Source of the DNA: Mesorhizobium sp. J8
GTDB taxonomy: Bacteria > Pseudomonadota > Alphaproteobacteria > Rhizobiales > Rhizobiaceae
DNA length: 64,000 nucleotides
NCBI RefSeq assembly: GCF_016591715.1
Contig: NZ_AP024109.1
Coordinates: 4,712,001 to 4,776,000, forward strand
Direction: 5' to 3'
The notes under the pieces are model-generated. The model was not told the origin of the DNA. It saw only the letters and a list, made by a program, of their open reading frames with translations, and did not search any database. This document shows positions 1 to 64,000 of the stretch, piece by piece. A program made the position numbers and the translations under genes. Each line of letters begins with the position of its first letter. The stretch's first letter is position 1.

Positions 1-760
1 GCAGGAACAGCTTGCCGACGGCGGTTGAGCCGGTGAAGGCGAGGCAATCGACGTCCATATGCCGGCCAAGCGCCTGGCCCGCGGTCTCGCCGTGGCCCGG
101 CACTACATTAAGCACGCCGGCGGGCAGGCCCGCCTCCATGGCGAGCTCGGCCAGCCTGAGTGCTGAGAAAGGCGATTGCTCGGCCGGCTTCAGCACCACC
201 GAATTGCCCGCCGCCAGCGCCGGCGCGCATTTCCAGGTCGCCATGTCGAGCGGGAAATTCCACGGCACGACGGCGCCTACGACCCCAAGCGCCTCGCGCC
301 GCACCAATGCGAGATCGCCCTGCCCTGTCGGCGCCACCTCGTCATAGACCTTGTCGATCGCTTCGGCATACCACTGGAAGATCGCCGCGGAGCCCGGCAC
401 GTCGATGGTGGCCGCGTCCTTGACCAGCTTGCCCATGTCGAGCGATTCCAGCAGCGCGAATTCCTGCAGGTTCTCGCGCAGCAGTTCCGCCAGCCGCAGC
501 AGCACCTGCTTGCGATACGCGGGACTGGTTCGCGACCAGACGCCGGCTTCGAAGCTGCGTCGCGCAGCGGCGACGGCAAGATCGATATCCTCTTCGCCGC
601 AGGAGGCGACCTCGGCCAGCGTCGCTCCCGTGGCCGGATTGATGCTGGCGAAGGTCCGGCCGGAGCGCGCCGGCACCGCCTTGCCGTCTATGAACGCCTT
701 GTCGCGGAAACGGATCGCGGACGCCTTGCCCATCCAGTCCTTATGACTGAGTTCGCTCAT
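1..760 (-). CDS. NAD(P)+-dependent aldehyde dehydrogenase, N-terminal part (runs off the window)
   Basis: The frame opens at an ATG ending at 760, with GGAG a few bases upstream, and stays open to base 1. About 253 residues are visible, roughly half of a normal 480-500 residue ALDH. Seen: the N-terminal FIDG segment, INPATG, the VVPWNFP segment that lines the coenzyme pocket (about residues 162-168), LKPAEQSP, and the FTGSTAVGK turn near the window edge. The catalytic Cys and Glu lie outside, so activity cannot be checked. The closest family style is gamma-glutamylaminobutyraldehyde/betaine aldehyde dehydrogenase (PuuC-like). It is the last visible gene of a minus-strand group with the DUF1028, RidA and FMO genes, so it probably oxidises an aldehyde produced in that pathway (inference). 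Confidence 0.9.
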   Translation of the reverse strand, partial: MSELSHKDWMGKASAIRFRDKAFIDGKAVPARSGRTFASINPATGATLAEVASCGEEDIDLAVAAARRSFEAGVWSRTSPAYRKQVLLRLAELLRENLQEFALLESLDMGKLVKDAATIDVPGSAAIFQWYAEAIDKVYDEVAPTGQGDLALVRREALGVVGAVVPWNFPLDMATWKCAPALAAGNSVVLKPAEQSPFSALRLAELAMEAGLPAGVLNVVPGHGETAGQALGRHMDVDCLAFTGSTAVGKLFL

Positions 761-781
761 GCTTGCTCCAGACTGCCGGTA

Positions 782-1456
782 TTACTCGTCGCCGGGAACG
801 CCGTAGCTCGGCGCGTCGGACGGGTTGAGGGCGCGGGTGACATAAGCATCGAGCTGGGGCTTGTAGATTTCCCACAGTCCCGCCAGCTGCTCGATCGGAC
901 ACGCCTCCGTCCAGTCGCAACGCAGGTCGGCGACGGGCCATGAGACATCGCGCACCAGCTTCATGCCGGCGGAGCGGACGGGCCCCGCCTCGCCGCCGGC
1001 TTTGAGCGCGGCGCGCATCGTGGCAATCAGCCGGTCGCCGAGCTCGCCTTCGGACGCAAGGAAGGCGTCGACCATGGCACGCGGGACGCCGTCATTCGCG
1101 AGCAAATTGCCGCCGCAGGCGACGTCTTCGCCGCGCGCCTCGGCCCAGATGCCGAGTGCTTTCGGTCCCGAATGGATTGCGCTGCCGCCGGCCGCGTCAA
1201 CCGCCAGCACCTGCCGGTATTCGCTGAAGGCGGCCGTGCGCTTGATGATCGCGACGGCCTCGGTGGCTGAGGCGCCGCGCGCCATCAGCTCCAGCGCCCG
1301 GACCCCGAGCGTCGGGTCGGTGACGTTCTGGCTGGCGACCGCCCCGACGCCGGCCTGCGCATAGGCGCAGCGCGCCGCGACCGCGGGGGACGACGAGGAC
1401 ACCGCCACCCCGAACATGCCTGTGCGCCGGCAGCGCGCGACGATGGAGAAAGTCAT
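782..1456 (-). CDS. DUF1028 family protein (Ntn-hydrolase-like)
   Basis: A 224-residue protein beginning MTFSIVARC, then GVAVSSSSPAVAARC and GVGAVASQNVTDP, which is the typical N-terminal signature of DUF1028 proteins. The family is thought to have an Ntn-hydrolase-like fold, but no reaction is established. It starts 7 bases after the RidA-family gene stops and ends just before the aldehyde dehydrogenase, so the three are probably co-transcribed. DUF1028 genes often sit beside RidA and amide or heterocycle catabolic genes, so a hydrolytic or proof-reading step on a nitrogenous intermediate is possible; that role is inference. No signal peptide is visible, so it should be cytoplasmic. Confidence 0.85.
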   Translation of the reverse strand: MTFSIVARCRRTGMFGVAVSSSSPAVAARCAYAQAGVGAVASQNVTDPTLGVRALELMARGASATEAVAIIKRTAAFSEYRQVLAVDAAGGSAIHSGPKALGIWAEARGEDVACGGNLLANDGVPRAMVDAFLASEGELGDRLIATMRAALKAGGEAGPVRSAGMKLVRDVSWPVADLRCDWTEACPIEQLAGLWEIYKPQLDAYVTRALNPSDAPSYGVPGDE

Positions 1457-1462
1457 GGCGCT

Positions 1463-1879
1463 TTAATCCGGGATGACGGCAGTGCCGTCGATCTCGACCA
1501 GCCATTCCGGCCGCGCCAGCGCCGACACGACCAGGCCGGTCGAAACCGGGTGGACGCCCTTGATGTATTCGCCCATCGTCCGGTAGACGGCCTCGCGATG
1601 GCGGACGTCGGTGATGTAGACCACCACCTTCACCAGATGCTCCATCGTGCCGCCGCACTCCTCGATGAGCTGCCTGATGTTCTGCATGACCTTGTGGGTC
1701 TGCTCGACCGGATCGTGGCTGTCGATGTTCTTGGCGGTGTCGAGGTCCTGCGGGCACTGTCCCCGCAGATAGACGGTGCGGCCGCCGCGCGTGACGACGG
1801 CCTGGCAGAGGTCGTTGTCGAGCTTCTGCTCCGGATAGGTGTCCTTGGTGTTGAATTTGCGAATTCGCGTATGCGCCAT
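1463..1879 (-). CDS. RidA/YjgF family protein (enamine/imine deaminase-like)
   Basis: A 138-residue protein from the ATG at 1879. An in-frame ATG at 1891 exists, but GGAG at the right distance favours 1879. Seen: VVTRGGRTVYLRGQCPQD, MQNIRQLIEECGG, LVKVVVYITDVRHR and the C-terminal ALARPEWLVEIDGTAVI; the ARPEWLVEI stretch is the family's C-terminal strand. RidA proteins hydrolyse reactive enamines and imines to ketones plus ammonia. The conserved Arg of classical RidA (usually in a CxR or R-P-x-VE context near the C-terminus) has a counterpart in the ARPEW segment. It lies between the flavin monooxygenase and DUF1028 genes in one minus-strand run, suggesting it handles an imine made there (inference). 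Confidence 0.88.
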   Translation of the reverse strand: MAHTRIRKFNTKDTYPEQKLDNDLCQAVVTRGGRTVYLRGQCPQDLDTAKNIDSHDPVEQTHKVMQNIRQLIEECGGTMEHLVKVVVYITDVRHREAVYRTMGEYIKGVHPVSTGLVVSALARPEWLVEIDGTAVIPD

Positions 1880-1914
1880 CTTGGTCTCCATCGGGATCGG
1901 GCTCGCAGCTCTGG

Positions 1915-3186
1915 TCAGGCGTCCACGGGCTCGCGCTTGGCGGCGTGGTAGGCGAGATATTTACGCTGCGTCGAAATACGGTCGGCCACGTGCTTGGCAT
2001 CGTGCCAGACGCCCCAGATGAAGCTCGACCCCCTGCGCGACTGCCAGGGCAGTCCCAGGAAATAGATCCCGGGCTCGACCGAGACGCCGCGTTGATGTCT
2101 TGGCCGGCCTTTCTCGTCGAAGGCGTCGACCTTCAGCCAGCTGTAGTCGACGGTAAAGCCTGTCGCCCAGATGATCGTCGCAATCCCGGCCTCGGCCAGA
2201 TCGAGTTCGAGGATCGGATTGGTCACGCAGTCCGGGTCCGGGCCGATTTTGCGAAGGGCGGGCTCTTCCGGAAGGTCGAGGCCGTTGCGCGCGACATAGG
2301 CGTCGGCCTCGTCCAGCAACGACATCAGGTTGGCGTCGCCCCTGGCGATATTCTTCGCGAGATCCGGCGCAAAACTCATCACCCCGTCCTGGTATGCCTT
2401 CGTCATGCCGACGAGCGCAAGCCCCTGCGCAGCCAGGCGGCGGAAGTCGATCGTCTCGCCGCCGCGCGCGCCGCTCACCGCGATCGTGACATGCTCCGTC
2501 CCGGGTCCTGGCGTCTCGAGATCCCATTTGCCTAGGACGCCCAGCCACCAGCAGAAGTCGCGCCCGCGATAGGCGCGCGGCGGACGGTCATGCGCGCCGA
2601 CGGAGAGATAGACGCTCCTGCCTGAGCGCTGCAGCTCGTCGGCGATCTGCACGCCCGAGGATCCCGCGCCGACCACCAGCACCGCACCCTTCGGCAGTTG
2701 CGCTGGATTGCGGTAAGCGCTGGAGTGGATTTGCAGGATACCGGCATCGGCGGGAACGAGAGGTGGGATGACGGGAACTTGAAAAGGGCCTGTTGCGGCG
2801 ACGACGCTGTTGGCCTCGATCACCCCATCCGATGTCTCGACGCGAAACCCCGGACGGCCGACATTCCTCTCAACGAGCTTGACCTCGACGCCACAGCGGA
2901 TCGGCGCGTTGATCTGCTTTGCATAGGCAACGAAATAGTCGGCGATCTCTTCCTTGGGCGGAAAGCCGTCGGGACCCGTCACGGGGAACTCCATGCCCGG
3001 AAACCGGTCATGCCACGCCGGACCGTTGGCGACCAGGGAGTCCCAGCGCTGCGAGCGCCAGCGCTCGGCGATCCGGCCGCGCTCGAGCACGAGATGAGGC
3101 ACCCCGCATTTACTCAGATGCTCGCTCATGGCCACCCCGGCCTGGCCGCCACCGACAACGAGCGTGTCTATCTTCTCAACCGACAT
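1915..3186 (-). CDS. flavin-dependent monooxygenase / NAD(P)-binding oxidoreductase (FMO-like)
   Basis: A 423-residue protein from the ATG at 3186; an in-frame GTG two codons earlier is less likely. Two Rossmann motifs are present: GGGQAG near residue 13 for FAD and VVGAGSSG near residue 170 for NADPH. Between them is HSSAYRNP, matching the FMO/BVMO type fingerprint region, and WATGFTVDYSW occurs late in the chain, the ATG motif typical of this superfamily. Such enzymes use NADPH and O2 to hydroxylate nitrogen, sulfur or carbon. It is the promoter-proximal gene of the minus-strand set FMO-RidA-DUF1028-ALDH and is divergent from an amidohydrolase. The substrate cannot be read from sequence. 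Confidence 0.85.
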   Translation of the reverse strand: MSVEKIDTLVVGGGQAGVAMSEHLSKCGVPHLVLERGRIAERWRSQRWDSLVANGPAWHDRFPGMEFPVTGPDGFPPKEEIADYFVAYAKQINAPIRCGVEVKLVERNVGRPGFRVETSDGVIEANSVVAATGPFQVPVIPPLVPADAGILQIHSSAYRNPAQLPKGAVLVVGAGSSGVQIADELQRSGRSVYLSVGAHDRPPRAYRGRDFCWWLGVLGKWDLETPGPGTEHVTIAVSGARGGETIDFRRLAAQGLALVGMTKAYQDGVMSFAPDLAKNIARGDANLMSLLDEADAYVARNGLDLPEEPALRKIGPDPDCVTNPILELDLAEAGIATIIWATGFTVDYSWLKVDAFDEKGRPRHQRGVSVEPGIYFLGLPWQSRRGSSFIWGVWHDAKHVADRISTQRKYLAYHAAKREPVDA

Positions 3187-3192
3187 ATCCAC

Positions 3193-3493
3193 GTCTCTTC
3201 CGATGGGGCTTTCGCCGCTGCGATGGGGGTCCGGTTTGCTTTTAGTGACGGGCTGGGGAAGCGAAAATTACGATTTCATGTGTCAGTGCTTAGCTTATCC
3301 CTAAACGCTGAGACGGATCGCGGAGCTGTTGCGGATTCCCACGACAAAGGTCGATGGCATCACCTCCGAACACCGAGCATCAGCCTTAGGCAAACCCTAA
3401 GCACGGGTACCGGAAAAAATTATTCTTGCTCTCCGGATTTGGTGGTTCCTTGCCTCCATCACCCGCATGAGAGCGACGGCCGCTGAAAGTCAA
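3193..3493. promoter_or_regulatory. divergent intergenic region with CTTAGG-N5-CCTAAG inverted repeat
   Basis: About 300 bases between the divergent FMO and amidohydrolase genes, visibly more AT-rich than its surroundings. It holds a perfect 6-bp inverted repeat (CTTAGG at 3385-3390, CCTAAG at 3396-3401) and a weaker look-alike, CTTAGCTTATCCCTAAA, at about 3289-3305. These could be operator sites for a regulator of both directions, but no regulator gene is adjacent. No convincing open reading frame was found here. Confidence 0.35.
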
Positions 3494-5125
3494 ATGGCGC
3501 GAGAGACCCTTTACGCAAATGGCGCGCTCTATACGGTCGATGCGGCGAACCCCCATGCCGAGGCGATGCTGGTTCGCGGCGAGCGCATCGCGGCTGTCGG
3601 CTCCTGGTCGTCCGTCAAGGCGCAAGCATCCAAAGACGCCGAAATCATCGATCTCCAAGGCCGGTTCGCAATGCCCGCCTTCATCGATTCCCATCTCCAT
3701 TTCGCCTGGGGGAGCAAATACCTCGATGAGGTGCGGTTGCGCGAAGCAAAGACCTTTGGCGACGTTCTCGACCGGCTGAAGGCCTATGCGCAGGCTCATC
3801 CCGACCGGGCATGGATCGTGGGCAGCGAGTTCAGCTACGGCTACCCCGATCTCCCCGACGGCGGCTTCCACAAATCGCTTCTCGATCAGGCCATCGCCGA
3901 TCGCCCCGTCTTTTTCCGCTCCGGCATGGCGCATGCGGCCTGGGTAAACAGCAAGGCGCTGCAACTTGCCGGCATCACACGCGACACGCCCGATCCCGAA
4001 GGCGGCGAGATCGTCAGGGATGCGAGCGGCGAGCCGACCGGATGGCTGAAGGAGAAGGCGTGGTCCACATTTGAAGCACTGGTCCCCCAAGCCTCGCAAT
4101 CCGCTATGCGATCAGCACTACTCCGCGCCGTCAAGGAAGCGAACCGCTTTGGACTGTCGCGGGTCCAAAGCGCGGGGATGGATGATGAAGCGGTCCCGTT
4201 GCTGGCGGAGATGTTGGCGAATGGCGAGCTGAGCCTGCGCTTCACGCTTTCGAGCATCGTCAATCCCGATTCGAACCTCGACGAGGTGATTGCGCGCGTA
4301 TCGGGATGGAGAGAGGACCTCGACCCTGACTTTCTCGACGGCCGTGTCATCAAATTCTTCCTGGACGGCGTGCTGGAGTCCCACACCGGCTTCATGCCTC
4401 AGGGCTATGCCGACAAACCCGATGAAACCGGAACCTGCCTGTGGAAGGCATCGGCTTACAACGCAGCCGTCAGCCGTGCGCAGCAAGAGGGATTTCAGGT
4501 CTGGACGCACGCGATCGGCACGGGAGCCATCGAGATGGCGCTCGACGCCTATGCCGCGGACGGAGAGCGCTCGCGGCAGCGCCGGCCGCGGGTGGAGCAT
4601 TGCGAGATACCCACCGCGCGCGACATCGAACGGTTTGGCCAGATCGGAGCGATCGCGAGCTTCCAGCCCGCCATGATCTACCCACGCGACCAATGGCTCG
4701 GGATGGAAGGACTTTGGGAAGTGCGGGTCGGCTCCGAATCCTTGCCACGAGCCTTTCCCGTCCGCTCCATCCTGGAAGCCGGCGGCCCCGTCGCGTTCGG
4801 AACCGATTGGCCCATCGTTGATCTCAATCCACTCATCGGCATACGCAACGCGGTGCTGCGGCAAAGCCGGGACCACCAGCCGAAAGACGGCTGGGTTCCG
4901 GAGCAGCGGATCACCGTCGCGCAGGCGCTCCATGCCTACACGCTGGGGGCAGCCTTTGCCGGTCACCGGGAGAACGACGAAGGCAGTTTGGCGTCGGGGA
5001 AGCTCGCCGACTTCATCGTCCTTTCCGACGATCCGCTGCGGGTCGAGCCGGACAGAATAGCGGATATCAAGGTGCTGAAAACGATCGTCGGCGGCAAACC
5101 GGTTTGGCAAGAACCTGCGGCTTGA
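3494..5125 (+). CDS. amidohydrolase family 3 protein (YtcJ-like metal-dependent hydrolase)
   Basis: A 543-residue protein from ATG 3494; an ATG nine codons upstream (3467) is also possible. Domain order is typical: a beta-sandwich start (LYANGALYTVD), the metal-binding HLHF motif near residue 69 (HxH), FFLDGVLESHTGF, WTHAIGTGA, RVEHCEIP, FGTDWPIVD with the metal Asp, and a closing segment LADFIVLSDDPL. Members of this family hydrolyse C-N bonds, including N-acyl and cyclic amide bonds, using one or two metals. It is followed 19 bases later by a GMC oxidoreductase and is divergent from the FMO cluster. No signal peptide is seen, so it should act in the cytoplasm. The substrate is unknown. Confidence 0.9.
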   Translation: MARETLYANGALYTVDAANPHAEAMLVRGERIAAVGSWSSVKAQASKDAEIIDLQGRFAMPAFIDSHLHFAWGSKYLDEVRLREAKTFGDVLDRLKAYAQAHPDRAWIVGSEFSYGYPDLPDGGFHKSLLDQAIADRPVFFRSGMAHAAWVNSKALQLAGITRDTPDPEGGEIVRDASGEPTGWLKEKAWSTFEALVPQASQSAMRSALLRAVKEANRFGLSRVQSAGMDDEAVPLLAEMLANGELSLRFTLSSIVNPDSNLDEVIARVSGWREDLDPDFLDGRVIKFFLDGVLESHTGFMPQGYADKPDETGTCLWKASAYNAAVSRAQQEGFQVWTHAIGTGAIEMALDAYAADGERSRQRRPRVEHCEIPTARDIERFGQIGAIASFQPAMIYPRDQWLGMEGLWEVRVGSESLPRAFPVRSILEAGGPVAFGTDWPIVDLNPLIGIRNAVLRQSRDHQPKDGWVPEQRITVAQALHAYTLGAAFAGHRENDEGSLASGKLADFIVLSDDPLRVEPDRIADIKVLKTIVGGKPVWQEPAA

Positions 5126-5144
5126 GGCGCGTCCTGGGGGTTGG

Positions 5145-6764
5145 ATGGAAGCGACGGTATTTGACTACATCGTCGTCGGCGCTGGGTCGGCCGGTTGCGT
5201 GGTCGCCAATCGGCTGAGCGCCGATCCGTCCGTCAGCGTGTGCCTTATCGAGGCCGGCGGCAGCGACAACAGCCTGCGCGTCAAGGTGCCGGCGGGCATC
5301 CTCTCCCTCTACGGCAATCCGAATTACGACTATTGTTTCGTCGGCGTGCCGCAACCCCATCTCAACAATCGCAGGATTCCGGTCAACCGCGGCAAGGCGC
5401 TGGGCGGATCGAACTCGATCAACTCGATGGTTTATATTCGCGGCGCCGCCGAAGACTATGACGAGTGGGCCGGGCTCGGCTGCGCCGGATGGGCCTATCG
5501 CGACGTGCTTCCCGTGTTCAGGAAGCTGGAGCGCAACCTGCTCGGCCAGGATCCGCGCTATCACGGCACAGACGGCGAGCTTTTGGTCGACAATCCGCGT
5601 GATCCGAACTTGCTTTCCGCCATGTTCGTCAAGGCTGGGGAAAATGCCGGTCTGCCCGCCAACACCGACTTCAACGCCGAGAGCCAGTTCGGCGTCGGCA
5701 TCTACAACGTCACGCAAGACCGCGGACAGCGGTTCAGCAGCTTCAGCGCCTTCATGCGTCCGGTGCTTCATCGCAAGAACCTGATGCTGCTCAGCGAATG
5801 CGAGGTGATCGACCTTGTCATCGCCGAAGGGCGCGCTACGGGAATGCGCGTACTGCATGACGGTCAGCAGAAGACGCTCTCGGCCAGCCGCGAGATCGTG
5901 CTTTCGGCCGGCGCCATCAACTCGCCCAGGGTTCTGATGGCCTCCGGCATCGGTCCGGCTGCCGAACTCCAAGCGATCGGCATCACGCCGGTCCTCGACC
6001 TGCCCGGCGTCGGCAAGAACCTGCAGGATCATGTCGACGGCATGATCACCGTGCGCTCCAGGAGCACCAGGACGCTCGGCCTTTCGTTTGCCAACCTGCC
6101 GCGCATCGCCGCCGCGCCCTTCCAGTATTTCGCGCGCCGCAGGGGCATGCTCACCACCAACTACGTCGAAGCCGGCGGCTTCGCGAAGACCAGGCATGCG
6201 AACGGCCTTCCCGACATCCAGTTCCATTTCGTGCCGGGCTATCGCAGCCATCGCGGCAGGCTGATCGAGTACGGCCACGGCTACGCCATTCACACCTGCG
6301 TTCTAAGGCCGAAAAGCGTGGGCGAGATCAGGCTGTCGCGCGACAATTCCCACCGCGACGTCCTGATCGACCACCGCTTCTTCACGCATGAAGACGACGC
6401 CATGGTGCTGGTCGAGGGCATCAAGATCGCGCGCCGGATCTTTGCCTCGTCCGAATTCGACACGGTGCGCGGCAAGGAGATGCTCCCGGGTAAGGATGTC
6501 CGGACCGACGACGAGATCCTCGCCTATCTGCGTGCCGAGGCGCTGACCGTCTATCACCCGGTCGGGACCTGCAAGATGGGAACGGACGATATGGCCGTCG
6601 TCGATCCGGCGACCCTCAAGGTACGCGGCGTGGACAGGCTTCGGGTCGCGGATGCGTCGGTTATGCCGAAGCTGATCGGCGGCAATACCAACGCGCCCAG
6701 CATGATGATCGGACAGAAGGCTTCCGAGATGATCCTCGGCTCGACGCAGAACGGCCAAAGGTAA
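5145..6764 (+). CDS. GMC family FAD oxidoreductase (choline dehydrogenase-like)
   Basis: A 539-residue protein with the N-terminal FAD motif VVGAGSAGCVVANRLS, GKALGGSNSINSM (GMC signature 1 region), SAGAINSPRVLMASGIGP (GMC signature 2), LPGVGKNLQDH, and the C-terminal active-site regions YHPVGTCKMG, containing the catalytic His, and GGNTNAPSMMIGQKA. Length and motif order match alcohol and choline dehydrogenases. The enzyme would oxidise an alcohol to an aldehyde with FAD. GGGGG lies upstream of the ATG as a ribosome site. Being downstream of the amidohydrolase, it may oxidise a hydroxyl product of it, with the aldehyde passed to the ALDH at 1-760 (inference). Confidence 0.92.
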   Translation: MEATVFDYIVVGAGSAGCVVANRLSADPSVSVCLIEAGGSDNSLRVKVPAGILSLYGNPNYDYCFVGVPQPHLNNRRIPVNRGKALGGSNSINSMVYIRGAAEDYDEWAGLGCAGWAYRDVLPVFRKLERNLLGQDPRYHGTDGELLVDNPRDPNLLSAMFVKAGENAGLPANTDFNAESQFGVGIYNVTQDRGQRFSSFSAFMRPVLHRKNLMLLSECEVIDLVIAEGRATGMRVLHDGQQKTLSASREIVLSAGAINSPRVLMASGIGPAAELQAIGITPVLDLPGVGKNLQDHVDGMITVRSRSTRTLGLSFANLPRIAAAPFQYFARRRGMLTTNYVEAGGFAKTRHANGLPDIQFHFVPGYRSHRGRLIEYGHGYAIHTCVLRPKSVGEIRLSRDNSHRDVLIDHRFFTHEDDAMVLVEGIKIARRIFASSEFDTVRGKEMLPGKDVRTDDEILAYLRAEALTVYHPVGTCKMGTDDMAVVDPATLKVRGVDRLRVADASVMPKLIGGNTNAPSMMIGQKASEMILGSTQNGQR

Positions 6765-6845
6765 GGCAGTCCTCGACGTTTGAGGACAGTTCACCGTTCG
6801 TACGCAGAACTGCCCTCAACCATTTGTGACGGCTCGATATTGCTC

Positions 6846-7739
6846 TCAGTGATCCTCGTCGATCTCGTCGTGCAGGAGACCGAGGATGCGGCGCTTGAGC
6901 GCGATGAAGTCGGGTTCGAGGATCACGTCCATCGAGCGCGGCCGCGGGATGTCGACCTTGATCTCGGCTTTTATCTTGCCGGGCCGGGCCGTCATCACCA
7001 GCACGCGATCGCCCAGAACCAGCGCCTCGTCGATGTCGTGGGTGACGAAGAGCACCGTCTTCTGCTGCCGCTCCCAGACCCGCAGGAGCAGCTTCTGCAT
7101 GGTGCCGCGCGTCTGACTGTCGAGCGCGCCGAATGGTTCGTCCATCAAGAGAACCGCCGGGTCGTTGGCAAGCGCCCGCGCGATCGCCACGCGCTGCTTC
7201 ATGCCGCCGGAAAGCTGGGCGGGATAGTGGTCTGCGAAAGGCGTGAGGCCGACCTCGTTCAGATACTGATCAACGATCTGCCGGCGCTGCTCCGCGGGAA
7301 GACCCTTACGCTTCGGGCCATATTCGATGTTGGCGCGCACGGTGAGCCATGGAAACAAGGTGTAGCTCTGGAACACCATGCCCCTGTCGGGACCCGGTTC
7401 GATGACTTCCCTGCCGTCGACCTTGATGATGCCCGAGGTCGCGTCATTGAGGCCGGCGGCGAGGTAGAGCAGGCTGGATTTGCCGCATCCCGACGGGCCG
7501 ACGATGACGCAGAATTCGTTCTTCGCCACCTCGAGCGACACATCGTCCAGCGCCAGCACGCCATTGGCATCGCCATAGCGCAGTGTCACGTCCTCTATGG
7601 CCATGGTGGTGCCGGCCGAACGGGCATCGCTTGCCGTATGGGCCTTGCCGGCCGGATTGTTCGCCTGGACGGTTTCGGTCATCACTACCCTTGATCCGGC
7701 TGCGGTTGGCGAGGAGGCGTTCAAGATCAAGGTGCCCAT
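6846..7739 (-). CDS. ABC transporter ATP-binding protein, NitT/TauT (nitrate/sulfonate/taurine) type
   Basis: A 297-residue ATPase with Walker [10 protein letters not shown] (about residues 89-97), Q-loop [15 protein letters not shown] signature [15 protein letters not shown], Walker [13 protein letters not shown] and H-loop [10 protein letters not shown]. The YTLFPWLT context is typical of the SsuB/TauB/NrtD class. It has about 45 extra residues before the ATPase core. It overlaps the upstream permease gene by 13 bases, so translation is probably coupled. It energises the importer formed with the permease at 7727-8530 and the binding protein at 8622-9605. Confidence 0.92.
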
Positions 7740-8530
7740 GGCGCGACCCTTGCCCGGAGAATGCGGAATGCCGTGTCGGTGATCAGGCCGAGAAGTCCGA
7801 TCGCGGCGATGGCCATGAAGATCACGTCGACCTGGAAGCCGCGCATCGCCTTGAGACTGATATAGCCGAGGCCGCTAGACGCGGCGACGAGCTCGGCCAC
7901 GACCAGATAAGTCCAGGCCCAGCCCATGGTGACGCGAAGCGTATCGAGTATCGAGGGAAGCGCGGCGGGGAAAATGACATGCCACACGGCTTCCGAGCGC
8001 TTGGTGCCCAGAGTGTAGGAGGCGTTGACCAGATCCCTGGAGACGCTGCGCGCGCAATCGGAGATCATCACCAGTTGCTGGAAGAAGGTGCCGAAGAAGA
8101 TCACCGCTATGCGCTGCTCGATGCCGATGCCGATCCAAAGGATGAACAGCGGCACGAAAGAGGTGACAGGCAGATAGCGGATGAAATTGACCAGCGGTTC
8201 CAGCGGCGCCTGCACCGCCCGGTAGGTGCCCATCCAAAGCCCTAGCGGCACCGCGATCAGCGAGGACACGATGAAGCCCAGGATCACTACCTTGGCGCTG
8301 GTGAACGTGTGATAGAAAAGACTGCCGTCGAGCGACATGCGATAGGCGGTCTGCAGCACGGTTCCCGGCGTCGGCAGGAACATGTTCGGCACGACGCGGC
8401 CGTAGGACAGAAGAGCCCATCCGCCGATCACGGCTACCCACATCGCCAGCGCGAGCGTGGTTGCGGTGCTGGCGGGAATGTTGGCGAATGGGGTCGTCAG
8501 GCGTGTCCACGCCGTCCGCCTCTGTGCCAT
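7727..8530 (-). CDS. ABC transporter permease, NitT/TauT type
   Basis: A 267-residue inner-membrane protein with about six hydrophobic segments and the EAA-loop-like sequence ASYTLGTKRSEAVWHVIFPAAL that contacts the ATPase. FIRYLPVTSFVPLFILWIG is characteristic of SsuC/TauC permeases. It sits between the binding-protein gene and the ATPase gene on the minus strand. A strong intrinsic terminator at 8571-8607 lies just upstream, so it should be made at a lower level than the binding protein. Confidence 0.92.
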   Translation of the reverse strand: MAQRRTAWTRLTTPFANIPASTATTLALAMWVAVIGGWALLSYGRVVPNMFLPTPGTVLQTAYRMSLDGSLFYHTFTSAKVVILGFIVSSLIAVPLGLWMGTYRAVQAPLEPLVNFIRYLPVTSFVPLFILWIGIGIEQRIAVIFFGTFFQQLVMISDCARSVSRDLVNASYTLGTKRSEAVWHVIFPAALPSILDTLRVTMGWAWTYLVVAELVAASSGLGYISLKAMRGFQVDVIFMAIAAIGLLGLITDTAFRILRARVAPWAP

Positions 8531-8570
8531 AGGATGGCCTCCGTAGAATCTAAACGCGAAAACCTGGCTT

Positions 8571-8607
8571 GGAGAAAAACGGGGTCGGCCCGGATTGACC
8601 GACCCCG
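8571..8607 (-). terminator. intrinsic terminator between binding-protein and permease genes
   Basis: Reading the minus strand, a 9-bp GC-rich perfect stem CGGGGTCGG/CCGACCCCG with a 10-base loop is followed directly by TTTTT. It lies after the stop of the substrate-binding-protein gene (8622) and before the permease start (8530), in mid-operon. It should cut transcript levels of the membrane components relative to the periplasmic protein. Confidence 0.85.
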
Positions 8608-8621
8608 ACGATCCCGAAGGC

Positions 8622-9605
8622 TTACTGTTCCTTGATGAAGTCTGTGTCGAGGATGGTTTTCGAGTCGATCGTCATCTTGAGCTTGCCGGCCTTGCCCCAG
8701 ATGTCCTGCGCGAAGTTCACCAGGTCGGCCGCTTCGCTCTTCTCCGGCGTGCCGAAGAATTCCAGGTTGCGGGCGCGGTCGTAGTAGCGCACGCCCTTGG
8801 CGCCGGCCGCGAAATCCTCGGGCTTCTCGAGATAGCCGCCAATGCCCTTGGCCATGATCTCATAGGCCTTGTCCGGATTGGCCTTGATGTAGTCGACCGC
8901 CTTGTAATAGCCCTTGATGAGGGCCTTCACGTCTTCGGGGTGCTTCTCGATCAGGTCGCATTTGAGCGCGATCACATCGACGATCAGGCCGGGCGTGGTC
9001 GTGGAATCGATCAGCACCTTGCCCTTGCCGCCCTTGCGGACTTCGGTGAGATGCGGCTCCCAGGTCACCGCGGCGGGAACCTGGCCGGCGATGAAGGCGG
9101 TCGCCGCATCGTCGGCGGTCATGTTGGTGACGCTGACATCGTCTTCCGTCATGCCTTCCTTCTTCAGGAGCACGTTGAACCAGAATTCGGAAACGGAGCC
9201 CTCGTTCAGGGCGACGGGCTGGCCCTTCAAATCCTTGAGCGACTTGACGTCGGCCTGGGTGACGACGCCGTCGCCGCCGTGGCTGTCGTCGAGCGCGACG
9301 ACATATTTGAAACAGAGCTCGTCGGAGCGGTACTTCATCAGCTCGTCGACGGTGGACGCTGCGCCGTCGAGGTCGCCGCCGGCAACCGCCGCCATGTAGA
9401 GCGCTGATTCCTCGATGATCTTCAGGTCGACATCGACGCCGGCTTCCTTGAAGTAGCCGAGGTCACGGGCAAGGAACAGCGGCCCGTAGCCTACCCAGGT
9501 GGTCATGCCGAGGCGGATGGCGCCGGCGTCGGCGGGAGCGGCAAGCCCCAGGCTGAGCAGGCCTGCGCTGACCGCGGTCATCAGGCAGTTTCGGAATGTC
9601 TTCAT
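8622..9605 (-). CDS. ABC transporter substrate-binding protein, NitT/TauT type
   Basis: A 327-residue periplasmic protein with a clear Sec signal peptide ending near PADAGA (about residue 28), then IRLGMTTWVGYGPLFLARDLGYFKE, a pattern shared by SsuA/NMT1-like binding proteins. Also seen: VAGGDLDGAASTVDE and GQPVALNEGSVSEF. It is the first gene of a three-gene importer with the permease and ATPase downstream. The ligand is not identifiable; given the neighbouring amidohydrolase, FMO and RidA genes, a nitrogenous heterocycle is a reasonable guess. Confidence 0.92.
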   Translation of the reverse strand: MKTFRNCLMTAVSAGLLSLGLAAPADAGAIRLGMTTWVGYGPLFLARDLGYFKEAGVDVDLKIIEESALYMAAVAGGDLDGAASTVDELMKYRSDELCFKYVVALDDSHGGDGVVTQADVKSLKDLKGQPVALNEGSVSEFWFNVLLKKEGMTEDDVSVTNMTADDAATAFIAGQVPAAVTWEPHLTEVRKGGKGKVLIDSTTTPGLIVDVIALKCDLIEKHPEDVKALIKGYYKAVDYIKANPDKAYEIMAKGIGGYLEKPEDFAAGAKGVRYYDRARNLEFFGTPEKSEAADLVNFAQDIWGKAGKLKMTIDSKTILDTDFIKEQ

Positions 9606-10083
9606 TGTCGTGGTTCCCCATGGCTGTTGCCGGCATCGGCCCCATTCAAACGGCCTATGCCAAGCGGCGTTTGGCAGCCGCTCTCTTGTTATGCGTCGCC
9701 TCCCGGGCGGGCCTAGTGTGTTCTAGGCTTGCAACAGAGCATCCGGGCCGGATCGCAAAAAGAAGTCTTTTTCTGTCCTTTGCTTCGCTGAAACCGAAGC
9801 AGCGGGCAGAGCTCCGGCTGATGCGCCTGAACCGGTGCGCCGGGCGACAGCGGTTCCGGTGGCGCCGACAGATGCGCCGGTGACCGTGGACGGCTGGCTG
9901 GCCGAGGGATTCTGGAGGATGGTTTGCCCAACCGGAGGTGTTTCCCGAGCCGTCGGGAAAATCGACGGCCGCGCGAGGACGAATGGCAAACTGGGCGCTT
10001 CGAGGGGTCGGCAAGGGATGCGGCCTCATCGGCCGCATCCCGGATTTCGGCGCAAGCCGCGCTCCTCGGCGCGGCAGGGCGGA
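9606..10083. other. intergenic region, no convincing gene; hairpin at 10015-10041
   Basis: 478 bases between the divergently oriented start of the NitT/TauT operon and the 3' end of gfa. Short frames here are not supported by a ribosome site or recognisable sequence. A stretch at about 9810-9890 reads as Ala/Pro-rich in one frame but has no start or domain. The first about 150 bases should contain the promoter of the ABC operon. The hairpin near 10015-10041 is listed separately. Confidence 0.5.
10015..10041 (-). terminator. 11-bp perfect hairpin downstream of gfa, terminator candidate
   Basis: GGGATGCGGCC and GGCCGCATCCC form a perfect 11-bp stem with a 5-base loop, 43 bases beyond the gfa stop. 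There is no T tract on the minus-strand side, so it may be a weak or Rho-assisted terminator or a 3'-end stabilising hairpin for the frmA-gfa transcript. Confidence 0.55.
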
Positions 10084-10653
10084 CTAGGCCGCCAAGGCGC
10101 CCGACTTCTTCGCGGTCCAGGTGGCGATATAGTCCATCAGGCCGGGGCTGAGGCAGTCATAGGGCTCCAGCCCGATCGACTTCAGCTGGCCGCGAATGCC
10201 GGCCATGCGGTCCGGGTCGACGCCGGATTCGATGATCGAGGAGACGAAAGCGGCAAAGCCCGGCGGCGACCAGCCGTCCTCCTCGAAGCGTTCGGGATGG
10301 ATGAAGGACAGGCCCTTGAAGGGATGGTCGCGCTCGACCGGGCCGTACATGTGGACGCCGCAGCCGGTGCAGGCATGGCGCTGGATCAGCGCGCTTGGAT
10401 CGACCACCTTGAGCTTGTCGCCGTTCTCGGTGACGGTGACGTCGCCGCTGCCGGCAACGGCCACGACCGAGAAGATGGCGCCTTCCGGCTTCCAGCACTT
10501 GGTGCAGCCGCAGGCATGGTTGTGGGCGATCTGGCCCTTGACCTTCACCTTCACCGGCTTGCTGGCGCACAGGCAGACCAGCGTGCCGCCGGCAAAGGAT
10601 GCGCTCTCCTTCGGCAGGCCATTGTCGATCTTCGGATGCAGTTTCTCGGCCAT
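10084..10653 (-). CDS. gfa: S-(hydroxymethyl)glutathione synthase (glutathione-dependent formaldehyde-activating enzyme)
   Basis: A 189-residue protein of the normal Gfa length. Zinc-binding cysteines are seen in [10 protein letters not shown] (CxC, about residues 31-33) and ACGCTKCW (about residues 53-58), with another in [13 protein letters not shown]. The enzyme speeds the condensation of formaldehyde with glutathione. It lies 68 bases downstream of frmA on the same strand, so the two enzymes for the first steps of formaldehyde oxidation are co-transcribed. With XoxF in this window making formaldehyde (or formate), the pair is the expected detoxification and energy route. The cytoplasmic location fits the absence of a signal peptide. 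Confidence 0.95.
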
Positions 10654-10721
10654 TTACACTTCCTCCCATGTTTGACCACAGAGGTCGCGGGCTTGCTGGC
10701 CTGCGGCCCGATGGGTTTGCT

Positions 10722-11849
10722 TCAGTAAACCACGACGCTCCTGATCGACTTGCCCTCGTGCATGAGTTCGAAACCCTTGTTGATGTCTTCGAGCTTCAGC
10801 GTGTGGGTGATCATCGGATCGATCTGGATCTTCTTTTCCATGTACCAGTCGACGATGCGCGGCACATCGGTGCGGCCGCGCGCGCCGCCGAAGGCGGTGC
10901 CCATCCAGGTGCGGCCGGTGACCAGCTGGAACGGGCGTGTGGAGATCTCCTGGCCGGCGCCGGCAACGCCGATGATGACCGACTTGCCCCAGCCGCGATG
11001 CGATGCTTCGAGCGCCTGGCGCATCACCTTGGTGTTGCCGGTGCAGTCGAAGGTGTAGTCGGCGCCGCCGATCTGGTCGGCGCCGCGCTTGGTCATGTTG
11101 ACCAGGTAAGGCACGATGTCGCCGTCGATCTCCTTCGGATTGACGAAATGCGTCATGCCGAACTTCTCGCCCCAGGCCTTCTTGTCGTTGTTCACATCGA
11201 CGCCGATGATCATGTCGGCGCCGGCAAGGCGAAGACCCTGGATGACGTTCAAACCGATGCCGCCGAGGCCGAAGACGACAGCGGTGGCGCCCTGCTCGAC
11301 CTTGGCCGTGTTGATGACGGCGCCGATGCCGGTGGTGACGCCGCAGCCGATGTAGCAGATCTTGTCGAAGGGCGCGTCGGGATTGACCTTGGCGACCGCG
11401 ATCTCCGGCAGCACGGTGAAGTTGGAGAAGGTCGAGCAGCCCATATAGTGGAACAGCTTCTCGCCGCCGACCGAGAAGCGCGAGGTGCCGTCGGGCATCA
11501 ATCCTTGCCCCTGCGTGGCGCGGATGGCGGTGCACAGGTTGGTCTTGCGCGACAGGCATGACGGGCACTGCCGGCATTCGGGCGTGTAGAGCGGGATGAC
11601 ATGGTCGCCCTTTTTGACCGAGGTCACGCCCTTGCCGACATCGACGACGATGCCGGCGCCCTCATGGCCGAGGATCGCCGGAAAGATGCCTTCCGGATCG
11701 GCGCCCGACAGCGTGAACTCGTCGGTGTGGCAGATGCCGGTCGCCTTGACCTCGACCAGCACCTCGCCCTCGCGCGGGCCTTCCAGGTCCACCTCCATGA
11801 TCTCCAGCGGCTTTCCGGCACCAACAGCAACGGCGGCACGGGTCTTCAT
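10722..11849 (-). CDS. frmA: S-(hydroxymethyl)glutathione dehydrogenase / class III alcohol dehydrogenase
   Basis: A 375-residue zinc alcohol dehydrogenase of class III. Seen: [14 protein letters not shown] (catalytic zinc Cys), [12 protein letters not shown], the structural zinc cysteines in [16 protein letters not shown], the Rossmann motif [14 protein letters not shown] and the class III-type C-terminus [14 protein letters not shown]. It oxidises S-hydroxymethylglutathione to S-formylglutathione with NAD+. It is also called adhC or flhA in alphaproteobacteria. No S-formylglutathione hydrolase gene is seen in the window, so that step must be encoded elsewhere. A 10-bp inverted repeat at 11887-11909 sits in its upstream region. 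Confidence 0.96.
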
Positions 11850-12240
11850 GAGGCACTCCTCCCAAGGCAGTCGAAAAACCTATGTTCCGGCGGACTTGAA
11901 GTCCGCCGGGCAACAAAAATACCGTTTCCAAGCCGCAGTGAGGTCGCAATAATCGAACGGTCTCCCTCATAAGTCTATTCTACCAAGGTCCCCCCACCCC
12001 TCACCACCCGGATAGATGTATTGGCTGATATCGAGGGATCGACCGGGAATTTCCGCACAGTTTTCGGCATGTCGTAATCCGCTTGATCGCCAGTCTCCTG
12101 CTGCTGGCAAGTAGGACTAAAGCAGAAGCGACAGGTCGGCCCACGGGGTTTGATAAATCCAACACGTCCGCTAAGTTTTCCGCGGGGCACCTTGGCTTGG
12201 CGCTGGTCCGGCACGATTGGACGCGACGCGAGAGTGGGTA
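11850..12240. promoter_or_regulatory. divergent promoter region between frmA and the lut/ped-like operon
   Basis: 391 bases with no supported gene. A 10-bp perfect inverted repeat (CCGGCGGACT at 11887-11896, AGTCCGCCGG at 11900-11909, 3-base loop) lies 38-60 bases upstream of the frmA start. It could be an operator or a leader hairpin of frmA. Promoters for both directions must lie here; no sequence close enough to a sigma-70 consensus to call was found. Confidence 0.5.
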
Positions 12241-13497
12241 ATGTTGTCGATGGCAAGCGCGGTGCCGAGCACTCTCAGGTCCTTTTTGTGCTTTCTTTTC
12301 CTAACCGCCAGTTTTTGCGGTGTGGCAGCCGAGGAAGCGAGCAAGCAGCCGGCTGCAACGGCCAAGCCTGAGAAGAAGATCACAGAAATCAAGATAGGCT
12401 ATTTGCGGGCATATGCGCCGCAACTGACGCTTTCCTTGCTCGACCAGCCGCCGAGGGACGAGGGTGTTGCCGGCGCCAAGGTGGCGATCGGCGACAACAA
12501 CACGACGGGAGCGTTCCTCGGCCAGAAGTTCAGCCTCGACATCACCGAAATGAAGCCCGACTCCGACGCGGTCCAGGCATTCGACGGCCTGATCGCCAAG
12601 GGCGACCGCTATGTGGTCGCCGACCTCTCGGCCAAGCAGTTGCTGTCCATTGCCGACATTGCCCGCGACAAGGGCGTGCTGATCTTCAACATCGGCGCCA
12701 CCGACGACAGCCTGCGCGAGGAGGACTGCCGCATAAACGTCTTCCACATCGCGCCGACGCGCAGCATGCTGGCGGACGCGCTGGCGCAGTACCTCATGGT
12801 GAAGAAATGGCCGAACTGGGTGCTGCTCTACGGCTCGCATGAGCAGGACCATCTCTACGCCGATGCGCTGCGCCGCGCGGCCGCCCGTTTCGGCGGCCAG
12901 ATCGTGGCGGAGAAGGAGTTCAAGGACAACGGCACCGCCAGGCGCACCGACACGGGCGCCACGCAGATCCAGCAGCAGATTTCCGTATTCACGCAGGACC
13001 TGCCGGAGCACGACGTGGTGCTGGTCGCCGACGAGAGCGAGGTATTCGGCACCTATGTGCCCTACCGCACCTGGACGCCGCGGCCGGTCGCGGGCACGGC
13101 CGGACTTGTCGCCTCGTCATGGCATCCCTCGAGCGAACAGTGGGGCGGCATCCAGATGCAGAGCCGCTTCCTGAGGACGACGGGCCGGCAGATGTTGTCC
13201 AAGGACATGTCGGCCTGGACGGCCGTGCGGGCCGTCGGCGAAGCCACCACGCGGACCAATGGCGACGATCCGAAAAAGATCAGCGACTACATCCGCTCGG
13301 ACGATTTCTCGGTCGCCGCCTTCAAGGGCCAGAAGCTGACCTTCCGCAAATGGAACCTGCAGTTGCGCCAGCCGATCCTGCTCAGCGACGCCAAGTCGGT
13401 CGTCTCGACCTCGCCGCAGGAGGGCTATCTCCACCAGGTTTCCGAGCTCGACACGCTCGGCGTCGACCAACCGGAGACCAAATGCGCCCTTAAGTAG
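12241..13497 (+). CDS. periplasmic ABC-type substrate-binding protein of a PQQ alcohol dehydrogenase/lanthanide system (LutA/PedA-like)
   Basis: A 418-residue protein with a signal peptide (hydrophobic core LRSFLCFLFLTASFCGVAA) and then EIKIGYLRAYAPQLTLSLLDQ. The body has the two-lobe Leu/Ile/Val-binding-like pattern (TGAFLGQKFSLDI, LIFNIGATDDSLR, WVLLYGSHEQDH, VVLVADESEVFG). This matches the family described as the substrate-binding protein of PQQ-dependent alcohol dehydrogenase systems. ATG 12241 is chosen because the signal peptide follows directly. It heads a six-gene run ending at 17329. By gene order it corresponds to the binding protein of the lut cluster of Methylorubrum and the ped transporter of Pseudomonas, both linked to lanthanide handling. 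The ligand is not proven. Confidence 0.8.
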   Translation: MLSMASAVPSTLRSFLCFLFLTASFCGVAAEEASKQPAATAKPEKKITEIKIGYLRAYAPQLTLSLLDQPPRDEGVAGAKVAIGDNNTTGAFLGQKFSLDITEMKPDSDAVQAFDGLIAKGDRYVVADLSAKQLLSIADIARDKGVLIFNIGATDDSLREEDCRINVFHIAPTRSMLADALAQYLMVKKWPNWVLLYGSHEQDHLYADALRRAAARFGGQIVAEKEFKDNGTARRTDTGATQIQQQISVFTQDLPEHDVVLVADESEVFGTYVPYRTWTPRPVAGTAGLVASSWHPSSEQWGGIQMQSRFLRTTGRQMLSKDMSAWTAVRAVGEATTRTNGDDPKKISDYIRSDDFSVAAFKGQKLTFRKWNLQLRQPILLSDAKSVVSTSPQEGYLHQVSELDTLGVDQPETKCALK

Positions 13498-13519
13498 CAA
13501 GCAATCGGGAGGAGTTTCG

Positions 13520-14491
13520 GTGCAAGGACGAGCTTGTGCACTCGCCATTCTCGCGACCGGCCTCATGGTCGGTCCGGCATCGGCCTATACGGCCTATGTC
13601 TCCAACGAGAAGGACAACACCATGACCGTCGTCGACACGGCGACGATGAAGGTGATCAAGACCGTCGATGTCGGGCAGAGGCCGCGCGGCATCACGATTT
13701 CGCCCGACGGCAAGTTCGTCTATCTGTGCGCCAGCGACGACGACACGGTGCAGATCATCGATACGTCGAGCCTTGAGGTCGTTGGCGATCTGCCCTCGGG
13801 ACCGGATCCCGAATTGTTCGTGCTCTCGCCCGACGGCAAGACGCTTTATATCGCCAACGAGGACGACAATCTGGTCACCGTCGTCGATGTCGCGAGCAAG
13901 GCGGTGCTTTCGGAGATCCCGGTCGGCGTCGAGCCGGAAGGCATGGGCGTCAGCCCTGACGGCAAGACCATGGTCAACACCTCCGAAACCACCAGCATGG
14001 CGCATTTCATCGACACCCAAAGCCATGAGGTGACCGACAACGTGCTCGTCGATACGCGCCCCCGCTTCGCCGAATTCAAGCCCGATGGCTCCCAGGTCTG
14101 GGTCAGCGCCGAGGTCGGCGGCACGGTCAGCGTCATCGACAACGCCAAGCGCCAGGTGGTGAAGAAAATCCAGTTCGCGATCAATGGATTGCGGGCTGAA
14201 ACCATCCAACCTGTGGGCATTGCCATAACCGTAGACGGCAAGAAGGCCTATGTCGCGCTCGGTCCGGCGAACCATGTCGCGGTGGTCAACACCGAAACCT
14301 ATGAAGTGGAGAAATACATCCTCGTCGGCCAGCGCGTCTGGCACCTGGCCTTCACCCCGGACCAGAAGACGCTGATCACCACGAACGGCAATTCGAACGA
14401 CATCACCTTCATCGATACGGCGACCGATGAACCGGTCCAGTCGCTCACCGTCGGCCAGCAGCCGTGGGGCGTGGCCATATCGCCCAACTAG
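13520..14491 (+). CDS. YVTN-family beta-propeller protein, PQQ/lanthanide system-associated
   Basis: A 323-residue exported protein from a GTG at 13520, placed 6 bases after GGGAGGAG. A signal peptide ends near ASAYTAY. The body is built of repeated blades of the form VVDTATMKVIKTVDVGQRPRG...SPDGKFVYL, then IIDTSSLEVVGDLPSG, VVDVASKAVLSEIPVGVEPEG, VIDNAKRQVVKKI and FIDTATDEPVQSLTVGQQPWG: about seven blades of about 42 residues. Propellers of this type occur beside PQQ-dependent alcohol dehydrogenases; the lut cluster has a comparable gene (recalled, not checked). It probably works in the periplasm. It lies 22 bases after the binding-protein gene. Confidence 0.85.
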   Translation: MQGRACALAILATGLMVGPASAYTAYVSNEKDNTMTVVDTATMKVIKTVDVGQRPRGITISPDGKFVYLCASDDDTVQIIDTSSLEVVGDLPSGPDPELFVLSPDGKTLYIANEDDNLVTVVDVASKAVLSEIPVGVEPEGMGVSPDGKTMVNTSETTSMAHFIDTQSHEVTDNVLVDTRPRFAEFKPDGSQVWVSAEVGGTVSVIDNAKRQVVKKIQFAINGLRAETIQPVGIAITVDGKKAYVALGPANHVAVVNTETYEVEKYILVGQRVWHLAFTPDQKTLITTNGNSNDITFIDTATDEPVQSLTVGQQPWGVAISPN

Positions 14492-14523
14492 CGATGTCCC
14501 AAGCAGATCGGGAGGTTCATTCC

Positions 14524-14964
14524 ATGACGATCAACCGAACGATTGCCGTCGCCGTTCTGGCCGGACTGACGGTTGCTCCGCTCAGGGCCAGCGCCGACGA
14601 TGCGCCGAAGGTGACGCGATCCAGCAAGACCCTCCCTGAGCTGGTCCTGGGCTCGGACCAATCCAGCTACGACGTCAACCGGACGGATTTCGAGCTGATC
14701 GCCGGCCAGGGCTATCGCTGGAAGATCACGTCTCACGGCGGCTTCGAATACAAATTCATGACCGATCTCTGGCGAAACGTCTGGATCGACCAGATCGTGA
14801 TAAACGATCTCGAAGTGCACATGGCCGGCGCGCCGGCCTGGCTCGAATTCGACGACGCGGGAACCATATTGGTTCAGTTCCACACCGTGCGCCCCGGCGA
14901 GTACAGCTGGTCCGTCCCCGATCTTGCCGACAAGGGTCTCAAGGGAAAGATCACGATCAAATGA
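14524..14964 (+). CDS. small exported protein of the lut/ped-like operon, function unknown
   Basis: A 146-residue protein from ATG 14524 with GGGAGG about 8 bases upstream, and a signal peptide (VAVLAGLTVAPLRASA). The mature part is rich in beta strands and aromatic residues (GYRWKITSHGGFEYKFM, LWRNVWIDQIVIND, HTVRPGEYSWSVPD), which suggests a small beta-sandwich like a cupredoxin or Ig fold. There are no cysteines and few His/Met, so the copper site of true cupredoxins is absent. It contains several Asp/Glu that could bind a metal ion. It sits between the propeller and ATPase genes of the putative lanthanide-handling operon. Function unknown. Confidence 0.75.
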   Translation: MTINRTIAVAVLAGLTVAPLRASADDAPKVTRSSKTLPELVLGSDQSSYDVNRTDFELIAGQGYRWKITSHGGFEYKFMTDLWRNVWIDQIVINDLEVHMAGAPAWLEFDDAGTILVQFHTVRPGEYSWSVPDLADKGLKGKITIK

Positions 14965-15016
14965 GAGCTGGCAAATGAGACCTGGCAAACGAGAGCGGGC
15001 GAATGAAACCGGCGCA
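14961..15016 (+). repeat. four degenerate 14-bp tandem repeats before the ATPase gene
   Basis: ATGAGAGCTGGCAA, ATGAGACCTGGCAA, ACGAGAGCGGGCGA and ATGAAACCGGCGCA follow one another without gaps at 14961-15016. The first overlaps the stop codon of the upstream gene. They lie immediately before the GTG start at 15031. Confidence 0.8.
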
Positions 15017-15030
15017 CACATGAGGACAGG

Positions 15031-15828
15031 GTGATCGGCGTGCGGCATCTGCGGACAGGCGGTTCGGGAAATGAGGTGGCGGCGCTCGACGTCGCCGGCG
15101 TCAGCCATTCCTACGGTCCCAAACGGGCGCTGAACAACGTATCCTTCTCGATCGCGCCGGCGACTTTCACCGTCCTGCTCGGCCTCAACGGCGCCGGCAA
15201 GACAACCTTGTTTTCGCTGATCAGCCGTCTTTACGACACGCGCCACGGATCGATCCGCATCTTCGGCCATGACATCCGCCGCGCTTCCGGCGAAGCGCTC
15301 AGATGCGTCGGCATCGTGTTCCAGGCACGCACCCTCGACCTTGACCTCAGCGTGCACCAGAACCTTTCCTACCACGCCTCGCTGCACGGTATCGGTGGAC
15401 GTGAGGCCCGGCAGCGCATCGCCACCCTGCTCGAAACGGTCGATATGCAGGGCCGTGACCATGACAAGGCCCGCTCCCTCTCCGGCGGCCAGATGCGACG
15501 GATCGAAATCGCCAGGGCGCTGCTGCACCGCCCCGCCCTGCTGCTGCTCGACGAGGCGACGGTCGGCCTCGACATCCAGTCGCGCGCCGGCATCCTCGCC
15601 ACCATCCGCCGGCTCGTCGACACCGAAGGCATCGGCGTTTTGTGGGCCACGCACCTGATCGACGAGGTCGACGACGGCGACCATGCCGTCGTGCTGCGGC
15701 AGGGAAACCTCGTCGCCAGCGGCACGGTCTCCGATCTCATCCATGCCAGCGGCGCCGATTCGATCCGCGACGCCTTCTCGAAGCTCAACCGGGCCGAGAC
15801 GGCCGGCATTGCAGGGATTTCGCCATGA
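15031..15828 (+). CDS. ABC transporter ATP-binding protein, PQQ alcohol dehydrogenase/lanthanide system (LutE/PedB-like)
   Basis: A 265-residue ATPase from GTG 15031 preceded by GAGGACAGG. Seen: Walker A GLNGAGKTT (about residues 51-59), Q-loop IVFQARTLDLDLSV, signature SLSGGQMRRIEIARALL, Walker B LLLLDEATVGLDIQSR and H-loop LWATHLIDEVD. The GLNGAGKT and FQARTLDLDLSV forms are typical of ABC-2 type systems rather than binding-protein importers, as in Nod-factor, daunorubicin or ped systems. It overlaps the permease start by four bases (ATGA). With the permease it forms a transporter whose direction (export or uptake) is not settled by sequence. Confidence 0.9.
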   Translation: MIGVRHLRTGGSGNEVAALDVAGVSHSYGPKRALNNVSFSIAPATFTVLLGLNGAGKTTLFSLISRLYDTRHGSIRIFGHDIRRASGEALRCVGIVFQARTLDLDLSVHQNLSYHASLHGIGGREARQRIATLLETVDMQGRDHDKARSLSGGQMRRIEIARALLHRPALLLLDEATVGLDIQSRAGILATIRRLVDTEGIGVLWATHLIDEVDDGDHAVVLRQGNLVASGTVSDLIHASGADSIRDAFSKLNRAETAGIAGISP

Positions 15829-16700
15829 GCACGTCCGCGATGCCGCAGAAGGTCGCCTCCATCACACCGGTGCGGTCCGGCGCATTCGGCCTCCGTCACT
15901 ATCTCATCTGCCTCAAGGGCGTCGTCCTGCGCGAGTGCCTGCGTTTCCTGCATCAACGCGAGCGCTTCGTCTCCTCGCTGGTCAGGCCGCTCGTCTGGCT
16001 GTTCATCTTCGCCGCCGGCTTTCGCCAGGTGCTCGGCGTCTCGATCATCCCACCCTACAAGACCTACGTGCTCTACGAGGTCTACATCACGCCCGGCCTG
16101 TGCGGCATGATCCTTTTGTTCTCCGGCATGCAGTCCTCGCTGTCGATGGTCTACGACCGCGAGATGGGCAATATGCGCATCCTGCTCGTCAGCCCGTTTC
16201 CGCGCTGGTTCCTGTTGGTGTCGAAGATGCTCGCCGGCGTCGCCGTATCGATCGCCCAGGTCTATGCGTTCCTGATCGTGGCGTGGTTCTGGGGCGTCAA
16301 GGCGCCGCCCCTCGGCTACCTGTTCGTGCTGCCGGCGCTGTTCTTGTCGGGCATGATGCTTTGCGCCCTCGGAATGCTTTTGTCCTCGATGATCAAGCAG
16401 CTCGAAAACTTCGCCGGCATCATGAACTTCGTCATCTTTCCCGGCTATTTCGCCTCACCCGCCCTGTATCCGTTGTGGCGCATCCAGGAAGCCAGCCCTC
16501 TCCTCTACAAGATCTGTCTCGTCAATCCGTTCACCTATGCCGTCGAGCTGATCCGTTTTGCCTTTTACGGGCAGGTCGATTGGGTGTCGCTGGGCGTGGT
16601 CGCCGGATGCACGCTGCTGTTTCTGGCCGGAGCCATCATCGCCTACGACCCCTCGCGCGGGCTGATGACCCGCAAGCAGGACACGGGAGGAAATGCCTGA
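15825..16700 (+). CDS. ABC-2 type permease, PQQ alcohol dehydrogenase/lanthanide system (LutF/PedC-like)
   Basis: A 291-residue membrane protein from ATG 15825. About six hydrophobic segments are visible: VRPLVWLFIFAAGF, PGLCGMILLFSGM, VAVSIAQVYAFLIVAWF, FVLPALFLSGMMLCALGMLL, FAGIMNFVIFPGYFASPAL and LGVVAGCTLLFLAGAII. YDREMGNMRILLVSPFPRWFLLVSK is the intracellular segment typical of ABC-2 permeases. Its start overlaps the ATPase stop and its stop overlaps the next gene start (TGATG), so the genes are tightly coupled. It pairs with the ATPase at 15031-15828. Confidence 0.9.
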   Translation: MSTSAMPQKVASITPVRSGAFGLRHYLICLKGVVLRECLRFLHQRERFVSSLVRPLVWLFIFAAGFRQVLGVSIIPPYKTYVLYEVYITPGLCGMILLFSGMQSSLSMVYDREMGNMRILLVSPFPRWFLLVSKMLAGVAVSIAQVYAFLIVAWFWGVKAPPLGYLFVLPALFLSGMMLCALGMLLSSMIKQLENFAGIMNFVIFPGYFASPALYPLWRIQEASPLLYKICLVNPFTYAVELIRFAFYGQVDWVSLGVVAGCTLLFLAGAIIAYDPSRGLMTRKQDTGGNA

Positions 16701-17329
16701 TGGCGAGAACAGCCTTTGCTGTCAGCGTGGTTATGGTTGGCCTGTTCGCGCCGGCAACAAACGCCGGCGCGGCGACCGCCGATCCGGACTGGCCATGCGT
16801 CCAGCGCAAGGTGCCGCAATTGTCGCTCGGCCAGGTCTGGAACGGGCCAGACCTTCCGCCGTCGGCCAAGGACTGGTCAGACGACGCGTCGGTCTCCGCC
16901 CTTGTCGAGGACGTCGCGGCACGGCGGCTGCCGCTCGCCGACGCCCAGAAGAAGATCAGGGATTTCGCGGCGTCCCTGCCGGCCGAGCAGCTTGCGCCGA
17001 AAATGGCGATGGTCGTGCAGGGCATGTTCGACCACATGGACGCCGAGCGCTCGCACGTGATTGCCGGCATCGCTCGCTATGCCCACAGGCAGCTCGAAAT
17101 GGCCGCCGACTTGCGCAAGCAAGCGTCCGATGTCGATGCGTTGCGCGCAAAGCCCGGCGCGGATCCCGACGAGGTCGAGCGCCGGACCGACCAGTTGAAT
17201 TTCGCGACGCGGATCTTCACCGAGCGCGCGCAATCGCTGACTTACGTCTGCGACGTGCCGAACATCATCGAGCAGCGGCTTTACCAGCTGGCCAAGACCG
17301 TCTCGGAGACGCTTGCGGCGAAGAAATAA
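16700..17329 (+). CDS. exported protein of the lut/ped-like operon, function unknown
   Basis: A 209-residue protein whose ATG shares a base with the permease stop; GGGAGG lies 9 bases upstream. A signal peptide ends near AGAATA. The mature part begins DPDWPCVQRKVPQLSLGQVWNGP and is mostly helical after residue 60, ending with a long amphipathic helix. Two cysteines (CVQRK near the mature start, VCDVPN near the end) could form a disulfide that ties the termini. A protein of this kind closes the comparable clusters near PQQ dehydrogenases. No domain with known activity was recognised. Probably periplasmic. Confidence 0.8.
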   Translation: MARTAFAVSVVMVGLFAPATNAGAATADPDWPCVQRKVPQLSLGQVWNGPDLPPSAKDWSDDASVSALVEDVAARRLPLADAQKKIRDFAASLPAEQLAPKMAMVVQGMFDHMDAERSHVIAGIARYAHRQLEMAADLRKQASDVDALRAKPGADPDEVERRTDQLNFATRIFTERAQSLTYVCDVPNIIEQRLYQLAKTVSETLAAKK

Positions 17330-17374
17330 CGCATGGCCCCCCAAACGCACACCGGTCTCGAAAAACGCGTCCCG

Positions 17375-17575
17375 TCAGCTGCTGCGGCCGGGCAGCACGC
17401 GCCAGCGCTGCACGAAGTAGCCGGGATGCGTCTCCAGCCAATGCGCGACCAGCGGCTGCGCCTGCATGAAGGCCACTCCGGGATTCATGGCTAAGCCGTC
17501 CGCCATTTCCTCGCGTTGCTCGCATGTCTGCGGCACGGCTGACATGCAGACCATCATCACGATTGTATAAAGCAT
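17375..17575 (-). CDS. small Cys-containing protein, paralogue of the 19076 gene
   Basis: A 66-residue protein from ATG 17575 with AAGGGGAAGGGG just upstream. It reads MLYTIVMMVCMSAVPQTC at the start, then AQPLVAHWLETHPGYFVQRW. This aligns along its whole length with the product of 19076-19285 (shared: VC[ML]SA, C, the A-W-HP-V-RW pattern). Here two of the four cysteines of the other copy are replaced (by Phe and Val), while the first two are kept. It is not recognised beyond this family resemblance. The N-terminus is mildly hydrophobic. Confidence 0.7.
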   Translation of the reverse strand: MLYTIVMMVCMSAVPQTCEQREEMADGLAMNPGVAFMQAQPLVAHWLETHPGYFVQRWRVLPGRSS

Positions 17576-17801
17576 TGCCCCTTCCCCTTCGAAATCCCGA
17601 ACCCCACGCCGGGACGCAAGGCGATTTGCCTGCAGGGTTTGGCTGCCCTTCCGTCTTACCGCGAGTGTGAAGCGACTGCCCCTGCCCTTCCCGCGTCGCA
17701 GCATAACATGCGAGCTTGGGAGTCACCATCTGCGGCGACCCGGTTGTCCACCCCCTTCCGGACCTTTTCGCACGACCTCGACGGCGGATATGTAAGGTGC
17801 T
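17576..17801. other. intergenic region, no gene seen
   Basis: 226 bases between the small Cys protein gene and the cbbR remnant. It should contain the promoter of the 17375 gene (minus strand). No domain, RNA gene or clear repeat was recognised. Confidence 0.4.
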
Positions 17802-18066
17802 TCACCCGCGCCGCGTTCCGGGTGCCCTCGCCTGTTGCGTCCGTGCTGCTTCATCCGCTTCGGCGCGTGGATACAGCTTGCCGAGTAGGGGCAGGTAAGT
17901 CGCACCTTTGCGCATCAGGAAATCGTTGAAGGTCGCCATGGCCGGCGACATCACGTGATCGGTTCGCATCACCGAAAACCATTGACGGCGGATCGGCATG
18001 CCGGCCACGTCGAGGATGACGAGCCGGCCGGTTCCCGTTTCCGCTGCGATCGTGCGGGCGGAGACT
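17802..18066 (-). pseudogene. cbbR: 3' remnant of a LysR-type regulator, CbbR-like
   Basis: Reading the minus strand from about 18066, the frame gives VSARTIAAETGTGRLVILD, then VAGMPIRRQWFSVMRTDHVMSP, then FNDFLMRKGATYLPLLGKLY, and stops at 17802. This is the C-terminal end of the effector domain of a LysR regulator and is most like CbbR, the Calvin-cycle operon activator. The N-terminal two thirds, including the helix-turn-helix, are missing. At 18065-18067 the sequence switches abruptly into the 3' end of a gph/cbbZ-like gene on the other strand. Identity as CbbR is from memory of the family; membership of the LysR C-terminal domain is firmer. Confidence 0.75.
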
Positions 18067-18265
18067 TCAGGTCGAACCGCACGAAGCGCTGATGGTTGGA
18101 GACAGCATCAGCGATGTCGGCGCGGCGCGCGCGGCCAGCATGCCGATCGCTCTGCTGCGCGGTGGCTACACCCATGTGCCCGTAGAAGAGCTGGACGCGG
18201 ATCTTGTCTGCGACAGCCTGCTCGATCTGCCCTCCGCCATGCAGAGGCTGCAAGCCGCGGCCTGA
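18065..18265 (+). pseudogene. cbbZ: 3' remnant of a phosphoglycolate phosphatase gene (gph/cbbZ-like)
   Basis: The plus strand from 18065 reads LQVEPHEALMVGDSISDVG, AARAASMPIALLRGGYTHVP and a helical tail ending LQAAA before the stop at 18263-18265. MVGDSxxDVxAARAA and GGYTHVP are HAD motif III/IV features of phosphoglycolate phosphatase. The N-terminal two thirds, including the DxD nucleophile motif, are absent and no start codon or ribosome site precedes it. It abuts the cbbR-like remnant with no spacer. cbbZ is commonly at the downstream end of cbb operons, so the join fits a deletion spanning the operon. Confidence 0.75.
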
Positions 18266-18339
18266 CAGGCGGTGTCGATTACCCAGCCAGTCGCCTAAAC
18301 TAGCCGATCGAAAAAGCGAACCACCGGCGAAGCCGTCAC

Positions 18340-18430
18340 TTCGAGAGCTGCCTCGACTTGAGAACTGCCCTGCTTTGAGAATTGCCCCTGCTTTGAGAAC
18401 TGCCCTACTTTGAGAACTGCTTGAGATAGG
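18340..18430 (-). repeat. 17-18 bp tandem repeats overlapping the 3' end of the cytochrome c gene
   Basis: About five copies of TTGAGAACTGCCCTGCT-like units lie at 18340-18420, with the last running into the coding end of the cytochrome gene. On the minus strand each unit resembles CAGTTCTCAAAGTAGGG, which is the coding sequence for the C-terminal QFSK plus stop. The array therefore looks like repeated duplication of the gene's own end. Units vary by a few bases. Confidence 0.8.
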
Positions 18431-18785
18431 CGATGACGTTGGCCACGTCCTTGTCGTCCTTGAGGCCGACAAACGCCATCTTCGTGCCCTTAACCATGGC
18501 CTTTGGATCGTGGAGATAGGTCGTCAGCGTCGGTTCGTCCCATTTGACGCCGGACTTTCCAGCCGCGACCATGGCCTGGGAATAGCTGAAACCCGGATGC
18601 GTGCCGGCCGTGCGGCCGATGACGCCGTTCAACGACGGACCGACCTTGTTCTGGTCCTTGTCCGCGACGTGGCAGACCTTGCATTTGGTGAAGACCTTCT
18701 CACCGGCCGCCGCGTCCTGCGCATAGGATTCGTCCGTGATGAAAGTAACCAGGAAAATGGCGGCGAAAAATGCGATAACGCGCAT
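18405..18785 (-). CDS. c-type cytochrome, class I (cytochrome c550/c2-like), periplasmic
   Basis: A 126-residue protein with a signal peptide ending ESYAQD, heme motif CKVCH (about residues 35-39), and KVGPSLNGVIGRTAGTHPGFSYS, typical of small soluble class I cytochromes. KGTKMAFVGL supplies the Met axial ligand. It is transcribed toward the deletion scar. Lying between the lut/ped-like genes and xoxFGJ, it could pass electrons from the XoxG cytochrome to the terminal oxidase; that role is inference. Its last codons are inside a tandem-repeat array. Confidence 0.92.
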   Translation of the reverse strand: MRVIAFFAAIFLVTFITDESYAQDAAAGEKVFTKCKVCHVADKDQNKVGPSLNGVIGRTAGTHPGFSYSQAMVAAGKSGVKWDEPTLTTYLHDPKAMVKGTKMAFVGLKDDKDVANVIAYLKQFSK

Positions 18786-19075
18786 GGCAATTCCTCATTA
18801 ATCGTCAAATGCCCGGCGCCCGCAAAAAGCTAACCGGAGGCAGGCGGAAGTCAATCGTACGAAGGTCCAGTCTCCGGCATTCGACCGAGTCGATCCTGTA
18901 CTTTCGCCTTTGTTGACGGTCCCGGGACGAGCGCGTAGCCTCGGATCGTTGTTGGATTTCCAAGGGCACCTCGGGACATCGGTCAGGCTGGCTCGATCCA
19001 GGCTGAGATTTGCCCAGGCAATGGGGTAGGCGGCATTTCGCTGGAGCGGGCGTCGTCGCGCGCGAGAGGTGCTGA
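18786..19075. other. intergenic region, no gene seen
   Basis: 290 bases between divergent cytochrome and small-protein genes. It must hold promoters for both. No convincing consensus, RNA gene or repeat was recognised. Confidence 0.4.
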
Positions 19076-19285
19076 ATGAACATGGTCGACCTCATCTTGA
19101 CGGTTTGCCTGAGTGCCAATCCCGGCGCTTGCCGGGACGAGCATCTCTATTTTGAAAGCCGCGGCTCCCTGTTCCAATGCATGATGCTGGCGCCCAGCGA
19201 AATCGCGAAATGGTCGCAGGAACACCCGGCCTTGAAGGTCAGGCGTTGGAAATGCGCTTTCCCGACGAAGGACCGGGCGATCTGA
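19076..19285 (+). CDS. small four-cysteine protein, paralogue of the 17375 gene
   Basis: A 69-residue protein with GAGAGG shortly upstream of its ATG (a second ATG two codons later is possible). Four cysteines: TVCLSANPGAC near the start, FQCMML in the middle and RWKCAFP near the end. The Cys pattern suggests two disulfides and hence a periplasmic location, though the N-terminus is only a short hydrophobic stretch. It aligns with the 17375-17575 product, which lies on the other side of the cbb scar and lacks the last two cysteines. Not recognised otherwise. It is 37 bases upstream of an ABC binding-protein gene. Confidence 0.75.
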   Translation: MNMVDLILTVCLSANPGACRDEHLYFESRGSLFQCMMLAPSEIAKWSQEHPALKVRRWKCAFPTKDRAI

Positions 19286-19322
19286 CCGGCGCCGCTGGTT
19301 TGTTCCAACCCCGGGAGAACGC

Positions 19323-20312
19323 ATGATGATTTCGCGGCGGGAAACGCTTCGTTTGGCGGCTCTTGGAACGGCGGCGGTTCTCGGCGCACAGTCCATTGCC
19401 GCCGCCGCGTCCAAGGTCCGCATCGGCGTGCTGAAGTTCGGCACGGTAAGCTGGGAGCTTGATACGCTGAAGCAACATAGTTTCGACGCGGCCAACGGGA
19501 TCGATTTGGACGTCGTCAATTTCGCCGGCGAGGATGCGACCAACGTGGCGATGCTGGCAGGCGCGATCGACATCATCGTGACCGATTGGCTGTGGGTGTC
19601 GCGCCAGCGTTCGGAGGGCGGCGACGTGACATTGGCCCCCTATTCGACTTCCGTCGGCGCGATCATGGTGGAGGACGCATCGCCGATCCGCACGATCGCC
19701 GACCTCAAGGGAAAGAAGATCGGCGTCGCCGGCGGGGCGCTCGACAAGAGCTGGCTGCTGATACAGGCGCTGGCCAGGCGCGATCACGGCCTCGACCTGC
19801 CGGCGGTGACCGACGTCGTGTTTGGCGCGCCGCCGCTAATTTCGCAAAAGGCCATCCAGGGCGAACTCGATGCGGCGCTCAACTTCTGGCATTTCTGCGC
19901 CCGGCTCGAGGCCGGCGGCTTTCGCCGGCTGATCGGCGCCGACGGCGCGCAGATAGCGCTCGGCGCCTCGGGCCCGGTATCCGCGCTTGGCTATGTATTC
20001 CACGACAAATGGGCGAACGAGAACCCGCGGGCCGCCCGCGGCTTCCTCAAGGCTTCCGCGCAGGCCAAGGATCTGCTGGCAAGGTCCGACGAAGAGTGGC
20101 TGCGCCTCGCGCCGGTCATCCGCGCGGACGGCAAGGAGTTGGCAAAGCTGCGCGACCGCTACCGCGAGGGTATCCCCAGGCGGCCGGTCGCCGAGGAAGC
20201 GGCCGATGCCGGCAAGCTCTATCGGGTGCTGGCCGCAATCGGCGGCGAAAAGCTGGTCGGCAGCGCGCCGGAGATGGCCCCTGGCACATTCTGGCGGGAG
20301 CCGCCGCAATGA
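19323..20312 (+). CDS. ABC transporter substrate-binding protein, NitT/TauT-like, probable Tat substrate
   Basis: A 329-residue protein. The N-terminus SRRETLRLAALGTAAVLGA has a twin-arginine motif followed by a hydrophobic stretch and an Ala-rich cleavage region, suggesting Tat export. The body has KVRIGVLKFGTVSWELDTLK and IRTIADLKGKKIGVAGGALDKSW, typical of NitT/TauT binding proteins. It starts a three-gene importer (binding protein, permease, ATPase) lying between the small Cys protein and xoxF. The location inside the methanol-oxidation island suggests a ligand connected to it (metal complex, PQQ or C1 compound); this is inference. Confidence 0.88.
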   Translation: MMISRRETLRLAALGTAAVLGAQSIAAAASKVRIGVLKFGTVSWELDTLKQHSFDAANGIDLDVVNFAGEDATNVAMLAGAIDIIVTDWLWVSRQRSEGGDVTLAPYSTSVGAIMVEDASPIRTIADLKGKKIGVAGGALDKSWLLIQALARRDHGLDLPAVTDVVFGAPPLISQKAIQGELDAALNFWHFCARLEAGGFRRLIGADGAQIALGASGPVSALGYVFHDKWANENPRAARGFLKASAQAKDLLARSDEEWLRLAPVIRADGKELAKLRDRYREGIPRRPVAEEAADAGKLYRVLAAIGGEKLVGSAPEMAPGTFWREPPQ

Positions 20313-21136
20313 CGGTAAAAGATGGCGGCGGGCACACGCTTGGCGAAGCGGCCGGCATTTCCAAAGGTTCCGTCTCGGCGGCAATGCTGATGCCCGCGCT
20401 GACGGTGACGATCTCCCTGCTCGGGCTCGGACTGCTGTGGAGCCTGGCGGCGAATGCCTGGCCGAGCCGCGCCTTTCCGGGACCGGGACAGGTCTGGCAG
20501 GTATTGCTGAGAGAGGCGGCGAGCGGCGACCTTTTCTACCACCTCGGCGCGACCTTCGGCCGAGTCGCGGCCGCATACCTCGTCGCGATGATCGTCGGAT
20601 CGGTAATCGGCATCCTCCTCGGCAGCTACCGCCGCGCGGACCGGTTCTTCAACCCCTGGGTCATCCTGTTCCTCAATATTCCCGCGCTGGTGATCATCGT
20701 GCTGGCCTATATCTGGTTCGGCCTCAACGAGGCGGCGGCGATCGGCGCGGTTGCCGTTAACAAGATCCCGAATGTCGTGGTGACAATGCGCGAAGGCGCT
20801 AGGGCGCTGGACCCCCGTTACGCCGAAATGGCGGCGGTCTACCGCTTCGGTCCGCTTGACCGCCTTCGCCACATCCTGCTGCCGCAACTGCAGCCTTATC
20901 TGGCGGCGGCCTCGCGCTCCGGCATCGCTCTCATCTGGAAGATCGTCCTGGTGGTGGAACTGCTCGGCCGCTCCAATGGCGTTGGCTTCCAGATCCATCT
21001 CTATTTCCAGCTTTTCGACGTCGCCGCCATTCTTGCCTACACGCTGGCATTCGTGGCGGTGATGCTGGTGATCGAACTACTTCTGGTGCAGCCCGTTGAA
21101 CGACATGCAACCCGTTGGCGCCGCCGCCCCGCTTAG
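20309..21136 (+). CDS. ABC transporter permease, NitT/TauT type
   Basis: A 275-residue membrane protein from ATG 20309, overlapping the binding-protein stop by four bases. Hydrophobic segments include ALTVTISLLGLGLLWSLA, AAYLVAMIVGSVIGILLG, PWVILFLNIPALVIIVLAYIW and VAAILAYTLAFVAVMLVIELLL. The cytoplasmic loop MAAVYRFGPLDRLRHILLPQL is the EAA-like coupling helix. The frame is open far upstream, but the 20309 start gives the normal length and coupling. Confidence 0.9.
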   Translation: MTVKDGGGHTLGEAAGISKGSVSAAMLMPALTVTISLLGLGLLWSLAANAWPSRAFPGPGQVWQVLLREAASGDLFYHLGATFGRVAAAYLVAMIVGSVIGILLGSYRRADRFFNPWVILFLNIPALVIIVLAYIWFGLNEAAAIGAVAVNKIPNVVVTMREGARALDPRYAEMAAVYRFGPLDRLRHILLPQLQPYLAAASRSGIALIWKIVLVVELLGRSNGVGFQIHLYFQLFDVAAILAYTLAFVAVMLVIELLLVQPVERHATRWRRRPA

Positions 21137-21845
21137 GGTCGACATCGCCGAGAAGACCTTCAGATCCGCGCACGGCGTCTCGGTCACAGCGCTCAAGAAC
21201 CTTTCCTTCGAGGTCCGGCAAGGCGAATTCGTCTGCCTGCTCGGGCCATCGGGCTGCGGCAAGACCACGACGCTGCGCATTCTGCTCGGGCTCGACAGAC
21301 AATTCTCCGGTTCTTTCCAGTTGCCCGGAGGTGGCTCGAACCGCATAGCCGCCGTGTTCCAGGAACCCACCCTGCTGCCCTGGCGAACGGTGGAAGAGAA
21401 TGTCAGGCTTGCGCTGCCGAAAAGTCTGCGCATGAAAAATCTCGACGCGCTGTTAGACACGCTCGGCCTCACCGGCATGCGCTCCCTCTATCCGTCCGAG
21501 CTATCGCTCGGCCTTGCAAGAAGAGTAGCCCTTGCACGGGCCTTCGCGATCGAACCTGCGGTGCTGTTCCTCGACGAGCCGTTCGTCTCGCTCGACGAAC
21601 GGACCGCCGGGCAGCTCCGGCGCCTGCTTCTTGATGTCTGGTCGGCCCGGCCCACGACAGCCCTGATGGTGACGCACAACCTGACCGAAGCCCTGGCGCT
21701 TTCGGATCGCATCATCGTGCTTGCGCCGCGGCCCTCGCACGTGCTCGGCGTTTTTGACATAGGACTGCCCAGGCAGCACCGCAGCCCCGAGGCGGCGAAC
21801 GACCTTTTGCGATCCTTCCATCAGAAATTTCCGGGCGTGACCTGA
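21096..21845 (+). CDS. ABC transporter ATP-binding protein with degenerate signature motif
   Basis: A 249-residue ATPase overlapping the permease by about 40 bases. Walker A GPSGCGKTT (about residues 49-57), Q-loop AVFQEPTLLPWRTV, Walker B VLFLDEPFVSLDE and H-loop MVTHNLTEAL are intact. The ABC signature, normally LSGGQ or LSGGM, reads LSLGLARRVALARAF, so the two glycines that contact ATP across the dimer are partly replaced. It may still work, as the surrounding RVALARAF is kept. It completes the importer with genes at 19323 and 20309. Confidence 0.9.
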   Translation: MNDMQPVGAAAPLRVDIAEKTFRSAHGVSVTALKNLSFEVRQGEFVCLLGPSGCGKTTTLRILLGLDRQFSGSFQLPGGGSNRIAAVFQEPTLLPWRTVEENVRLALPKSLRMKNLDALLDTLGLTGMRSLYPSELSLGLARRVALARAFAIEPAVLFLDEPFVSLDERTAGQLRRLLLDVWSARPTTALMVTHNLTEALALSDRIIVLAPRPSHVLGVFDIGLPRQHRSPEAANDLLRSFHQKFPGVT

Positions 21846-21882
21846 CCGCCTGGAAACCGCTTCCGTGTGACGGCGAACCTCT

Positions 21883-22236
21883 CTAGAAGCAACGAACGTC
21901 CGCTTCCGCCTGCGCCTGCTTCAGCTCCGTTCGCGCGGCTTTCGCCGGCGCGCTTTCGCGGAACAGACCTGCATTCTCGCCCGTTGTCAGAGACATGCTC
22001 TTGAAGGTCTCGGCCCTCTCATAATGGTCGTAAGGCAGGATCGAGGCGATGACATCGATCGAGCATGAACAACTCTCCAGCGCTTGGCGTGTCTGGCCGT
22101 TTGTGCGCATGCAGCCGAGCACGTAGTCGACGATCGTCGCGGTTGGATAATCTCCTGCGGCGCCAGCAGGGTTTGCAAAGACCGTTGCCGACGAGAAGAG
22201 AAGCGTCAGGATCGAAAATCCAGCATATCTGACCAT
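21883..22236 (-). CDS. small secreted cysteine-containing protein, function unknown
   Basis: A 117-residue protein with a Sec signal peptide (FSILTLLFSSATVFANPAGA). The mature part has CMRTNGQ, then SCSCSIDVIASILPYDHYERA, and ends ADVRCF: four cysteines. GGAGG lies upstream of the ATG. The gene is convergent with the ABC importer and divergent from xoxF, sharing the long AT-rich region with it. The compact CxC pattern could bind a metal or form disulfides. No known domain was recognised. Confidence 0.75.
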   Translation of the reverse strand: MVRYAGFSILTLLFSSATVFANPAGAAGDYPTATIVDYVLGCMRTNGQTRQALESCSCSIDVIASILPYDHYERAETFKSMSLTTGENAGLFRESAPAKAARTELKQAQAEADVRCF

Positions 22237-22930
22237 TGGAAATTCCTCCTATTGCCCGCCCGCGCCGCACCGAGGCGGCACCATCGTGCCCAGTTGGCGG
22301 CACGCCGCAAGCCCGGTCAAGCTCCCACCGCCCCGGTATAGGACCAAAGGAGGAATGCTTTGCCCACGGACAGCAGCGCTCCAAGGCAGCTTCACGGCCC
22401 ACCTCAGAACCAACCTTCACGAGTACCTTTTACCCCCAGATCAATATGAAACGCCAAAAAAATCCAGCGATAAAAGACGAAATAATATTCAAAAACATAA
22501 TTCAAAGTTATTACAATCATAAATGCACAAATATAGGATTCTATATATATGACTAACAAACTTTGCACTGGCACATGGCTTGAAGTTTCCAATATCTTTT
22601 ATCTGCCAATTTTATATTGCGCCGCATCAAATGTATGTTGCGATGCACAATCCCAACAGGGCTTTTTCCTTGCCTGACTTTTTGCAATGACATAGCCTTA
22701 CCCTGTTTCCGGCTTCAAGGACTTCGCCGTAACAAGGGAGCGGCGGGTGTCTTTCGTAGGCCAACCGGGCGGGTGCAGGCTAGGCTGACTTGGTAGAGGG
22801 CAGAAACGTTCCTCTGCTATTTGCAGCTTAGGTCGTGACAGCTGCCGGAAATACTTCCCAGGATGAATCGCTTGGACAAGCTCTTGCGAGCTTGAATACG
22901 ATTTCTTGTTGTCAACTCGGGAGGAATTTG
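22237..22930. promoter_or_regulatory. long AT-rich regulatory region upstream of xoxF
   Basis: 694 bases without a supported gene, between the secreted protein and xoxF. About 22430-22640 is strikingly AT-rich compared with the GC-rich surroundings and contains runs of A and T. Closer to xoxF, CAAGCTC (22877-22883) and GAGCTTG (22888-22894) form a 7-bp hairpin 37 bases upstream of the start. GGGAGGA stands just before ATG 22931. The region is the obvious place for the regulated xoxF promoter. Confidence 0.6.
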
Positions 22931-24850
22931 ATGCGCGCACTTACGCAAGCTACCTACATCGCAACTACCACTGCGCTACTGTCGTTGGGCGCGCTCTATA
23001 CAGCGTCCGCCAACGAAGAACTCGCGAAGATGGCCGAAAACCCGAAAGACTGGGTGATGCAGACGGGTGATTACGCCAACACCCGTTACTCCACACTGAA
23101 GCAAATCACCAAGGACAATGTGAAGAACCTGCAGGTCAAGTGGACCTTCTCGACCGGCGTGCTGCGCGGCCATGAGGGCGGGCCGCTGATCATCGGCGAC
23201 GTGATGTATGTTCACGCCCCGTTCCCGAACACCGTCTATGCGCTCGATCTCAACAAGGATGGAAAGATCCTGTGGAAGTACGAGCCCAAGCAGGACACCA
23301 ACGTCATTCCGATCATGTGCTGCGACACGGTCAATCGCGGCGTTGCCTATGCGCCTGCCGATGGCGACCGCCCGGCGCTGGTCATCCTCAACCAGGCCGA
23401 CACTACGGTCGTGGCGCTCGATGCCAAGACCGGAAAGGTCGTGTGGTCGGTCAAGAACGGCGAGAACACCGACGGCGGAAAGGGCGAATCCGGCACCTCG
23501 GCGCCCGTGGTCGTCAAGGACAAGGTCCTCGTCGGCGTCTCCGGCGCGGAGTTCGGCGTCCGCGGCTGGCTGGCCGCCTACGATCTGAAGGACGGCAAGC
23601 TCGCCTGGAAGGCTTATTCGGAAGGTCCGGACGCGGACACGCTGCTCGATCCCGAGAAGACGACGCAGCTCGGCAAGCCGGTGGGGAAGGACTCCGGCAC
23701 GAACACCTGGGAAGGCGAGCAGTGGAAGACAGGCGGCGGCACGACATGGGGATGGTATTCCTATGATCCCAAGCTGAACCTCGTCTATTACGGCACCGGC
23801 AATCCCTCGACCTGGAATCCCGTCCAACGTCCCGGCGACAATCGCTGGTCGATGACCATCTTCGCCCGCGATGCCGACACCGGCGTGGCCAAGTGGGTCT
23901 ATCAGATGACCCCGCATGACGAATGGGACTATGACGGCATCAACGAGATGATCCTCGTCGACGGCATGGAGGTCAAAGGCAAGAAGCACGACGTGCTGGT
24001 GCATTTCGACCGTAACGGCTTCGCCTACACCATGGATCGCGCCACCGGCGAGCTTCTCGTCGCCAAGAAGTACGATCCGGCGGTGAATTGGGCGACCGAA
24101 GTCAATATGGACCCCAACAGCAAGGAATACGGCCGCCCGCAGGTCGTGGCCAAATATTCCACGCAGCAGAACGGCGAAGACACAAACTCGACGGGTATCT
24201 GCCCGGCAGCGCTTGGAACCAAGGACCAGCAGCCGGCCACCTACTCGCCGAAGACCGGGCTATTCTATGTGCCGACCAACCACGTCTGCATGGACTATGA
24301 GCCGTACAAGGTGAGCTACACCGCCGGCCAGCCTTATGTGGGCGCCACCGTATCGATGTATCCGGCGCCCGGCGGCGACGGCAACATGGGCAACTTCATT
24401 GCCTGGGATGCCGCCAAGGGTGAGATCGTCTGGTCGAAGCCCGAGCAGTTCTCGGTGTGGTCGGGCGCGCTGGCGACCGCCGGCGACGTCATCTTCTACG
24501 GGACGCTCGAAGGCTACATCAAGGCGGTCGATGAGCACGGCAAGGAACTCTACAAGTTCAAGACCCCATCCGGCATCATCGGCAACGTCACGCCCTTCGA
24601 GCACAACGGCAAGCAATATATCGCCGTTCTGTCCGGTGTCGGCGGCTGGGCAGGCATCGGCCTCGCCGGCGGACTGCTGTCACCCGACAACGCCGCTGCC
24701 TGGCACGGCGCCGTCGATCAGGGCCGCGCGCAGGGCGATCAGGCCGCGGTCGTCGGAACCGCCGGTCTCGGAGCGGTCGGTGGCTACGCGGCGCTTGCCG
24801 ACTACACGACGCTGGGCGGCCAGCTCACCGTCTTCGGTCTTCCGGATTGA
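22931..24850 (+). CDS. xoxF: lanthanide-dependent methanol dehydrogenase, PQQ quinoprotein
   Basis: A 639-residue protein from ATG 22931 after GGGAGGA; the frame is open upstream, but a signal peptide ([19 protein letters not shown]) follows this ATG. Family features: tryptophan-docking repeats ([14 protein letters not shown] at the start, repeated GKVVWS/GKILWKY blades), the vicinal disulfide MCCDTV, and [15 protein letters not shown]. In that motif the catalytic Asp is followed two residues later by a second Asp, which in XoxF coordinates the lanthanide; calcium-type MxaF has Ala there. It oxidises methanol (often to formate) in the periplasm, donating electrons to XoxG. No mxaFI genes are present in the window. 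Confidence 0.97.
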
Positions 24851-24884
24851 TCTCCCGGAAAAACCTTAAGACCGAAGGCAGAAA

Positions 24885-24930
24885 GATCGAGAGCCCGGAT
24901 CATCCCCAGGCAACGGCCGGGCTCTCGATC
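24885..24930 (+). terminator. 14-bp perfect stem-loop between xoxF and xoxG
   Basis: GATCGAGAGCCCGG (24885-24898) pairs perfectly with CCGGGCTCTCGATC (24917-24930), loop 18 bases. No T run follows, so it is probably a stabilising or partially terminating element that lets xoxF be made in excess over xoxG and xoxJ. Confidence 0.65.
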
Positions 24931-25008
24931 TGAAGCACACCCGAACACCGTCAACGCCCGCTCGCGACGGCAACCCCTCGTCCTTTGGCAAAACAAGGAA
25001 GTGTCTGA

Positions 25009-25533
25009 ATGTTCATCCGCATCGCAGTTTCCGTTCTCGCCCTGACCCTTCTGCCCTTGGCCGGCTCGATTTCGGCGCAGGCCGAAGACAGCGCCGACAA
25101 AGCCAAGGCGGTCAAGGACGAGGGCGGCAAATATTTGGATGCGGATGGAAATCCAACCTACAAGATCGAGAACGGAACCGTGGATTGGTACACGTTCAGC
25201 GGCTATCGCCGCTACCACTCGGACTGCCATGTCTGCCACGGGCAGGACGGGATGGGTTCGACCTATGCCCCGGCCCTGGCGAACAGCCTTAAAACGATCG
25301 ACTACCCCACATTCCTCTCGATCGTCGCCCAGGGCCGCAAGAACACCGCCAACGGCAAGGAGAATGTCATGCCTGCCTTTGGCGACAACAAGAACGTCTA
25401 CTGCTATCTGGATGACCTCTACGTCTATCTGCGCGCCCGCGCCGACGGCGCCGCGCCGCGCGGCAGGCCGCCCAAGCACGAGGACAAACCCCAGGCGGCC
25501 AAGGATGCCGAAAAATCCTGCATGGGAGGATGA
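25009..25533 (+). CDS. xoxG: methanol-metabolism c-type cytochrome, electron acceptor of XoxF
   Basis: A 174-residue protein with a signal peptide ending ISAQAE and one heme site CHVCH (about residues 74-78); ENVMPAFGD provides the Met ligand. Two extra cysteines (VYCYLDD and EKSCMGG at the C-terminus) fit the four-cysteine type of methanol-related cytochromes. Order xoxF-xoxG-xoxJ is standard. It accepts electrons from the reduced PQQ of XoxF in the periplasm. A lysine/proline-rich tail links the heme domain to the final Cys. Confidence 0.93.
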   Translation: MFIRIAVSVLALTLLPLAGSISAQAEDSADKAKAVKDEGGKYLDADGNPTYKIENGTVDWYTFSGYRRYHSDCHVCHGQDGMGSTYAPALANSLKTIDYPTFLSIVAQGRKNTANGKENVMPAFGDNKNVYCYLDDLYVYLRARADGAAPRGRPPKHEDKPQAAKDAEKSCMGG

Positions 25534-25534
25534 C

Positions 25535-26407
25535 GTGACCGGCCGGGTTGCATCGAAGCCGCGTTTCGTTCTGCCTCTGCTCGGCGCGCTCGCCTTGCTG
25601 CCATCGGCCGCCTGGGCGCAAGGCGCCGGTCTTGGCGCCGCGGGCGAACTGGTCGACCCCGACATTCTGCGCGTCTGCGCCGATCCTTCGAACATGCCTT
25701 TCACCGACCAGAACGGCCAGGGATTCGAAAACAAGCTGGCCGAGTTGGTCGCCAGGAAGACAGGACGGAAGTCGGTCGCCTACACCTGGTTTCCGACCGT
25801 GATCGGCTTCGTGCGCAACACGCTTGCCGCCAACCGATGCGACGTCATCATGGGCTATGCCCAGGGCGACGAGCTGGTGCAGAACACCAACGCCTATTAT
25901 CGCTCCTCCTATGTGCTTGTGCATCCCAAGGGCGACGGCCTCGAAGGTGTCGAGACGATCGAGGATCCGAAACTCGCCGGCAAGCGGATCGGCGTCGTCG
26001 AACGCACGCCGCCGACCGCCAACATGGCCGCCAACAAGCTCTTGCGGACGGCAAAGATCTACCCGCTGGCCGTCGACACGCGCGTCACCCCGTCGATGGG
26101 AGAGGTCATGATCAAGGACATGCTCGCCGGCAAGATCGACGCGGCGATCCTGTGGGGACCGATGGCCGGTTACTATGCCAAGCAGCTCGACGCGAATGTC
26201 GCGATCGTCCCGCTGGTCAAGGAAAAGACAGGTTCGCGCATGTCCTACCGCATCACCATGGGAGTGCGCCCATCCGACCAGGAATGGAAGCGTACCCTCA
26301 ACAAGGTGATCCGCGAGAACCAGGCGGAGATCAACAAGCTCCTGCTCGACTACAACGTGCCGCTGATCGACGAACATGACAACCCGATCACGGCGACGCC
26401 GGGGTGA
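25535..26407 (+). CDS. xoxJ: quinoprotein dehydrogenase-associated periplasmic binding-protein-like protein
   Basis: A 290-residue protein from GTG 25535, one base after the xoxG stop, with GGGAGGA 4 bases upstream. A signal peptide ends AAWAQG. The body VDPDILRVCADPSNMPFTDQ and GFENKLAELVARKTGR resembles family 3 solute-binding proteins (MoxJ/XoxJ type). CADPSNMPF is the hallmark of this group. It is thought to assist maturation or activation of XoxF rather than import. No other in-frame start precedes the signal peptide. Confidence 0.92.
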   Translation: MTGRVASKPRFVLPLLGALALLPSAAWAQGAGLGAAGELVDPDILRVCADPSNMPFTDQNGQGFENKLAELVARKTGRKSVAYTWFPTVIGFVRNTLAANRCDVIMGYAQGDELVQNTNAYYRSSYVLVHPKGDGLEGVETIEDPKLAGKRIGVVERTPPTANMAANKLLRTAKIYPLAVDTRVTPSMGEVMIKDMLAGKIDAAILWGPMAGYYAKQLDANVAIVPLVKEKTGSRMSYRITMGVRPSDQEWKRTLNKVIRENQAEINKLLLDYNVPLIDEHDNPITATPG

Positions 26408-26601
26408 GCGCGATGGAGCGGAAGCAGCAGAGGCGATGGAGGTAAGGAACCGATCTTCGATACGGACAGTTTCTTTTAGTTGTTTGAGGACCCGGTGTTT
26501 CATTTGTCCATTTGTGAAGTGATGGACGAGCCATTGCACCCGCCCGCAATGGCGCCAACGACATGACCGGCCCCCTCGGGCTGGCAGAAGAGGAGAATGC
26601 G
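26408..26601. promoter_or_regulatory. region between xoxJ and pqqA with inverted repeats
   Basis: 194 bases. GTCCAT (26506-26511) pairs with ATGGAC (26522-26527), and CCATTGC (26531-26537) pairs with GCAATGG (26546-26552), the second 50 bases before pqqA. A TTTCTTTTAGTTGTTTGAGG stretch just upstream is AT-rich. This is likely the pqq promoter and leader; the repeats could be operators or hairpins. Confidence 0.45.
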
Positions 26602-26697
26602 ATGAAGAAGAGCTGGAAGAAACCGACTATGTGCCAGGTTGCTGCGGGCTTCGAAATTTCGCGGTATCTGCCTGCCGAAATTCCTCCCAGGAAGTAG
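26602..26697 (+). CDS. pqqA: PQQ precursor peptide PqqA
   Basis: A 31-residue peptide: it starts MKKSWKKPTMCQVAAGFE and continues ISRYLPAEIPPRK. Glu18 and Tyr22 are in the E-x3-Y spacing of the residues that PqqE cross-links to form PQQ. GAGGAGAATGCG precedes the ATG as a good ribosome site. It stands 135 bases before pqqB, in the order pqqA-B-C-D-E. Its short length is typical of the family (23-40 residues). Confidence 0.95.
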   Translation: MKKSWKKPTMCQVAAGFEISRYLPAEIPPRK

Positions 26698-26832
26698 GCC
26701 GCAAGGGTGCATGTCCCTGGCAGCAGGGGCATGCACCCCGCCGCATGTGAGGGCATTGCAGCGCAAAACACGGATACGAAACTCTCTGCCGCCGACAAGC
26801 CGGTCGGATGGGCCGCGGAGCGGGCATTTGCC

Positions 26833-27765
26833 ATGCGCGTGAAGATCGTCGGATCGGCGGCGGGAGGCGGCTTTCCGCAGTGGAACTGCAACTACCGCCT
26901 GAGCCGCGCGGCCCGCGCCGGCGTGCCCGGCATGCGTCCACGAACCCAATCGTCCATCGCAGTATCGGCGGACGGGACAGGTTGGGTTCTCTTCAACGCG
27001 TCGCCCGACATCCGCCAGCAGATTGCGCAAGCGCCCGAACTGCAGCCCGCGTCCGACGCACCGCGGCGCTCGACGCCGATCCGCGCGGTGGTGCTGACCA
27101 ATGCCGACGTGGACCATGTCGCGGGCCTGCTCAGCCTGCGTGAAAGACAGCCATTCGCGATCTATGCGAGCGCGCAGGTGCTGGCGACACTGGAGGCCAA
27201 CTCGATCTTCAATGTTCTCGATCCGGCGATCGTACCCCGGCGCCTGCTGGCGCCGACGGAGGAGATGACGATCCGCGATGCGGCGGGCCGGGAGACCGGC
27301 GTCGTGATCGAGAGCTTTCCGGTGCCGGGCAAGGTTGCGCTCTATCTGGAGGACAAAGACCATCCGGATGCCGATTTCAGTTCCGATGCCGGCGACACCG
27401 TCGGGATCCGCATCGCCGGCTCCGGCGGCGCGGTCTTCTACATACCGGGCTGCGCGCGCATCGATGCCGCGCTGCGCACGCGCCTGGCCGGCGCCGCCTG
27501 CCTTCTGTTCGACGGCACCGTCTACACGGACGGCGAGATGATCGCGGCCGGCGTCGGCCATAAAACCGGCGCGCGCATGGGGCACATCGCGATGTCGGGA
27601 CAAGCAGGTTCGATCGCCGGCCTCGCCGATGTGAAGATCGGTCGCCGTATCTTCATCCATATCAACAACACCAATCCTGTTCTGGACGAGAATTCCGCCG
27701 AGCACGCGGCGGTCAAGGCGGCTGGATGGGAAGTCGCCAGCGATGGCATGGAGATGGAATTTTGA
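26833..27765 (+). CDS. pqqB: PQQ biosynthesis protein PqqB (metallo-beta-lactamase fold)
   Basis: A 310-residue protein from ATG 26833; the frame is open upstream but family members start MRVKIVGSAAGGGFPQWNCNY-like. Seen: RTQSSIAVS, LTNADVDHVAGLLSLRE (the metal-binding region of the fold), GDTVGIRIAG, FDGTVYTDGEMI, GHIAMSG and FIHINNTNPVL. PqqB is a non-heme iron enzyme that hydroxylates the tyrosine-derived ring of the processed PqqA product. Cytoplasmic. Confidence 0.95.
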   Translation: MRVKIVGSAAGGGFPQWNCNYRLSRAARAGVPGMRPRTQSSIAVSADGTGWVLFNASPDIRQQIAQAPELQPASDAPRRSTPIRAVVLTNADVDHVAGLLSLRERQPFAIYASAQVLATLEANSIFNVLDPAIVPRRLLAPTEEMTIRDAAGRETGVVIESFPVPGKVALYLEDKDHPDADFSSDAGDTVGIRIAGSGGAVFYIPGCARIDAALRTRLAGAACLLFDGTVYTDGEMIAAGVGHKTGARMGHIAMSGQAGSIAGLADVKIGRRIFIHINNTNPVLDENSAEHAAVKAAGWEVASDGMEMEF

Positions 27766-28520
27766 GCGATTTCCACGACGTGGCCCGAGACGGATTGTCG
27801 AAGCGCGATCTCGAGGCCGTGCTGCGGCGGGTCGGCGACGAGCGCTATCACAACCGCCATCCTTTCCATCACAGGATGACCGGCGGTGCGCTGTCGAAGG
27901 CCGAGATGCAGGCCTGGGCGCTGAACCGCTATTGCTACCAGGCCGTCATTCCACGCAAGGACGCCATGATCCTCGCACGTGCCGAAGACCCGGCGTTCCG
28001 CGCCGCCTGGCGCAAGCGCATCGAGGACCATGACGGCGAGGACGGCTGGAGCGGCGGCATCGCCCGCTGGCTGCATCTGGCGACCTCGCTCGGGCTCGAT
28101 GCCGAAGCCGTCAAGAGCGAAAGGCTGGCGCTGCCGGCGACTCGTTTCGCCGTCGGCGCCTATCTTTCCTTCTGCACGAATCGGACGCTGCTGGAAGCGG
28201 TCGCATCGTCGCTGACCGAGATGTTCTCGCCACGGATCATCGGCGAGCGGGTACCGGCGATGCTGGCGAAATACGATTACATCACCGAGGACACGCTGGC
28301 CTATTTCACGCAGCGGCCGGAGCAGGCGAAGCGTGACGCCGATTTCGCCCTCGCCTATGTGCTGGCCCATGCCGACACGGCCGAACGCCAGCAGCGGGCG
28401 ATCGATGCCCTGGTGTTCAAATGCGATATCCTCTGGGCCATGCTCGATGCGCTCCAGCATGCCTATGGCACCCCCGGAAACATACCGCCCGGAGCCTTCT
28501 GCCCGGAGGCGGCCTTATGA
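27762..28520 (+). CDS. pqqC: pyrroloquinoline-quinone synthase PqqC
   Basis: A 252-residue protein whose best start is TTG at 27762, overlapping the pqqB stop (TTGA); GGAGATGG lies about 7 bases upstream. Upstream in-frame starts lie inside pqqB. Seen: RYHNRHPFHHRMTGGALS, ALNRYCYQ, RKDAMILARAED, FCTNRTLLEAVASSLTE and YTxD-type helices, all of the TENA/heme-oxygenase-like fold of PqqC. It performs the final eight-electron ring closure and oxidation giving PQQ. The stop overlaps the pqqD start (ATGA). Confidence 0.93.
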   Translation: MSDFHDVARDGLSKRDLEAVLRRVGDERYHNRHPFHHRMTGGALSKAEMQAWALNRYCYQAVIPRKDAMILARAEDPAFRAAWRKRIEDHDGEDGWSGGIARWLHLATSLGLDAEAVKSERLALPATRFAVGAYLSFCTNRTLLEAVASSLTEMFSPRIIGERVPAMLAKYDYITEDTLAYFTQRPEQAKRDADFALAYVLAHADTAERQQRAIDALVFKCDILWAMLDALQHAYGTPGNIPPGAFCPEAAL

Positions 28521-28816
28521 TGACGGCGCTGCGCGAAAGAGCCATCGTGTCGTCGCGATCGGTGCCATCGCTGCCCAGGCATGTGCGCATCCAGTATGAT
28601 CCCGTGCGGCAGGCCTTCGCCGTGCTTTCGCCGGAGAAGGTGTTCTGGCCGAACGAGATCAGCCTCGACATACTGCGCCGCTGTGACGGCCAGTCCAGCG
28701 TCGAGCGCATCATTGCCGATCTTGCTGCCGACTACGACGCTGATCCGCAGGACGTGGCGGCCGACGTCGTCGCCTTCCTGCAGGAATGGTCAGACAAGCT
28801 CTTGGTGAAGCTATGA
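28517..28816 (+). CDS. pqqD: PQQ biosynthesis peptide chaperone PqqD
   Basis: A 99-residue protein from ATG 28517, overlapping pqqC by four bases. PRHVRIQYDPVRQAFAVLSPEKVFWPNE is the winged-helix start of PqqD-type RiPP recognition elements, followed by ILRRCDGQSSVERIIADLA. It binds PqqA and delivers it to PqqE. Normal family length is about 90 residues. Its stop overlaps the pqqE start. Confidence 0.94.
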   Translation: MMTALRERAIVSSRSVPSLPRHVRIQYDPVRQAFAVLSPEKVFWPNEISLDILRRCDGQSSVERIIADLAADYDADPQDVAADVVAFLQEWSDKLLVKL

Positions 28817-29955
28817 GCGAGCCCCTCCTGCCCCCCATCGGCATGCTGGCGGAACTGACGCATCGCTGCCCGCTGCAGTGCCCCTATTGCTCCAACCCGG
28901 TCGAACTGCTGAAGGCCAACCGCGAGCTCGACACGCAGACCTGGCTCGATCTCTTCTCGCAGGCCGCCGATCTCGGTGTCCTGCAGGTGCATCTTTCCGG
29001 CGGCGAGCCGACGCTGCGCCGCGACCTCGAGCAATTGATCGCCGGGCTCTCGGCGCGCGGTGTCTACACCAACCTCATCACCGCCGGTGTCGGCATTGCC
29101 GAGGGCCGCATCGAGGCCTTTGCCGAAGCCGGGCTCGACCACCTGCAACTGAGCTTCCAGGGCGCCCGTCCGGCAACCACCGACCGTATCGGCAACCACC
29201 GGGGCAGCCATGAGAAGAAGCTGGAGACGGCGCGCCGCGCCCGCGCGGCCGGGCTTCCCCTCACCATCAATGCGCCGGTCCATCGGCACAACATCGAGGA
29301 AGTGCCGGAATTCATCGATCTCGCCCTCTCCTTGGATGCCGAGCGGCTCGAGATCGCGAACGTCCAGTATGCCGGTTGGGCGCTCGCCAACCGCGACAGG
29401 CTGATGCCCGACCTGGCAGCGGTCAACCGCCAGGCGGACATCGTCGCGGCGGCGCGCGAAAGGCTCGTCGGCATCATGACCATCGATTTCGTCACGCCGG
29501 ATTATTTCGCCATCTATCCCAAGCCGTGCATGGGCGGCTGGGCGCGCGACGCCTTCATGGTCGCTCCCGACGGCACCATATTGCCGTGCCATGCCGCCCA
29601 GACGATTCCCTCGCTCCGCTTCGAGCGCTTCGGAGACCGCAGGCTCGCCGAAATCTGGACCGATTCACCGGCCTTCAACGTCTTCCGCGGCACCGACTGG
29701 ATGCACGAGCCGTGCCGAAGCTGCGAGCGCCGCGAGATCGATTGGGGCGGCTGCAGGTGTCAGGCGATGGCGATTGCCGGCGATGCCACCGCAACGGATC
29801 CGGCCTGCGTCAAGTCGCCGATCCACAATCGAATGGCGATACTGACCGACGCTGCGCAGGCGGAGGCCGCGTCGGAGGGAAATGAAAGCTTCATTTTCCG
29901 GCGGATCGGCGCCGAAATCCGACCTGACACGCGCGCCGAGCCTGCCCACCGGTAA
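28813..29955 (+). CDS. pqqE: radical SAM enzyme PqqE, PqqA peptide cyclase
   Basis: A 380-residue protein from ATG 28813 (ATGA overlap with pqqD). The radical SAM cluster motif is CPLQCPYCS (CxxxCxxC, about residues 17-24), followed by VHLSGGEPTLR. The SPASM domain cysteines are in PKPCMGGW, LPCHAAQ, PCRSCERREIDWGGCRCQ and DPAC. PqqE joins Glu and Tyr of PqqA by a C-C bond. It ends the pqq operon; no pqqF/G peptidase gene is seen next to it. Confidence 0.95.
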   Translation: MSEPLLPPIGMLAELTHRCPLQCPYCSNPVELLKANRELDTQTWLDLFSQAADLGVLQVHLSGGEPTLRRDLEQLIAGLSARGVYTNLITAGVGIAEGRIEAFAEAGLDHLQLSFQGARPATTDRIGNHRGSHEKKLETARRARAAGLPLTINAPVHRHNIEEVPEFIDLALSLDAERLEIANVQYAGWALANRDRLMPDLAAVNRQADIVAAARERLVGIMTIDFVTPDYFAIYPKPCMGGWARDAFMVAPDGTILPCHAAQTIPSLRFERFGDRRLAEIWTDSPAFNVFRGTDWMHEPCRSCERREIDWGGCRCQAMAIAGDATATDPACVKSPIHNRMAILTDAAQAEAASEGNESFIFRRIGAEIRPDTRAEPAHR

Positions 29956-30007
29956 CGGCCCGAAGGATTTCTCTTCCTTGGCGGTATCGCCTTGTGTCTC
30001 TTGCCGA

Positions 30008-30856
30008 TCAGGCGCCGCTCAAGCCCGGAATCCCGGCCAGATCGATCTCGGTGATGTGCCAGCGGCCAAGGTTCGCGGTGTAGAGCTTGTCGCCCTTGAA
30101 GGCGATGTTGGTGGGATGCGCCAGCGTCGTCGCCGCCGGATCCTCGATCAGCACTTCGAGGCCGCTGTCCTTTCGCCAGCGATAGATGCGGCTCGGCTCG
30201 TAGCATGAGATGAGCAGCGAGCCGTCGGAAGCGAAGGCGAGCCCGTCCGGGACATTGCGCACGTCTTCGACGACGACCTGCCGGCGTCCCGCCGTACCAT
30301 CGGTGAGGATCGGCACATAGCTGATGCAGGGCGCGTCGCTCTCAACCACATAGAGCCCGTTGGCGTCCGGCGCCATGGCCATGCCATTGGCGAAGGACAT
30401 CGCTTCCCGGCACCACAGGCCGCCCTCACCCGTCCGCAGATCGTAGCGGAAGATGCCCGAACGTTTTTCCTCGCCCACACTGTCAGACACGTAGAGCCGG
30501 CCTCGCGCCTCGTCGATGACCGGATAGTTCGGCACGCGGATGCCGGACGAAGCGAAGCGCTCCATATGACCCGTCGCGGCATCCCAGCGGAAGATCGCGG
30601 CATGCTTGAGATCGCAGGCAAAGCAATTGCCGGCGCCGTCGAAGGCAATGCCGAGAAGAAAGCCGTCGGTACAGCCCATGCGCTCGACCGAACCGCCATC
30701 GGCGGAAAGCCTCAAGAGGTCGCCGGTCTCGGTGCCGCACCAGATCGATCCGTCGCGATGGACAGCCACGCCCTCGGGATGCGCGACGCGCGGATTGCTG
30801 AAGATGCCGTCGAAGAAGATCCGGGCGGCGGACATATCGAGCAACGGCTTTGCCAT
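30008..30856 (-). CDS. SMP-30/gluconolactonase family protein
   Basis: A 282-residue beta-propeller protein from ATG 30856. PEGVAVHRDGSIWCGTETG near the start carries the metal-binding Glu; PNYPVIDEARGRLYVSD, FANGMAMAPDANGLYVVES (Asn ligand) and VPDGLAFASDGSLLIS (Asp) follow in the usual order. Members hydrolyse sugar lactones or organophosphate-type esters. It is the last gene of the long minus-strand operon 43298 to 30008, ten bases after the fused CoA transferase. A lactone formed by one of the SDR enzymes would be a natural substrate. Confidence 0.88.
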   Translation of the reverse strand: MAKPLLDMSAARIFFDGIFSNPRVAHPEGVAVHRDGSIWCGTETGDLLRLSADGGSVERMGCTDGFLLGIAFDGAGNCFACDLKHAAIFRWDAATGHMERFASSGIRVPNYPVIDEARGRLYVSDSVGEEKRSGIFRYDLRTGEGGLWCREAMSFANGMAMAPDANGLYVVESDAPCISYVPILTDGTAGRRQVVVEDVRNVPDGLAFASDGSLLISCYEPSRIYRWRKDSGLEVLIEDPAATTLAHPTNIAFKGDKLYTANLGRWHITEIDLAGIPGLSGA

Positions 30857-30866
30857 GGAACGCTCC

Positions 30867-32654
30867 TCAGCTTGCGGCAGGTAATCTCTGCGCGGCGACG
30901 CAGCGCTCGACCATGGCGCGGTCGGCCGCGAGGATCTCGGCGATGAGCGCGCCACGCTCCTTGGCGCTGACGAATTCCAGACGCCGCAAGCCAAGCGGAT
31001 CGATGCGGTTACGCAACAAGGCAAGCGTATCGCTGGAGGGCACCGGCACCTCGCGGCAATCGGCGCCGAATGTCACTTCGAACCCGGTGGCGTCACGGAT
31101 CTGCTGCCGGGTGACGCCGGGCATGGTTTCGATGACGATCAATTCCCGTGATGCCTCGACGAGGCGGAGGACGCAGAGGTCGGTGAAGACCAGCGCCTTG
31201 CCTGTCCTATAGCCCATCGGCTTACGTTCGGCCGGCGTCAGCAGACCGCGCGCCGAGCTGACCGTCTCGACCTCGTTTACCAGGGACTGGACCGAGTGAC
31301 GTGGTATGTAAAGCAGGTAGTCGCGATGCATGTTGGCGACATCGGCCATGCCGCCCTGCCCCGGCAGCCGGATCAACCCGCCGCTCGGCTTGCGCAACGC
31401 GATGGTGTTGACCCGGCCGTGCCGGTCGACCTGCGCCGCGCCGACGATCTCATGCGTCACCGCGCCCGCCTGGTAATAGGTCGAATAGGTGTCGTCGCCG
31501 CCGGCATGCGCGACCGCCGTCTCGCAATCGAGGCTTTCGATCAGCGACAGCACCATCGGGCTCGGCGCGATGTCGAGATGGCCGCAGCTCATCGTCGCGA
31601 TGATCATGTCCGGCGCGTGCGCCGCCTTGGCCAGCCGGTAGGCGACGTTGGCGAGCGGCGAGACCGCGCCGGCGCTGGCGAAGCTCTCATTGTCGAGCTC
31701 GAGGGCGATCCGCGCGGCAATGATTTCGTCGACGGATGCTTCCCGCTCGCCCTGCACCAATGCAGGCATCGCGAGGACGGTCCCGGCGCTGACTTTGGCC
31801 GCCTTCTTGAGCCGTTCCGGCAGGCCGCCCGAAGGCAGGCTTAGCTTGTCCCACAACGCCGCGTCCTTCGTCGCGAACGCCTCCGACAATGCCTGATAAT
31901 CCGTGACGTAGAACGGCAGGCATGAGGCCGGGTAGGCGCCACCCGGTGCCAGCGCTATCGCCGAAACCTGGTTGCGGGTAAGCACGCTCTGGCGGCCGTC
32001 CCGCCGCAACGCGCCGACCGGCACGATCTCCTCGACCGTGACCAGCACTTTCCGCGCCGCGCCCGCCATCGCGAAGTCCAGCGCCCGCGGTCCGATGATC
32101 TCGACATTGCCGCTTTCGTCGGCGCGCTGGGCGTGGACGATGAAGGTGTCGAGCCTGAGCGGCGGGACGAACCCCGTATCGGTCCCGGCCAGCGGATCGG
32201 GCCTGGCGGCCGCAGTCGGCATGCGCGCCAGCATGTCCGATCCTTCAGGAAGCTGGAACGGCATCGACGGCAGGTTCTGCTGCGCTGCCCGCAGCGCCTG
32301 GATCATGGCCAGTGCCGTCCAATCACGGACAGGGATCGTGCCGTTCTCCGCCGCCGCGCGAAACCTCGGCGGCAGCCCGAGGATATCCAGGCTGGAAAAG
32401 CACAGCTCGATTTCCGCCACCGCGCCCGCCCCGAGCAGCAGTTCGAGCGGCAGGCCGCCGGCCCACGAGACATAGCGCAAATCTTTCACGCCGGACCCGG
32501 CGATCGCGCGCAGCAACGCGATCGGCAGCCGGGCGAAGTGGTGACCGCCGACGCCGAAAGCGTCGCCGTCGCGGACCATCGCCGCCAGCCCCTCGATATC
32601 GGTGAAGCGGGGCCGGTTCGGCTTGACCAGGGAAACTGACCTGTGATCTGTCAC
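30867..32654 (-). CDS. fused family I CoA transferase (alpha plus beta domains)
   Basis: A 595-residue protein with two CoA-transferase-like halves. The first (about residues 1-290) has GDAFGVGGHHFARLPIALLRA and GARAL-like segments of the alpha subunit. The second (about 310-590) has IAARIALELDNES, MSCGHLDIAPSPM, GGLIRLPGQGGMADVANMHR and VFTDLCVLRL typical of beta subunits of 3-oxoacid and glutaconate CoA transferases. The usual SENG-type segment with the catalytic Glu is not evident; FASAGAVSPLA stands there. It might therefore be a non-transferase relative such as an IpdAB-like hydrolase. Its start overlaps the stop of the epimerase-like gene. Confidence 0.8.
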   Translation of the reverse strand: MTDHRSVSLVKPNRPRFTDIEGLAAMVRDGDAFGVGGHHFARLPIALLRAIAGSGVKDLRYVSWAGGLPLELLLGAGAVAEIELCFSSLDILGLPPRFRAAAENGTIPVRDWTALAMIQALRAAQQNLPSMPFQLPEGSDMLARMPTAAARPDPLAGTDTGFVPPLRLDTFIVHAQRADESGNVEIIGPRALDFAMAGAARKVLVTVEEIVPVGALRRDGRQSVLTRNQVSAIALAPGGAYPASCLPFYVTDYQALSEAFATKDAALWDKLSLPSGGLPERLKKAAKVSAGTVLAMPALVQGEREASVDEIIAARIALELDNESFASAGAVSPLANVAYRLAKAAHAPDMIIATMSCGHLDIAPSPMVLSLIESLDCETAVAHAGGDDTYSTYYQAGAVTHEIVGAAQVDRHGRVNTIALRKPSGGLIRLPGQGGMADVANMHRDYLLYIPRHSVQSLVNEVETVSSARGLLTPAERKPMGYRTGKALVFTDLCVLRLVEASRELIVIETMPGVTRQQIRDATGFEVTFGADCREVPVPSSDTLALLRNRIDPLGLRRLEFVSAKERGALIAEILAADRAMVERCVAAQRLPAAS

Positions 32655-33664
32655 AGCGCCGATGCCTCGATGCGGTAGCGGGTCACGAACGGTTTCCCGG
32701 GCGAGAATTCCAGCGCCGTCGCGATGCCGGATTGCGCGATCGGATTGTCGGCGAGCGCGGTCGCCGGGCCGAGCCCGAAAGGCGAGCAGATCGGCTCGAT
32801 GCCGATCGCGACATGACGCCCGTTCCAGGGCGCCGCCTTGCGTCCGCGATTGGAATACCAGAGCAGGAGGCTCGGGAAATGCTCCTTCTGCCAGGATAGC
32901 TGCACCCGGTATCCGTCCTCATGGTTGACGAGCGCCGCGGTACCGTCGACGCCCTCGATCTGCAGCAACTCCTCCGTGGCCGCAGCCAGGGGCAAACGGG
33001 AGGCGTCGATCGTGCCCCCGGTGCGCGCCGGCACCGATATCAGCTCGAAGAAGGTCTTGTTCCCGGCAAACAGTGAACCGCCGGGTTCGACATCGTGTGG
33101 ATAGGTGCGGCCTTCGTCGAAGCCATCAAGCTCGAGTGTGGCGGCGCCCGTCTCGAACGGCAGCCGGAACACCGGGTGCAGACCGATCGGCAGGCGGCAG
33201 GCGCGGCGGACGAATATCCGGAACTCAATGTCGATTGCCGGCGCCGACGGATCGGGCCTTATCGTCCGTTCGACACGCTCGACCGGGCTTGCGTTGGGAT
33301 AGGCAAGCGCCAGCGACAGCGATCCGCTCCCACTGGCGCGCCAGGCCCAGTCATGATTGGAGCTGTGGCCGTGGACTTCCTCGTCCGGAGCCGGCGGCCG
33401 CATGACGCGCGCCCAGCTCTCGGGCCATCCTTCGGCAGGCACCGAATAGCCGAAGGGCACGCAGGGCCATTCGCCGCGCAGCTTGCGCAGAATGCCCGGT
33501 AGCGCTTCCGATTCCGGTTCGTTTGCCCAGGGTGCGACATGCATCGGCGAGACCTGCCGGCCGTCGGAAAGCACAAACGTGACCGGCGCGAGCATCGCGC
33601 CGAGCCGCTGCACGGTCAGCGCGCCATGCGCCCAGCCGAGGCCACGATAGTCGTCGTCCCTCAT
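32651..33664 (-). CDS. aldose 1-epimerase-like (galactose mutarotase fold) protein
   Basis: A 337-residue protein from ATG 33664. SPMHVAPWANE, VPFGYSV, HGHSSNHDWAW, IGLHPVFRLPF, TYPHDVEPGGSLFAG, ALVNHEDGYRVQLSW and the final IGIEPICSPFGLG resemble the mutarotase beta-sandwich; HGHSSNHDW and GLHPVFRLP would hold the active-site histidines and GIEP the Glu. Such proteins interconvert sugar anomers or bind sugar acids. It overlaps both neighbours by four bases in an operon of CoA-linked enzymes, which is unusual. Substrate unknown. Confidence 0.75.
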   Translation of the reverse strand: MRDDDYRGLGWAHGALTVQRLGAMLAPVTFVLSDGRQVSPMHVAPWANEPESEALPGILRKLRGEWPCVPFGYSVPAEGWPESWARVMRPPAPDEEVHGHSSNHDWAWRASGSGSLSLALAYPNASPVERVERTIRPDPSAPAIDIEFRIFVRRACRLPIGLHPVFRLPFETGAATLELDGFDEGRTYPHDVEPGGSLFAGNKTFFELISVPARTGGTIDASRLPLAAATEELLQIEGVDGTAALVNHEDGYRVQLSWQKEHFPSLLLWYSNRGRKAAPWNGRHVAIGIEPICSPFGLGPATALADNPIAQSGIATALEFSPGKPFVTRYRIEASAL

Positions 33665-34446
33665 GAGCCGGCCTTCTTCACCGCGCTCCTCTCGGCGAAC
33701 TCCTTGACGCGCCGTTGGCCGGTCTCGCTGCGATAAAGGCCGCCCAGTATGTTGCGCTCCATGGCGAGGCCATCCGCCAGACCGCCCGACACGGCATGCG
33801 CCGTCAGGGCCTTCAGGCCTTCGATCGCGGCGGCTGGCTCGGCGGCGATCATCGCGGCCAGTTCGAGTGCGCGCGGCATCAGCCTTTCGACATCGACGAT
33901 CTCGTTGACCAGGCCGGCATCGACGAATTCGGACGCCGGCACGATGGCGCCGGTCATCAGCAGAAGATTGGCGCGGTTGCGCCCGAGCTTGGCGACGCTG
34001 CGCTGCGTGCCGCCACCGCCGGGGATCAGTCCGAGCTTGATCTCGGGCAGGCCGAGCTTGGCATACTGGTTGGCGATCACGATGTCGCAGCACAGCACCA
34101 GCTCCATGCCGCCGCCCAGCGCGAAGCCGTTGACCGCCGCAATCACCGGCTTTCGGTTGTCCTCGATCGCCGCGTACATGCGCGTGCCGGCGGCCTGGAA
34201 CGTGTCGAACTCGGCCGAGGTCTGCGCGGCATATTCCTTGATGTCGGCGCCGGCCATGAAGCCGCGCCCCTCGCCGGTCACCACGATCGCACCGACATTT
34301 TCGTCGCCCGACAGCGCCTCGAACGCCTCCGTGATCTCGCCTTGCATCTGCCGGTTCATGGCGTTGAGCTGATCGGCGCGCCGGAAGGTGACCACCGCGA
34401 CGCGACCTTGGATCTCGACCGTGAGTGTCTCGTAGGCGCCCATCAT
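33661..34446 (-). CDS. enoyl-CoA hydratase/isomerase family protein
   Basis: A 261-residue crotonase. The CoA-binding and oxyanion loops RGFMAGADIKEY (about residues 64-75) and NGFALGGGMELVLCCDIVIA (about 109-128), with LGLPEIKLGLIPGGGGTQRS, are complete; the two active-site acidic residues at LPEIKLG and nearby positions are kept. It hydrates or isomerises an alpha,beta-unsaturated acyl-CoA. Its start shares a base with the stop of the family III CoA transferase, so the acyl-CoA is probably made by that enzyme. Confidence 0.93.
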   Translation of the reverse strand: MMGAYETLTVEIQGRVAVVTFRRADQLNAMNRQMQGEITEAFEALSGDENVGAIVVTGEGRGFMAGADIKEYAAQTSAEFDTFQAAGTRMYAAIEDNRKPVIAAVNGFALGGGMELVLCCDIVIANQYAKLGLPEIKLGLIPGGGGTQRSVAKLGRNRANLLLMTGAIVPASEFVDAGLVNEIVDVERLMPRALELAAMIAAEPAAAIEGLKALTAHAVSGGLADGLAMERNILGGLYRSETGQRRVKEFAERSAVKKAGS

Positions 34447-35651
34447 CAGGCGGCGTCCACGGTCATGTCGCCGGACGCCTCGAGCGCTGCGATCTCGTCC
34501 TTCGACAGGCCGAACTCGGCCAGGATTTCGCGGCCATGCTGACCGACCAGCGGCGCCGGCCGCTCGATGGTCGCGGGCGTCTCGCTCATCTTGACGGCGG
34601 GCGCCACCACCCTCACCTTGCCGCCGCGCGGATGCTCGTAGCTGGTGATCATGCCCATATGCGTGACCTGCGGATCCTCCGCCGCGCGGCGGATGTCCTT
34701 CACCTCCGCGCACCAGATGTCGGCTTTGAGAAGCCGCGCCAGCAGATCCTGCGTGGCGAATTTCCTGGTCTCGGCATTGACCTTCTCGAACACCTCGTCG
34801 CGCTTGTCGAACAAGGTTTTCAAATCGTCATAGGCGGCGAGCTGCGGCGCTTCCAGAACCTCGTAAAGCGTCTTGAACGGGCTCATGGCGATCGACACGT
34901 AGCCGCCGTCCTTCGTCTCGTAGATACCGAACGGCGCCTGCATGCCGGGATGGCCGATGCCGGAATTGGGCCGCACGAAATCCTCGCCGAGATTGAGCAC
35001 GGCGACATATTCCTGGTTGAGATGCGCCAGCAGCCCGGCCAGCAGATTGACCTCGATCTTCTGACCCTTGCCGGTCTTCTCGCGATAATAGAGCGCCGAC
35101 AGGATGCCGTAGACCATGTTCATGGCGCCGATCTGGTCGGCGAGGCCGGCGCCGGCGGGAACCGGTGCCTGGTCGCCGCGGCCCGTATTGGCGATCAGCC
35201 CGGCCAGCCCTTGGATGAGCATGTCCTGCCCCGGACGCTCGACGTAAGGCCCCTCCTCGCCATAGCCGGAACCGGAGCAGTAGATGATGCGCGGATTGAC
35301 GGCCTTGAAATCCTCGTAGCCGTAGCCGAGCTTGGCCAGCACGCCGGGACGGAAATTCTGCACCACCACGTCGGCAGTTCGGGCCATCTCCATGATGATG
35401 GCATGCACCTTGCGGCTCTTCAGGTTGAGCGCGATCGAGCGCTTGTTGCGGTTCCAGGCGAGGAAGTTCGGGCTCTCGGAGCCGCCCACCCATTTGGCGA
35501 AGAAGGTCATGCCGCGGAACATGTCGCCGGCGCCCGCGCGCTCGATCTTGATGACGTCGGCGCCCATGTCGCCGAGCAACTGCGTGGCGAACGGCCCCTG
35601 CAGCAGATGGCTGAAGTCGAGGATGCGGACGCCTTCGAGGGCCTTGTTCAT
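34446..35651 (-). CDS. family III CoA transferase (CaiB/BaiF type)
   Basis: A 401-residue protein. GVRILDFSHLLQGPFATQLLGDMGADVIKIE and WNRNKRSIALNLKS are the standard start; the catalytic Asp is in PGQDMLIQGLAG (about residue 145-150), and RIIYCSGSGYGEEGPY precedes it. The enzyme moves CoA from a donor acyl-CoA to a carboxylate without hydrolysis. It follows the SDR gene by 18 bases and precedes the crotonase gene, suggesting a sugar-derived acid is activated and then dehydrated. The substrate is not identifiable. Confidence 0.92.
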   Translation of the reverse strand: MNKALEGVRILDFSHLLQGPFATQLLGDMGADVIKIERAGAGDMFRGMTFFAKWVGGSESPNFLAWNRNKRSIALNLKSRKVHAIIMEMARTADVVVQNFRPGVLAKLGYGYEDFKAVNPRIIYCSGSGYGEEGPYVERPGQDMLIQGLAGLIANTGRGDQAPVPAGAGLADQIGAMNMVYGILSALYYREKTGKGQKIEVNLLAGLLAHLNQEYVAVLNLGEDFVRPNSGIGHPGMQAPFGIYETKDGGYVSIAMSPFKTLYEVLEAPQLAAYDDLKTLFDKRDEVFEKVNAETRKFATQDLLARLLKADIWCAEVKDIRRAAEDPQVTHMGMITSYEHPRGGKVRVVAPAVKMSETPATIERPAPLVGQHGREILAEFGLSKDEIAALEASGDMTVDAA

Positions 35652-35669
35652 TTCATGTCTCGTTTCGTT

Positions 35670-36455
35670 TCAAAGCAGTTCGGGAACGTAGCGGGGCGCC
35701 GCCGTCAGTCCGCCATCGACGCGCAGGTCGGTGCCGGTGGTGAAGCCGGCCGCATCGGAAGCCAGATAGACGGCGGCCTCGGCCACCTCCGAAGGCTCGC
35801 CGATGCGGCCAAGCGGATGCATCTTGACCCACGCCTTGGCGAGGCTGCCGCCGATTTCCTTGATCAGCCTGTCGTTCATCGGTGTGTTGATGGTGCCCGG
35901 CGAGATCGAGTTGACGCGGATGTTCAGCGGGCCGAACTCGACCGCCATCTGGCGCGTCATCGCCATCACCGCGCCCTTGGCACCGGCATAGGCGGTCCAG
36001 CCGTCGAGGCCGATATGGCCCTGCGCCGAGGCCATGTTGATGATCGAGCCGGACTTCTGCGCGATCATGTGCGGCAATGCGTATTTGCAGCCGCGGAACA
36101 CGCTGGTCAGGTTGACCGCGATCAGCCGGTGCCATTGCTCGTCAGTCATCTCGTGCACCGGCATGCCGCCTATCGCGATCGCGGCGTTGTTGACCAGGAT
36201 GTCGAGATGTCCGGTCTTGTTCACCGCGCTGTCGATCAGGCCGGCGATGTCGGCTTCCTGGGAGACGTCGCAATGGACGTAGTCGGCACGGCAGCCAGCT
36301 GCGCGTAGCGCTGCCGCGAACGTCTCGCCTGCGTCGTCGGCGATGTCGCCGAGGAACACATGCGCCCCTTCCCGGGCCATCGCCTCGGCGATCGCGTGGC
36401 CGATGCCGTCGGCCGCACCGGTGATGACGGCGGTTTTTCCTGCAAGACGAGCCAT
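35670..36455 (-). CDS. short-chain dehydrogenase/reductase (SDR)
   Basis: A 261-residue classical SDR from ATG 36455, with GGAGG five bases upstream. Cofactor motif TGAADGIGHAIAEAM (TGxxxGIG), NNAA at about residue 90, catalytic Ser in INMASAQGHIG and YAGAKGAV (YxxxK). PGTINTPM and GFTTGTDLRVDGG are the usual C-terminal features. The Asp in LGDIADD after beta-strand 2 favours NAD(H). It lies one base after the permease stop and would oxidise an alcohol on an imported sugar or polyol. Confidence 0.92.
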   Translation of the reverse strand: MARLAGKTAVITGAADGIGHAIAEAMAREGAHVFLGDIADDAGETFAAALRAAGCRADYVHCDVSQEADIAGLIDSAVNKTGHLDILVNNAAIAIGGMPVHEMTDEQWHRLIAVNLTSVFRGCKYALPHMIAQKSGSIINMASAQGHIGLDGWTAYAGAKGAVMAMTRQMAVEFGPLNIRVNSISPGTINTPMNDRLIKEIGGSLAKAWVKMHPLGRIGEPSEVAEAAVYLASDAAGFTTGTDLRVDGGLTAAPRYVPELL

Positions 36456-36456
36456 A

Positions 36457-37452
36457 TCAGCCTCCATTCGCGCGCCGGCGCTTCGCTTCGTCGAAGGCGA
36501 CCGCGGCAATGATGATCATGCCGGTGATGACGAGCTGCCATTCGGTCGGCAGGCCGAGACCGCGCAGGCCGTTGGACAAGAACTGCAGGATGAGCACGCC
36601 CAGCGCCATGCCTGTCAGGCTGCCGATGCCGCCGGCAAGGCTCACGCCGCCGAGCACCGTCGCGGCGACGACCTGGAATTCGAAATTGAGCCCCGCCGTG
36701 TGCTGCGCCGAGCCGACACGCGCCGCCAGGATGATGCCCGCGACGGTCGCCAGCAGTGCGCTGATGATGAAGCAGATGAACTTGACGCGCCGCACGTCGT
36801 AGCCGGCGAGCCGCGCCACTTCCTGATTACCGCCGACGGCATAGATCTGCCGTCCGAAAGGCCTGTGCTGCATCATGTAGCCGAAGGCGACGAGGAGCAC
36901 GATGGCGATCACCGCCGAATACGGGATGATGTTGAACAGGCGCCCGTCGGAGAGCGCGATGAAGGAGTCGAGGCTGGCATCGTCGGGGATCGCGCGCTGG
37001 CCGGTATAGAGATAGACGCCGCCGCGCATGATGAACATGGTGCCCAGCGTCACAATCAGCGAGTTGATGCCGGCATAGGCGACGAGATAACCGTTCACCA
37101 CACCGATGATCAGGCCGAACAGCAGCGCGCCGCCGACGCCGAGCAGCAGCGAATTGGTGTCGTTCATGATGATGATCAGCGGCAGCGCGATGGTCGCCAG
37201 CAGCGAGCCGATCGAAATGTCGACCTCGCCGGAAATGAAGACGATGGCGCAGCCGATGCCGGCGGTGAGCGCCAGCGAGGCCTGCCCCAGCACGTTGGTC
37301 ATGTTGCGCACGGAGAAGAAATTCTCGACCGTTGCGGAAAAGAACGCCAGCACCAGGACGAGGCAGACGAGCAACGCCAGTTCCTGCCGGGCAAAGAGCC
37401 GCGCCAGCAGGGATGGCTGGTCTTTCGCGGAAGCCGTGCTTGCAAGGCTCAT
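36457..37452 (-). CDS. sugar ABC transporter permease (RbsC-like)
   Basis: A 331-residue inner-membrane protein of the ribose/xylose permease family. Seen: FISGEVDISIGSLLATIALPL (the typical GEIDLSVGS region), VNGYLVAYAGINSLIVTLGTMFIMRGGVYL, YAVGGNQEVARLAGYDVRRVKF and VVAATVLGGVSLAGGIGSLTGMALGVL. It is the second permease for the ATPase at 37516; the other is at 39038. Importers with two different RbsC-type subunits usually take up monosaccharides or polyols. Confidence 0.93.
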   Translation of the reverse strand: MSLASTASAKDQPSLLARLFARQELALLVCLVLVLAFFSATVENFFSVRNMTNVLGQASLALTAGIGCAIVFISGEVDISIGSLLATIALPLIIIMNDTNSLLLGVGGALLFGLIIGVVNGYLVAYAGINSLIVTLGTMFIMRGGVYLYTGQRAIPDDASLDSFIALSDGRLFNIIPYSAVIAIVLLVAFGYMMQHRPFGRQIYAVGGNQEVARLAGYDVRRVKFICFIISALLATVAGIILAARVGSAQHTAGLNFEFQVVAATVLGGVSLAGGIGSLTGMALGVLILQFLSNGLRGLGLPTEWQLVITGMIIIAAVAFDEAKRRRANGG

Positions 37453-37515
37453 CGCTTGCCTCCTCCGAGGGAATGGCGCTTATCGCAAGGAATGCCGAGG
37501 CGATGCGCCATGGTT

Positions 37516-39048
37516 CTATCCGATCGCCGCATTGAGGATCTTCTCCTGCGTGGCTTCCTCGCGTGGCATCAGCGCGGTCAGGCGGCCCTCGCACATCACC
37601 GCGATCCGATCGGCGAGGCCGAGCAGTTCCGGCATCTCCGACGTCATCATGACCACCGCCAAGCCCTCGCCGGCGAGCCGGTCGATCAGCGCGAAGATTT
37701 CCGACTTGGCGCCGACATCGATGCCGCGTGTCGGCTCGTCGACGACGATGACCTTCAGGCCGCGCATCAGCCAGCGCGAGATCAGCACCTTCTGCTGGTT
37801 GCCGCCCGAGAGGTTCTTGATCTGCTGGAACAGGCTGGGGGTCTTGATGCGGAAGCGGTCGACATAGTCCTGCACCGCCTGGTGTTCCTTCGCCTTGTCG
37901 ACGAAACCCAATCGGGCGAACGCGCCGAGCGAGGCGAGGCTGGCATTCTGGTACACGGGCAGCTCGCCCATCAGGCCCTCGCTTTTGCGGTCCTCGGTGA
38001 GCAGGCCTATGCCGAGCCGCACCCCGGTGCGCGTGTCGTGCGGCGCAAGGCGCTGACCGTCGACCGTGATGATGCCAGAGGTGATCGGGTCGTAGCCGAC
38101 GATCGCCTTGGCGAGCTCGGTGCGGCCGGCGCCCATCAAACCGAAGAAGCCGAGCACCTCGCCGGCGCGTGCCTCGAAGGACACGTCGATGAGCTTCTTG
38201 GCCGTGCTGAGGTTTTCAACCGACAGTGCCACCTTGCTGCCCGCCGCGCCGCGCTGGCGCGGAAAGAGGTTGTCGATCCGGCGGCCGATCATGTCCTGGA
38301 TCAGCGTGTCGTTGGTGTGCTCGCCGATCGGCTTGGTCGAGATGTGGCGTCCATCGCGCAGCACCGTCACCGTGTCCGCGATCTCGAACACCTCGTCGAG
38401 CTTGTGGCTGACATAGACCACGGCAATGCCGAGCGCCGCCAGGCGGCGGATGACGGTGAACAGCAGCGCAACTTCGTTCGGCGTCAGCGAGGACGTCGGT
38501 TCGTCCATAACCACCACGCGCGCCTCGTGGGCGAGCGCGCGGGCGATCTCGACCATCTGCTGCTGGCTGACCGGCAGCGATCCCGTCCGCGCCGCTGGAT
38601 CGACGTCGAAGCCGATGCGGTTGAAGAGTGCCGCCGAGTCGGCGCGGATCTTCTTCCAGTCGATCGAGCCGGTCCTGCCGGTCGGATAGCCTTCGAGGAA
38701 GATGTTTTCCGCGACGGTGAATTCGGAGATCAGCGCGATCTCCTGGAACACGACCTTGATGCCTTCCTTCAGGCTGTCGCGCGGCGATTTGATGTCGACC
38801 TCCCGCCCGCGCATGCGGATGGTGCCGGCGTCCTTGCCGTAGACGCCGGCCATGATCTTGATCAGCGTCGACTTGCCGGCGCCGTTCTCGCCCATCAGGG
38901 CGTGGATCTTGCCGGGCTCCAGGGTGAAGTCGACATTGTCCAGGGCCACCACGCCCGGGAAGCGCTTGCCGATGCCGCGCATCTCCAGCGCCGACACATT
39001 CGTGTCGATCGGCGCGCCTTCGCCGGGATGAAGGAAATCAACGGACAT
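37516..39048 (-). CDS. sugar ABC transporter ATP-binding protein, two tandem domains (RbsA/MglA-like)
   Basis: A 510-residue protein with two ATPase domains. The first has Walker A GENGAGKST (about residue 53), signature VSQQQMVEIARAL and Walker B VVMDEPTSSLT; the second has GLMGAGRTELAKAI, LSGGNQQKVLISRWL and IVVDEPTRGIDVGAKSEIF. This is the RbsA pattern with a degenerate second Walker A. It overlaps the start of the downstream-strand permease gene at 39038-40021 by 11 bases. Confidence 0.95.
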   Translation of the reverse strand: MSVDFLHPGEGAPIDTNVSALEMRGIGKRFPGVVALDNVDFTLEPGKIHALMGENGAGKSTLIKIMAGVYGKDAGTIRMRGREVDIKSPRDSLKEGIKVVFQEIALISEFTVAENIFLEGYPTGRTGSIDWKKIRADSAALFNRIGFDVDPAARTGSLPVSQQQMVEIARALAHEARVVVMDEPTSSLTPNEVALLFTVIRRLAALGIAVVYVSHKLDEVFEIADTVTVLRDGRHISTKPIGEHTNDTLIQDMIGRRIDNLFPRQRGAAGSKVALSVENLSTAKKLIDVSFEARAGEVLGFFGLMGAGRTELAKAIVGYDPITSGIITVDGQRLAPHDTRTGVRLGIGLLTEDRKSEGLMGELPVYQNASLASLGAFARLGFVDKAKEHQAVQDYVDRFRIKTPSLFQQIKNLSGGNQQKVLISRWLMRGLKVIVVDEPTRGIDVGAKSEIFALIDRLAGEGLAVVMMTSEMPELLGLADRIAVMCEGRLTALMPREEATQEKILNAAIG

Positions 39049-40021
39049 TGGCTTTGTTCCGGATGATGTCGAGATAGGTCGCCAGGATGATGACGATTCC
39101 CGGTACCACCATCTGCAAGTCCTGGTTCCAGCCGAGGATGATGATGCCGTTGTCGATCACCTTGAGCACCAGCACGCCGAGCAGCGTGCCGAACAGCGAG
39201 CCACGGCCGCCGAGCAGGCTGGTGCCGCCAAGGATGACGGCGGCGATCACCGTCAGCTCGAAGCCGCGCCCAGCGGTCGGCTGGCCGGCATTCATCAATG
39301 ACGACAGGATCATGCCGGCGACGCCGACGGCGAGGCCGGTGACGACGAAAGCAAGCAGCTTCAGCCGTTCCGAACGCAGGCCGGACAGGCGCACCGCCCT
39401 TTCATTGGCGCCGACCGCGTAGAGATAGCGACCGAGCGTGGTGAAGCGCAGCGTCACATAGGCGACGACGAAGATCAGCGCGGCGATGATGACGGGTACG
39501 GGTACCGCGCCGACATAGCCGGCGCCGAGATCGGTGAAGCTTGCCAGTTGGTTGTGGTTCTGCACGGCTTCGCGCGTGAACAGATAGACGCCGCCCTGCA
39601 GCATCATCATGGTGCCGATGGTGGCGATCAGCGAGTTCACCCTGAGCTTGGTGACGACAAGCCCGTTGAACAGACCGACTCCCCCGGCGAAGGCAAGCGC
39701 TGCCAGCATGCCGAGCGCGAGGCTGTGCGTGGAATTGAGCACCGCCATGCCGATGCAGCCGACAAAGGCGAGCGATGCGCCGACCGACAGGTCGACTTCC
39801 GCCGTGATGATGAGCATGGTCATGCCCGAGGCGACGATCAGCACCAGCGCGCATTGGCGCAGGATGGCGATGATGTTGGCTTCCGAATAGAACTGCGGCG
39901 CCGCGATCGAGATGGCGATGCAAAGCACCGCCAGGATGGCGCCCAGCACCAACTGGCTGCTGCCGAGAAGCTGGCCGCCGATAGGACGCTTCTGCGCGGA
40001 AGCGTGAGTAAGCTCGCTCAT
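39038..40021 (-). CDS. sugar ABC transporter permease (RbsC-like)
   Basis: A 327-residue permease. TMLIITAEVDLSVGASLAFVG, GLFNGLVVTKLRVNSLIATIGTMMML, YAVGANERAVRLSGLRSERLKL and VIAAVILGGTSLLGGRGSLFGTLLGVL are the family landmarks. It is the first membrane gene after the binding-protein gene, separated from it by a hairpin and a mosaic repeat. Confidence 0.93.
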   Translation of the reverse strand: MSELTHASAQKRPIGGQLLGSSQLVLGAILAVLCIAISIAAPQFYSEANIIAILRQCALVLIVASGMTMLIITAEVDLSVGASLAFVGCIGMAVLNSTHSLALGMLAALAFAGGVGLFNGLVVTKLRVNSLIATIGTMMMLQGGVYLFTREAVQNHNQLASFTDLGAGYVGAVPVPVIIAALIFVVAYVTLRFTTLGRYLYAVGANERAVRLSGLRSERLKLLAFVVTGLAVGVAGMILSSLMNAGQPTAGRGFELTVIAAVILGGTSLLGGRGSLFGTLLGVLVLKVIDNGIIILGWNQDLQMVVPGIVIILATYLDIIRNKANVR

Positions 40022-40040
40022 GTCAGTCCGTTCCCGTCGC

Positions 40041-40156
40041 TAGAGCATGATGCCGAAAAGTGTGAGGCGGTTTCGGACGACATCATGCTCTATCTCTCGG
40101 ATTTAGAGACGGATTCAGATTTCAGGTCGAACAGACCTGAAATCATCCGGCTCTAA
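40041..40156. repeat. rhizobial intergenic mosaic element (palindromic repeat)
   Basis: TAGAGCATGATGCCGAAAAG is answered by TTTCGGACGACATCATGCTC, a long imperfect palindrome, and is followed by a second part with TTTCAGGTCGAACAGACCTG and AATCATCCGGCTCTAA. This two-part composition is well known from intergenic regions of Rhizobium/Mesorhizobium genomes (recalled). It lies within the operon between the binding-protein and permease genes, and could lower downstream expression. Confidence 0.8.
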
Positions 40157-40207
40157 GGTCAGGCACCGGCGCCCATGTCCTTGCCGGCCATCGGCGACTG
40201 GCAGGCA

Positions 40208-40232
40208 GCCCTTCCCGCGACGCGGGAAGGGC
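40208..40232 (-). terminator. 12-bp hairpin after the sugar-binding-protein gene
   Basis: GCCCTTCCCGCG and CGCGGGAAGGGC form a nearly perfect long stem, 14 bases after the stop of the binding-protein gene on the minus strand. There is no strong T tract. It probably stabilises the 3' end of the binding-protein message or partially terminates, as is common for such operons. Confidence 0.65.
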
Positions 40233-40245
40233 CGTGTCGATCGAC

Positions 40246-41277
40246 CTATTTCTTCAGGTCGGCCGAGGTCTTCATGCACTTTGCCGGCGGCTGCAGCGCA
40301 TTGACGGCGTCCCATTTGATGGTGCGGGTCTTGCCGTCATAGTCATAGTATTTCTTCCAGTCGTCGCCAGTCATCGGCGCGGTCGGGCTGACGATGTGCT
40401 CCGGCACCTGCTCTCCGTTGAAAAGCTTGACCGCCGCGTCGATGGTGGTGAAGCCTTCCTTCTCCGGGAACATGGCGGCCTCGATGCGGTAGGACGGCTC
40501 GTTCTGCATGGCGTTGATGAAGGCGAGCCCTTCGCCGCCGGTGCCGACCGTCAGCAGGCCGTCCTGCGACTTTCCGGCGGCCTTCCATGCCTGCAGACCG
40601 CCCAGCGACGAAGAATCGTTGACACCGTAGATGATGTTGATGTCGGAATTCTTGGCGAGCGCTGCCGAGGAGACTTCCAGAGCGCGGTCCGGATTGCCGC
40701 CGCCGTCGAGGTCATGCACCATCACAGCATCGGGGATGACGGTCTTAAGCCCATCCATGAAGCCGTGCGAGCGCAGCACCGTCGCCGACAGCAGCGGCAG
40801 GCCGACATTCATCACCTTGGCGACGCCGCCGAGCTTTTCCTTGGCATATTTTCCGGCCTCGACGCCGGAGAAGTAGCCGGTGTCGTAGTCGCAAATGGCG
40901 ACCATCGTGGTCATGCCCTTGACCGGGTTGCCCTCGAGCACCACCGGGATGTTGGCGGCCTTGGCCTGACGCAGCAGCGGCACCACGCCTTCCTCATTCA
41001 CCGGGGTGATGATGAGCACGTCGACGCCCTTGGCGATGAAGTCTTCGGCAGCGGCGACCTGCTTAGCTATGTCGAGATTGGCGTCCTGCACCTCGACGTC
41101 GATCCCGAGTTCCTTGCCGTGCGCCTTCATGCCCTTGATGACGTTCTGGTACCACTCATGCGTGGCGTAATTGGTGACGTAGCCGATGTGCTTGGGCATG
41201 TTCTCGGCGCGCGCCGCCGCCGCGCCTATGGCCAGCATGGCCGCGGATGCGAGCAGGATTGATTTGGACCAGTGCAT
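40246..41277 (-). CDS. sugar ABC transporter substrate-binding protein (ribose-type)
   Basis: A 343-residue protein with a signal peptide (ILLASAAMLAIGAAAARAEN). The two-lobe periplasmic-binding fold shows KHIGYVTNYATHEWYQNVIKGMK, GVDVLIITPVNEEGVVPLLRQA, DGGGNPDRALEVSSAALAKN and IIYGVNDSSSLGGLQAWKAAG. It delivers the ligand to the permease/ATPase complex at 36457-40021. The IclR gene ends 27 bases upstream, so it is probably part of the same transcript. Confidence 0.93.
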   Translation of the reverse strand: MHWSKSILLASAAMLAIGAAAARAENMPKHIGYVTNYATHEWYQNVIKGMKAHGKELGIDVEVQDANLDIAKQVAAAEDFIAKGVDVLIITPVNEEGVVPLLRQAKAANIPVVLEGNPVKGMTTMVAICDYDTGYFSGVEAGKYAKEKLGGVAKVMNVGLPLLSATVLRSHGFMDGLKTVIPDAVMVHDLDGGGNPDRALEVSSAALAKNSDINIIYGVNDSSSLGGLQAWKAAGKSQDGLLTVGTGGEGLAFINAMQNEPSYRIEAAMFPEKEGFTTIDAAVKLFNGEQVPEHIVSPTAPMTGDDWKKYYDYDGKTRTIKWDAVNALQPPAKCMKTSADLKK

Positions 41278-41304
41278 TTTTCTCTCCCAGGTTTTTCGTT
41301 TATC

Positions 41305-42156
41305 TCAGTCGCTGAACGGGTAGTCCCGCCGTTCCGGGTCGGCACGTGAAGAGCTGTTGGCTTCGCCCCAACCGAGCGCGGCCGATATCTTCTCGGCGGC
41401 GGTCCGGGTTCGTTCGAAGACGGTTTGACGGTCGAAGCGCGCCGCCTTCTGAGGCAGCAGCGGGACCGTGAGCGCGGCGATGACGGCGCCGACATGGTCG
41501 CGCACGGGCATGGAGATGTTGGTGCAGCCCTCGACGGCCAACGACGCGCGCATCTCGTAGCCGAGCCTGGCCACCTCGTTCAGCCGCGCCTCGATTTCCT
41601 CGCGCGTCCCCTGCCCTTCGCCGGCAGCGACGATCCGCTCGACGATGCGGTCGCGCTCCGCCCGGTTCGAATGGGCGAGCAGCACCGCGCCGGAACTGGT
41701 TTCGAGGATCGGGAAATGCGATCCGAGCGCAACCGAGTAGCGCATCGGCAGCGGCGAATCGATCTGCAGCACCACCAGGGCGTTCTGTCCCTCGCGCACC
41801 ACGAGGTGACAGCTCTGGTCGGCATTGGCGGTCAATTCGCGCATCACCGGCAGCGCGCATTCGACCAGCCTGTTCACCGGCGGATGCATATGCGCCAGCT
41901 CGAACAACTTCAGCGACAGCCGGAAGCGGTCCGATTGCGTGCGGAACAGGTAGCCGCGCTTCTCCAGTAAGAGCAGGATGCGGTAGATCTCGTGGATGGA
42001 CCTGCCGAGGCCGGTGGCGATCTCGGTCTGGGTCATCGCTTCGGCGCTTGCAGCCATGAACTCCAGCACGTCGAGCGCCTTCTCCACCGCCGGCACGCGA
42101 TATCCGTTGCGGCCGCTTTCGCTTTCCTCGAGCGTTTCGGCAATACCGGCAGCCAT
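41305..42156 (-). CDS. IclR family transcriptional regulator
   Basis: A 283-residue protein from ATG 42156, sharing a base with the upstream gene stop. The N-terminal winged helix-turn-helix reads PAVEKALDVLEFMAASAEAMTQTEIATGLGRSIHEIYRILLLLEKRGYL; the C-terminal effector domain has LVVREGQNALVVLQIDSP, SVALGSHFPILETSSGAVLLA and GYEMRASLAVEGCTNISMPV. It is co-transcribed with the transporter, as is usual for IclR regulators acting on their own operon. Direct repeats at 43359-43393 upstream of the first gene could be its operator. Confidence 0.93.
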   Translation of the reverse strand: MAAGIAETLEESESGRNGYRVPAVEKALDVLEFMAASAEAMTQTEIATGLGRSIHEIYRILLLLEKRGYLFRTQSDRFRLSLKLFELAHMHPPVNRLVECALPVMRELTANADQSCHLVVREGQNALVVLQIDSPLPMRYSVALGSHFPILETSSGAVLLAHSNRAERDRIVERIVAAGEGQGTREEIEARLNEVARLGYEMRASLAVEGCTNISMPVRDHVGAVIAALTVPLLPQKAARFDRQTVFERTRTAAEKISAALGWGEANSSSRADPERRDYPFSD

Positions 42157-43298
42157 CACGCGACGCTCCGTTCCGGTTGCCTGGTTTCGCGATAGAGGCG
42201 GTTGACGTGATCGGCGAGTTCCGCAACCGAGATGTCGCCAGCAATGGCGGCGGCCGCGCGCGGCGCGCATTCGCGGAAGAAGGCGATGAAGCCCGGATGC
42301 GTCGGGCGCAGATAGGACGAGCTGATCGTGCGCAGCGTCGAGGCGAAGAAATCGCCGGAGAGGCGATTGACCTCGGCATCCTTCCAGGCGGCCAGCGATC
42401 CCGGCTGTCCGCCCGACCTCACATAGTCGCCGCGCTGATAGTCGGGCGAGCATAGGAAAAGCGCGTAGTCGATCGCCGCCTGCTTGTGCATCGACTGGGC
42501 GCTGACGCCGATGCCGGCGCCGCCGAGTAGTGCGCCGGCCGATCGCGCGGTCGGCACGTCGGCGAAGCGCAGATACGGCCTGTCGGTTTTCGCGGCGTAG
42601 TTCACATAGCCGAAGGCGAACGGCACATAGACGACATCGTCATGCGCGACCATGTGGTCGTAGCAGCGGATCGGATTCCATTTGGACGAGTTCGGATGCG
42701 ACAGCGCCGCCAGTTCGCGCAGCTGCCCGATGGCATGGTCGACCATATCGGTCGCGATGAACTGGTCGCCATGTTCCTGCGGATGTCCGAGCGTCAAAAG
42801 CAGGCACATCGCATCCGTCGGCACGAAAGGCAGGCCGAGCCATTTGCCGTCCTTACATGCGCGGCGGCCGAGCTCGACGACTTCTTCATGCGTGCGTGGC
42901 ACCGGTCCGTAGCGCTCCAGAAGATCCGGACGATACGAAGCGACGTGGCAGGCGGCGTCGATCGGCAGCGCCCATTGGCGTCCGTTCTTTTCGTAGGACC
43001 GCCAGGACGGACCGACGGAGTCCTGTTCGAAGAAACGGACCTGCTCCGCCGACAGAAAGCCGTCGAACGGCACCATCAGCTCGTCCTGCGCGATGTCACC
43101 GATGAAGGGATGGTCGAACACCACCAGGTCGTATTCGCCGAGCACCGGGCCTAGCGCGCCCTCGCCGAATTCATAGAGGCTGCGGCGGTCCCATTCGATC
43201 TCCAGACCGGGATTGGCGGCGCAATACGGCGCGACGCTGGCGTCCAGCGGACCCCAGCAACGTCGATGATCCCACGCAAGACCGCGCAGTCTTGTCAT
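42156..43298 (-). CDS. solute-binding-protein-like protein without a signal peptide
   Basis: A 380-residue protein from ATG 43298, with GGGAGGA 10 bases upstream. It begins MTRLRGLAWDHRRCWGPLDA and has no hydrophobic export signal. The body is like family 1 extracellular solute-binding proteins: YDLVVFDHPFIGDIAQD, PFDGFLSAEQVRFFE, WALPIDAACHVASYRPDLL, GRRACKDGKWLGLPF and FLCSPDYQRGDYVRSGGQPGS. It is the first gene of the operon and is coupled to the IclR regulator. It may act in the cytoplasm as a ligand sensor or enzyme partner; this is inference. Confidence 0.75.
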   Translation of the reverse strand: MTRLRGLAWDHRRCWGPLDASVAPYCAANPGLEIEWDRRSLYEFGEGALGPVLGEYDLVVFDHPFIGDIAQDELMVPFDGFLSAEQVRFFEQDSVGPSWRSYEKNGRQWALPIDAACHVASYRPDLLERYGPVPRTHEEVVELGRRACKDGKWLGLPFVPTDAMCLLLTLGHPQEHGDQFIATDMVDHAIGQLRELAALSHPNSSKWNPIRCYDHMVAHDDVVYVPFAFGYVNYAAKTDRPYLRFADVPTARSAGALLGGAGIGVSAQSMHKQAAIDYALFLCSPDYQRGDYVRSGGQPGSLAAWKDAEVNRLSGDFFASTLRTISSSYLRPTHPGFIAFFRECAPRAAAAIAGDISVAELADHVNRLYRETRQPERSVA

Positions 43299-43352
43299 AT
43301 CCGGCAATTCCTCCCTGGAACCGGGCCACGTGCCCGGTCCGCAAACCACTAG

Positions 43353-43393
43353 CAGGTATTTTTACCTGAGCAAATAGTTTTTACATACGCAAA
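43353..43393 (-). promoter_or_regulatory. operator candidate: palindrome and 19-bp-spaced direct repeats
   Basis: CAGGTA-TTTT-TACCTG (43353-43368) is a perfect palindrome. TTTTTACCTGAGCAAA (43359-43374) and TTTTTACATACGCAAA (43378-43393) repeat with a 19-base step, close to two helical turns. They lie 55-95 bases upstream of the operon's first start at 43298 and downstream of uxuA. Confidence 0.5.
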
Positions 43394-43398
43394 CCACT

Positions 43399-44583
43399 TC
43401 AAGCCAGCCCGAACCGCTCGACGGCCCGCATGATGCCGCGCAATTCGGCGAGGCCCTTGAGCCGGCCGATCAGCGAGTAGCCGGGATTGATCCTGGTCTT
43501 GCCGATGTCGTCGGCGAGCAGGTGCCCGTGGTCCGGCCGCATCGGAATGCGCCAGTCGGCGCGGCCTTCCTTGCGGCGACGCGCCTCCTCCTGCATCAGG
43601 GCGAGGATGACATGCGCCATGTCGGTGCCGCCCTCGAGATGCTCGGCCTCATGGAAAGAGCCGTCATCCTCGATGGTGACGTTGCGCAGATGGACGAAAT
43701 GGATGCGGCTGGCGAACTCCTTGACCATGGCGACGATGTCGTTGTCGGCGCGCGTGCCGTAGGAGCCGGTGCAGAAGGTCAAGCCGTTGGCCGGGCTATC
43801 GACGGCATTGAGGATGAAGCGCGCATCCTCGGCGGTCGAGACGATGCGCGGCAGGCCGTAGAGCGAGAATGGCGGGTCGTCGGGATGGATGCACATGCGC
43901 ACCCCTTCCTGCTCGGCCACCGGAATGATCTCGCGCAGGAACCAGGCGAGATTGTCGCGCAATTCCTTCGGCCCGATCGCATCATAGTCAGCCAAGGCCT
44001 CGCGAAAACTGTCGCGGTTGTAGGCGCGCTCGGTTGCGGGCAGGCCGGCGATGAGATTGCGCTCGATCCTGTCGATCTTCTCATCGTCAAGTTCCTTCAG
44101 CCGCGCTTCCGCTTCGGCGATGCGGGCGGGCGTGTAGCTGGCTTCGGCATTCCGGCGCTTCAGCACAAACAGGTCGTAAGCGGCGAAATCGATCGCATCG
44201 AAGCGCAGCGCATAACCTGTCGTCGGCAAGCGATAGGCCAGATCCGTCCGCGTCCAGTCGACCACGGGCATGAAGTTGTAGCAGATCGTCGCGATGCCGG
44301 CCTTCGCCAGCGCCCGGATCGTATCCTTGTAGAAGCCGACATAGCGGAGCCGCTCCGGCGAGCCGATCTTGATCGAGTTGTGGACCGGAATGCTCTCGAC
44401 CACCGACCAGGTCAGCCCCGCCGCCTCGATGATGCGCTTGCGCTCCAGGATGTTCTCCAGCGGCCAGACGCGGCCGTCATAGATGTCGTGCAGGGCCGAA
44501 ACCACGCCGGTCGCGCCCGCCTGCTTGACGTGATCGAGGGTCACCGGATCGTCGGGACCGTACCAGCGCCAGGTTTGTTCCAT
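43399..44583 (-). CDS. uxuA: mannonate dehydratase
   Basis: A 394-residue TIM-barrel protein from ATG 44583, the same length as E. coli UxuA. It begins [93 protein letters not shown] and [11 protein letters not shown] carry the metal-binding His/Cys/Asp residues. It converts D-mannonate to 2-keto-3-deoxygluconate in glucuronate catabolism. It is divergent from a GntR regulator and has an operator-like site 34 bases upstream of its start. Confidence 0.96.
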
Positions 44584-44616
44584 TTGCCGCCTTCCTTCGT
44601 GAGAGGTCGGCAACTT

Positions 44617-44628
44617 ATTGTTGGACCA
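44617..44628. promoter_or_regulatory. GntR/FadR-type operator upstream of uxuA
   Basis: ATTGTTGGACCA contains TTGTTGGACCA, an exact match to the TNGTNNNACNA operator pattern of FadR-type GntR regulators. It is the inverted copy of the site at 44746-44757 and lies 34 bases before the uxuA ATG. Confidence 0.65.
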
Positions 44629-44745
44629 CAATGAGAGTCAAATTAAAATTTGACACTTGTGAGTGGTTGCGCGCCAGGTTCATCCCGGGGAAAATTACCA
44701 AGTCCAAGTTCAAACCGGTTGTTTTCCTCAAACCATACGATATTC

Positions 44746-44757
44746 TGGTCCAACAAT
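44746..44757. promoter_or_regulatory. GntR/FadR-type operator upstream of gntR
   Basis: TGGTCCAACAAT is the exact reverse complement of the site at 44617-44628 and also fits TNGTNNNACNA. It touches the AGGAGG ribosome site of the regulator gene, so binding should cause autorepression. Confidence 0.65.
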
Positions 44758-44768
44758 TAGGAGGATCG

Positions 44769-45503
44769 ATGCCGGAAAACCCCCAAGCCGTGCGCGACAA
44801 TGTCGCCGCCCGCCGCGCCGGCGGCGGCTCCGCGGTCGACACCGCCGCCGGACGGATCCTGGACCTCATCCGCGCGCGGCAATTGAATGTCGGCGACGTG
44901 CTGCCGACGGAGCGTGAGCTCAGCGAAATCACCGGCGCCAGCCGCAATACCGTGCGCGAGGCGCTGCGCACCATCCGCACCTACGGGCTGATCGAGCCCA
45001 AGCCGCGTGTCGGCGCGGTGCTCGCCAACGGACAGAGCATCGCCATCCAGAATTTCTTTGCAGCGCATATGGATGTCTCGCGCTCGTCCTTCGCCGACAT
45101 CCAGGGTTTCAGGCGCATCATCGAGGTCGGCATCGGCGACCACATCGTGCTTAACGCCACAAGCGAGCAGATCGAGGCGCTCGACGAAATCAACGCCAGG
45201 ATCGTCGACAGCCGCTCGATCGAGGAAGCCGCCGAAAACGACTTCAATTTCCACATGGCGCTGATCGGCCTGGCGGACAATCGCATGCTGACGGACATGT
45301 ATTCCTTCCTGTCCCCGGTGATCCTGCGGATCATGACCATCGGCAAGGAAATGCGCCCGGTGCTGGCCGACACCCGTGCCGCGCATGGCGAGATCATCGC
45401 TGCGCTGCGCGCCCGCGACAGGCTGGCTTACGCCTATTTGATGAGCCGCCATCTCGATTTCGCCTTGCGCTTCCTGCCGGAAGAACCGGCTTCCGAGACG
45501 TGA
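44769..45503 (+). CDS. GntR family transcriptional regulator, FadR subfamily (FCD domain)
   Basis: A 244-residue protein from ATG 44769 with AGGAGG just upstream. The winged helix is at about residues 22-90 (AAGRILDLIRARQLNVGDVLPTERELSEITGASRNTVREALRTIRTYGLIEPK), followed by the helical FCD domain (about 110-240) with FRRIIEVGIGDHIV, FNFHMALIGLADN and THGEII-like RAAHGEIIAALRA that would hold a metal. It is divergent from uxuA and co-directional with SDR, UxuA-like and RraA genes. Two exact operator copies flank its promoter region, so it probably controls both directions in response to a hexuronate-like ligand. Confidence 0.93.
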   Translation: MPENPQAVRDNVAARRAGGGSAVDTAAGRILDLIRARQLNVGDVLPTERELSEITGASRNTVREALRTIRTYGLIEPKPRVGAVLANGQSIAIQNFFAAHMDVSRSSFADIQGFRRIIEVGIGDHIVLNATSEQIEALDEINARIVDSRSIEEAAENDFNFHMALIGLADNRMLTDMYSFLSPVILRIMTIGKEMRPVLADTRAAHGEIIAALRARDRLAYAYLMSRHLDFALRFLPEEPASET

Positions 45504-45519
45504 CCAAGGAGTTTCAGCT

Positions 45520-46305
45520 ATGAAGGATTTTGAAGGCAAGGTCGCGCTGGTGACCGGAACGACCGGGATCGGCCTCGCGACCGCCAGGCGCCTCGCCGCC
45601 GGCGGCGCCGCGATCGTCGCCTGCGGTATCGACCGCGCGGCCAATGCCGCGATGCGGGCGGAGTTGGAAAGCTCCGGGGCCGGAGCGCTGATCGTGGACA
45701 CCGACGTCTCCGTGCCGGAGCAGGTCCGCGATGCCGTCGCAGCCGGCGTCGAGCGTTTCGGCGGCCTCGATGTGATCGTCAATTCGGCGGCGGTCCATCC
45801 CTATGGGACCGCGACGACGACCGACTGGGAAACCTGGAACAAGGCGATGACCGTCAATGTCGGCTCGATCTACCTGACCGCGCATTTCGGCATCCCGGAA
45901 ATGGTCAAGCGCGGCGGCGGCACGATCGTCAATGTCGCCTCGGTGCAGGGTTTCGCCTGCCAGCAGAACGTCGCCGCCTATGCCACCACCAAAGGCGCGA
46001 TCCACACGCTGACACGCTCGCTGGCGCTCGACTATGCGGCGGCCGGCATCCGGGTCAATTCGGTCAGCCCGGGCTCGATCCGCACACCGATCCTGGAAAA
46101 GGCCGCGCGCGGCGACAACGGCAGCGACGCCGATGTCGAGGAGGCTTACAAGCGCTTCGGCGCGGCCCATCCGCTCGGCCGCATCGGCGAACCCGAGGAA
46201 GTGGCCGAGCTCATCGCCTTTCTGTGCTCGTCGAAGGCCGGCTTCTGCACCGGCGCCGACTACAAGATCGATGGCGGCCTGACCGCCGGCATCGGCGTGA
46301 AGTGA
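45520..46305 (+). CDS. short-chain dehydrogenase/reductase (SDR)
   Basis: A 261-residue classical SDR. TGTTGIGLATARRLA is the cofactor motif; NSAA, VNVASVQGFACQQNVAAYATTKGA carries catalytic Ser and YxxxK; PGSIRTPI and GFCTGADYKIDGG follow. It starts 16 bases after gntR. In a hexuronate cluster it could reduce or oxidise the keto-acid that UxuB handles in E. coli; no UxuB-type gene is present here. Exact substrate unknown. Confidence 0.92.
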   Translation: MKDFEGKVALVTGTTGIGLATARRLAAGGAAIVACGIDRAANAAMRAELESSGAGALIVDTDVSVPEQVRDAVAAGVERFGGLDVIVNSAAVHPYGTATTTDWETWNKAMTVNVGSIYLTAHFGIPEMVKRGGGTIVNVASVQGFACQQNVAAYATTKGAIHTLTRSLALDYAAAGIRVNSVSPGSIRTPILEKAARGDNGSDADVEEAYKRFGAAHPLGRIGEPEEVAELIAFLCSSKAGFCTGADYKIDGGLTAGIGVK

Positions 46306-46307
46306 CC

Positions 46308-47423
46308 ATGAAGATCGGTCTTGGCCTTTACCGGGAATCGTTGACATCAGACAATTTCCGCTTTGCCCGTCAGGCAGGCGCCACGCACATCGTCGCCCAC
46401 CTCACCAACTACTTTCGCGGGCGCGATCCTTCGCTGTCGGCCGGCAGCGAGACGGAGGGCTGGGGCGACTGCTCCACAGATGAGCTATGGAACTATGAGG
46501 ACTTCGCCGGCCTGGTGAAGACAGTGCGCGACAACGGCCTGGAAATCGCAGCGATCGAGAATTTCTCGCCCCGCTTCTGGTCCGATATCTTGCTCGACGG
46601 TCCCGATCGGGCGAAGCAGATTGAGGGATTGAAACGGCTCATCCGCGATGCCGGGCGCGCCGGCATCCCTTGCATCGGCTACAACTTCTCCATCGCCGGG
46701 GTCTGGGGTTGGTCGCGTGGACCCTTCGCGCGCGGCGGTGCGATGTCGGTGGGGCTCGACCTTGCGGCGATCGATCCCCATCTGCCCCTGCCCGATGGCG
46801 TGGTCTGGAACATGCGCTACCGCGCCGGCCGGCCGGGCGCAGCGCCGGTGAGGGTGAGCAGCGATGAGCTTTGGCAGCGGCTCGGCGCCTTCCTGCGCGA
46901 CGTCGTTCCCGTGGCTGAGGAAGCCGGCGTGGTGCTCGCCGCCCATCCGGACGATCCGCCGGCCGAGGCTTTGCGGGGCGCGGCGCGACTGGTCAACCGT
47001 CCGGAGAAATACGACCGGCTGATGGACATCGTGGATTCGCCGTCCAACGGACTGGAGCTGTGCCTCGGCTCGCTGCAGGAAATGCCGGGCGCCGACGAGA
47101 TTTACGGGCATGTCCGGCGCTTCGCCCGACGCAAGCGCATCGGCTACATCCATTTCCGCAACGTGCGCGGCAAGGTGCCGAACTACCACGAAACCTTCGT
47201 CGACGACGGCGACATCGACATGGCCGAAATCGTCCGCATCCTGCGCGACGAAAACTATGACGGCGTCATCATCCCCGACCACACACCGGAAATGTCCTGC
47301 GACGCGCCCTGGCATGCGGGGAAGGCCTTCGCGCTCGGCTATATGCGCGCGCTGGTGCAGAACGCCGAGGCGCTGGGACCTTCGCGGACCGTTCAATCCA
47401 CCAACATCCGGATGCAAGCCTGA
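46308..47423 (+). CDS. mannonate dehydratase-like TIM-barrel protein
   Basis: A 371-residue protein from ATG 46308, two bases after the SDR stop. It follows the UxuA plan at a distance: ATHIVAHLTNYFRG, IPCIGYNFSIAGVWGW, VVLAAHPDDPPAEALRGAARL, SPSNGLELCLGSLQEM, IGYIHFRNV and IIPDHTPEM. The HPDDPP and IHFRNV segments match UxuA, but the RPDHGH motif is replaced by IPDHTP and there is no long central insertion. It may act on a related sugar acid. It overlaps the next gene by one base. Confidence 0.85.
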   Translation: MKIGLGLYRESLTSDNFRFARQAGATHIVAHLTNYFRGRDPSLSAGSETEGWGDCSTDELWNYEDFAGLVKTVRDNGLEIAAIENFSPRFWSDILLDGPDRAKQIEGLKRLIRDAGRAGIPCIGYNFSIAGVWGWSRGPFARGGAMSVGLDLAAIDPHLPLPDGVVWNMRYRAGRPGAAPVRVSSDELWQRLGAFLRDVVPVAEEAGVVLAAHPDDPPAEALRGAARLVNRPEKYDRLMDIVDSPSNGLELCLGSLQEMPGADEIYGHVRRFARRKRIGYIHFRNVRGKVPNYHETFVDDGDIDMAEIVRILRDENYDGVIIPDHTPEMSCDAPWHAGKAFALGYMRALVQNAEALGPSRTVQSTNIRMQA

Positions 47424-48124
47424 TGACCAGATCGACACGTCTCTATGCCGACGATGCCGGAATGTACCGCCTGTTCGAGGAAGAGCTCTTCGTCGCCGTG
47501 GTCGGCGATGTGATGGATACGCTGGGGCTGCAGCATCAGTTCCTGCCGCCGGTGTTCAAACCCGTCGACGAGAAGACGCGATTGCTCGGCCGGGCCATGC
47601 CCGTGCTCGAGACCGATATTTTTCCCTCCGGGGAGGCGACGCACAATCCGCTCATGAGCAAGCCGTTCGGGCTGATGTTCGAGGCGCTGGACGATCTGAA
47701 ACCAGGCGAAATCTACGTCGCCAGCGGCGCCTCGCCCCGCTACGCGCTGTGGGGCGAGCTCATGTCGACACGTGCCAAGATCCTCGGCGCGCATGGCGCG
47801 CTGGTCGACGGTTTCGCCCGCGACACCGACGGCATCAAGGCGCTGGGATTTCCCTGCTTCTGCACCGGCTACTACGCGCAAGACCAGGGCTTGCGCGGCA
47901 AGGTTATAGACTATCGCTGCGCGCTCGAGATCGGCGGCGTGCGCATAGAGCCGGGAACGCTCCTCTTCGGCGACAAGGAAGGCGTACTCGTCATCCCACG
48001 CCAGGCGGAAGAAGAGGTGGTGCGGCTGGCGCTCGAAAAAGTCCGCGGCGAGAAGCTCGTCGCCAAGGCGATCCGCGAAGGCATGAGCGCGGTCGATGCC
48101 TACAAGACCTTCGGCATCATGTGA
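47423..48124 (+). CDS. RraA family protein (HMG aldolase/oxaloacetate decarboxylase-like)
   Basis: A 233-residue protein. VAVVGDVMDTLGL at the start, GELMSTRAKILGAHGALVDGFARDTDG (the GAxxxDGxxRD active-site region with Arg and Asp kept) and PGTLLFGDKEGVLVIPRQ are the marks of this family. Catalytic members are metal-dependent aldolases or decarboxylases of 2-oxo acids. At the end of the hexuronate-like cluster it could cleave a keto-acid product. It is slightly longer than E. coli RraA (161 residues). Confidence 0.9.
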   Translation: MTRSTRLYADDAGMYRLFEEELFVAVVGDVMDTLGLQHQFLPPVFKPVDEKTRLLGRAMPVLETDIFPSGEATHNPLMSKPFGLMFEALDDLKPGEIYVASGASPRYALWGELMSTRAKILGAHGALVDGFARDTDGIKALGFPCFCTGYYAQDQGLRGKVIDYRCALEIGGVRIEPGTLLFGDKEGVLVIPRQAEEEVVRLALEKVRGEKLVAKAIREGMSAVDAYKTFGIM

Positions 48125-48156
48125 AAGGTCGTTGCCCGGCAGCGGTCATCACACGG

Positions 48157-49068
48157 TCAGTCGGGCTTGCGCGACAGCACCAGGTACATGGCTGCGAGCA
48201 TCAGGACCAGGGCCAGCCAGAACGACGCGGCCGGTCGTTCGTCGAAGACGGCCAGGCTCCAGAGGATGCCGGCGGCCACGGCCAGATAATTGAAGATCGA
48301 AAAACGCGTCGGCCCCATCCGGGCGACCAGCTCGAAGAACAGGACGAAGAAGATGGCATTGATCGCCGTCGCGAGAACGAGCGGCGTCGCGGTCCTGCCG
48401 GTCCACTCGGAAGGCAACGCTGCACCGCCGAGCGCAAGCATGACGACGCCGGCAACCACGGCCGCTCCCAGCAACGTTCCGGCCGCCATTACCGCGGAGG
48501 ACGCGCCTTCGGGACGCAGCCATTTGGCGCAGTTGTTGGCGGCAGCGAACATGACCGGCGCAAGGAGCGCCACCAGAAACCAGACGACGCCGTCGGAGCC
48601 GACAACGCCAGCGTCGGGCAGCGCGAGGACAGCCACGCCGGCCACGCCGAGCAGCATTCCGGCGAGAGTGCGCCAATCGAAGCGATCGAGGCCCGCCAGC
48701 GCGCCGATGCAGAGGGTGAATATGGGAGAAAGGCAGAGCACCAGGGTCAGCACCGAGGCGTCGACATGCGGAGCCGCTGAAACCAGGATGCCGATCGGCA
48801 GGCCAACCACCAGGCCACCCAAGATCAGGTACGTACGCACCTGTCCGGCGGTAAGGGCAAACCGACCGCCGGTGACGGCGGCCGCCAGGACCAGTGTCAC
48901 GCCTGCCGCAAGAGATTGCGCGAAGGCGAAGCCCACGGGCGGCCATTGCGTTTCGGCGGCCAGCCGGTTGACCGGAAAAATGCCGCCATAGATCGCCGCT
49001 GCCAAGAGCAGAAGAGCGGCGTCGGTCGGCGGCAGGCCCTTGCGAGCTACAACTCGGTCGTCACGCAT
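48157..49068 (-). CDS. EamA/DMT family transporter
   Basis: A 303-residue membrane protein from ATG 49068, with ten predicted hydrophobic segments in two EamA repeats (AALLLLAAAIYGGIFPVNRLA at the start; VVWFLVALLAPVMFAAANNCAKW beginning the second half; MGPTRFSIFNYLAVAAGILWSLAVF, the typical pre-last helix). Family members export or exchange small metabolites. It lies downstream of the HyuB gene on the same strand with an 83-base gap, so it may be in the same transcript. Confidence 0.88.
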   Translation of the reverse strand: MRDDRVVARKGLPPTDAALLLLAAAIYGGIFPVNRLAAETQWPPVGFAFAQSLAAGVTLVLAAAVTGGRFALTAGQVRTYLILGGLVVGLPIGILVSAAPHVDASVLTLVLCLSPIFTLCIGALAGLDRFDWRTLAGMLLGVAGVAVLALPDAGVVGSDGVVWFLVALLAPVMFAAANNCAKWLRPEGASSAVMAAGTLLGAAVVAGVVMLALGGAALPSEWTGRTATPLVLATAINAIFFVLFFELVARMGPTRFSIFNYLAVAAGILWSLAVFDERPAASFWLALVLMLAAMYLVLSRKPD

Positions 49069-49151
49069 GGCACACCCCCCGTTAGGCGCCCTTTTCCCAA
49101 CCAATAGTCCGGAATTCGAGGTCCACCGCAGACCTGTTCCACCTATCGGAG

Positions 49152-50945
49152 TCAGACCGTTCTGAGGGCGGCTGTACGAGCTTCGTCGACCTGGAGCAGG
49201 CCAGGCTCGTCGGCCTCGACCAGAACCACCTTGTAGACCGTCTCGGCATCCTCGCGGCTCAGCCAGCCGCGATTGACGGTCGCCGCGACACGCCTCGGAT
49301 CGCGCTTCAGCGGATCGCCGTAACCGCCGCCGCCGCAGGCGGTGAACTCGATGCGGGCGCCATCCTCGATCGTCTCTTCGCTGAAGGCCGGCAACACGAT
49401 CTTCTCACCGGCCCTGAGCTTGATCGTCTCGCTCTCCTTGCCGTCGCCGCCGCCCAGCACGCCGCGCGGCGGGAAGCTGGTGCCGTCGGCCGCGTAGACG
49501 ATCGTCATGTCGTGGTCGAGCGGATAGAAGACGCCGCCGGTCGCCGGCGCGCCCTCGAACTCGCCGAAACCCTGCGATCCGGGCAGCACGCCACGGCGCT
49601 CGATAACGATCGGATACATCGACTCGTCGACCTCGACCGAGTCGAGCTGGATGAGACCGGCATTGGCCGGGCCGCAATAGGTCAGCCAGCCGTCGAAGCC
49701 GTGGCGGGCGCCGCCGCCGGCATAGCCGACAAAGACCTGGTTGACGTAGGACTTGCCGTGCTTGAACGGGTCCTGACCGGAGATGACGCCGACCCCTGCC
49801 GGCAGGTGCGAGCCGCTCTCGGCCTGGCCGTAAGGCGCGCCCATGCGCGAGAATACGCAGTTGCCGGCAATCATCAGCCGGTCGTTGACGTTGGTCGTGG
49901 CGACCGAAGTGCCGACCGGATATTTCGGCTTGCCGATGGCGCTGCCCTCGCGCAGCAGCACCTTGATCTGCGACTTCGCGCCCTCATTGTGCGGGATGCT
50001 TTCGTCGAGATTGTTGAAGACGCCGATGCGGCAGGAGCCGGTGGCGGTGTTCTCCGACAGGTTGAGGCCGCCCGGCACGTTGTCGATGTTGTCGCGCACG
50101 TCGACGACTATCTCGCCCTTCTCCGGATAGACATTGATCGTCACCTTGACCGGGATGCCTTCGTCGGCGACGCCCGGCACCGGGTCATGGCGCGTCTCGT
50201 AGCTGTAGCTGCCGGCCGGCAGCTTGGCGATCGCCGCCTTGGCGCAGCGCGCGCCGTAGTCGAACCAGTCCTCGACGAAACCGAGAATCGTGTCGCGGCC
50301 ATAGCGCGCGAACAATTCGCCGATACGCCTTTCGCCGGTGCGGCAGGCGCCGATCTGAGCGCGAACGTCGCCCAGCCACATGTCCGGCACGCGGTTGCGC
50401 ATCGTGCCGATGCGCAGGATGTCCTTCTTCTCCTCGTAGTTCTGCGCGACGCGCACGCAGGGGAAATGCATGCCTTCCTCGAAGATGTTCTTGGCGAAAG
50501 GCAGGTAGGTCGACGGCACCGGCGCGCCGGTGTCGGCGTGGTGCGACAGCGCCACGACCCAGAACAGCGGCTCGCCCTCGAAGAACACCGGCATCGCCAT
50601 GATCAGGTCGGCATGGTGCGTGCCGCCGGTATAGGGACAGTTGTTGAGGAAGATGTCGCCTTGCGCAATGTCGTCGAAGAGATCCGTCAGCGGCCGCGTC
50701 GCCATGTCCATCGACATGACATGGATCGGCAGCGCGTCCTCGACCGAAACCAGCCTGTGGTCGTAGGTCAGGATGGCGCAGGAGAAGTCGCGCGCATTCT
50801 TGATCACCGCCGAGCGGCTGGCGCGCATGACGACCAGGGTCATCTCGCGCACGATCGCCTCGAAGCGGCTCTTCAGCACCGACATCAGGAAGGGGTCGAC
50901 ACGGCGTTCAGCGACGTCGAGCTCGAGCCTGTTGATGGAGTCCAT
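49152..50945 (-). CDS. hydantoinase B/oxoprolinase family protein
   Basis: A 597-residue protein from ATG 50945; a GTG five codons earlier is also in frame. The HyuB start VDPFLMSVLKSRFEAIVREMTLVVMRASRSAVIKNARDFSCAIL is clear; GDIFLNNCPYTGGTHHADLIMAMPVF, LSHHADTG, ENTATGSCRIGVFNN and ACGGGGYGDPLKRDP near the C-terminus are family landmarks. With HyuA it forms an ATP-dependent enzyme hydrolysing a cyclic imide or amide (hydantoin, oxoproline) or carboxylating a ketone. The HyuA gene is 28 bases upstream on the same strand. Confidence 0.93.
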   Translation of the reverse strand: MDSINRLELDVAERRVDPFLMSVLKSRFEAIVREMTLVVMRASRSAVIKNARDFSCAILTYDHRLVSVEDALPIHVMSMDMATRPLTDLFDDIAQGDIFLNNCPYTGGTHHADLIMAMPVFFEGEPLFWVVALSHHADTGAPVPSTYLPFAKNIFEEGMHFPCVRVAQNYEEKKDILRIGTMRNRVPDMWLGDVRAQIGACRTGERRIGELFARYGRDTILGFVEDWFDYGARCAKAAIAKLPAGSYSYETRHDPVPGVADEGIPVKVTINVYPEKGEIVVDVRDNIDNVPGGLNLSENTATGSCRIGVFNNLDESIPHNEGAKSQIKVLLREGSAIGKPKYPVGTSVATTNVNDRLMIAGNCVFSRMGAPYGQAESGSHLPAGVGVISGQDPFKHGKSYVNQVFVGYAGGGARHGFDGWLTYCGPANAGLIQLDSVEVDESMYPIVIERRGVLPGSQGFGEFEGAPATGGVFYPLDHDMTIVYAADGTSFPPRGVLGGGDGKESETIKLRAGEKIVLPAFSEETIEDGARIEFTACGGGGYGDPLKRDPRRVAATVNRGWLSREDAETVYKVVLVEADEPGLLQVDEARTAALRTV

Positions 50946-50972
50946 GGGTCGTTCTCTCACGTGATTGTTGAA

Positions 50973-53033
50973 CTAGGCGATGTTGACGACGAGATTGCCG
51001 TAGCGGTCGATCTGCCCTTGATGCTGGTCCTTGAGATAGGCGGTGAAGGTCTCGGCTTCGACCAGGCAGGGGCCGGCAAGCTGCGCGCCGGCGCGCAGCT
51101 GCGCAAGTTCGTAGACCGGAACCGTTTCGACACGCCCGCTTTCCTGCTGGTAGATGCCGCGCCTGGCCTTCAGGTCGATCGGGCCATTCTGATCGGGCAG
51201 CGTGTTCTTCTGCCAGATATCCTGGCCCGAGCGCTTGCCGATGGCGCGCAGCTTCCACGCCGTGAACTCGACGACGTCGTTGTCGGCGCGGATCGAATAG
51301 ATGCGCTCGTGCATCTTGTGGAAGGCCTCGACCAGACCCGGCAGATCGCCCTCGGACACCACTCCGTCCTTTGCCTCGAACGGCACCTCGATCTCGAAGG
51401 ACTGGTATTCGTAGCGGCCGAGGAAGGAGAATTCGAACTGGCGGTTCTCAGGCGCCACGCCGGCTTCGGCGAGGAAGTTGTCGCCGGCCTGCTTCAGCCG
51501 CTTCAGCGCGTCGTTGACGCCGGCGACGTTGAAGTCGGCATCGGAGGTGAGCAGCACCGCGCTCTCTTCCGAGCGGATGTCGGAGATCAGGCCGCCGAAG
51601 GCGCTGAGGCCGGCCATGAAACGCGGCACCATATAGCGCTTCAGGCCGAGGATGTCGGCCATCTCGGCGATGTGGATGGCGGTGGCTCCGCCGCCGCAGA
51701 CGAAGAAAGAGTCGCGCGGATTGATGCCCTCGCGCACGGTGATCTCCTCGATCGCCGCCACCATGTTGTGGTTGGAGGTGGTGTAGATCGCGTAGGCGGC
51801 TTGCTCGCGCGTCACGCCGAGCCGCGCGGCGATCTTGTCCACCGCGGCCTCAGCCAGCTCGCGCTTCAGCTGCATCTTGCCGCCGAGGAAGTAATCCGGA
51901 TCGACGATACCCAGCACGACATTGGCATCGGTCACGGTCGGCTCGGTGCCGCCCTGACCGTAGCAGGCAGGCCCCGGCCGCGCGCCGGCGCTGCGCGGGC
52001 CGACCTGCAGCAGGCCGCCTTCGTCGACAAAGGCGATCGAGCCGCCGCCGGCGCCGACCGAGCGCACGTCGACCTTGGGAATGCCGAGCGAATCGTCATG
52101 GATCATGCTGTCCGGCGTGACGATGATCTGGTGGTCGCGCAGCGCCGAGACGTCGAAGGTCGTGCCGCCCATGTCGCCGACGATGATGTCAGGCTCGTCG
52201 GAGAGCGCGAGCGCCGCCATCGGCGCCAGCGTCGGGCCGGACATGACGCTGTAGATCGGCTTCCGGATCATGTCGGCCAAAGGCATCATGCCGCCGACGC
52301 AATTGGCAAGCAGCAGCTCGCCCGCGAAACCTTCCTCGTCGAGCGCGGTCTTCAGCTTCTCGATATAGGTGCGCACGATCGGATTGATCGAGGCGTCGAT
52401 CGCGGCCGCGATGATGCGCTTGTATTCGCGCGGCATCGGGTTGATCTCATGGCTGAGCGTCACCGGAATGCCCGGCAGCTCTTTGTCCAGGATCTCGCGC
52501 ACGGCAAGCTCATGCGCCGGGTTGACCACCGACCACAGCAGGCCGACGGCGATCGCCTCGACGCCGAGGCCGCGGAATTCGGCGGCCGCCTTGCGCACGT
52601 CATCCAGCGACAGAGGCGCCAGTTCGCGGCCGCGCGCGTCGATGCGGCCGGCGACCGTCTTGGTGAGATGGCGCGGCACATAGGGATCGGGATAGTTCAG
52701 CCGCCACTGGAAAGCCCCTTTGCGCGGGCCCTCGCGCAGCACGAGGATATCCTGGTGACCGGCGGTCAGGATGAGGCCGACCTTGACGGTCTTGCGTTCG
52801 ACCAGCGCGTTGGTGGACACGGTCGAACCGTGCACGATGAGGTCGATCTCTCTCATGAAGTCGGCGCCGCTCAGGCCATAGCCCTCGGCCGCAACATGCA
52901 GCACGTTGATGAAGCCTTTTTCGAATTCGCCAGGCGTCGTCGGCGACTTGAAGATCGCGATCTCGCCCTTGCTGTTCGAGACGAGGCAGTCGGTGAAGGT
53001 GCCGCCGATGTCGATGCAAACTTGATAGGCCAT
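50973..53033 (-). CDS. hydantoinase/oxoprolinase family protein (HyuA-like ATPase subunit)
   Basis: A 686-residue protein from ATG 53033. The N-terminal actin-like phosphate motif is DIGGTFTDCLVSN; VHGSTVSTNALVERK, AGHQDIL, SHEINPMPREYKR, MSGPTLAPMAALAL and the second phosphate motif VGDMGGTTFDVSAL follow. SVGAGGGSIAFVDEGGLLQVGPRSAGARPGPACYGQGG is the standard core. It couples ATP hydrolysis to opening of a cyclic amide, or activates a substrate for carboxylation, with HyuB. It follows two ABC permease genes, so the substrate is probably imported by that system. Confidence 0.93.
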   Translation of the reverse strand: MAYQVCIDIGGTFTDCLVSNSKGEIAIFKSPTTPGEFEKGFINVLHVAAEGYGLSGADFMREIDLIVHGSTVSTNALVERKTVKVGLILTAGHQDILVLREGPRKGAFQWRLNYPDPYVPRHLTKTVAGRIDARGRELAPLSLDDVRKAAAEFRGLGVEAIAVGLLWSVVNPAHELAVREILDKELPGIPVTLSHEINPMPREYKRIIAAAIDASINPIVRTYIEKLKTALDEEGFAGELLLANCVGGMMPLADMIRKPIYSVMSGPTLAPMAALALSDEPDIIVGDMGGTTFDVSALRDHQIIVTPDSMIHDDSLGIPKVDVRSVGAGGGSIAFVDEGGLLQVGPRSAGARPGPACYGQGGTEPTVTDANVVLGIVDPDYFLGGKMQLKRELAEAAVDKIAARLGVTREQAAYAIYTTSNHNMVAAIEEITVREGINPRDSFFVCGGGATAIHIAEMADILGLKRYMVPRFMAGLSAFGGLISDIRSEESAVLLTSDADFNVAGVNDALKRLKQAGDNFLAEAGVAPENRQFEFSFLGRYEYQSFEIEVPFEAKDGVVSEGDLPGLVEAFHKMHERIYSIRADNDVVEFTAWKLRAIGKRSGQDIWQKNTLPDQNGPIDLKARRGIYQQESGRVETVPVYELAQLRAGAQLAGPCLVEAETFTAYLKDQHQGQIDRYGNLVVNIA

Positions 53034-53059
53034 ACGAGCTTCCCGAAGAGGTTGGAGTA

Positions 53060-54049
53060 TCAGCGCCTGGCTTCGTCGCGATTGACGATCAGGCTGACGA
53101 TGATGATGACGCCCAGGCAGATCTGCTGCAGATAGCCGTCGATCTGGACGAGGTTCATGCCGTTGGAGAGCACTGTGACGAACAGCGCGCCGAGCACGGC
53201 GGCGCCTACGCCCCCCTCGCCGCCGGAGAGGCGCACGCCGCCGACCACGGCGGCCGCGATGGCCTCCAGCGTGAGATTGCCGCCGAGATTGGGCTCGCCC
53301 GAGCCGGTGCGCGCCGTGAGCAGCAGCGCGCCGAGCGCCGCCAGCAGCGCGCAAAGCACATAGGCCAGCACCAGCACCGGCACGGTGCGGATGCCAGCCG
53401 CCACCGCCGCCTTGGGATTGGCGCCGATGATGTAGAGGCTGCGGCCGAAACGCGTCGCCTTGAGCGCCAGGAACAGAAGCACGAACACCAGCGCGGCGAT
53501 CCAGATCGGCATCGGGATTGCGAGCAGCGAGCGCTCCGCGAATTCGGCGGTAAGGCTCTTCGGAAGGCCCGTGACCGGAAAGCCGCCGCTGATCGTCGAG
53601 GCAAAGGCCAGCACCATGTTGGCCATGCCGAGCGTCGTCACCAGCGGATTGATGCCGATGCCTGCGATGAGGAGGCCGTTGGCGAGGCCGATCGTGCCAG
53701 CGATCAGAACCGCCGCGCCGATGCCATAGAGGATCGAAACGTCGCCGCCCCCCATCGCCACCATCGCCATCGAGGCAGCGACGCTGACGAGCGAGACGGT
53801 GTAGCCGAGCGACAGATCGAAGCCACGCGTCAAAAGCACCATGGTCTGCGCCATGGCGAAGATGGCGAGATAGCTCGCCTGCAGCGCGATGTTGCGGAAA
53901 TTGCCGACGGAAAGCACGCGCGGCTCGACCAGGCCAAACAGGACAAGCACCACGAGGATGGCGATCGGCAGCCGCGCGGCGCGCAGGATTTCCTTCGGCG
54001 AGAGGCCGGTAGCCTGGGCCATCGGTTGTGTCTTGGCCTCCGTGCTCAT
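53060..54049 (-). CDS. ABC transporter permease (RbsC-like)
   Basis: A 329-residue permease from ATG 54049, four-base overlap with the next permease gene upstream. MVLLTRGFDLSLGYTVSLVSVAAS, GLANGLLIAGIGINPLVTTLGMANMVLAFA, YIIGANPKAAVAAGIRTVPVL and LEAIAAAVVGGVRLSGGEGGVGAAVLGAL are the family landmarks. It is the second permease of the importer with the ATPase at 55068 and binding protein at 56716. Confidence 0.92.
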   Translation of the reverse strand: MSTEAKTQPMAQATGLSPKEILRAARLPIAILVVLVLFGLVEPRVLSVGNFRNIALQASYLAIFAMAQTMVLLTRGFDLSLGYTVSLVSVAASMAMVAMGGGDVSILYGIGAAVLIAGTIGLANGLLIAGIGINPLVTTLGMANMVLAFASTISGGFPVTGLPKSLTAEFAERSLLAIPMPIWIAALVFVLLFLALKATRFGRSLYIIGANPKAAVAAGIRTVPVLVLAYVLCALLAALGALLLTARTGSGEPNLGGNLTLEAIAAAVVGGVRLSGGEGGVGAAVLGALFVTVLSNGMNLVQIDGYLQQICLGVIIIVSLIVNRDEARR

Positions 54050-55071
54050 GCCTGCCGCTTTCTCAACAGAAGCCGTTCGATGGCCAAGGCCACGATCAGC
54101 ACCGCGCCAAGCACCAGCGTTTGATATTTGCTGTTCACCTGCACCAGGTTCATGGCGTTGGCGATAACTGACAGGAACAGCGCAGCCAGCGCCACCAGTT
54201 CGGCGCGGCCGACGCCGCCGCGCAGCGACACGCCGCCGATGACCGCGGCGGCGATGGTTTCGAGCGCCAGCGTACCGCCGATGGTGGATTGGCCGGAGCC
54301 AAGCCGCGACGTCATCAGGAAGCCGGTGAGCGCGGCGAGCAGGCCGGCGAGCATATAGGCCGCGATCAGCGTACGCCCGGTAGCGACGCCCGACAGGCGC
54401 GCCGAGCGCTGGTCGCTGCCCACCGCATAGATATGACGGCCGAGCGCGGTGAAACGCTGCATGACGATACAGGCGGCAAGCACGCCAAGCGCCACCCAAA
54501 GCACGATCGGCAGGCCCAGGAACTGGCCGCGTCCGACATTGGCGACGAAGGAATCCGTCACGCCGTAGATCGGAATGCCCTGCGTGAAATAGAGCGCGAT
54601 GCCCATCAGCACCGACATCATCGCCAGCGTCACCATGAAGGGCGAGAGCGAGAAGATCGACACCAGGCCGGCATTGACAACCCCGACAAGCGCCCCGACA
54701 CCGAGAGCAACCACCAGCGAGGCGATGATGATGGACAATTCCATGCCGGGAAAATACCCGCTGCCGACCAGCATCACCGCGGCCGTAACGACCGAGGTCG
54801 CCGCCACCACCGCCCCCACTGACAGGTCGAAGCCGCCGGCCGTCATCACCAGCATCTGCGCCAGCGACGGGATGAGCAGCAGCGCGAAATTGCGCATGAC
54901 GTTGAGCAGGTTGAGCCGATTGAGGAAGCGCGGTTCGATCAGCGCCGTCGCGACCACCGCCACGACCAGGAAGGTGATGACGATGCCGCCCTGCATGAGG
55001 AAACGGTCGAGCCGGCTCGCGCGGTGCGATGGCGCGTTGGCAACGGCCATGGTCGCCGTTTCAGAGCTCAT
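54046..55071 (-). CDS. ABC transporter permease (RbsC-like)
   Basis: A 341-residue permease. LVMTAGGFDLSVGAVVAATSVVTAAVM, GVVNAGLVSIFSLSPFMVTLAMMSVLMGIALYF, YAVGSDQRSARLSGVATGRTL and LETIAAAVIGGVSLRGGVGRAELVALAALFL are typical. It overlaps the ATPase stop and the next permease start, so the three genes are translationally coupled. Confidence 0.92.
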   Translation of the reverse strand: MSSETATMAVANAPSHRASRLDRFLMQGGIVITFLVVAVVATALIEPRFLNRLNLLNVMRNFALLLIPSLAQMLVMTAGGFDLSVGAVVAATSVVTAAVMLVGSGYFPGMELSIIIASLVVALGVGALVGVVNAGLVSIFSLSPFMVTLAMMSVLMGIALYFTQGIPIYGVTDSFVANVGRGQFLGLPIVLWVALGVLAACIVMQRFTALGRHIYAVGSDQRSARLSGVATGRTLIAAYMLAGLLAALTGFLMTSRLGSGQSTIGGTLALETIAAAVIGGVSLRGGVGRAELVALAALFLSVIANAMNLVQVNSKYQTLVLGAVLIVALAIERLLLRKRQA

Positions 55072-56564
55072 GCGCGGCCTCCGAAATAGTGCGACAGCAC
55101 CTGGGCTTCGCTGAGCTCGTGCTGGGCAAGCTCGGCGACGATTTTGCCTTCATGCATGACATAGACACGCGAGGCGAGATTGATCAGCTCCGGTAATTCG
55201 GACGTCGAGACCACGACCGAAGCGCCGGCCTCGACCAGCGACTTGATGAGGTTGTAGACATCGGCCTTGGCGCCGACATCGATGCCGACGGTGGGTTCGT
55301 CGAATAGATAGACATCGAAAGATTTCATCAGGCCGCGCGCCAGCATCAGCTTCTGCTGGTTGCCGCCGGAGAAGGCGGAGGCCTTGCGCTCGGGCGCCAT
55401 CGGCCGCAATGCGAGATTGCCGAGCGGTCCCCTGATCGCCTCGTTCTCGCGCCAGAACTTCAGTACCGGTCCGGACGACAGTTGCGGCAGGTCGAGCGAG
55501 CTCATGGTCGCGTTCTCGCGCGCCGATCGCGCCAGTGCCAGGCCTTCCGATCCGCGATCGGCGGGGAAGTAGCAGACATTGGCGGCAAGCATTGATGTCG
55601 GCGTCGGCCGCTCGACCGGCCGGTCGCCCAGACTGATCGTGCCCGCCTCGATCGTCTCAAGGCCGAACACGGCGCGGCAGAGCTCGCTGCGCCCGCAGCC
55701 GACAAGACCGGCAAGTCCGACCACCTCGCCCGCGCGAGCGGTGAAGGAAGCCCCGATGACGGAGTGCTTCTGCGTCGTAAGGTCCCGCACCTCGAGCCTG
55801 ACCGCGCCGGGCTTGTGCTCGATCTTAGGAAAGAGCTGCTCGACGGGACGGCCGACCATCATCTCGATCAGGCCCTCGTCCGAAATCTCCGCCGTGACCA
55901 CCGTGCCGATCTTCTTGCCGCCGCGCAGCACGGTGACGCGGTCGGAGAGATTGCGGATCTCGCTCATGCGATGCGAGACATAGATGATGCCGACGCCACG
56001 CGCCTTGAGCAGCGCCACGGCGTTGAACAGTTTCTCCGCCTCGCCGTCGGTGAGCGACGCGGTCGGCTCGTCGAGGATGAGCACCTTCGGCCGCATGCGC
56101 AGCGCCTTGGCGATCTCGACCATCTGCTTTTGCGCGCGCGACAGGAAGGCGACCTTCTCGTCGAGCGGCAAATGGAAGCCGAGACTATCGAGCAGTTCGG
56201 CTGCGGCCTGGCGCATCTGCTTGCGCTTGAGGAAGAGGCCGGACGACTGCTCGCGGCCGAGGAAGATGTTTTCGACCACGCTTAGGTCGGGAACCAGACT
56301 GAATTCCTGGAAGACCGCGGCAATGCCGATCTCTTGCGCCACCTGCGGCGTCAGGCTGGTGATTGTGCGGCCGTTGATGCGGTAAACGCCTTCGGCCCAG
56401 GGAAACGTGCCGGCAATGAGATTGATGAGCGTCGACTTGCCGGCGCCATTCTCGCCAAGCAACGCGTGGACCTCGCCCTCGTTGAGGGAGAAGTCGACAT
56501 TGTCGAGCGCGGCGATGCCGCGGAATCTCCTGGTGAACCCTGTAACTTCCAGCATCTCGTCCAA
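55068..56564 (-). CDS. ABC transporter ATP-binding protein, two tandem domains (RbsA-like)
   Basis: A 498-residue protein (a start at the fourth codon, MLEVTGF, is also possible). First domain: Walker A GENGAGKST, SRAQKQMVEIAKAL as signature, Walker B LILDEPTASLT. Second domain: GLVGCGRSEL, SGGNQQKLMLARGL, YLFDEPTVGIDVGAKADVY. This matches the ribose-type ATPases. The hairpin at 56632-56661 separates it from the binding-protein gene. Confidence 0.94.
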   Translation of the reverse strand: MDEMLEVTGFTRRFRGIAALDNVDFSLNEGEVHALLGENGAGKSTLINLIAGTFPWAEGVYRINGRTITSLTPQVAQEIGIAAVFQEFSLVPDLSVVENIFLGREQSSGLFLKRKQMRQAAAELLDSLGFHLPLDEKVAFLSRAQKQMVEIAKALRMRPKVLILDEPTASLTDGEAEKLFNAVALLKARGVGIIYVSHRMSEIRNLSDRVTVLRGGKKIGTVVTAEISDEGLIEMMVGRPVEQLFPKIEHKPGAVRLEVRDLTTQKHSVIGASFTARAGEVVGLAGLVGCGRSELCRAVFGLETIEAGTISLGDRPVERPTPTSMLAANVCYFPADRGSEGLALARSARENATMSSLDLPQLSSGPVLKFWRENEAIRGPLGNLALRPMAPERKASAFSGGNQQKLMLARGLMKSFDVYLFDEPTVGIDVGAKADVYNLIKSLVEAGASVVVSTSELPELINLASRVYVMHEGKIVAELAQHELSEAQVLSHYFGGRA

Positions 56565-56631
56565 AGGCCCAAAACCGGCAAGAGCAATTCAAGCAAACCG
56601 CGCGGCGGTTCGCCCGGAATTGCGTCAAGTC

Positions 56632-56661
56632 GCCTGACCGCCTTCTGCAAGGCGGTCAGGC
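56632..56661 (-). terminator. 11-bp hairpin between binding-protein and ATPase genes
   Basis: GCCTGACCGCC (56632-56642) pairs perfectly with GGCGGTCAGGC (56651-56661) with an 8-base loop, 55 bases after the stop of the binding-protein gene. No T tract follows on the minus strand. It is the same design as in the other importers of this window: a hairpin directly after the binding-protein gene. Confidence 0.65.
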
Positions 56662-56715
56662 CGGGAGGATCGCGATACAATCGCGAAGCTGAAGGCCGCG
56701 CCGGCGGCCTCGTTG

Positions 56716-57774
56716 CTATTCGACCGAGAACACCGGGCGCCAGTTGTCCGGCGCGAAGATCTGGGTCGTGTCGATCTTGTCGACATTGTCCTTGGTAATG
56801 ATGCCGGGGGCAACCAGCAGGACCTTTTCGTGATCCTTCTTCTCCAGCGCGCGCACCGCGAGGTCGACGCCGATGCGTCCCATGATGACCGGATACTCGG
56901 TGGCGAAGCCGAGCACCGAGCCGTCCTTGACGGCCTTCAGCATGGTCTGGTTTTCATAGGATGACATGATCGTCACGTTGCTCAAGCCGGCATCGGCCAC
57001 GGCACCGATCGCTGCCTCCGCCGTCGGGGCGCCGCCCCAGATGACATTGACGTCCGGATGGGTCTGCAGTGCGTCTTCGACCAGTTTGAGCTGCGCCGGG
57101 ACGCTGGCCTCGCCGAACATCTCGCCGACCAGCTTGACGTTGCCGCTCTTGGTGCTGTCGCGGAAGCCGTTCATGTAGGTCTCGGCCCAGCCGCTGCCCT
57201 GCGGTCCGGGGAACGCCACTGCGGTGCCCTGCTTGTCGCCGAGATACTTCTTCACATACTCGCCGGTCTGAAATCCCTTCTGATAGAAGTCGGGCGTGAT
57301 GCGGGCAGTGATCGGCGTCTCCAGTATCGGATTGGCGACGGCGATGTTGACGATGCCCTTGCCCATGCCTTCGTTGATCTTGGCCGCCACGCCGGCTTCC
57401 GAGATCGCCGAGATCAGGATGGCGTCGGCGCCCGAGGCGACGCAGTCGTCATATTGCGAGATCTGCTTCGGCAGGGCCGTGTAGCCACCGGCCTGCAGCA
57501 CCGTCACCTTGACGCCGAGACGTTTCGCCTCCTCGACGATGCCGTAGTCCACCGACACCCAGTAGCTGTCCTGCAGATGCGGGAAGAGCACGCAGAGCTT
57601 CCAGGGCTTCTCCGCTTTGTCGAGCGGCTTGTACTCGATCTCTCCGACGTTCTTGAGGTCGCCGTCCTTCGCCGAGGCGATCTTGAACGGCCACCAGTCG
57701 GCGGCATGCGCCATTCCGGCCGACAGCACCGTCGCCGACAGCGCCAAGGCCAGTGATTTCTTCAATCCTCGCAT
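56716..57774 (-). CDS. ABC transporter substrate-binding protein, TorT-like
   Basis: A 352-residue protein from ATG 57774 with a signal peptide (KKSLALALSATVLSAGMAHA). LCVLFPHLQDSYWVSVDYGIVEEAKRLGV, AGGYTALPKQISQYDDCVASGADAILISAIS and NVIWGGAPTAEAAIGA resemble TorT, the periplasmic sensor partner of the TMAO system, within the ribose-binding superfamily. Here it lies with ribose-type permeases and ATPase, so it acts in import rather than TMAO sensing. Three ATTGTATCC/TATAAGATATA-type motifs lie in its upstream region. Confidence 0.88.
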   Translation of the reverse strand: MRGLKKSLALALSATVLSAGMAHAADWWPFKIASAKDGDLKNVGEIEYKPLDKAEKPWKLCVLFPHLQDSYWVSVDYGIVEEAKRLGVKVTVLQAGGYTALPKQISQYDDCVASGADAILISAISEAGVAAKINEGMGKGIVNIAVANPILETPITARITPDFYQKGFQTGEYVKKYLGDKQGTAVAFPGPQGSGWAETYMNGFRDSTKSGNVKLVGEMFGEASVPAQLKLVEDALQTHPDVNVIWGGAPTAEAAIGAVADAGLSNVTIMSSYENQTMLKAVKDGSVLGFATEYPVIMGRIGVDLAVRALEKKDHEKVLLVAPGIITKDNVDKIDTTQIFAPDNWRPVFSVE

Positions 57775-58008
57775 ATCAGTCTCCCATTTTTCAGCGCCCT
57801 GCCGGGCTGGAGTTTTCTCGATTTCGGCTTTGGTTGCCTTTTTGTATCCAATTGCCACTTCTGTGTTGGCATTTCATGACGTAAAGCGACAAATTACAAC
57901 GACAATGTATCCAATAAGAGGGAAACTTACATCTTATATCTTATATGTCAACGTGAGAATGAGCGACTGCCCCATCCGCGGCGGGACATCTGACGAAGCC
58001 CTTCAGCC
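57775..58008. promoter_or_regulatory. AT-rich promoter region with repeated operator-like motifs
   Basis: 234 bases upstream of the binding-protein gene. TTTGTATCCAAT (57841-57852) and AATGTATCCAAT (57904-57915) share the TGTATCCAAT core that occurs twice more before the E1 gene at 62912. On the minus strand TTGACA (57951-57946) is followed by TATAAGATATA, also found near the GntR gene at 59482-59492. TTGACA is a plausible -35 element. Confidence 0.6.
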
Positions 58009-59379
58009 CTACGGGTGGACTTGCGGCAACGCCGTGTCGAGCGAACGCTCGAACGCATCGACCAGATCGGCGACCTGCGCCTCGGTGATGATCAGCGGCG
58101 GACAGAAGGCGATCGCGTCGCCCATGTTGCGCGAGATGACGCCGTTCTGCTGCAGCAAGCTGTTGACCAGCGCGCCGAGCGCCGCCGGCTTGCCCCACGG
58201 CGCTTTGGTCGCCTTGTCGGCGACGAGCTCGACAGCGGCAATGAGACCGACGCCGCGCACCTCGCCCACCAGCGGATGCGAGGCGAGCTTGCGCAGCCTT
58301 GCCTGCAGATGCGCGCCGACCTTGCGCGCATTGCCGACGAGGTCGCGCTCCTCGATCAGCTTGATGTTCTCCAGCGCGACCGCCGCGGCGACCGGATGAC
58401 CGCCGCCGGTGAAGCCATGGCCGAAGGTGCCGATCCGGTCGCTCTCGTCGGCGATCGGCTCGAACACCTTGTCGTTGATCAGCAGCGCCGAGATCGGCAG
58501 GTAGGAGGAGGAAATCTGCTTCGACAGCACCATGATGTCGGGCTTGATGCCGAAGGTCTGCGAGCCGAACATCTCGCCAGTCCTGCCGAAACCGCAAATC
58601 ACTTCGTCGGCCACCAGCAGGATGCCGTATTTCCACAGCACCGCCTGGATCTTTTCCCAGTAGCCGGCAGGCGGCACGACGACGCCGCCGGCGCCCATGA
58701 TCGGCTCGCCGATGAAGGCAGCGATCGTTTCAGGTCCTTCGGCGAGAATGAGCTTTTCCAGCTCGTCGGCGAGCCGGGCGGAAAACTGCTCCTCGCTCTC
58801 GCCGGACTCCGCGTCGCGCCAGTGATGCGGCGTCGATGTATGCAGGATGTTGGCGATCGGCAGGTCGAAGGAGAGATGGTTGTTGGGCAGGCCGGTGAGA
58901 CTGGCCGAGGCGATGGTTACGCCATGATAGCCGCGCTTGCGGCTGATGATCTTCTTGCGCGCCGGCTGTCCAAGCGCGTTCGAGCGATACCAGATCATCT
59001 TGATCGCGGTATCGTTGGCCTCGGAACCGGAATTGGTGAAATAGGCCTTGCTCATCGGCACCGGCGCCATCTGCACCAGCTTCTCGGCAAGGTCGATCAA
59101 CGGCGAGTGCGCCTTGGAGCCGAAGTCGTGATAGAAGGGCAACTTCGACATCTGCCTCGTCGCGGCGTCCACCAGCCGCTTTTCCGAGAAGCCGACGGCA
59201 ACGCTCCACAAGCCCGCCATCGCCTCGATGTAGCGGTTGCCGGCGATGTCCTCGACATAGACGCCATCGCCCTTTTCGATCACAAGCGGCCCGGCCTCCT
59301 GATGCTTACGGGCGTTGGTGTAGCCATGCAGGTGATAGCGAATGTCGCGGGCTTCGGGGGAATTAGGTCTGGCGTCCAT
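58009..59379 (-). CDS. class III (omega) aminotransferase, PLP-dependent
   Basis: A 456-residue protein from ATG 59379 with CAGGAGC upstream. Seen: AYFTNSGSEANDTAIKM (cofactor phosphate binding), RKRGYHGVTIASASLTG, AAFIGEPIMGAGGVVVPPAGYW, LLVADEVICGFGRTG (PLP Asp) and IMVLSKQISSSYLPISALL, with the Schiff-base Lys in LSKQI. GTFGHGFTGGGHPVAAAVALE follows. It transfers an amino group between an amine or amino acid and a keto acid such as pyruvate. It is 235 bases upstream of the importer operon on the same strand. Confidence 0.93.
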   Translation of the reverse strand: MDARPNSPEARDIRYHLHGYTNARKHQEAGPLVIEKGDGVYVEDIAGNRYIEAMAGLWSVAVGFSEKRLVDAATRQMSKLPFYHDFGSKAHSPLIDLAEKLVQMAPVPMSKAYFTNSGSEANDTAIKMIWYRSNALGQPARKKIISRKRGYHGVTIASASLTGLPNNHLSFDLPIANILHTSTPHHWRDAESGESEEQFSARLADELEKLILAEGPETIAAFIGEPIMGAGGVVVPPAGYWEKIQAVLWKYGILLVADEVICGFGRTGEMFGSQTFGIKPDIMVLSKQISSSYLPISALLINDKVFEPIADESDRIGTFGHGFTGGGHPVAAAVALENIKLIEERDLVGNARKVGAHLQARLRKLASHPLVGEVRGVGLIAAVELVADKATKAPWGKPAALGALVNSLLQQNGVISRNMGDAIAFCPPLIITEAQVADLVDAFERSLDTALPQVHP

Positions 59380-59538
59380 CACTGCTCCTGTCTGCAGGCG
59401 TCCAAGCGGGAATTGCCCCTGCCCCTTCTCGAAGGGCCGCGGTTCCCTCTTGCAATATGCTGTTTGATGCATCATGTTTCTTATAAGATATACTGTCAAG
59501 CCCTTTTGGGGCGATGACCGAGTGGGGACGGGAACGGC
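59380..59538. promoter_or_regulatory. divergent promoter between aminotransferase and gntR
   Basis: 159 bases. TCTTATAAGA (59479-59488) is a perfect palindrome inside TATAAGATATA (59482-59492). On the minus strand TTGACA (59499-59494) stands where a -35 element for the aminotransferase gene could be. The AT-rich motif fits an operator for the adjacent GntR regulator. Confidence 0.5.
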
Positions 59539-60228
59539 ATGACGAGCTTCAGCTTCGAGACGCTCGAGCGCGAAAATCTCGGCGAGACGGTCTATGCGCG
59601 CGTCGCGGAGGCGCTGATCAAGGGACGCTTCGCGCCGGACGCGCGGCTGACCATCCGCGATCTCGCTCAATCGCTCGGCACAAGCGTCACGCCGGTTCGC
59701 GATGCTATCCTGCGCCTCATCCAGGATGAGGCCCTGGTGCAGAAATCGGCGCGCGAGGTGCGTGTTCCCATCATCACGCTGGAACGCTATCGCGAGATCC
59801 GCCAGATCAGGCTGAAGCTCGAAGGTCTCGCCGCGCGCGAGGCCGCGCTCAAGGCGACGCCCAGGGATGTCGAGCGGCTGCGCGATCTGATCGCGCGCAA
59901 CGAGCGCGCGATTGCCGACAGGAACTGGACCGAAGGGCTGGAGCTCAATCAGACATTCCACTTCGCGCTTGCCGACATAGGCGACATGGTGGTGCTGCGC
60001 GGCATCCTGAACCGGCTTTGGCTGCAGATGGGGCCGCTGATCGCCGAGTCCTACCACGAAGGCGGCCGCGCCATGATCGACAATCACCACGCGGTTCTCG
60101 CTGCGGTCGAAAAGAGGGATGCCGATGCCGCCGAACGTGCGATCATCGCCGACATCACCGAGGGCGGAAACGTGATTCTCGAACGGCTGTTCAGCAGACG
60201 CGCCGCGGGCGCCAGCCAGGCGAACTGA
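59539..60228 (+). CDS. GntR family transcriptional regulator (FCD domain)
   Basis: A 229-residue protein. Winged helix at about residues 12-75: [57 protein letters not shown] helical domain after residue 85: [29 protein letters not shown] and [16 protein letters not shown], with His/Asp residues that could bind metal. It is divergent from the aminotransferase gene and leads into two FAD oxidoreductases. The repeated ATTGTATCCAAT and TATAAGATATA motifs are candidates for its binding sites. Confidence 0.92.
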
Positions 60229-60230
60229 GC

Positions 60231-61352
60231 ATGGAGCAGGTCGACTGCATCGTCGCCGGAGCCGGCGTGATCGGCCTCGCGGTTGCCCGTACCCTAGCCG
60301 CGCGGGGTATTGAGACGCTGGTCCTCGAAGCGGCGGACGCCATCGGTACCGAAACCAGTTCGCGCAATTCCGAGGTCATCCATGCCGGCATCCACTATAC
60401 CCCAGGCTCGCTGAAGGCGCGGTTGTGCGTGGCGGGACGCGACATGCTCTACCGCTACTGCGCCGAGCGTTCGATCGCGCACCGCCGCTCGGGCAAGCTG
60501 ATCGTCGCGACAGACGAGACGCAGGAGCCGGTGCTGGCCACTATCCGCGCCAACGCCGCAGCCAGCGGCGTCGAGGACCTGCGCTTCCTCTCCGCCGCGG
60601 AGACGCAGGCGTTGGAACCGGCACTGCATTGCACAGCCGCGCTGCTCTCGCCCTCGACCGGCATTGTCGACAGCCACGGGCTGATGCTCGCCCTGCTTGG
60701 CGACGCCGAGGAGAACGGCGCGATGCTTTCGCTCAACACCCGTATCGTCGCCGGCCGCGTGGAGGCCGGCCGCATCGTGCTGCGGACGATGGACAAGGCG
60801 AGCGGCGAGGAGTTCGAGATCGCCGCGCCCCGCCTCGTCAACGCGGCCGGCCTCGGCGCGGTCGCCCTGGCCGGCTCGCTCGACGGGTTTGGTCGGCAAT
60901 TCCTGCCGACGCTTCGCTACGCCAAGGGCAACTATTTCTCGGTAGCCGGGCGCGCGCCCTTTTCACATCTTGTCTATCCGGTGCCCGAACCTGGCGGGCT
61001 CGGCGTCCATCTCACCCTGGACCTTGCCGGCACGGCCCGTTTCGGACCGGATGTCGAATGGACGGACACGCTCGACTACCGCGTCGATCCGGCGCGCGGC
61101 GAGCGCTTCTATGCCGCAATCCGCAAATACTGGCCCGATCTGGCCGACGGCAGCCTGCAGGCCGCCTATAGCGGCATTCGGCCGAAGCTGTCGGGTCCGG
61201 GCGGAGCCAGCAGCGACTTCGTGATCCAGGATTCGGCAACGCACGGCATCCACGGCCTGGTCAACCTGTTCGGCATCGAAAGCCCCGGCCTTACCTCCAG
61301 CCTGGCGATAGCCGATGAGGTGGCGCGCCTCCTCGCGCCGGGGGAGCATTGA
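60231..61352 (+). CDS. FAD-dependent oxidoreductase, L-2-hydroxyglutarate oxidase-like (LhgO/DAO family)
   Basis: A 373-residue protein from ATG 60231, two bases after gntR stops. FAD motif [54 protein letters not shown] is a strong LhgO signature; also [59 protein letters not shown] and FGPDVEW. LhgO enzymes oxidise L-2-hydroxyglutarate to 2-oxoglutarate with a quinone. Here the substrate may be another L-2-hydroxy acid. It is coupled to the next FAD gene by a shared base. Confidence 0.92.
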
Positions 61353-62767
61353 TGGATAATCGGAAGCTGGCAAGCTTCTATGCCGCGATGGGCGAGTTGC
61401 TCGGCGGGCGCGGCTGGTCGACCGATCCGTCCGATCTCGCCGCGCATGGCCGCGACTGGCTGGATCGCTACGGCCATCCGCCGCTCGGTGTCGCCCGCCC
61501 CGCCTCGACCGGGGAGGTCGCCGCGGTCGTCAGGCTATGCGGCGAGCACCGCGTGACGATCACCCCACAAGGCGGCAACACCGGCCTCAATGGCGGCAGC
61601 GTGCTGAACGACGGACAGGTGGGGATCGTGCTCTCGCTGGCGCGGATGAATCGCATCCTGGCGATCGACCCGGTGGGTCTCACCGCCACAGTCGAGGCGG
61701 GCGTCGTGCTGGGCGCGCTGCACGACGAACTCGCTGGGCACGGTCTCGCCTTGCCGCTTCACCTTGGCGCCGAAGGCAGCGCCCGCATCGGCGGCCTGAT
61801 CGGCACGAATGCCGGCGGCAGCCACGCAATGCGGCACGGCATGATGCAGGACCTGGTGCTTGGGATGGAGGTGGTGTTGCCCGACGGCGAGGTCTGGGAC
61901 GGCGCCCGCGCGCTGATCAAGGATAATGCCGGCTATCAGCTGCGCAAGCTGTTCTGTGGCGCCGAGGGGACCTTGGGCGTCGTCACCCGGGCGGTGCTGC
62001 GACTGTCGCCGTTGCCCATTGCCTATGCAACGGCGCTGCTTGCCCTGCCGGATCTCGAAGCGGCTCTTCGCGTCGGCGCCTTCTTTCGTGCTCGCACCGG
62101 CGATCTGCTGACGGCCATCGAGTTCTTCGGCGAGATCGGTCTTGCCCTGGCCCTGAAGCATGTCGAGGGCCTGGACAGGCTGATCGACACGCCGGGCCCA
62201 ACCTACCTTCTGGTCGAGCTCGCCACATCCGTGCCGGATATAGCTCTCGACACGATTCTCGAGAATGCACTGGCGGCAGCTCTGGAAGACGGCACCGTGC
62301 TCGACGGCGTGATGGCGGCAAGCAAGGCGCAGCGGGCGTCCCTCTGGCGCCTGCGCGAGGAGATGCCGGAAGGCCAGCGGCTGGAGGGCGTCCAGATCAA
62401 GCACGATGTCTCGGTGCCCGTGGCGCGGCTGGCCGCCTTCATCGATGAAGCCTCCCGCGCGGCTGAGCGCGTCCTGCCCGGCGTCAGGATCAACCCGTTT
62501 GGTCATCTCGGCGACGGCAATGTACATTTCAACCTCTCGCCGGCCGAAGGAAGCCGAGACTTTGCCGGCCGCGACCAGCAATTGTCCGAGGCGATCTATG
62601 ACGTGGTGACCCGCCACAACGGCTCGATGGCTGCCGAACATGGCCTTGGTCAAGCCAAGGTGGCGCTGGCGGATGGGTTCCGGTCGCCCGTCGAGCGGGC
62701 GCTGATGCGCGGCATCAAGGCCGCGTTGGATCCACGCTCCGTCATGAACCCCGGCAAGGTGGTCTGA
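61352..62767 (+). CDS. FAD-linked oxidase, D-2-hydroxyacid dehydrogenase type (GlcD/D2HGDH-like)
   Basis: A 471-residue protein from ATG 61352; the ATG shares a base with the upstream stop, and a TTG one codon earlier is less likely. VRLCGEHRVTITPQGGNTGLNGGSV is the FAD-binding (PCMH) signature; HLGAEGSARIGGLIGTNAGGSHAMRHG, LRKLFCGAEGTLGVVTRAVLRL and the C-terminal INPFGHLGDGNVHFNLS, with metal His residues, plus GSMAAEHGLGQAK are typical. Together with the LhgO-like enzyme both stereoisomers of a 2-hydroxy acid could be oxidised. Confidence 0.94.
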   Translation: MDNRKLASFYAAMGELLGGRGWSTDPSDLAAHGRDWLDRYGHPPLGVARPASTGEVAAVVRLCGEHRVTITPQGGNTGLNGGSVLNDGQVGIVLSLARMNRILAIDPVGLTATVEAGVVLGALHDELAGHGLALPLHLGAEGSARIGGLIGTNAGGSHAMRHGMMQDLVLGMEVVLPDGEVWDGARALIKDNAGYQLRKLFCGAEGTLGVVTRAVLRLSPLPIAYATALLALPDLEAALRVGAFFRARTGDLLTAIEFFGEIGLALALKHVEGLDRLIDTPGPTYLLVELATSVPDIALDTILENALAAALEDGTVLDGVMAASKAQRASLWRLREEMPEGQRLEGVQIKHDVSVPVARLAAFIDEASRAAERVLPGVRINPFGHLGDGNVHFNLSPAEGSRDFAGRDQQLSEAIYDVVTRHNGSMAAEHGLGQAKVALADGFRSPVERALMRGIKAALDPRSVMNPGKVV

Positions 62768-62911
62768 CCCAACCCCCGGCTCTCCAGCAGTCGGCCGTCT
62801 GGCTTAATAGATTGTATCCAATTGTCGCGGACGTAGGCAGTTTTTCGGGTTTAAGTTGGTTCTAGCGGCAGAATTGTATCCAATGCCGTCGATCCTCCTC
62901 GGGAGCCCCGG
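62768..62911 (+). promoter_or_regulatory. promoter region with two ATTGTATCCAAT boxes
   Basis: ATTGTATCCAAT occurs exactly twice, at 62811-62822 and 62873-62884, 62 bases apart. The sequence is nearly a palindrome (ATTGKATMCAAT). The same core is found twice before the TorT-like binding-protein gene. The second box lies 28 bases before the E1 start, a position suited to repression. Confidence 0.65.
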
Positions 62912-64000
62912 ATGCCTGACTACACGACTTTGGCCTCATCGGCTTCTTGGCGCGAGCTCCGTACGACGCGCGGCGACTGGGACGATGCCGGCCCGGCTGT
63001 GCTGGAATCGATGCTGGTTTCGGCTCATCTGATCCGCGCTTTCGAGGAGAAAGTGCTGGATCTCGCCGGCCAGGGCCTGGTGCATGGTCCGGCTCATTCC
63101 GCCGTCGGCCAGGAAGGCGGCGCCGTCGGTTCGGCCGCTCTGATGCGCGCCACCGATCAGGTCAATGGATCCCATCGCGCGCATCACCAGTTCCTCGCCA
63201 AGTCGATCCGCTATGTCGCGCCTGCGGGATTGGCCCCCGCCGGCGATTTCTCGCCGGCCATTCGCGGCTTGGCCCAGAAGGCGCTCGCCGAGATTCTCGG
63301 CCTCGCGCAGGGTTTCTGCCGCGGTCGCGGCGGCTCGATGCATTTGCGCTGGGCAGAGGCCGGCAATCTCGGCACCAACGCCATCGTCGGCGGCGGCGTG
63401 CCTTTGGCGGCGGGCGCGGCATGGGCGCATAAGCGTGCCGGCAAGGGCGACGTGGCCTTTGCCTATTTCGGCGACGGCGCCGTCAACATCGGCTCCGTCC
63501 TGGAAACGATGAACATCGCCGCCGCCTGGAAGCTGCCACTCTGTTTCTTCATCGAGAACAACCGCTATGCGGTCTCGACCCATGTCGAGGAAGCGACGGC
63601 CGAGCCGCGCCTGTCGGCACGCGGATCGGCTTTCGCCATTCCCGCCTGGAAAGTGGACGGCATGGATCCCCTCGCCGTCTATCTTGCGACCAAGGAAGCC
63701 ATGGAACTGATGCGCGACGGTGGTGGGCCGGCCATCATCGAGGCGGACGTCTATCGCTATTTCCATCAGAACGGTCCCCTGCCCGGCAGCGCCTTCGGCT
63801 ATCGCGACAAGGCCGAGGAAGCGGCGTGGCGGGCGCGCGACCCGCTCGACCGGCTGGCAAATGAAATGGAACAGCGTCAGATCATCGGCGCCAGCGGCGT
63901 TTCGGCGCTACGCGAACGCGCGCTCGCGCTGATGGCCGATGTCGCGGCCGAACTCATCGAGCAGGTGGACGGCAAGAACCGGATCAAGCCCGCGCTCTGG
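62912..64000 (+). CDS. thiamine-diphosphate-dependent dehydrogenase E1 component, alpha part (runs off the window)
   Basis: A frame open from ATG 62912 to the end, 363 residues seen. HSAVGQEGGAVGSAALM, GSHRAHHQFLAKS, GRGGSMHLRWAEAGNLGTNAIVGGGVPLAAGAAWA and the TPP motif GDGAVNIGSVLETMNIAAAWKLPLCFFIENN (GDG...NN) are those of pyruvate/acetoin/branched-chain E1 alpha subunits. E1 decarboxylates a 2-oxo acid for transfer to lipoyl-E2. About 330-350 residues is a normal E1 alpha length; as no stop is seen, a fused alpha-beta E1 is possible. It is preceded by the repeated operator motif. Confidence 0.9.
   Translation, partial: MPDYTTLASSASWRELRTTRGDWDDAGPAVLESMLVSAHLIRAFEEKVLDLAGQGLVHGPAHSAVGQEGGAVGSAALMRATDQVNGSHRAHHQFLAKSIRYVAPAGLAPAGDFSPAIRGLAQKALAEILGLAQGFCRGRGGSMHLRWAEAGNLGTNAIVGGGVPLAAGAAWAHKRAGKGDVAFAYFGDGAVNIGSVLETMNIAAAWKLPLCFFIENNRYAVSTHVEEATAEPRLSARGSAFAIPAWKVDGMDPLAVYLATKEAMELMRDGGGPAIIEADVYRYFHQNGPLPGSAFGYRDKAEEAAWRARDPLDRLANEMEQRQIIGASGVSALRERALALMADVAAELIEQVDGKNRIKPALW

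Follow-up and report, generated by a model that had tools for sequence, protein, structure and literature searches.

The window, by which we mean the whole stretch of DNA analysed here (64,000 nucleotides of the Mesorhizobium sp. J8 genome), carries an island of methanol-oxidation genes around xoxF, and within this island the 3' ends of two Calvin-cycle (cbb) genes lie directly against each other on opposite strands. The features are given below; all TIGR models named in the list scored above their cut-offs, and B4-1-3 is the nearest intact relative described further on.

10084..10653, minus: S-(hydroxymethyl)glutathione synthase (gfa); TIGR02820
10722..11849, minus: S-(hydroxymethyl)glutathione dehydrogenase; TIGR02818
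12217..13497, plus: PQQ-alcohol-dehydrogenase-associated ABC substrate-binding protein, left flank of the island; TIGR03863, 495 bits
13520..14491, plus: PQQ-associated beta-propeller protein; TIGR03866, 511 bits
15031..15828, plus: PQQ-associated ABC ATPase; TIGR03864, 329 bits
17802..18064, minus: cbbR remnant; 263 nt, comprising the last 86 sense codons, the stop and two bases; colinear with the 3' end of the B4-1-3 gene L031:6019-7008
18064..18065, no strand: deletion junction; the counterpart of 10,536 bp of B4-1-3 (L031:6282-16817) is absent
18065..18265, plus: gph/cbbZ remnant; 201 nt, comprising the last 66 sense codons and the stop; colinear with L031:16818-17018
18405..18785, minus: small cytochrome c; Pfam Cytochrom_C; the same gene stands directly downstream of gph in intact relatives
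19323..20312, plus: NMT1-type periplasmic binding protein, followed by a permease and an ATPase; PF09084; colinear in relatives
22937..24850, plus: XoxF, lanthanide-type methanol dehydrogenase, intact; TIGR03075
25009..25533, plus: XoxG-like c-type cytochrome, methanol-metabolism-related; TIGR03874, 233 bits
25535..26407, plus: XoxJ/MoxJ-like binding protein; TIGR03871, 294 bits
26707..27765, plus: pqqB (start not refined); TIGR02108, 396 bits
27726..28520, plus: pqqC (start not refined); TIGR02111, 337 bits
28786..29955, plus: pqqE (start not refined); TIGR02109, 524 bits

The methanol genes are all open, namely those for XoxF, XoxG, XoxJ, the PQQ-linked ABC proteins, the glutathione pathway and PqqB, PqqC and PqqE. 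The DEWDYD motif, whose last Asp we take to mark the lanthanide types, is present in the XoxF alignment. The best solved relative of the enzyme is the XoxF structure 6oc5 (E 1e-292), and the nearest solved structures are XoxF enzymes.

Two gene remnants and their junction

Both short reading frames at the scar are pieces of genes whose start regions are missing. The one on the minus strand (P0002, window 17802-18065) matches the CbbR model NF045990 (NCBIfam) at profile positions 247-304 of 304 (E 5e-11) and the one on the plus strand (P0001, 18062-18265) the phosphoglycolate phosphatase model TIGR01449 at positions 153-212 of 213 (E 3e-12); both stay under the whole-protein cut-offs because they are fragments. 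With Pfam the Gph piece lies above the cut-off of PF13242 (Hydrolase_like, 34.8 vs 22 bits), and LysR_substrate is narrowly missed by the CbbR piece (24.3 vs 28 bits). In B4-1-3 the full-length genes measure 990 nt (cbbR) and 702-717 nt (gph), and what is left of cbbR, the gene of a LysR-type Calvin-cycle regulator, has neither the start nor the DNA-binding domain nor most of the effector domain. A first-pass annotation of the window had described the two pieces as the last about 88 codons of a CbbR-like gene on the minus strand and the last 67 codons of a gph/cbbZ-like gene on the plus strand, joined without a spacer at about 18065-18067. Both family assignments hold and so does the gph count, which is 66 sense codons plus the stop; the CbbR piece comes to 86 sense codons plus the stop, and in the alignment with B4-1-3 the two homologies do abut with zero spacer, the join lying between 18064 and 18065.

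Within 30 bp on either side of the deletion ends of B4-1-3 no repeat or microhomology was seen, the longest common word being an out-of-register one of 5 nt. The remnants abut with no insertion sequence between them. Homologous recombination between repeats as the route of the deletion was therefore rejected. The junction suggests end-joining without homology; a microhomology of 1-2 nt is possible, the end contexts being those of B4-1-3 and not of the immediate ancestor. Inspection by eye showed short imperfect tandem repeats (ctttgagaactgccc...) in the interval from the gph stop to the cytochrome c gene (window 18300-18420); in B4-1-3 the copies are fewer or different.

It could be argued that an intact cbb operon exists in the strain and was skipped by the assembler, as the analysis worked from one assembly alone. 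However, the genome is a single contig of 6,690,860 bp (6.69 Mb), 100% complete with a contamination value of 0.15 and with no RuBisCO large chain or phosphoribulokinase found anywhere in it, and the end contexts of B4-1-3 have no common repeat that could collapse. Moreover, a truncated Gph of 57 residues, one residue off that of the window, is on record from a separate 940-bp contig (cluster of 3), and truncated CbbR forms a cluster of 2 members, the window's own among them. These clusters hint at the same scar in further strains, and another cause is possible. The single contig, the missing end repeat and the near-identical truncated Gph on a separate contig make an assembly fault very unlikely.

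The intact locus in relatives and the direction of the change

Using window 17700-18420 as DNA query against 146 genomes of the genus, the own genome counted in, 53 gave matches, part of them by short chance-like matches alone. In 37 of the 146 the two halves of the query lie on one contig and are separated by 10,531-10,687 bp (median 10,624; the left half ends at query 363-365, and the right half starts at query 366 or slightly later), and this co-occurrence is not chance. Three genomes (G077, G080, G098) have the halves far apart or on separate contigs. A single match across both halves was found in the source genome only, out of the 146.

The nearest intact relative, Mesorhizobium sp. B4-1-3 (G102), is colinear with the window over about 22 kb except for 10,536 bp. 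The identity is 94.7% over 11788-18064 and 92.8% over 18065-21285, with the 10,536 bp in between, and the alignment continues at about 94% as far as 34000, where the compared stretch ends, with one more gap of about 100 bp. The block shows the gene order cbbR-cbbFPTALSXE-thioredoxin-gph, with cbbR and gph lying mostly inside it, and the genes between these two encode fructose-bisphosphatase, phosphoribulokinase, transketolase, class II aldolase, the large and small RuBisCO chains, CbbX, ribulose-phosphate epimerase and a thioredoxin-family protein. Two genes of the block stay below the family cut-offs, namely cbbR, whose best model is CbbR with 346 of 450 bits, and the thioredoxin gene, which matches ResA weakly; all the others pass. 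In the first-pass annotation one deletion from inside cbbR to inside cbbZ was proposed to have taken the whole operon, and an alignment with syntenic loci was named as the check. A single deletion of this kind is indeed what the comparison shows, because B4-1-3 carries the cassette exactly between the two fragments, and intact cbbR-...-gph blocks stand at the same site in relatives; to be added is the thioredoxin-family gene between cbbE and gph, which was lost along with the operon. The intact Mesorhizobium island (B4-1-3, L031/L043) agrees with the window in gene content and gene order on either flank, at 93-95% DNA identity, and differs from it in keeping the 10,536-bp block.

The arrangement is also found outside the genus. 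In Phyllobacterium zundukense (NZ_CP017942) cbbR-FPTALSX-rpe-thioredoxin, without gph, adjoins the cytochrome c, binding-protein and xox genes known from the window, and cbb and pqq genes are neighbours there too. For Sinorhizobium, the first-pass annotation had given cbb and pqq genes as neighbours, and this is stated in passages of Mineo et al. 2025 (PMC12628762), according to which xoxF, glutathione, lanthanide-uptake, CBB and PQQ genes of S. meliloti 2011 pSymB lie within one 28.5-kb region.

In order to polarise the change, DNA trees of the two flanks were reconstructed. The right-flank tree (XoxF, binding protein and ATPase) has 28 rows, left from 34 loci after five without full XoxF and L042, which is on the same contig as L043, were dropped; the left-flank tree has 11 rows. 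The window is sister to B4-1-3 inside CBB-bearing strains in both (100/99 for the right flank and 100/100 for the left), and because of this nesting its state is a loss. The starred branches require at least three changes of the cbb state in the right-flank tree and at least four in the left-flank tree. That the cassette was instead inserted in the relatives, the window being the ancestral empty site, has its starting point in two genomes (G120 and G031) which have XoxF without form I RuBisCO or phosphoribulokinase and which the right-flank tree places outside the CBB carriers, leaving room for a single gain of the cassette at the base of the clade. Yet the window keeps the fused 3' ends of both terminal genes, unlike an empty site, both trees join it to B4-1-3 with full support, P. 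zundukense carries this cassette, though lacking gph, next to the cytochrome c and xox genes also seen here, and G120 itself falls inside a carrier, G074, in the left-flank tree. The fused gene ends and the nesting led us to reject insertion, which we regard as practically negligible. The conflicting position of G120 (L124) reflects either recombination of the island or weak placement.

Two observations concern the cbb genes of other strains. In G077, whose scar-equivalent halves lie about 264 kb apart, the form I cbbL (L034:8893-10119) is split by more than one frame change; we did not count this as a second broken cbb case, as by our own reading the frame changes look like indel errors of long-read assembly. 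In eleven further loci (L056-L061, L063, L073, L096, L110 and L117) cbbL (82-83%) and cbbX (67-69%) have moved much further away from B4-1-3 than the neighbouring cbbA and cbbE (90-96%), suggesting that in one Mesorhizobium clade the cbbLSX part was swapped for another type.

One-carbon genes of the genome and XoxF without the Calvin cycle

No RuBisCO large chain or phosphoribulokinase was found elsewhere in the J8 genome. The first-pass annotation had spoken of CO2 assimilation lost at this place and had proposed a search for RuBisCO in the rest of the genome, and the result widens its claim: there are no matches to the RuBisCO large chain, by a model which in other genomes of the genus also picks up RuBisCO-like proteins, and none to phosphoribulokinase (CbbP), with a query giving 3e-198 in B4-1-3 and 6e-194 in G077. 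As neither enzyme was found, no Calvin-cycle CO2 fixation is to be expected anywhere in this genome. A formate dehydrogenase alpha chain is present above cut-off. Of the parts of an XoxF-CBB island, the strain thus has XoxF, XoxG and XoxJ, the glutathione pathway and formate dehydrogenase, and is without RuBisCO and phosphoribulokinase. A second PQQ alcohol dehydrogenase with 53% identity to the XoxF of the window is encoded at G000:C1:1802816-1804441.

The genome also encodes a formate-tetrahydrofolate ligase (E 6.5e-270), through which some C1 could still reach serine, glycine and purines. It is thus conceivable that C1 is still assimilated by this ligase together with glycine and serine synthesis and that the strain is not restricted to energy, but against this the search of the genome gave for crotonyl-CoA carboxylase/reductase (Ccr) 29 weak matches, none over cut-off, and for hexulose-phosphate synthase (Hps) and Fae no matches, mtkA and mcl lying outside the search. 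In addition, a passage of PMC12628762 (section 23) reports all tested Mesorhizobium strains to be without key genes of the complete serine/EMC pathway, and we consider C1 assimilation by this route improbable.

Among the 146 genomes, a XoxF of 82-100% identity occurs in 44 and form I RuBisCO, separated from RuBisCO-like proteins by E-value class, in 47; 40 genomes have both, 7 only RuBisCO and 4 only XoxF. These four are J8 (G000), G031, G070 and G120, and CbbP was found in none of them. XoxF stands near the cytochrome in at least 23 loci (among 80 of the 120 matched loci), 21 of which have cbbL; L052 is without it and L069 ends before cbbL would be reached.

L052 belongs to Mesorhizobium sp. 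WSM3860 (G070; L052/L123). Its DNA has 84-88% identity up to window 17737 and resumes at 18405, and in between 247 bp without detected similarity to B4-1-3 or to the window site (L123 about 5466-5712, reverse complement) replace the whole cbbR-gph cassette. As both trees nest WSM3860 among CBB carriers (smallest starred sets 100/100), its state is a second loss, one that left no remnants. In G120 there could be a third loss or, together with G031, which is in the right-flank tree only, an ancestral absence. On plasmid pSK01 of R. leguminosarum BIHB 1148 (L138) the xox, PQQ-ABC and glutathione-pathway genes stand together with no cbb genes there, and a search of the plasmid alone for CbbL gave only a 29%-identical match. 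WSM3860 and pSK01 are like the window in having a XoxF island without cbb at the same place and unlike it in having no cbbR or gph remnants. They represent older or cleaner losses, with Rhizobium possibly never having had cbb.

Age of the deletion and use of methanol

Between the window and B4-1-3 XoxF shows 59 synonymous and 5 nonsynonymous differences (dN/dS 0.024), with 3 nonsynonymous to 37 synonymous changes on the lineage of the window. The cbbR and gph remnants are still open, with dN/dS values of 0.14 and 0.20 against B4-1-3, and have collected 17 changes, compared to 16 in the same stretches of B4-1-3. The low ratios and the similar number of changes suggest that the deletion is probably young relative to the split from B4-1-3, the nearest sequenced relative. 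Dating the scar by the decay of the remnants was tried and given up, as 17 changes are too few: 8 of the 17 fall on codon positions 1 and 2, the intact neighbours having 29 such changes out of 91 (Fisher p 0.27), and p is 0.075 vs neutrality. With a probably recent deletion the low ratio of XoxF says little about the time thereafter, and its conservation may be mostly older than the deletion.

Taken together we are highly confident that a block of about 10.5 kb, reaching from cbbR to gph/cbbZ, has been deleted from a XoxF-CBB island, that methanol would still be oxidised without assimilation of the CO2 and that the deletion is probably young. The deletion itself is near certain, and the physiology is what we infer from it. 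We propose that a single illegitimate (repeat-less) event, from inside cbbR to inside gph/cbbZ, would have removed cbbF, cbbP, cbbT, cbbA, cbbL, cbbS, cbbX, cbbE and the thioredoxin-family gene from the ancestral island. Methanol would then be oxidised to formaldehyde by XoxF with XoxG, to formate by the glutathione pathway and to CO2 by formate dehydrogenase, which would yield electrons and NADH, and the CO2 would no longer be assimilated. Such a strain would be methylovorous, using methanol for energy only and requiring another carbon source.

As passages of Mineo et al. 2025 (PMC12628762) describe, rhizobia grow on methanol via XoxF, the glutathione pathway, formate dehydrogenase and CBB, and deletion of cbbS in B. 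diazoefficiens USDA 110 abolishes this growth; the same source infers from gene presence that the route is widespread, Mesorhizobium included. The window likewise has XoxF, glutathione-linked formaldehyde oxidation, formate dehydrogenase and PQQ genes, and differs from the Bradyrhizobium and Sinorhizobium islands in the deletion of its cbb genes, of which nothing but the ends of cbbR and gph is left, in a genome where no RuBisCO large chain was found. By the logic of the cbbS mutant, J8 should oxidise methanol and should not grow on methanol alone; judged from its genes, the strain can probably burn methanol for energy and probably can no longer build biomass from it. The same physiology has been described for SAR11, where according to passages of PMC3160333 C1 compounds are an energy source and not a sole carbon source, and energy-only methanol use is also mentioned in part of a commentary on the Mineo study (PMC12997859). 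Here it is proposed from genes alone; SAR11 are other organisms, and those passages of PMC3160333 do not trace methylovory to a lost assimilation operon.

A serious rival to energy-only methanol use is a methanol module in decay, in which XoxF is useless without CBB and is conserved merely because the deletion is recent. The open and little changed remnants fit this, as little time seems to have passed. However, WSM3860, which is nested among CBB carriers without any cbb remnant, has a XoxF with 23 nonsynonymous to 74 synonymous changes, similar to the CBB-bearing L053 (25 to 80), and the R. leguminosarum plasmid holds an island without cbb at the same place. We thus regard a leftover near decay as unlikely, though less so than the other alternatives, and methylovory as the likeliest outcome and benefit. 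Tentatively, and with some doubt, we go one step further: the assimilation half of the rhizobial island may be expendable and repeatedly lost and the oxidation half kept by selection, with XoxF often serving methylovory on plant-derived methanol, J8 being a fresh switch and WSM3860 and R. leguminosarum the stable end state.

Among the literature matches listed, no title or beginning of an abstract describes a cbb deletion in a xox island; Fig. 7 or the supplements of PMC12628762 may show xoxF strains without CBB. The locus is a natural and complete knock-out of the assimilation half with a close intact relative at hand, so that the value of XoxF without CO2 fixation can be asked directly. A Mesorhizobium with xoxF need not be able to grow on methanol, as 4 of the 44 genomes with this XoxF are without form I RuBisCO. 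Finally, a passage of PMC12628762 connects RuBisCO in Bradyrhizobium with the colonisation of roots and the occupancy of nodules, so that the loss of cbb may also bear on symbiosis.
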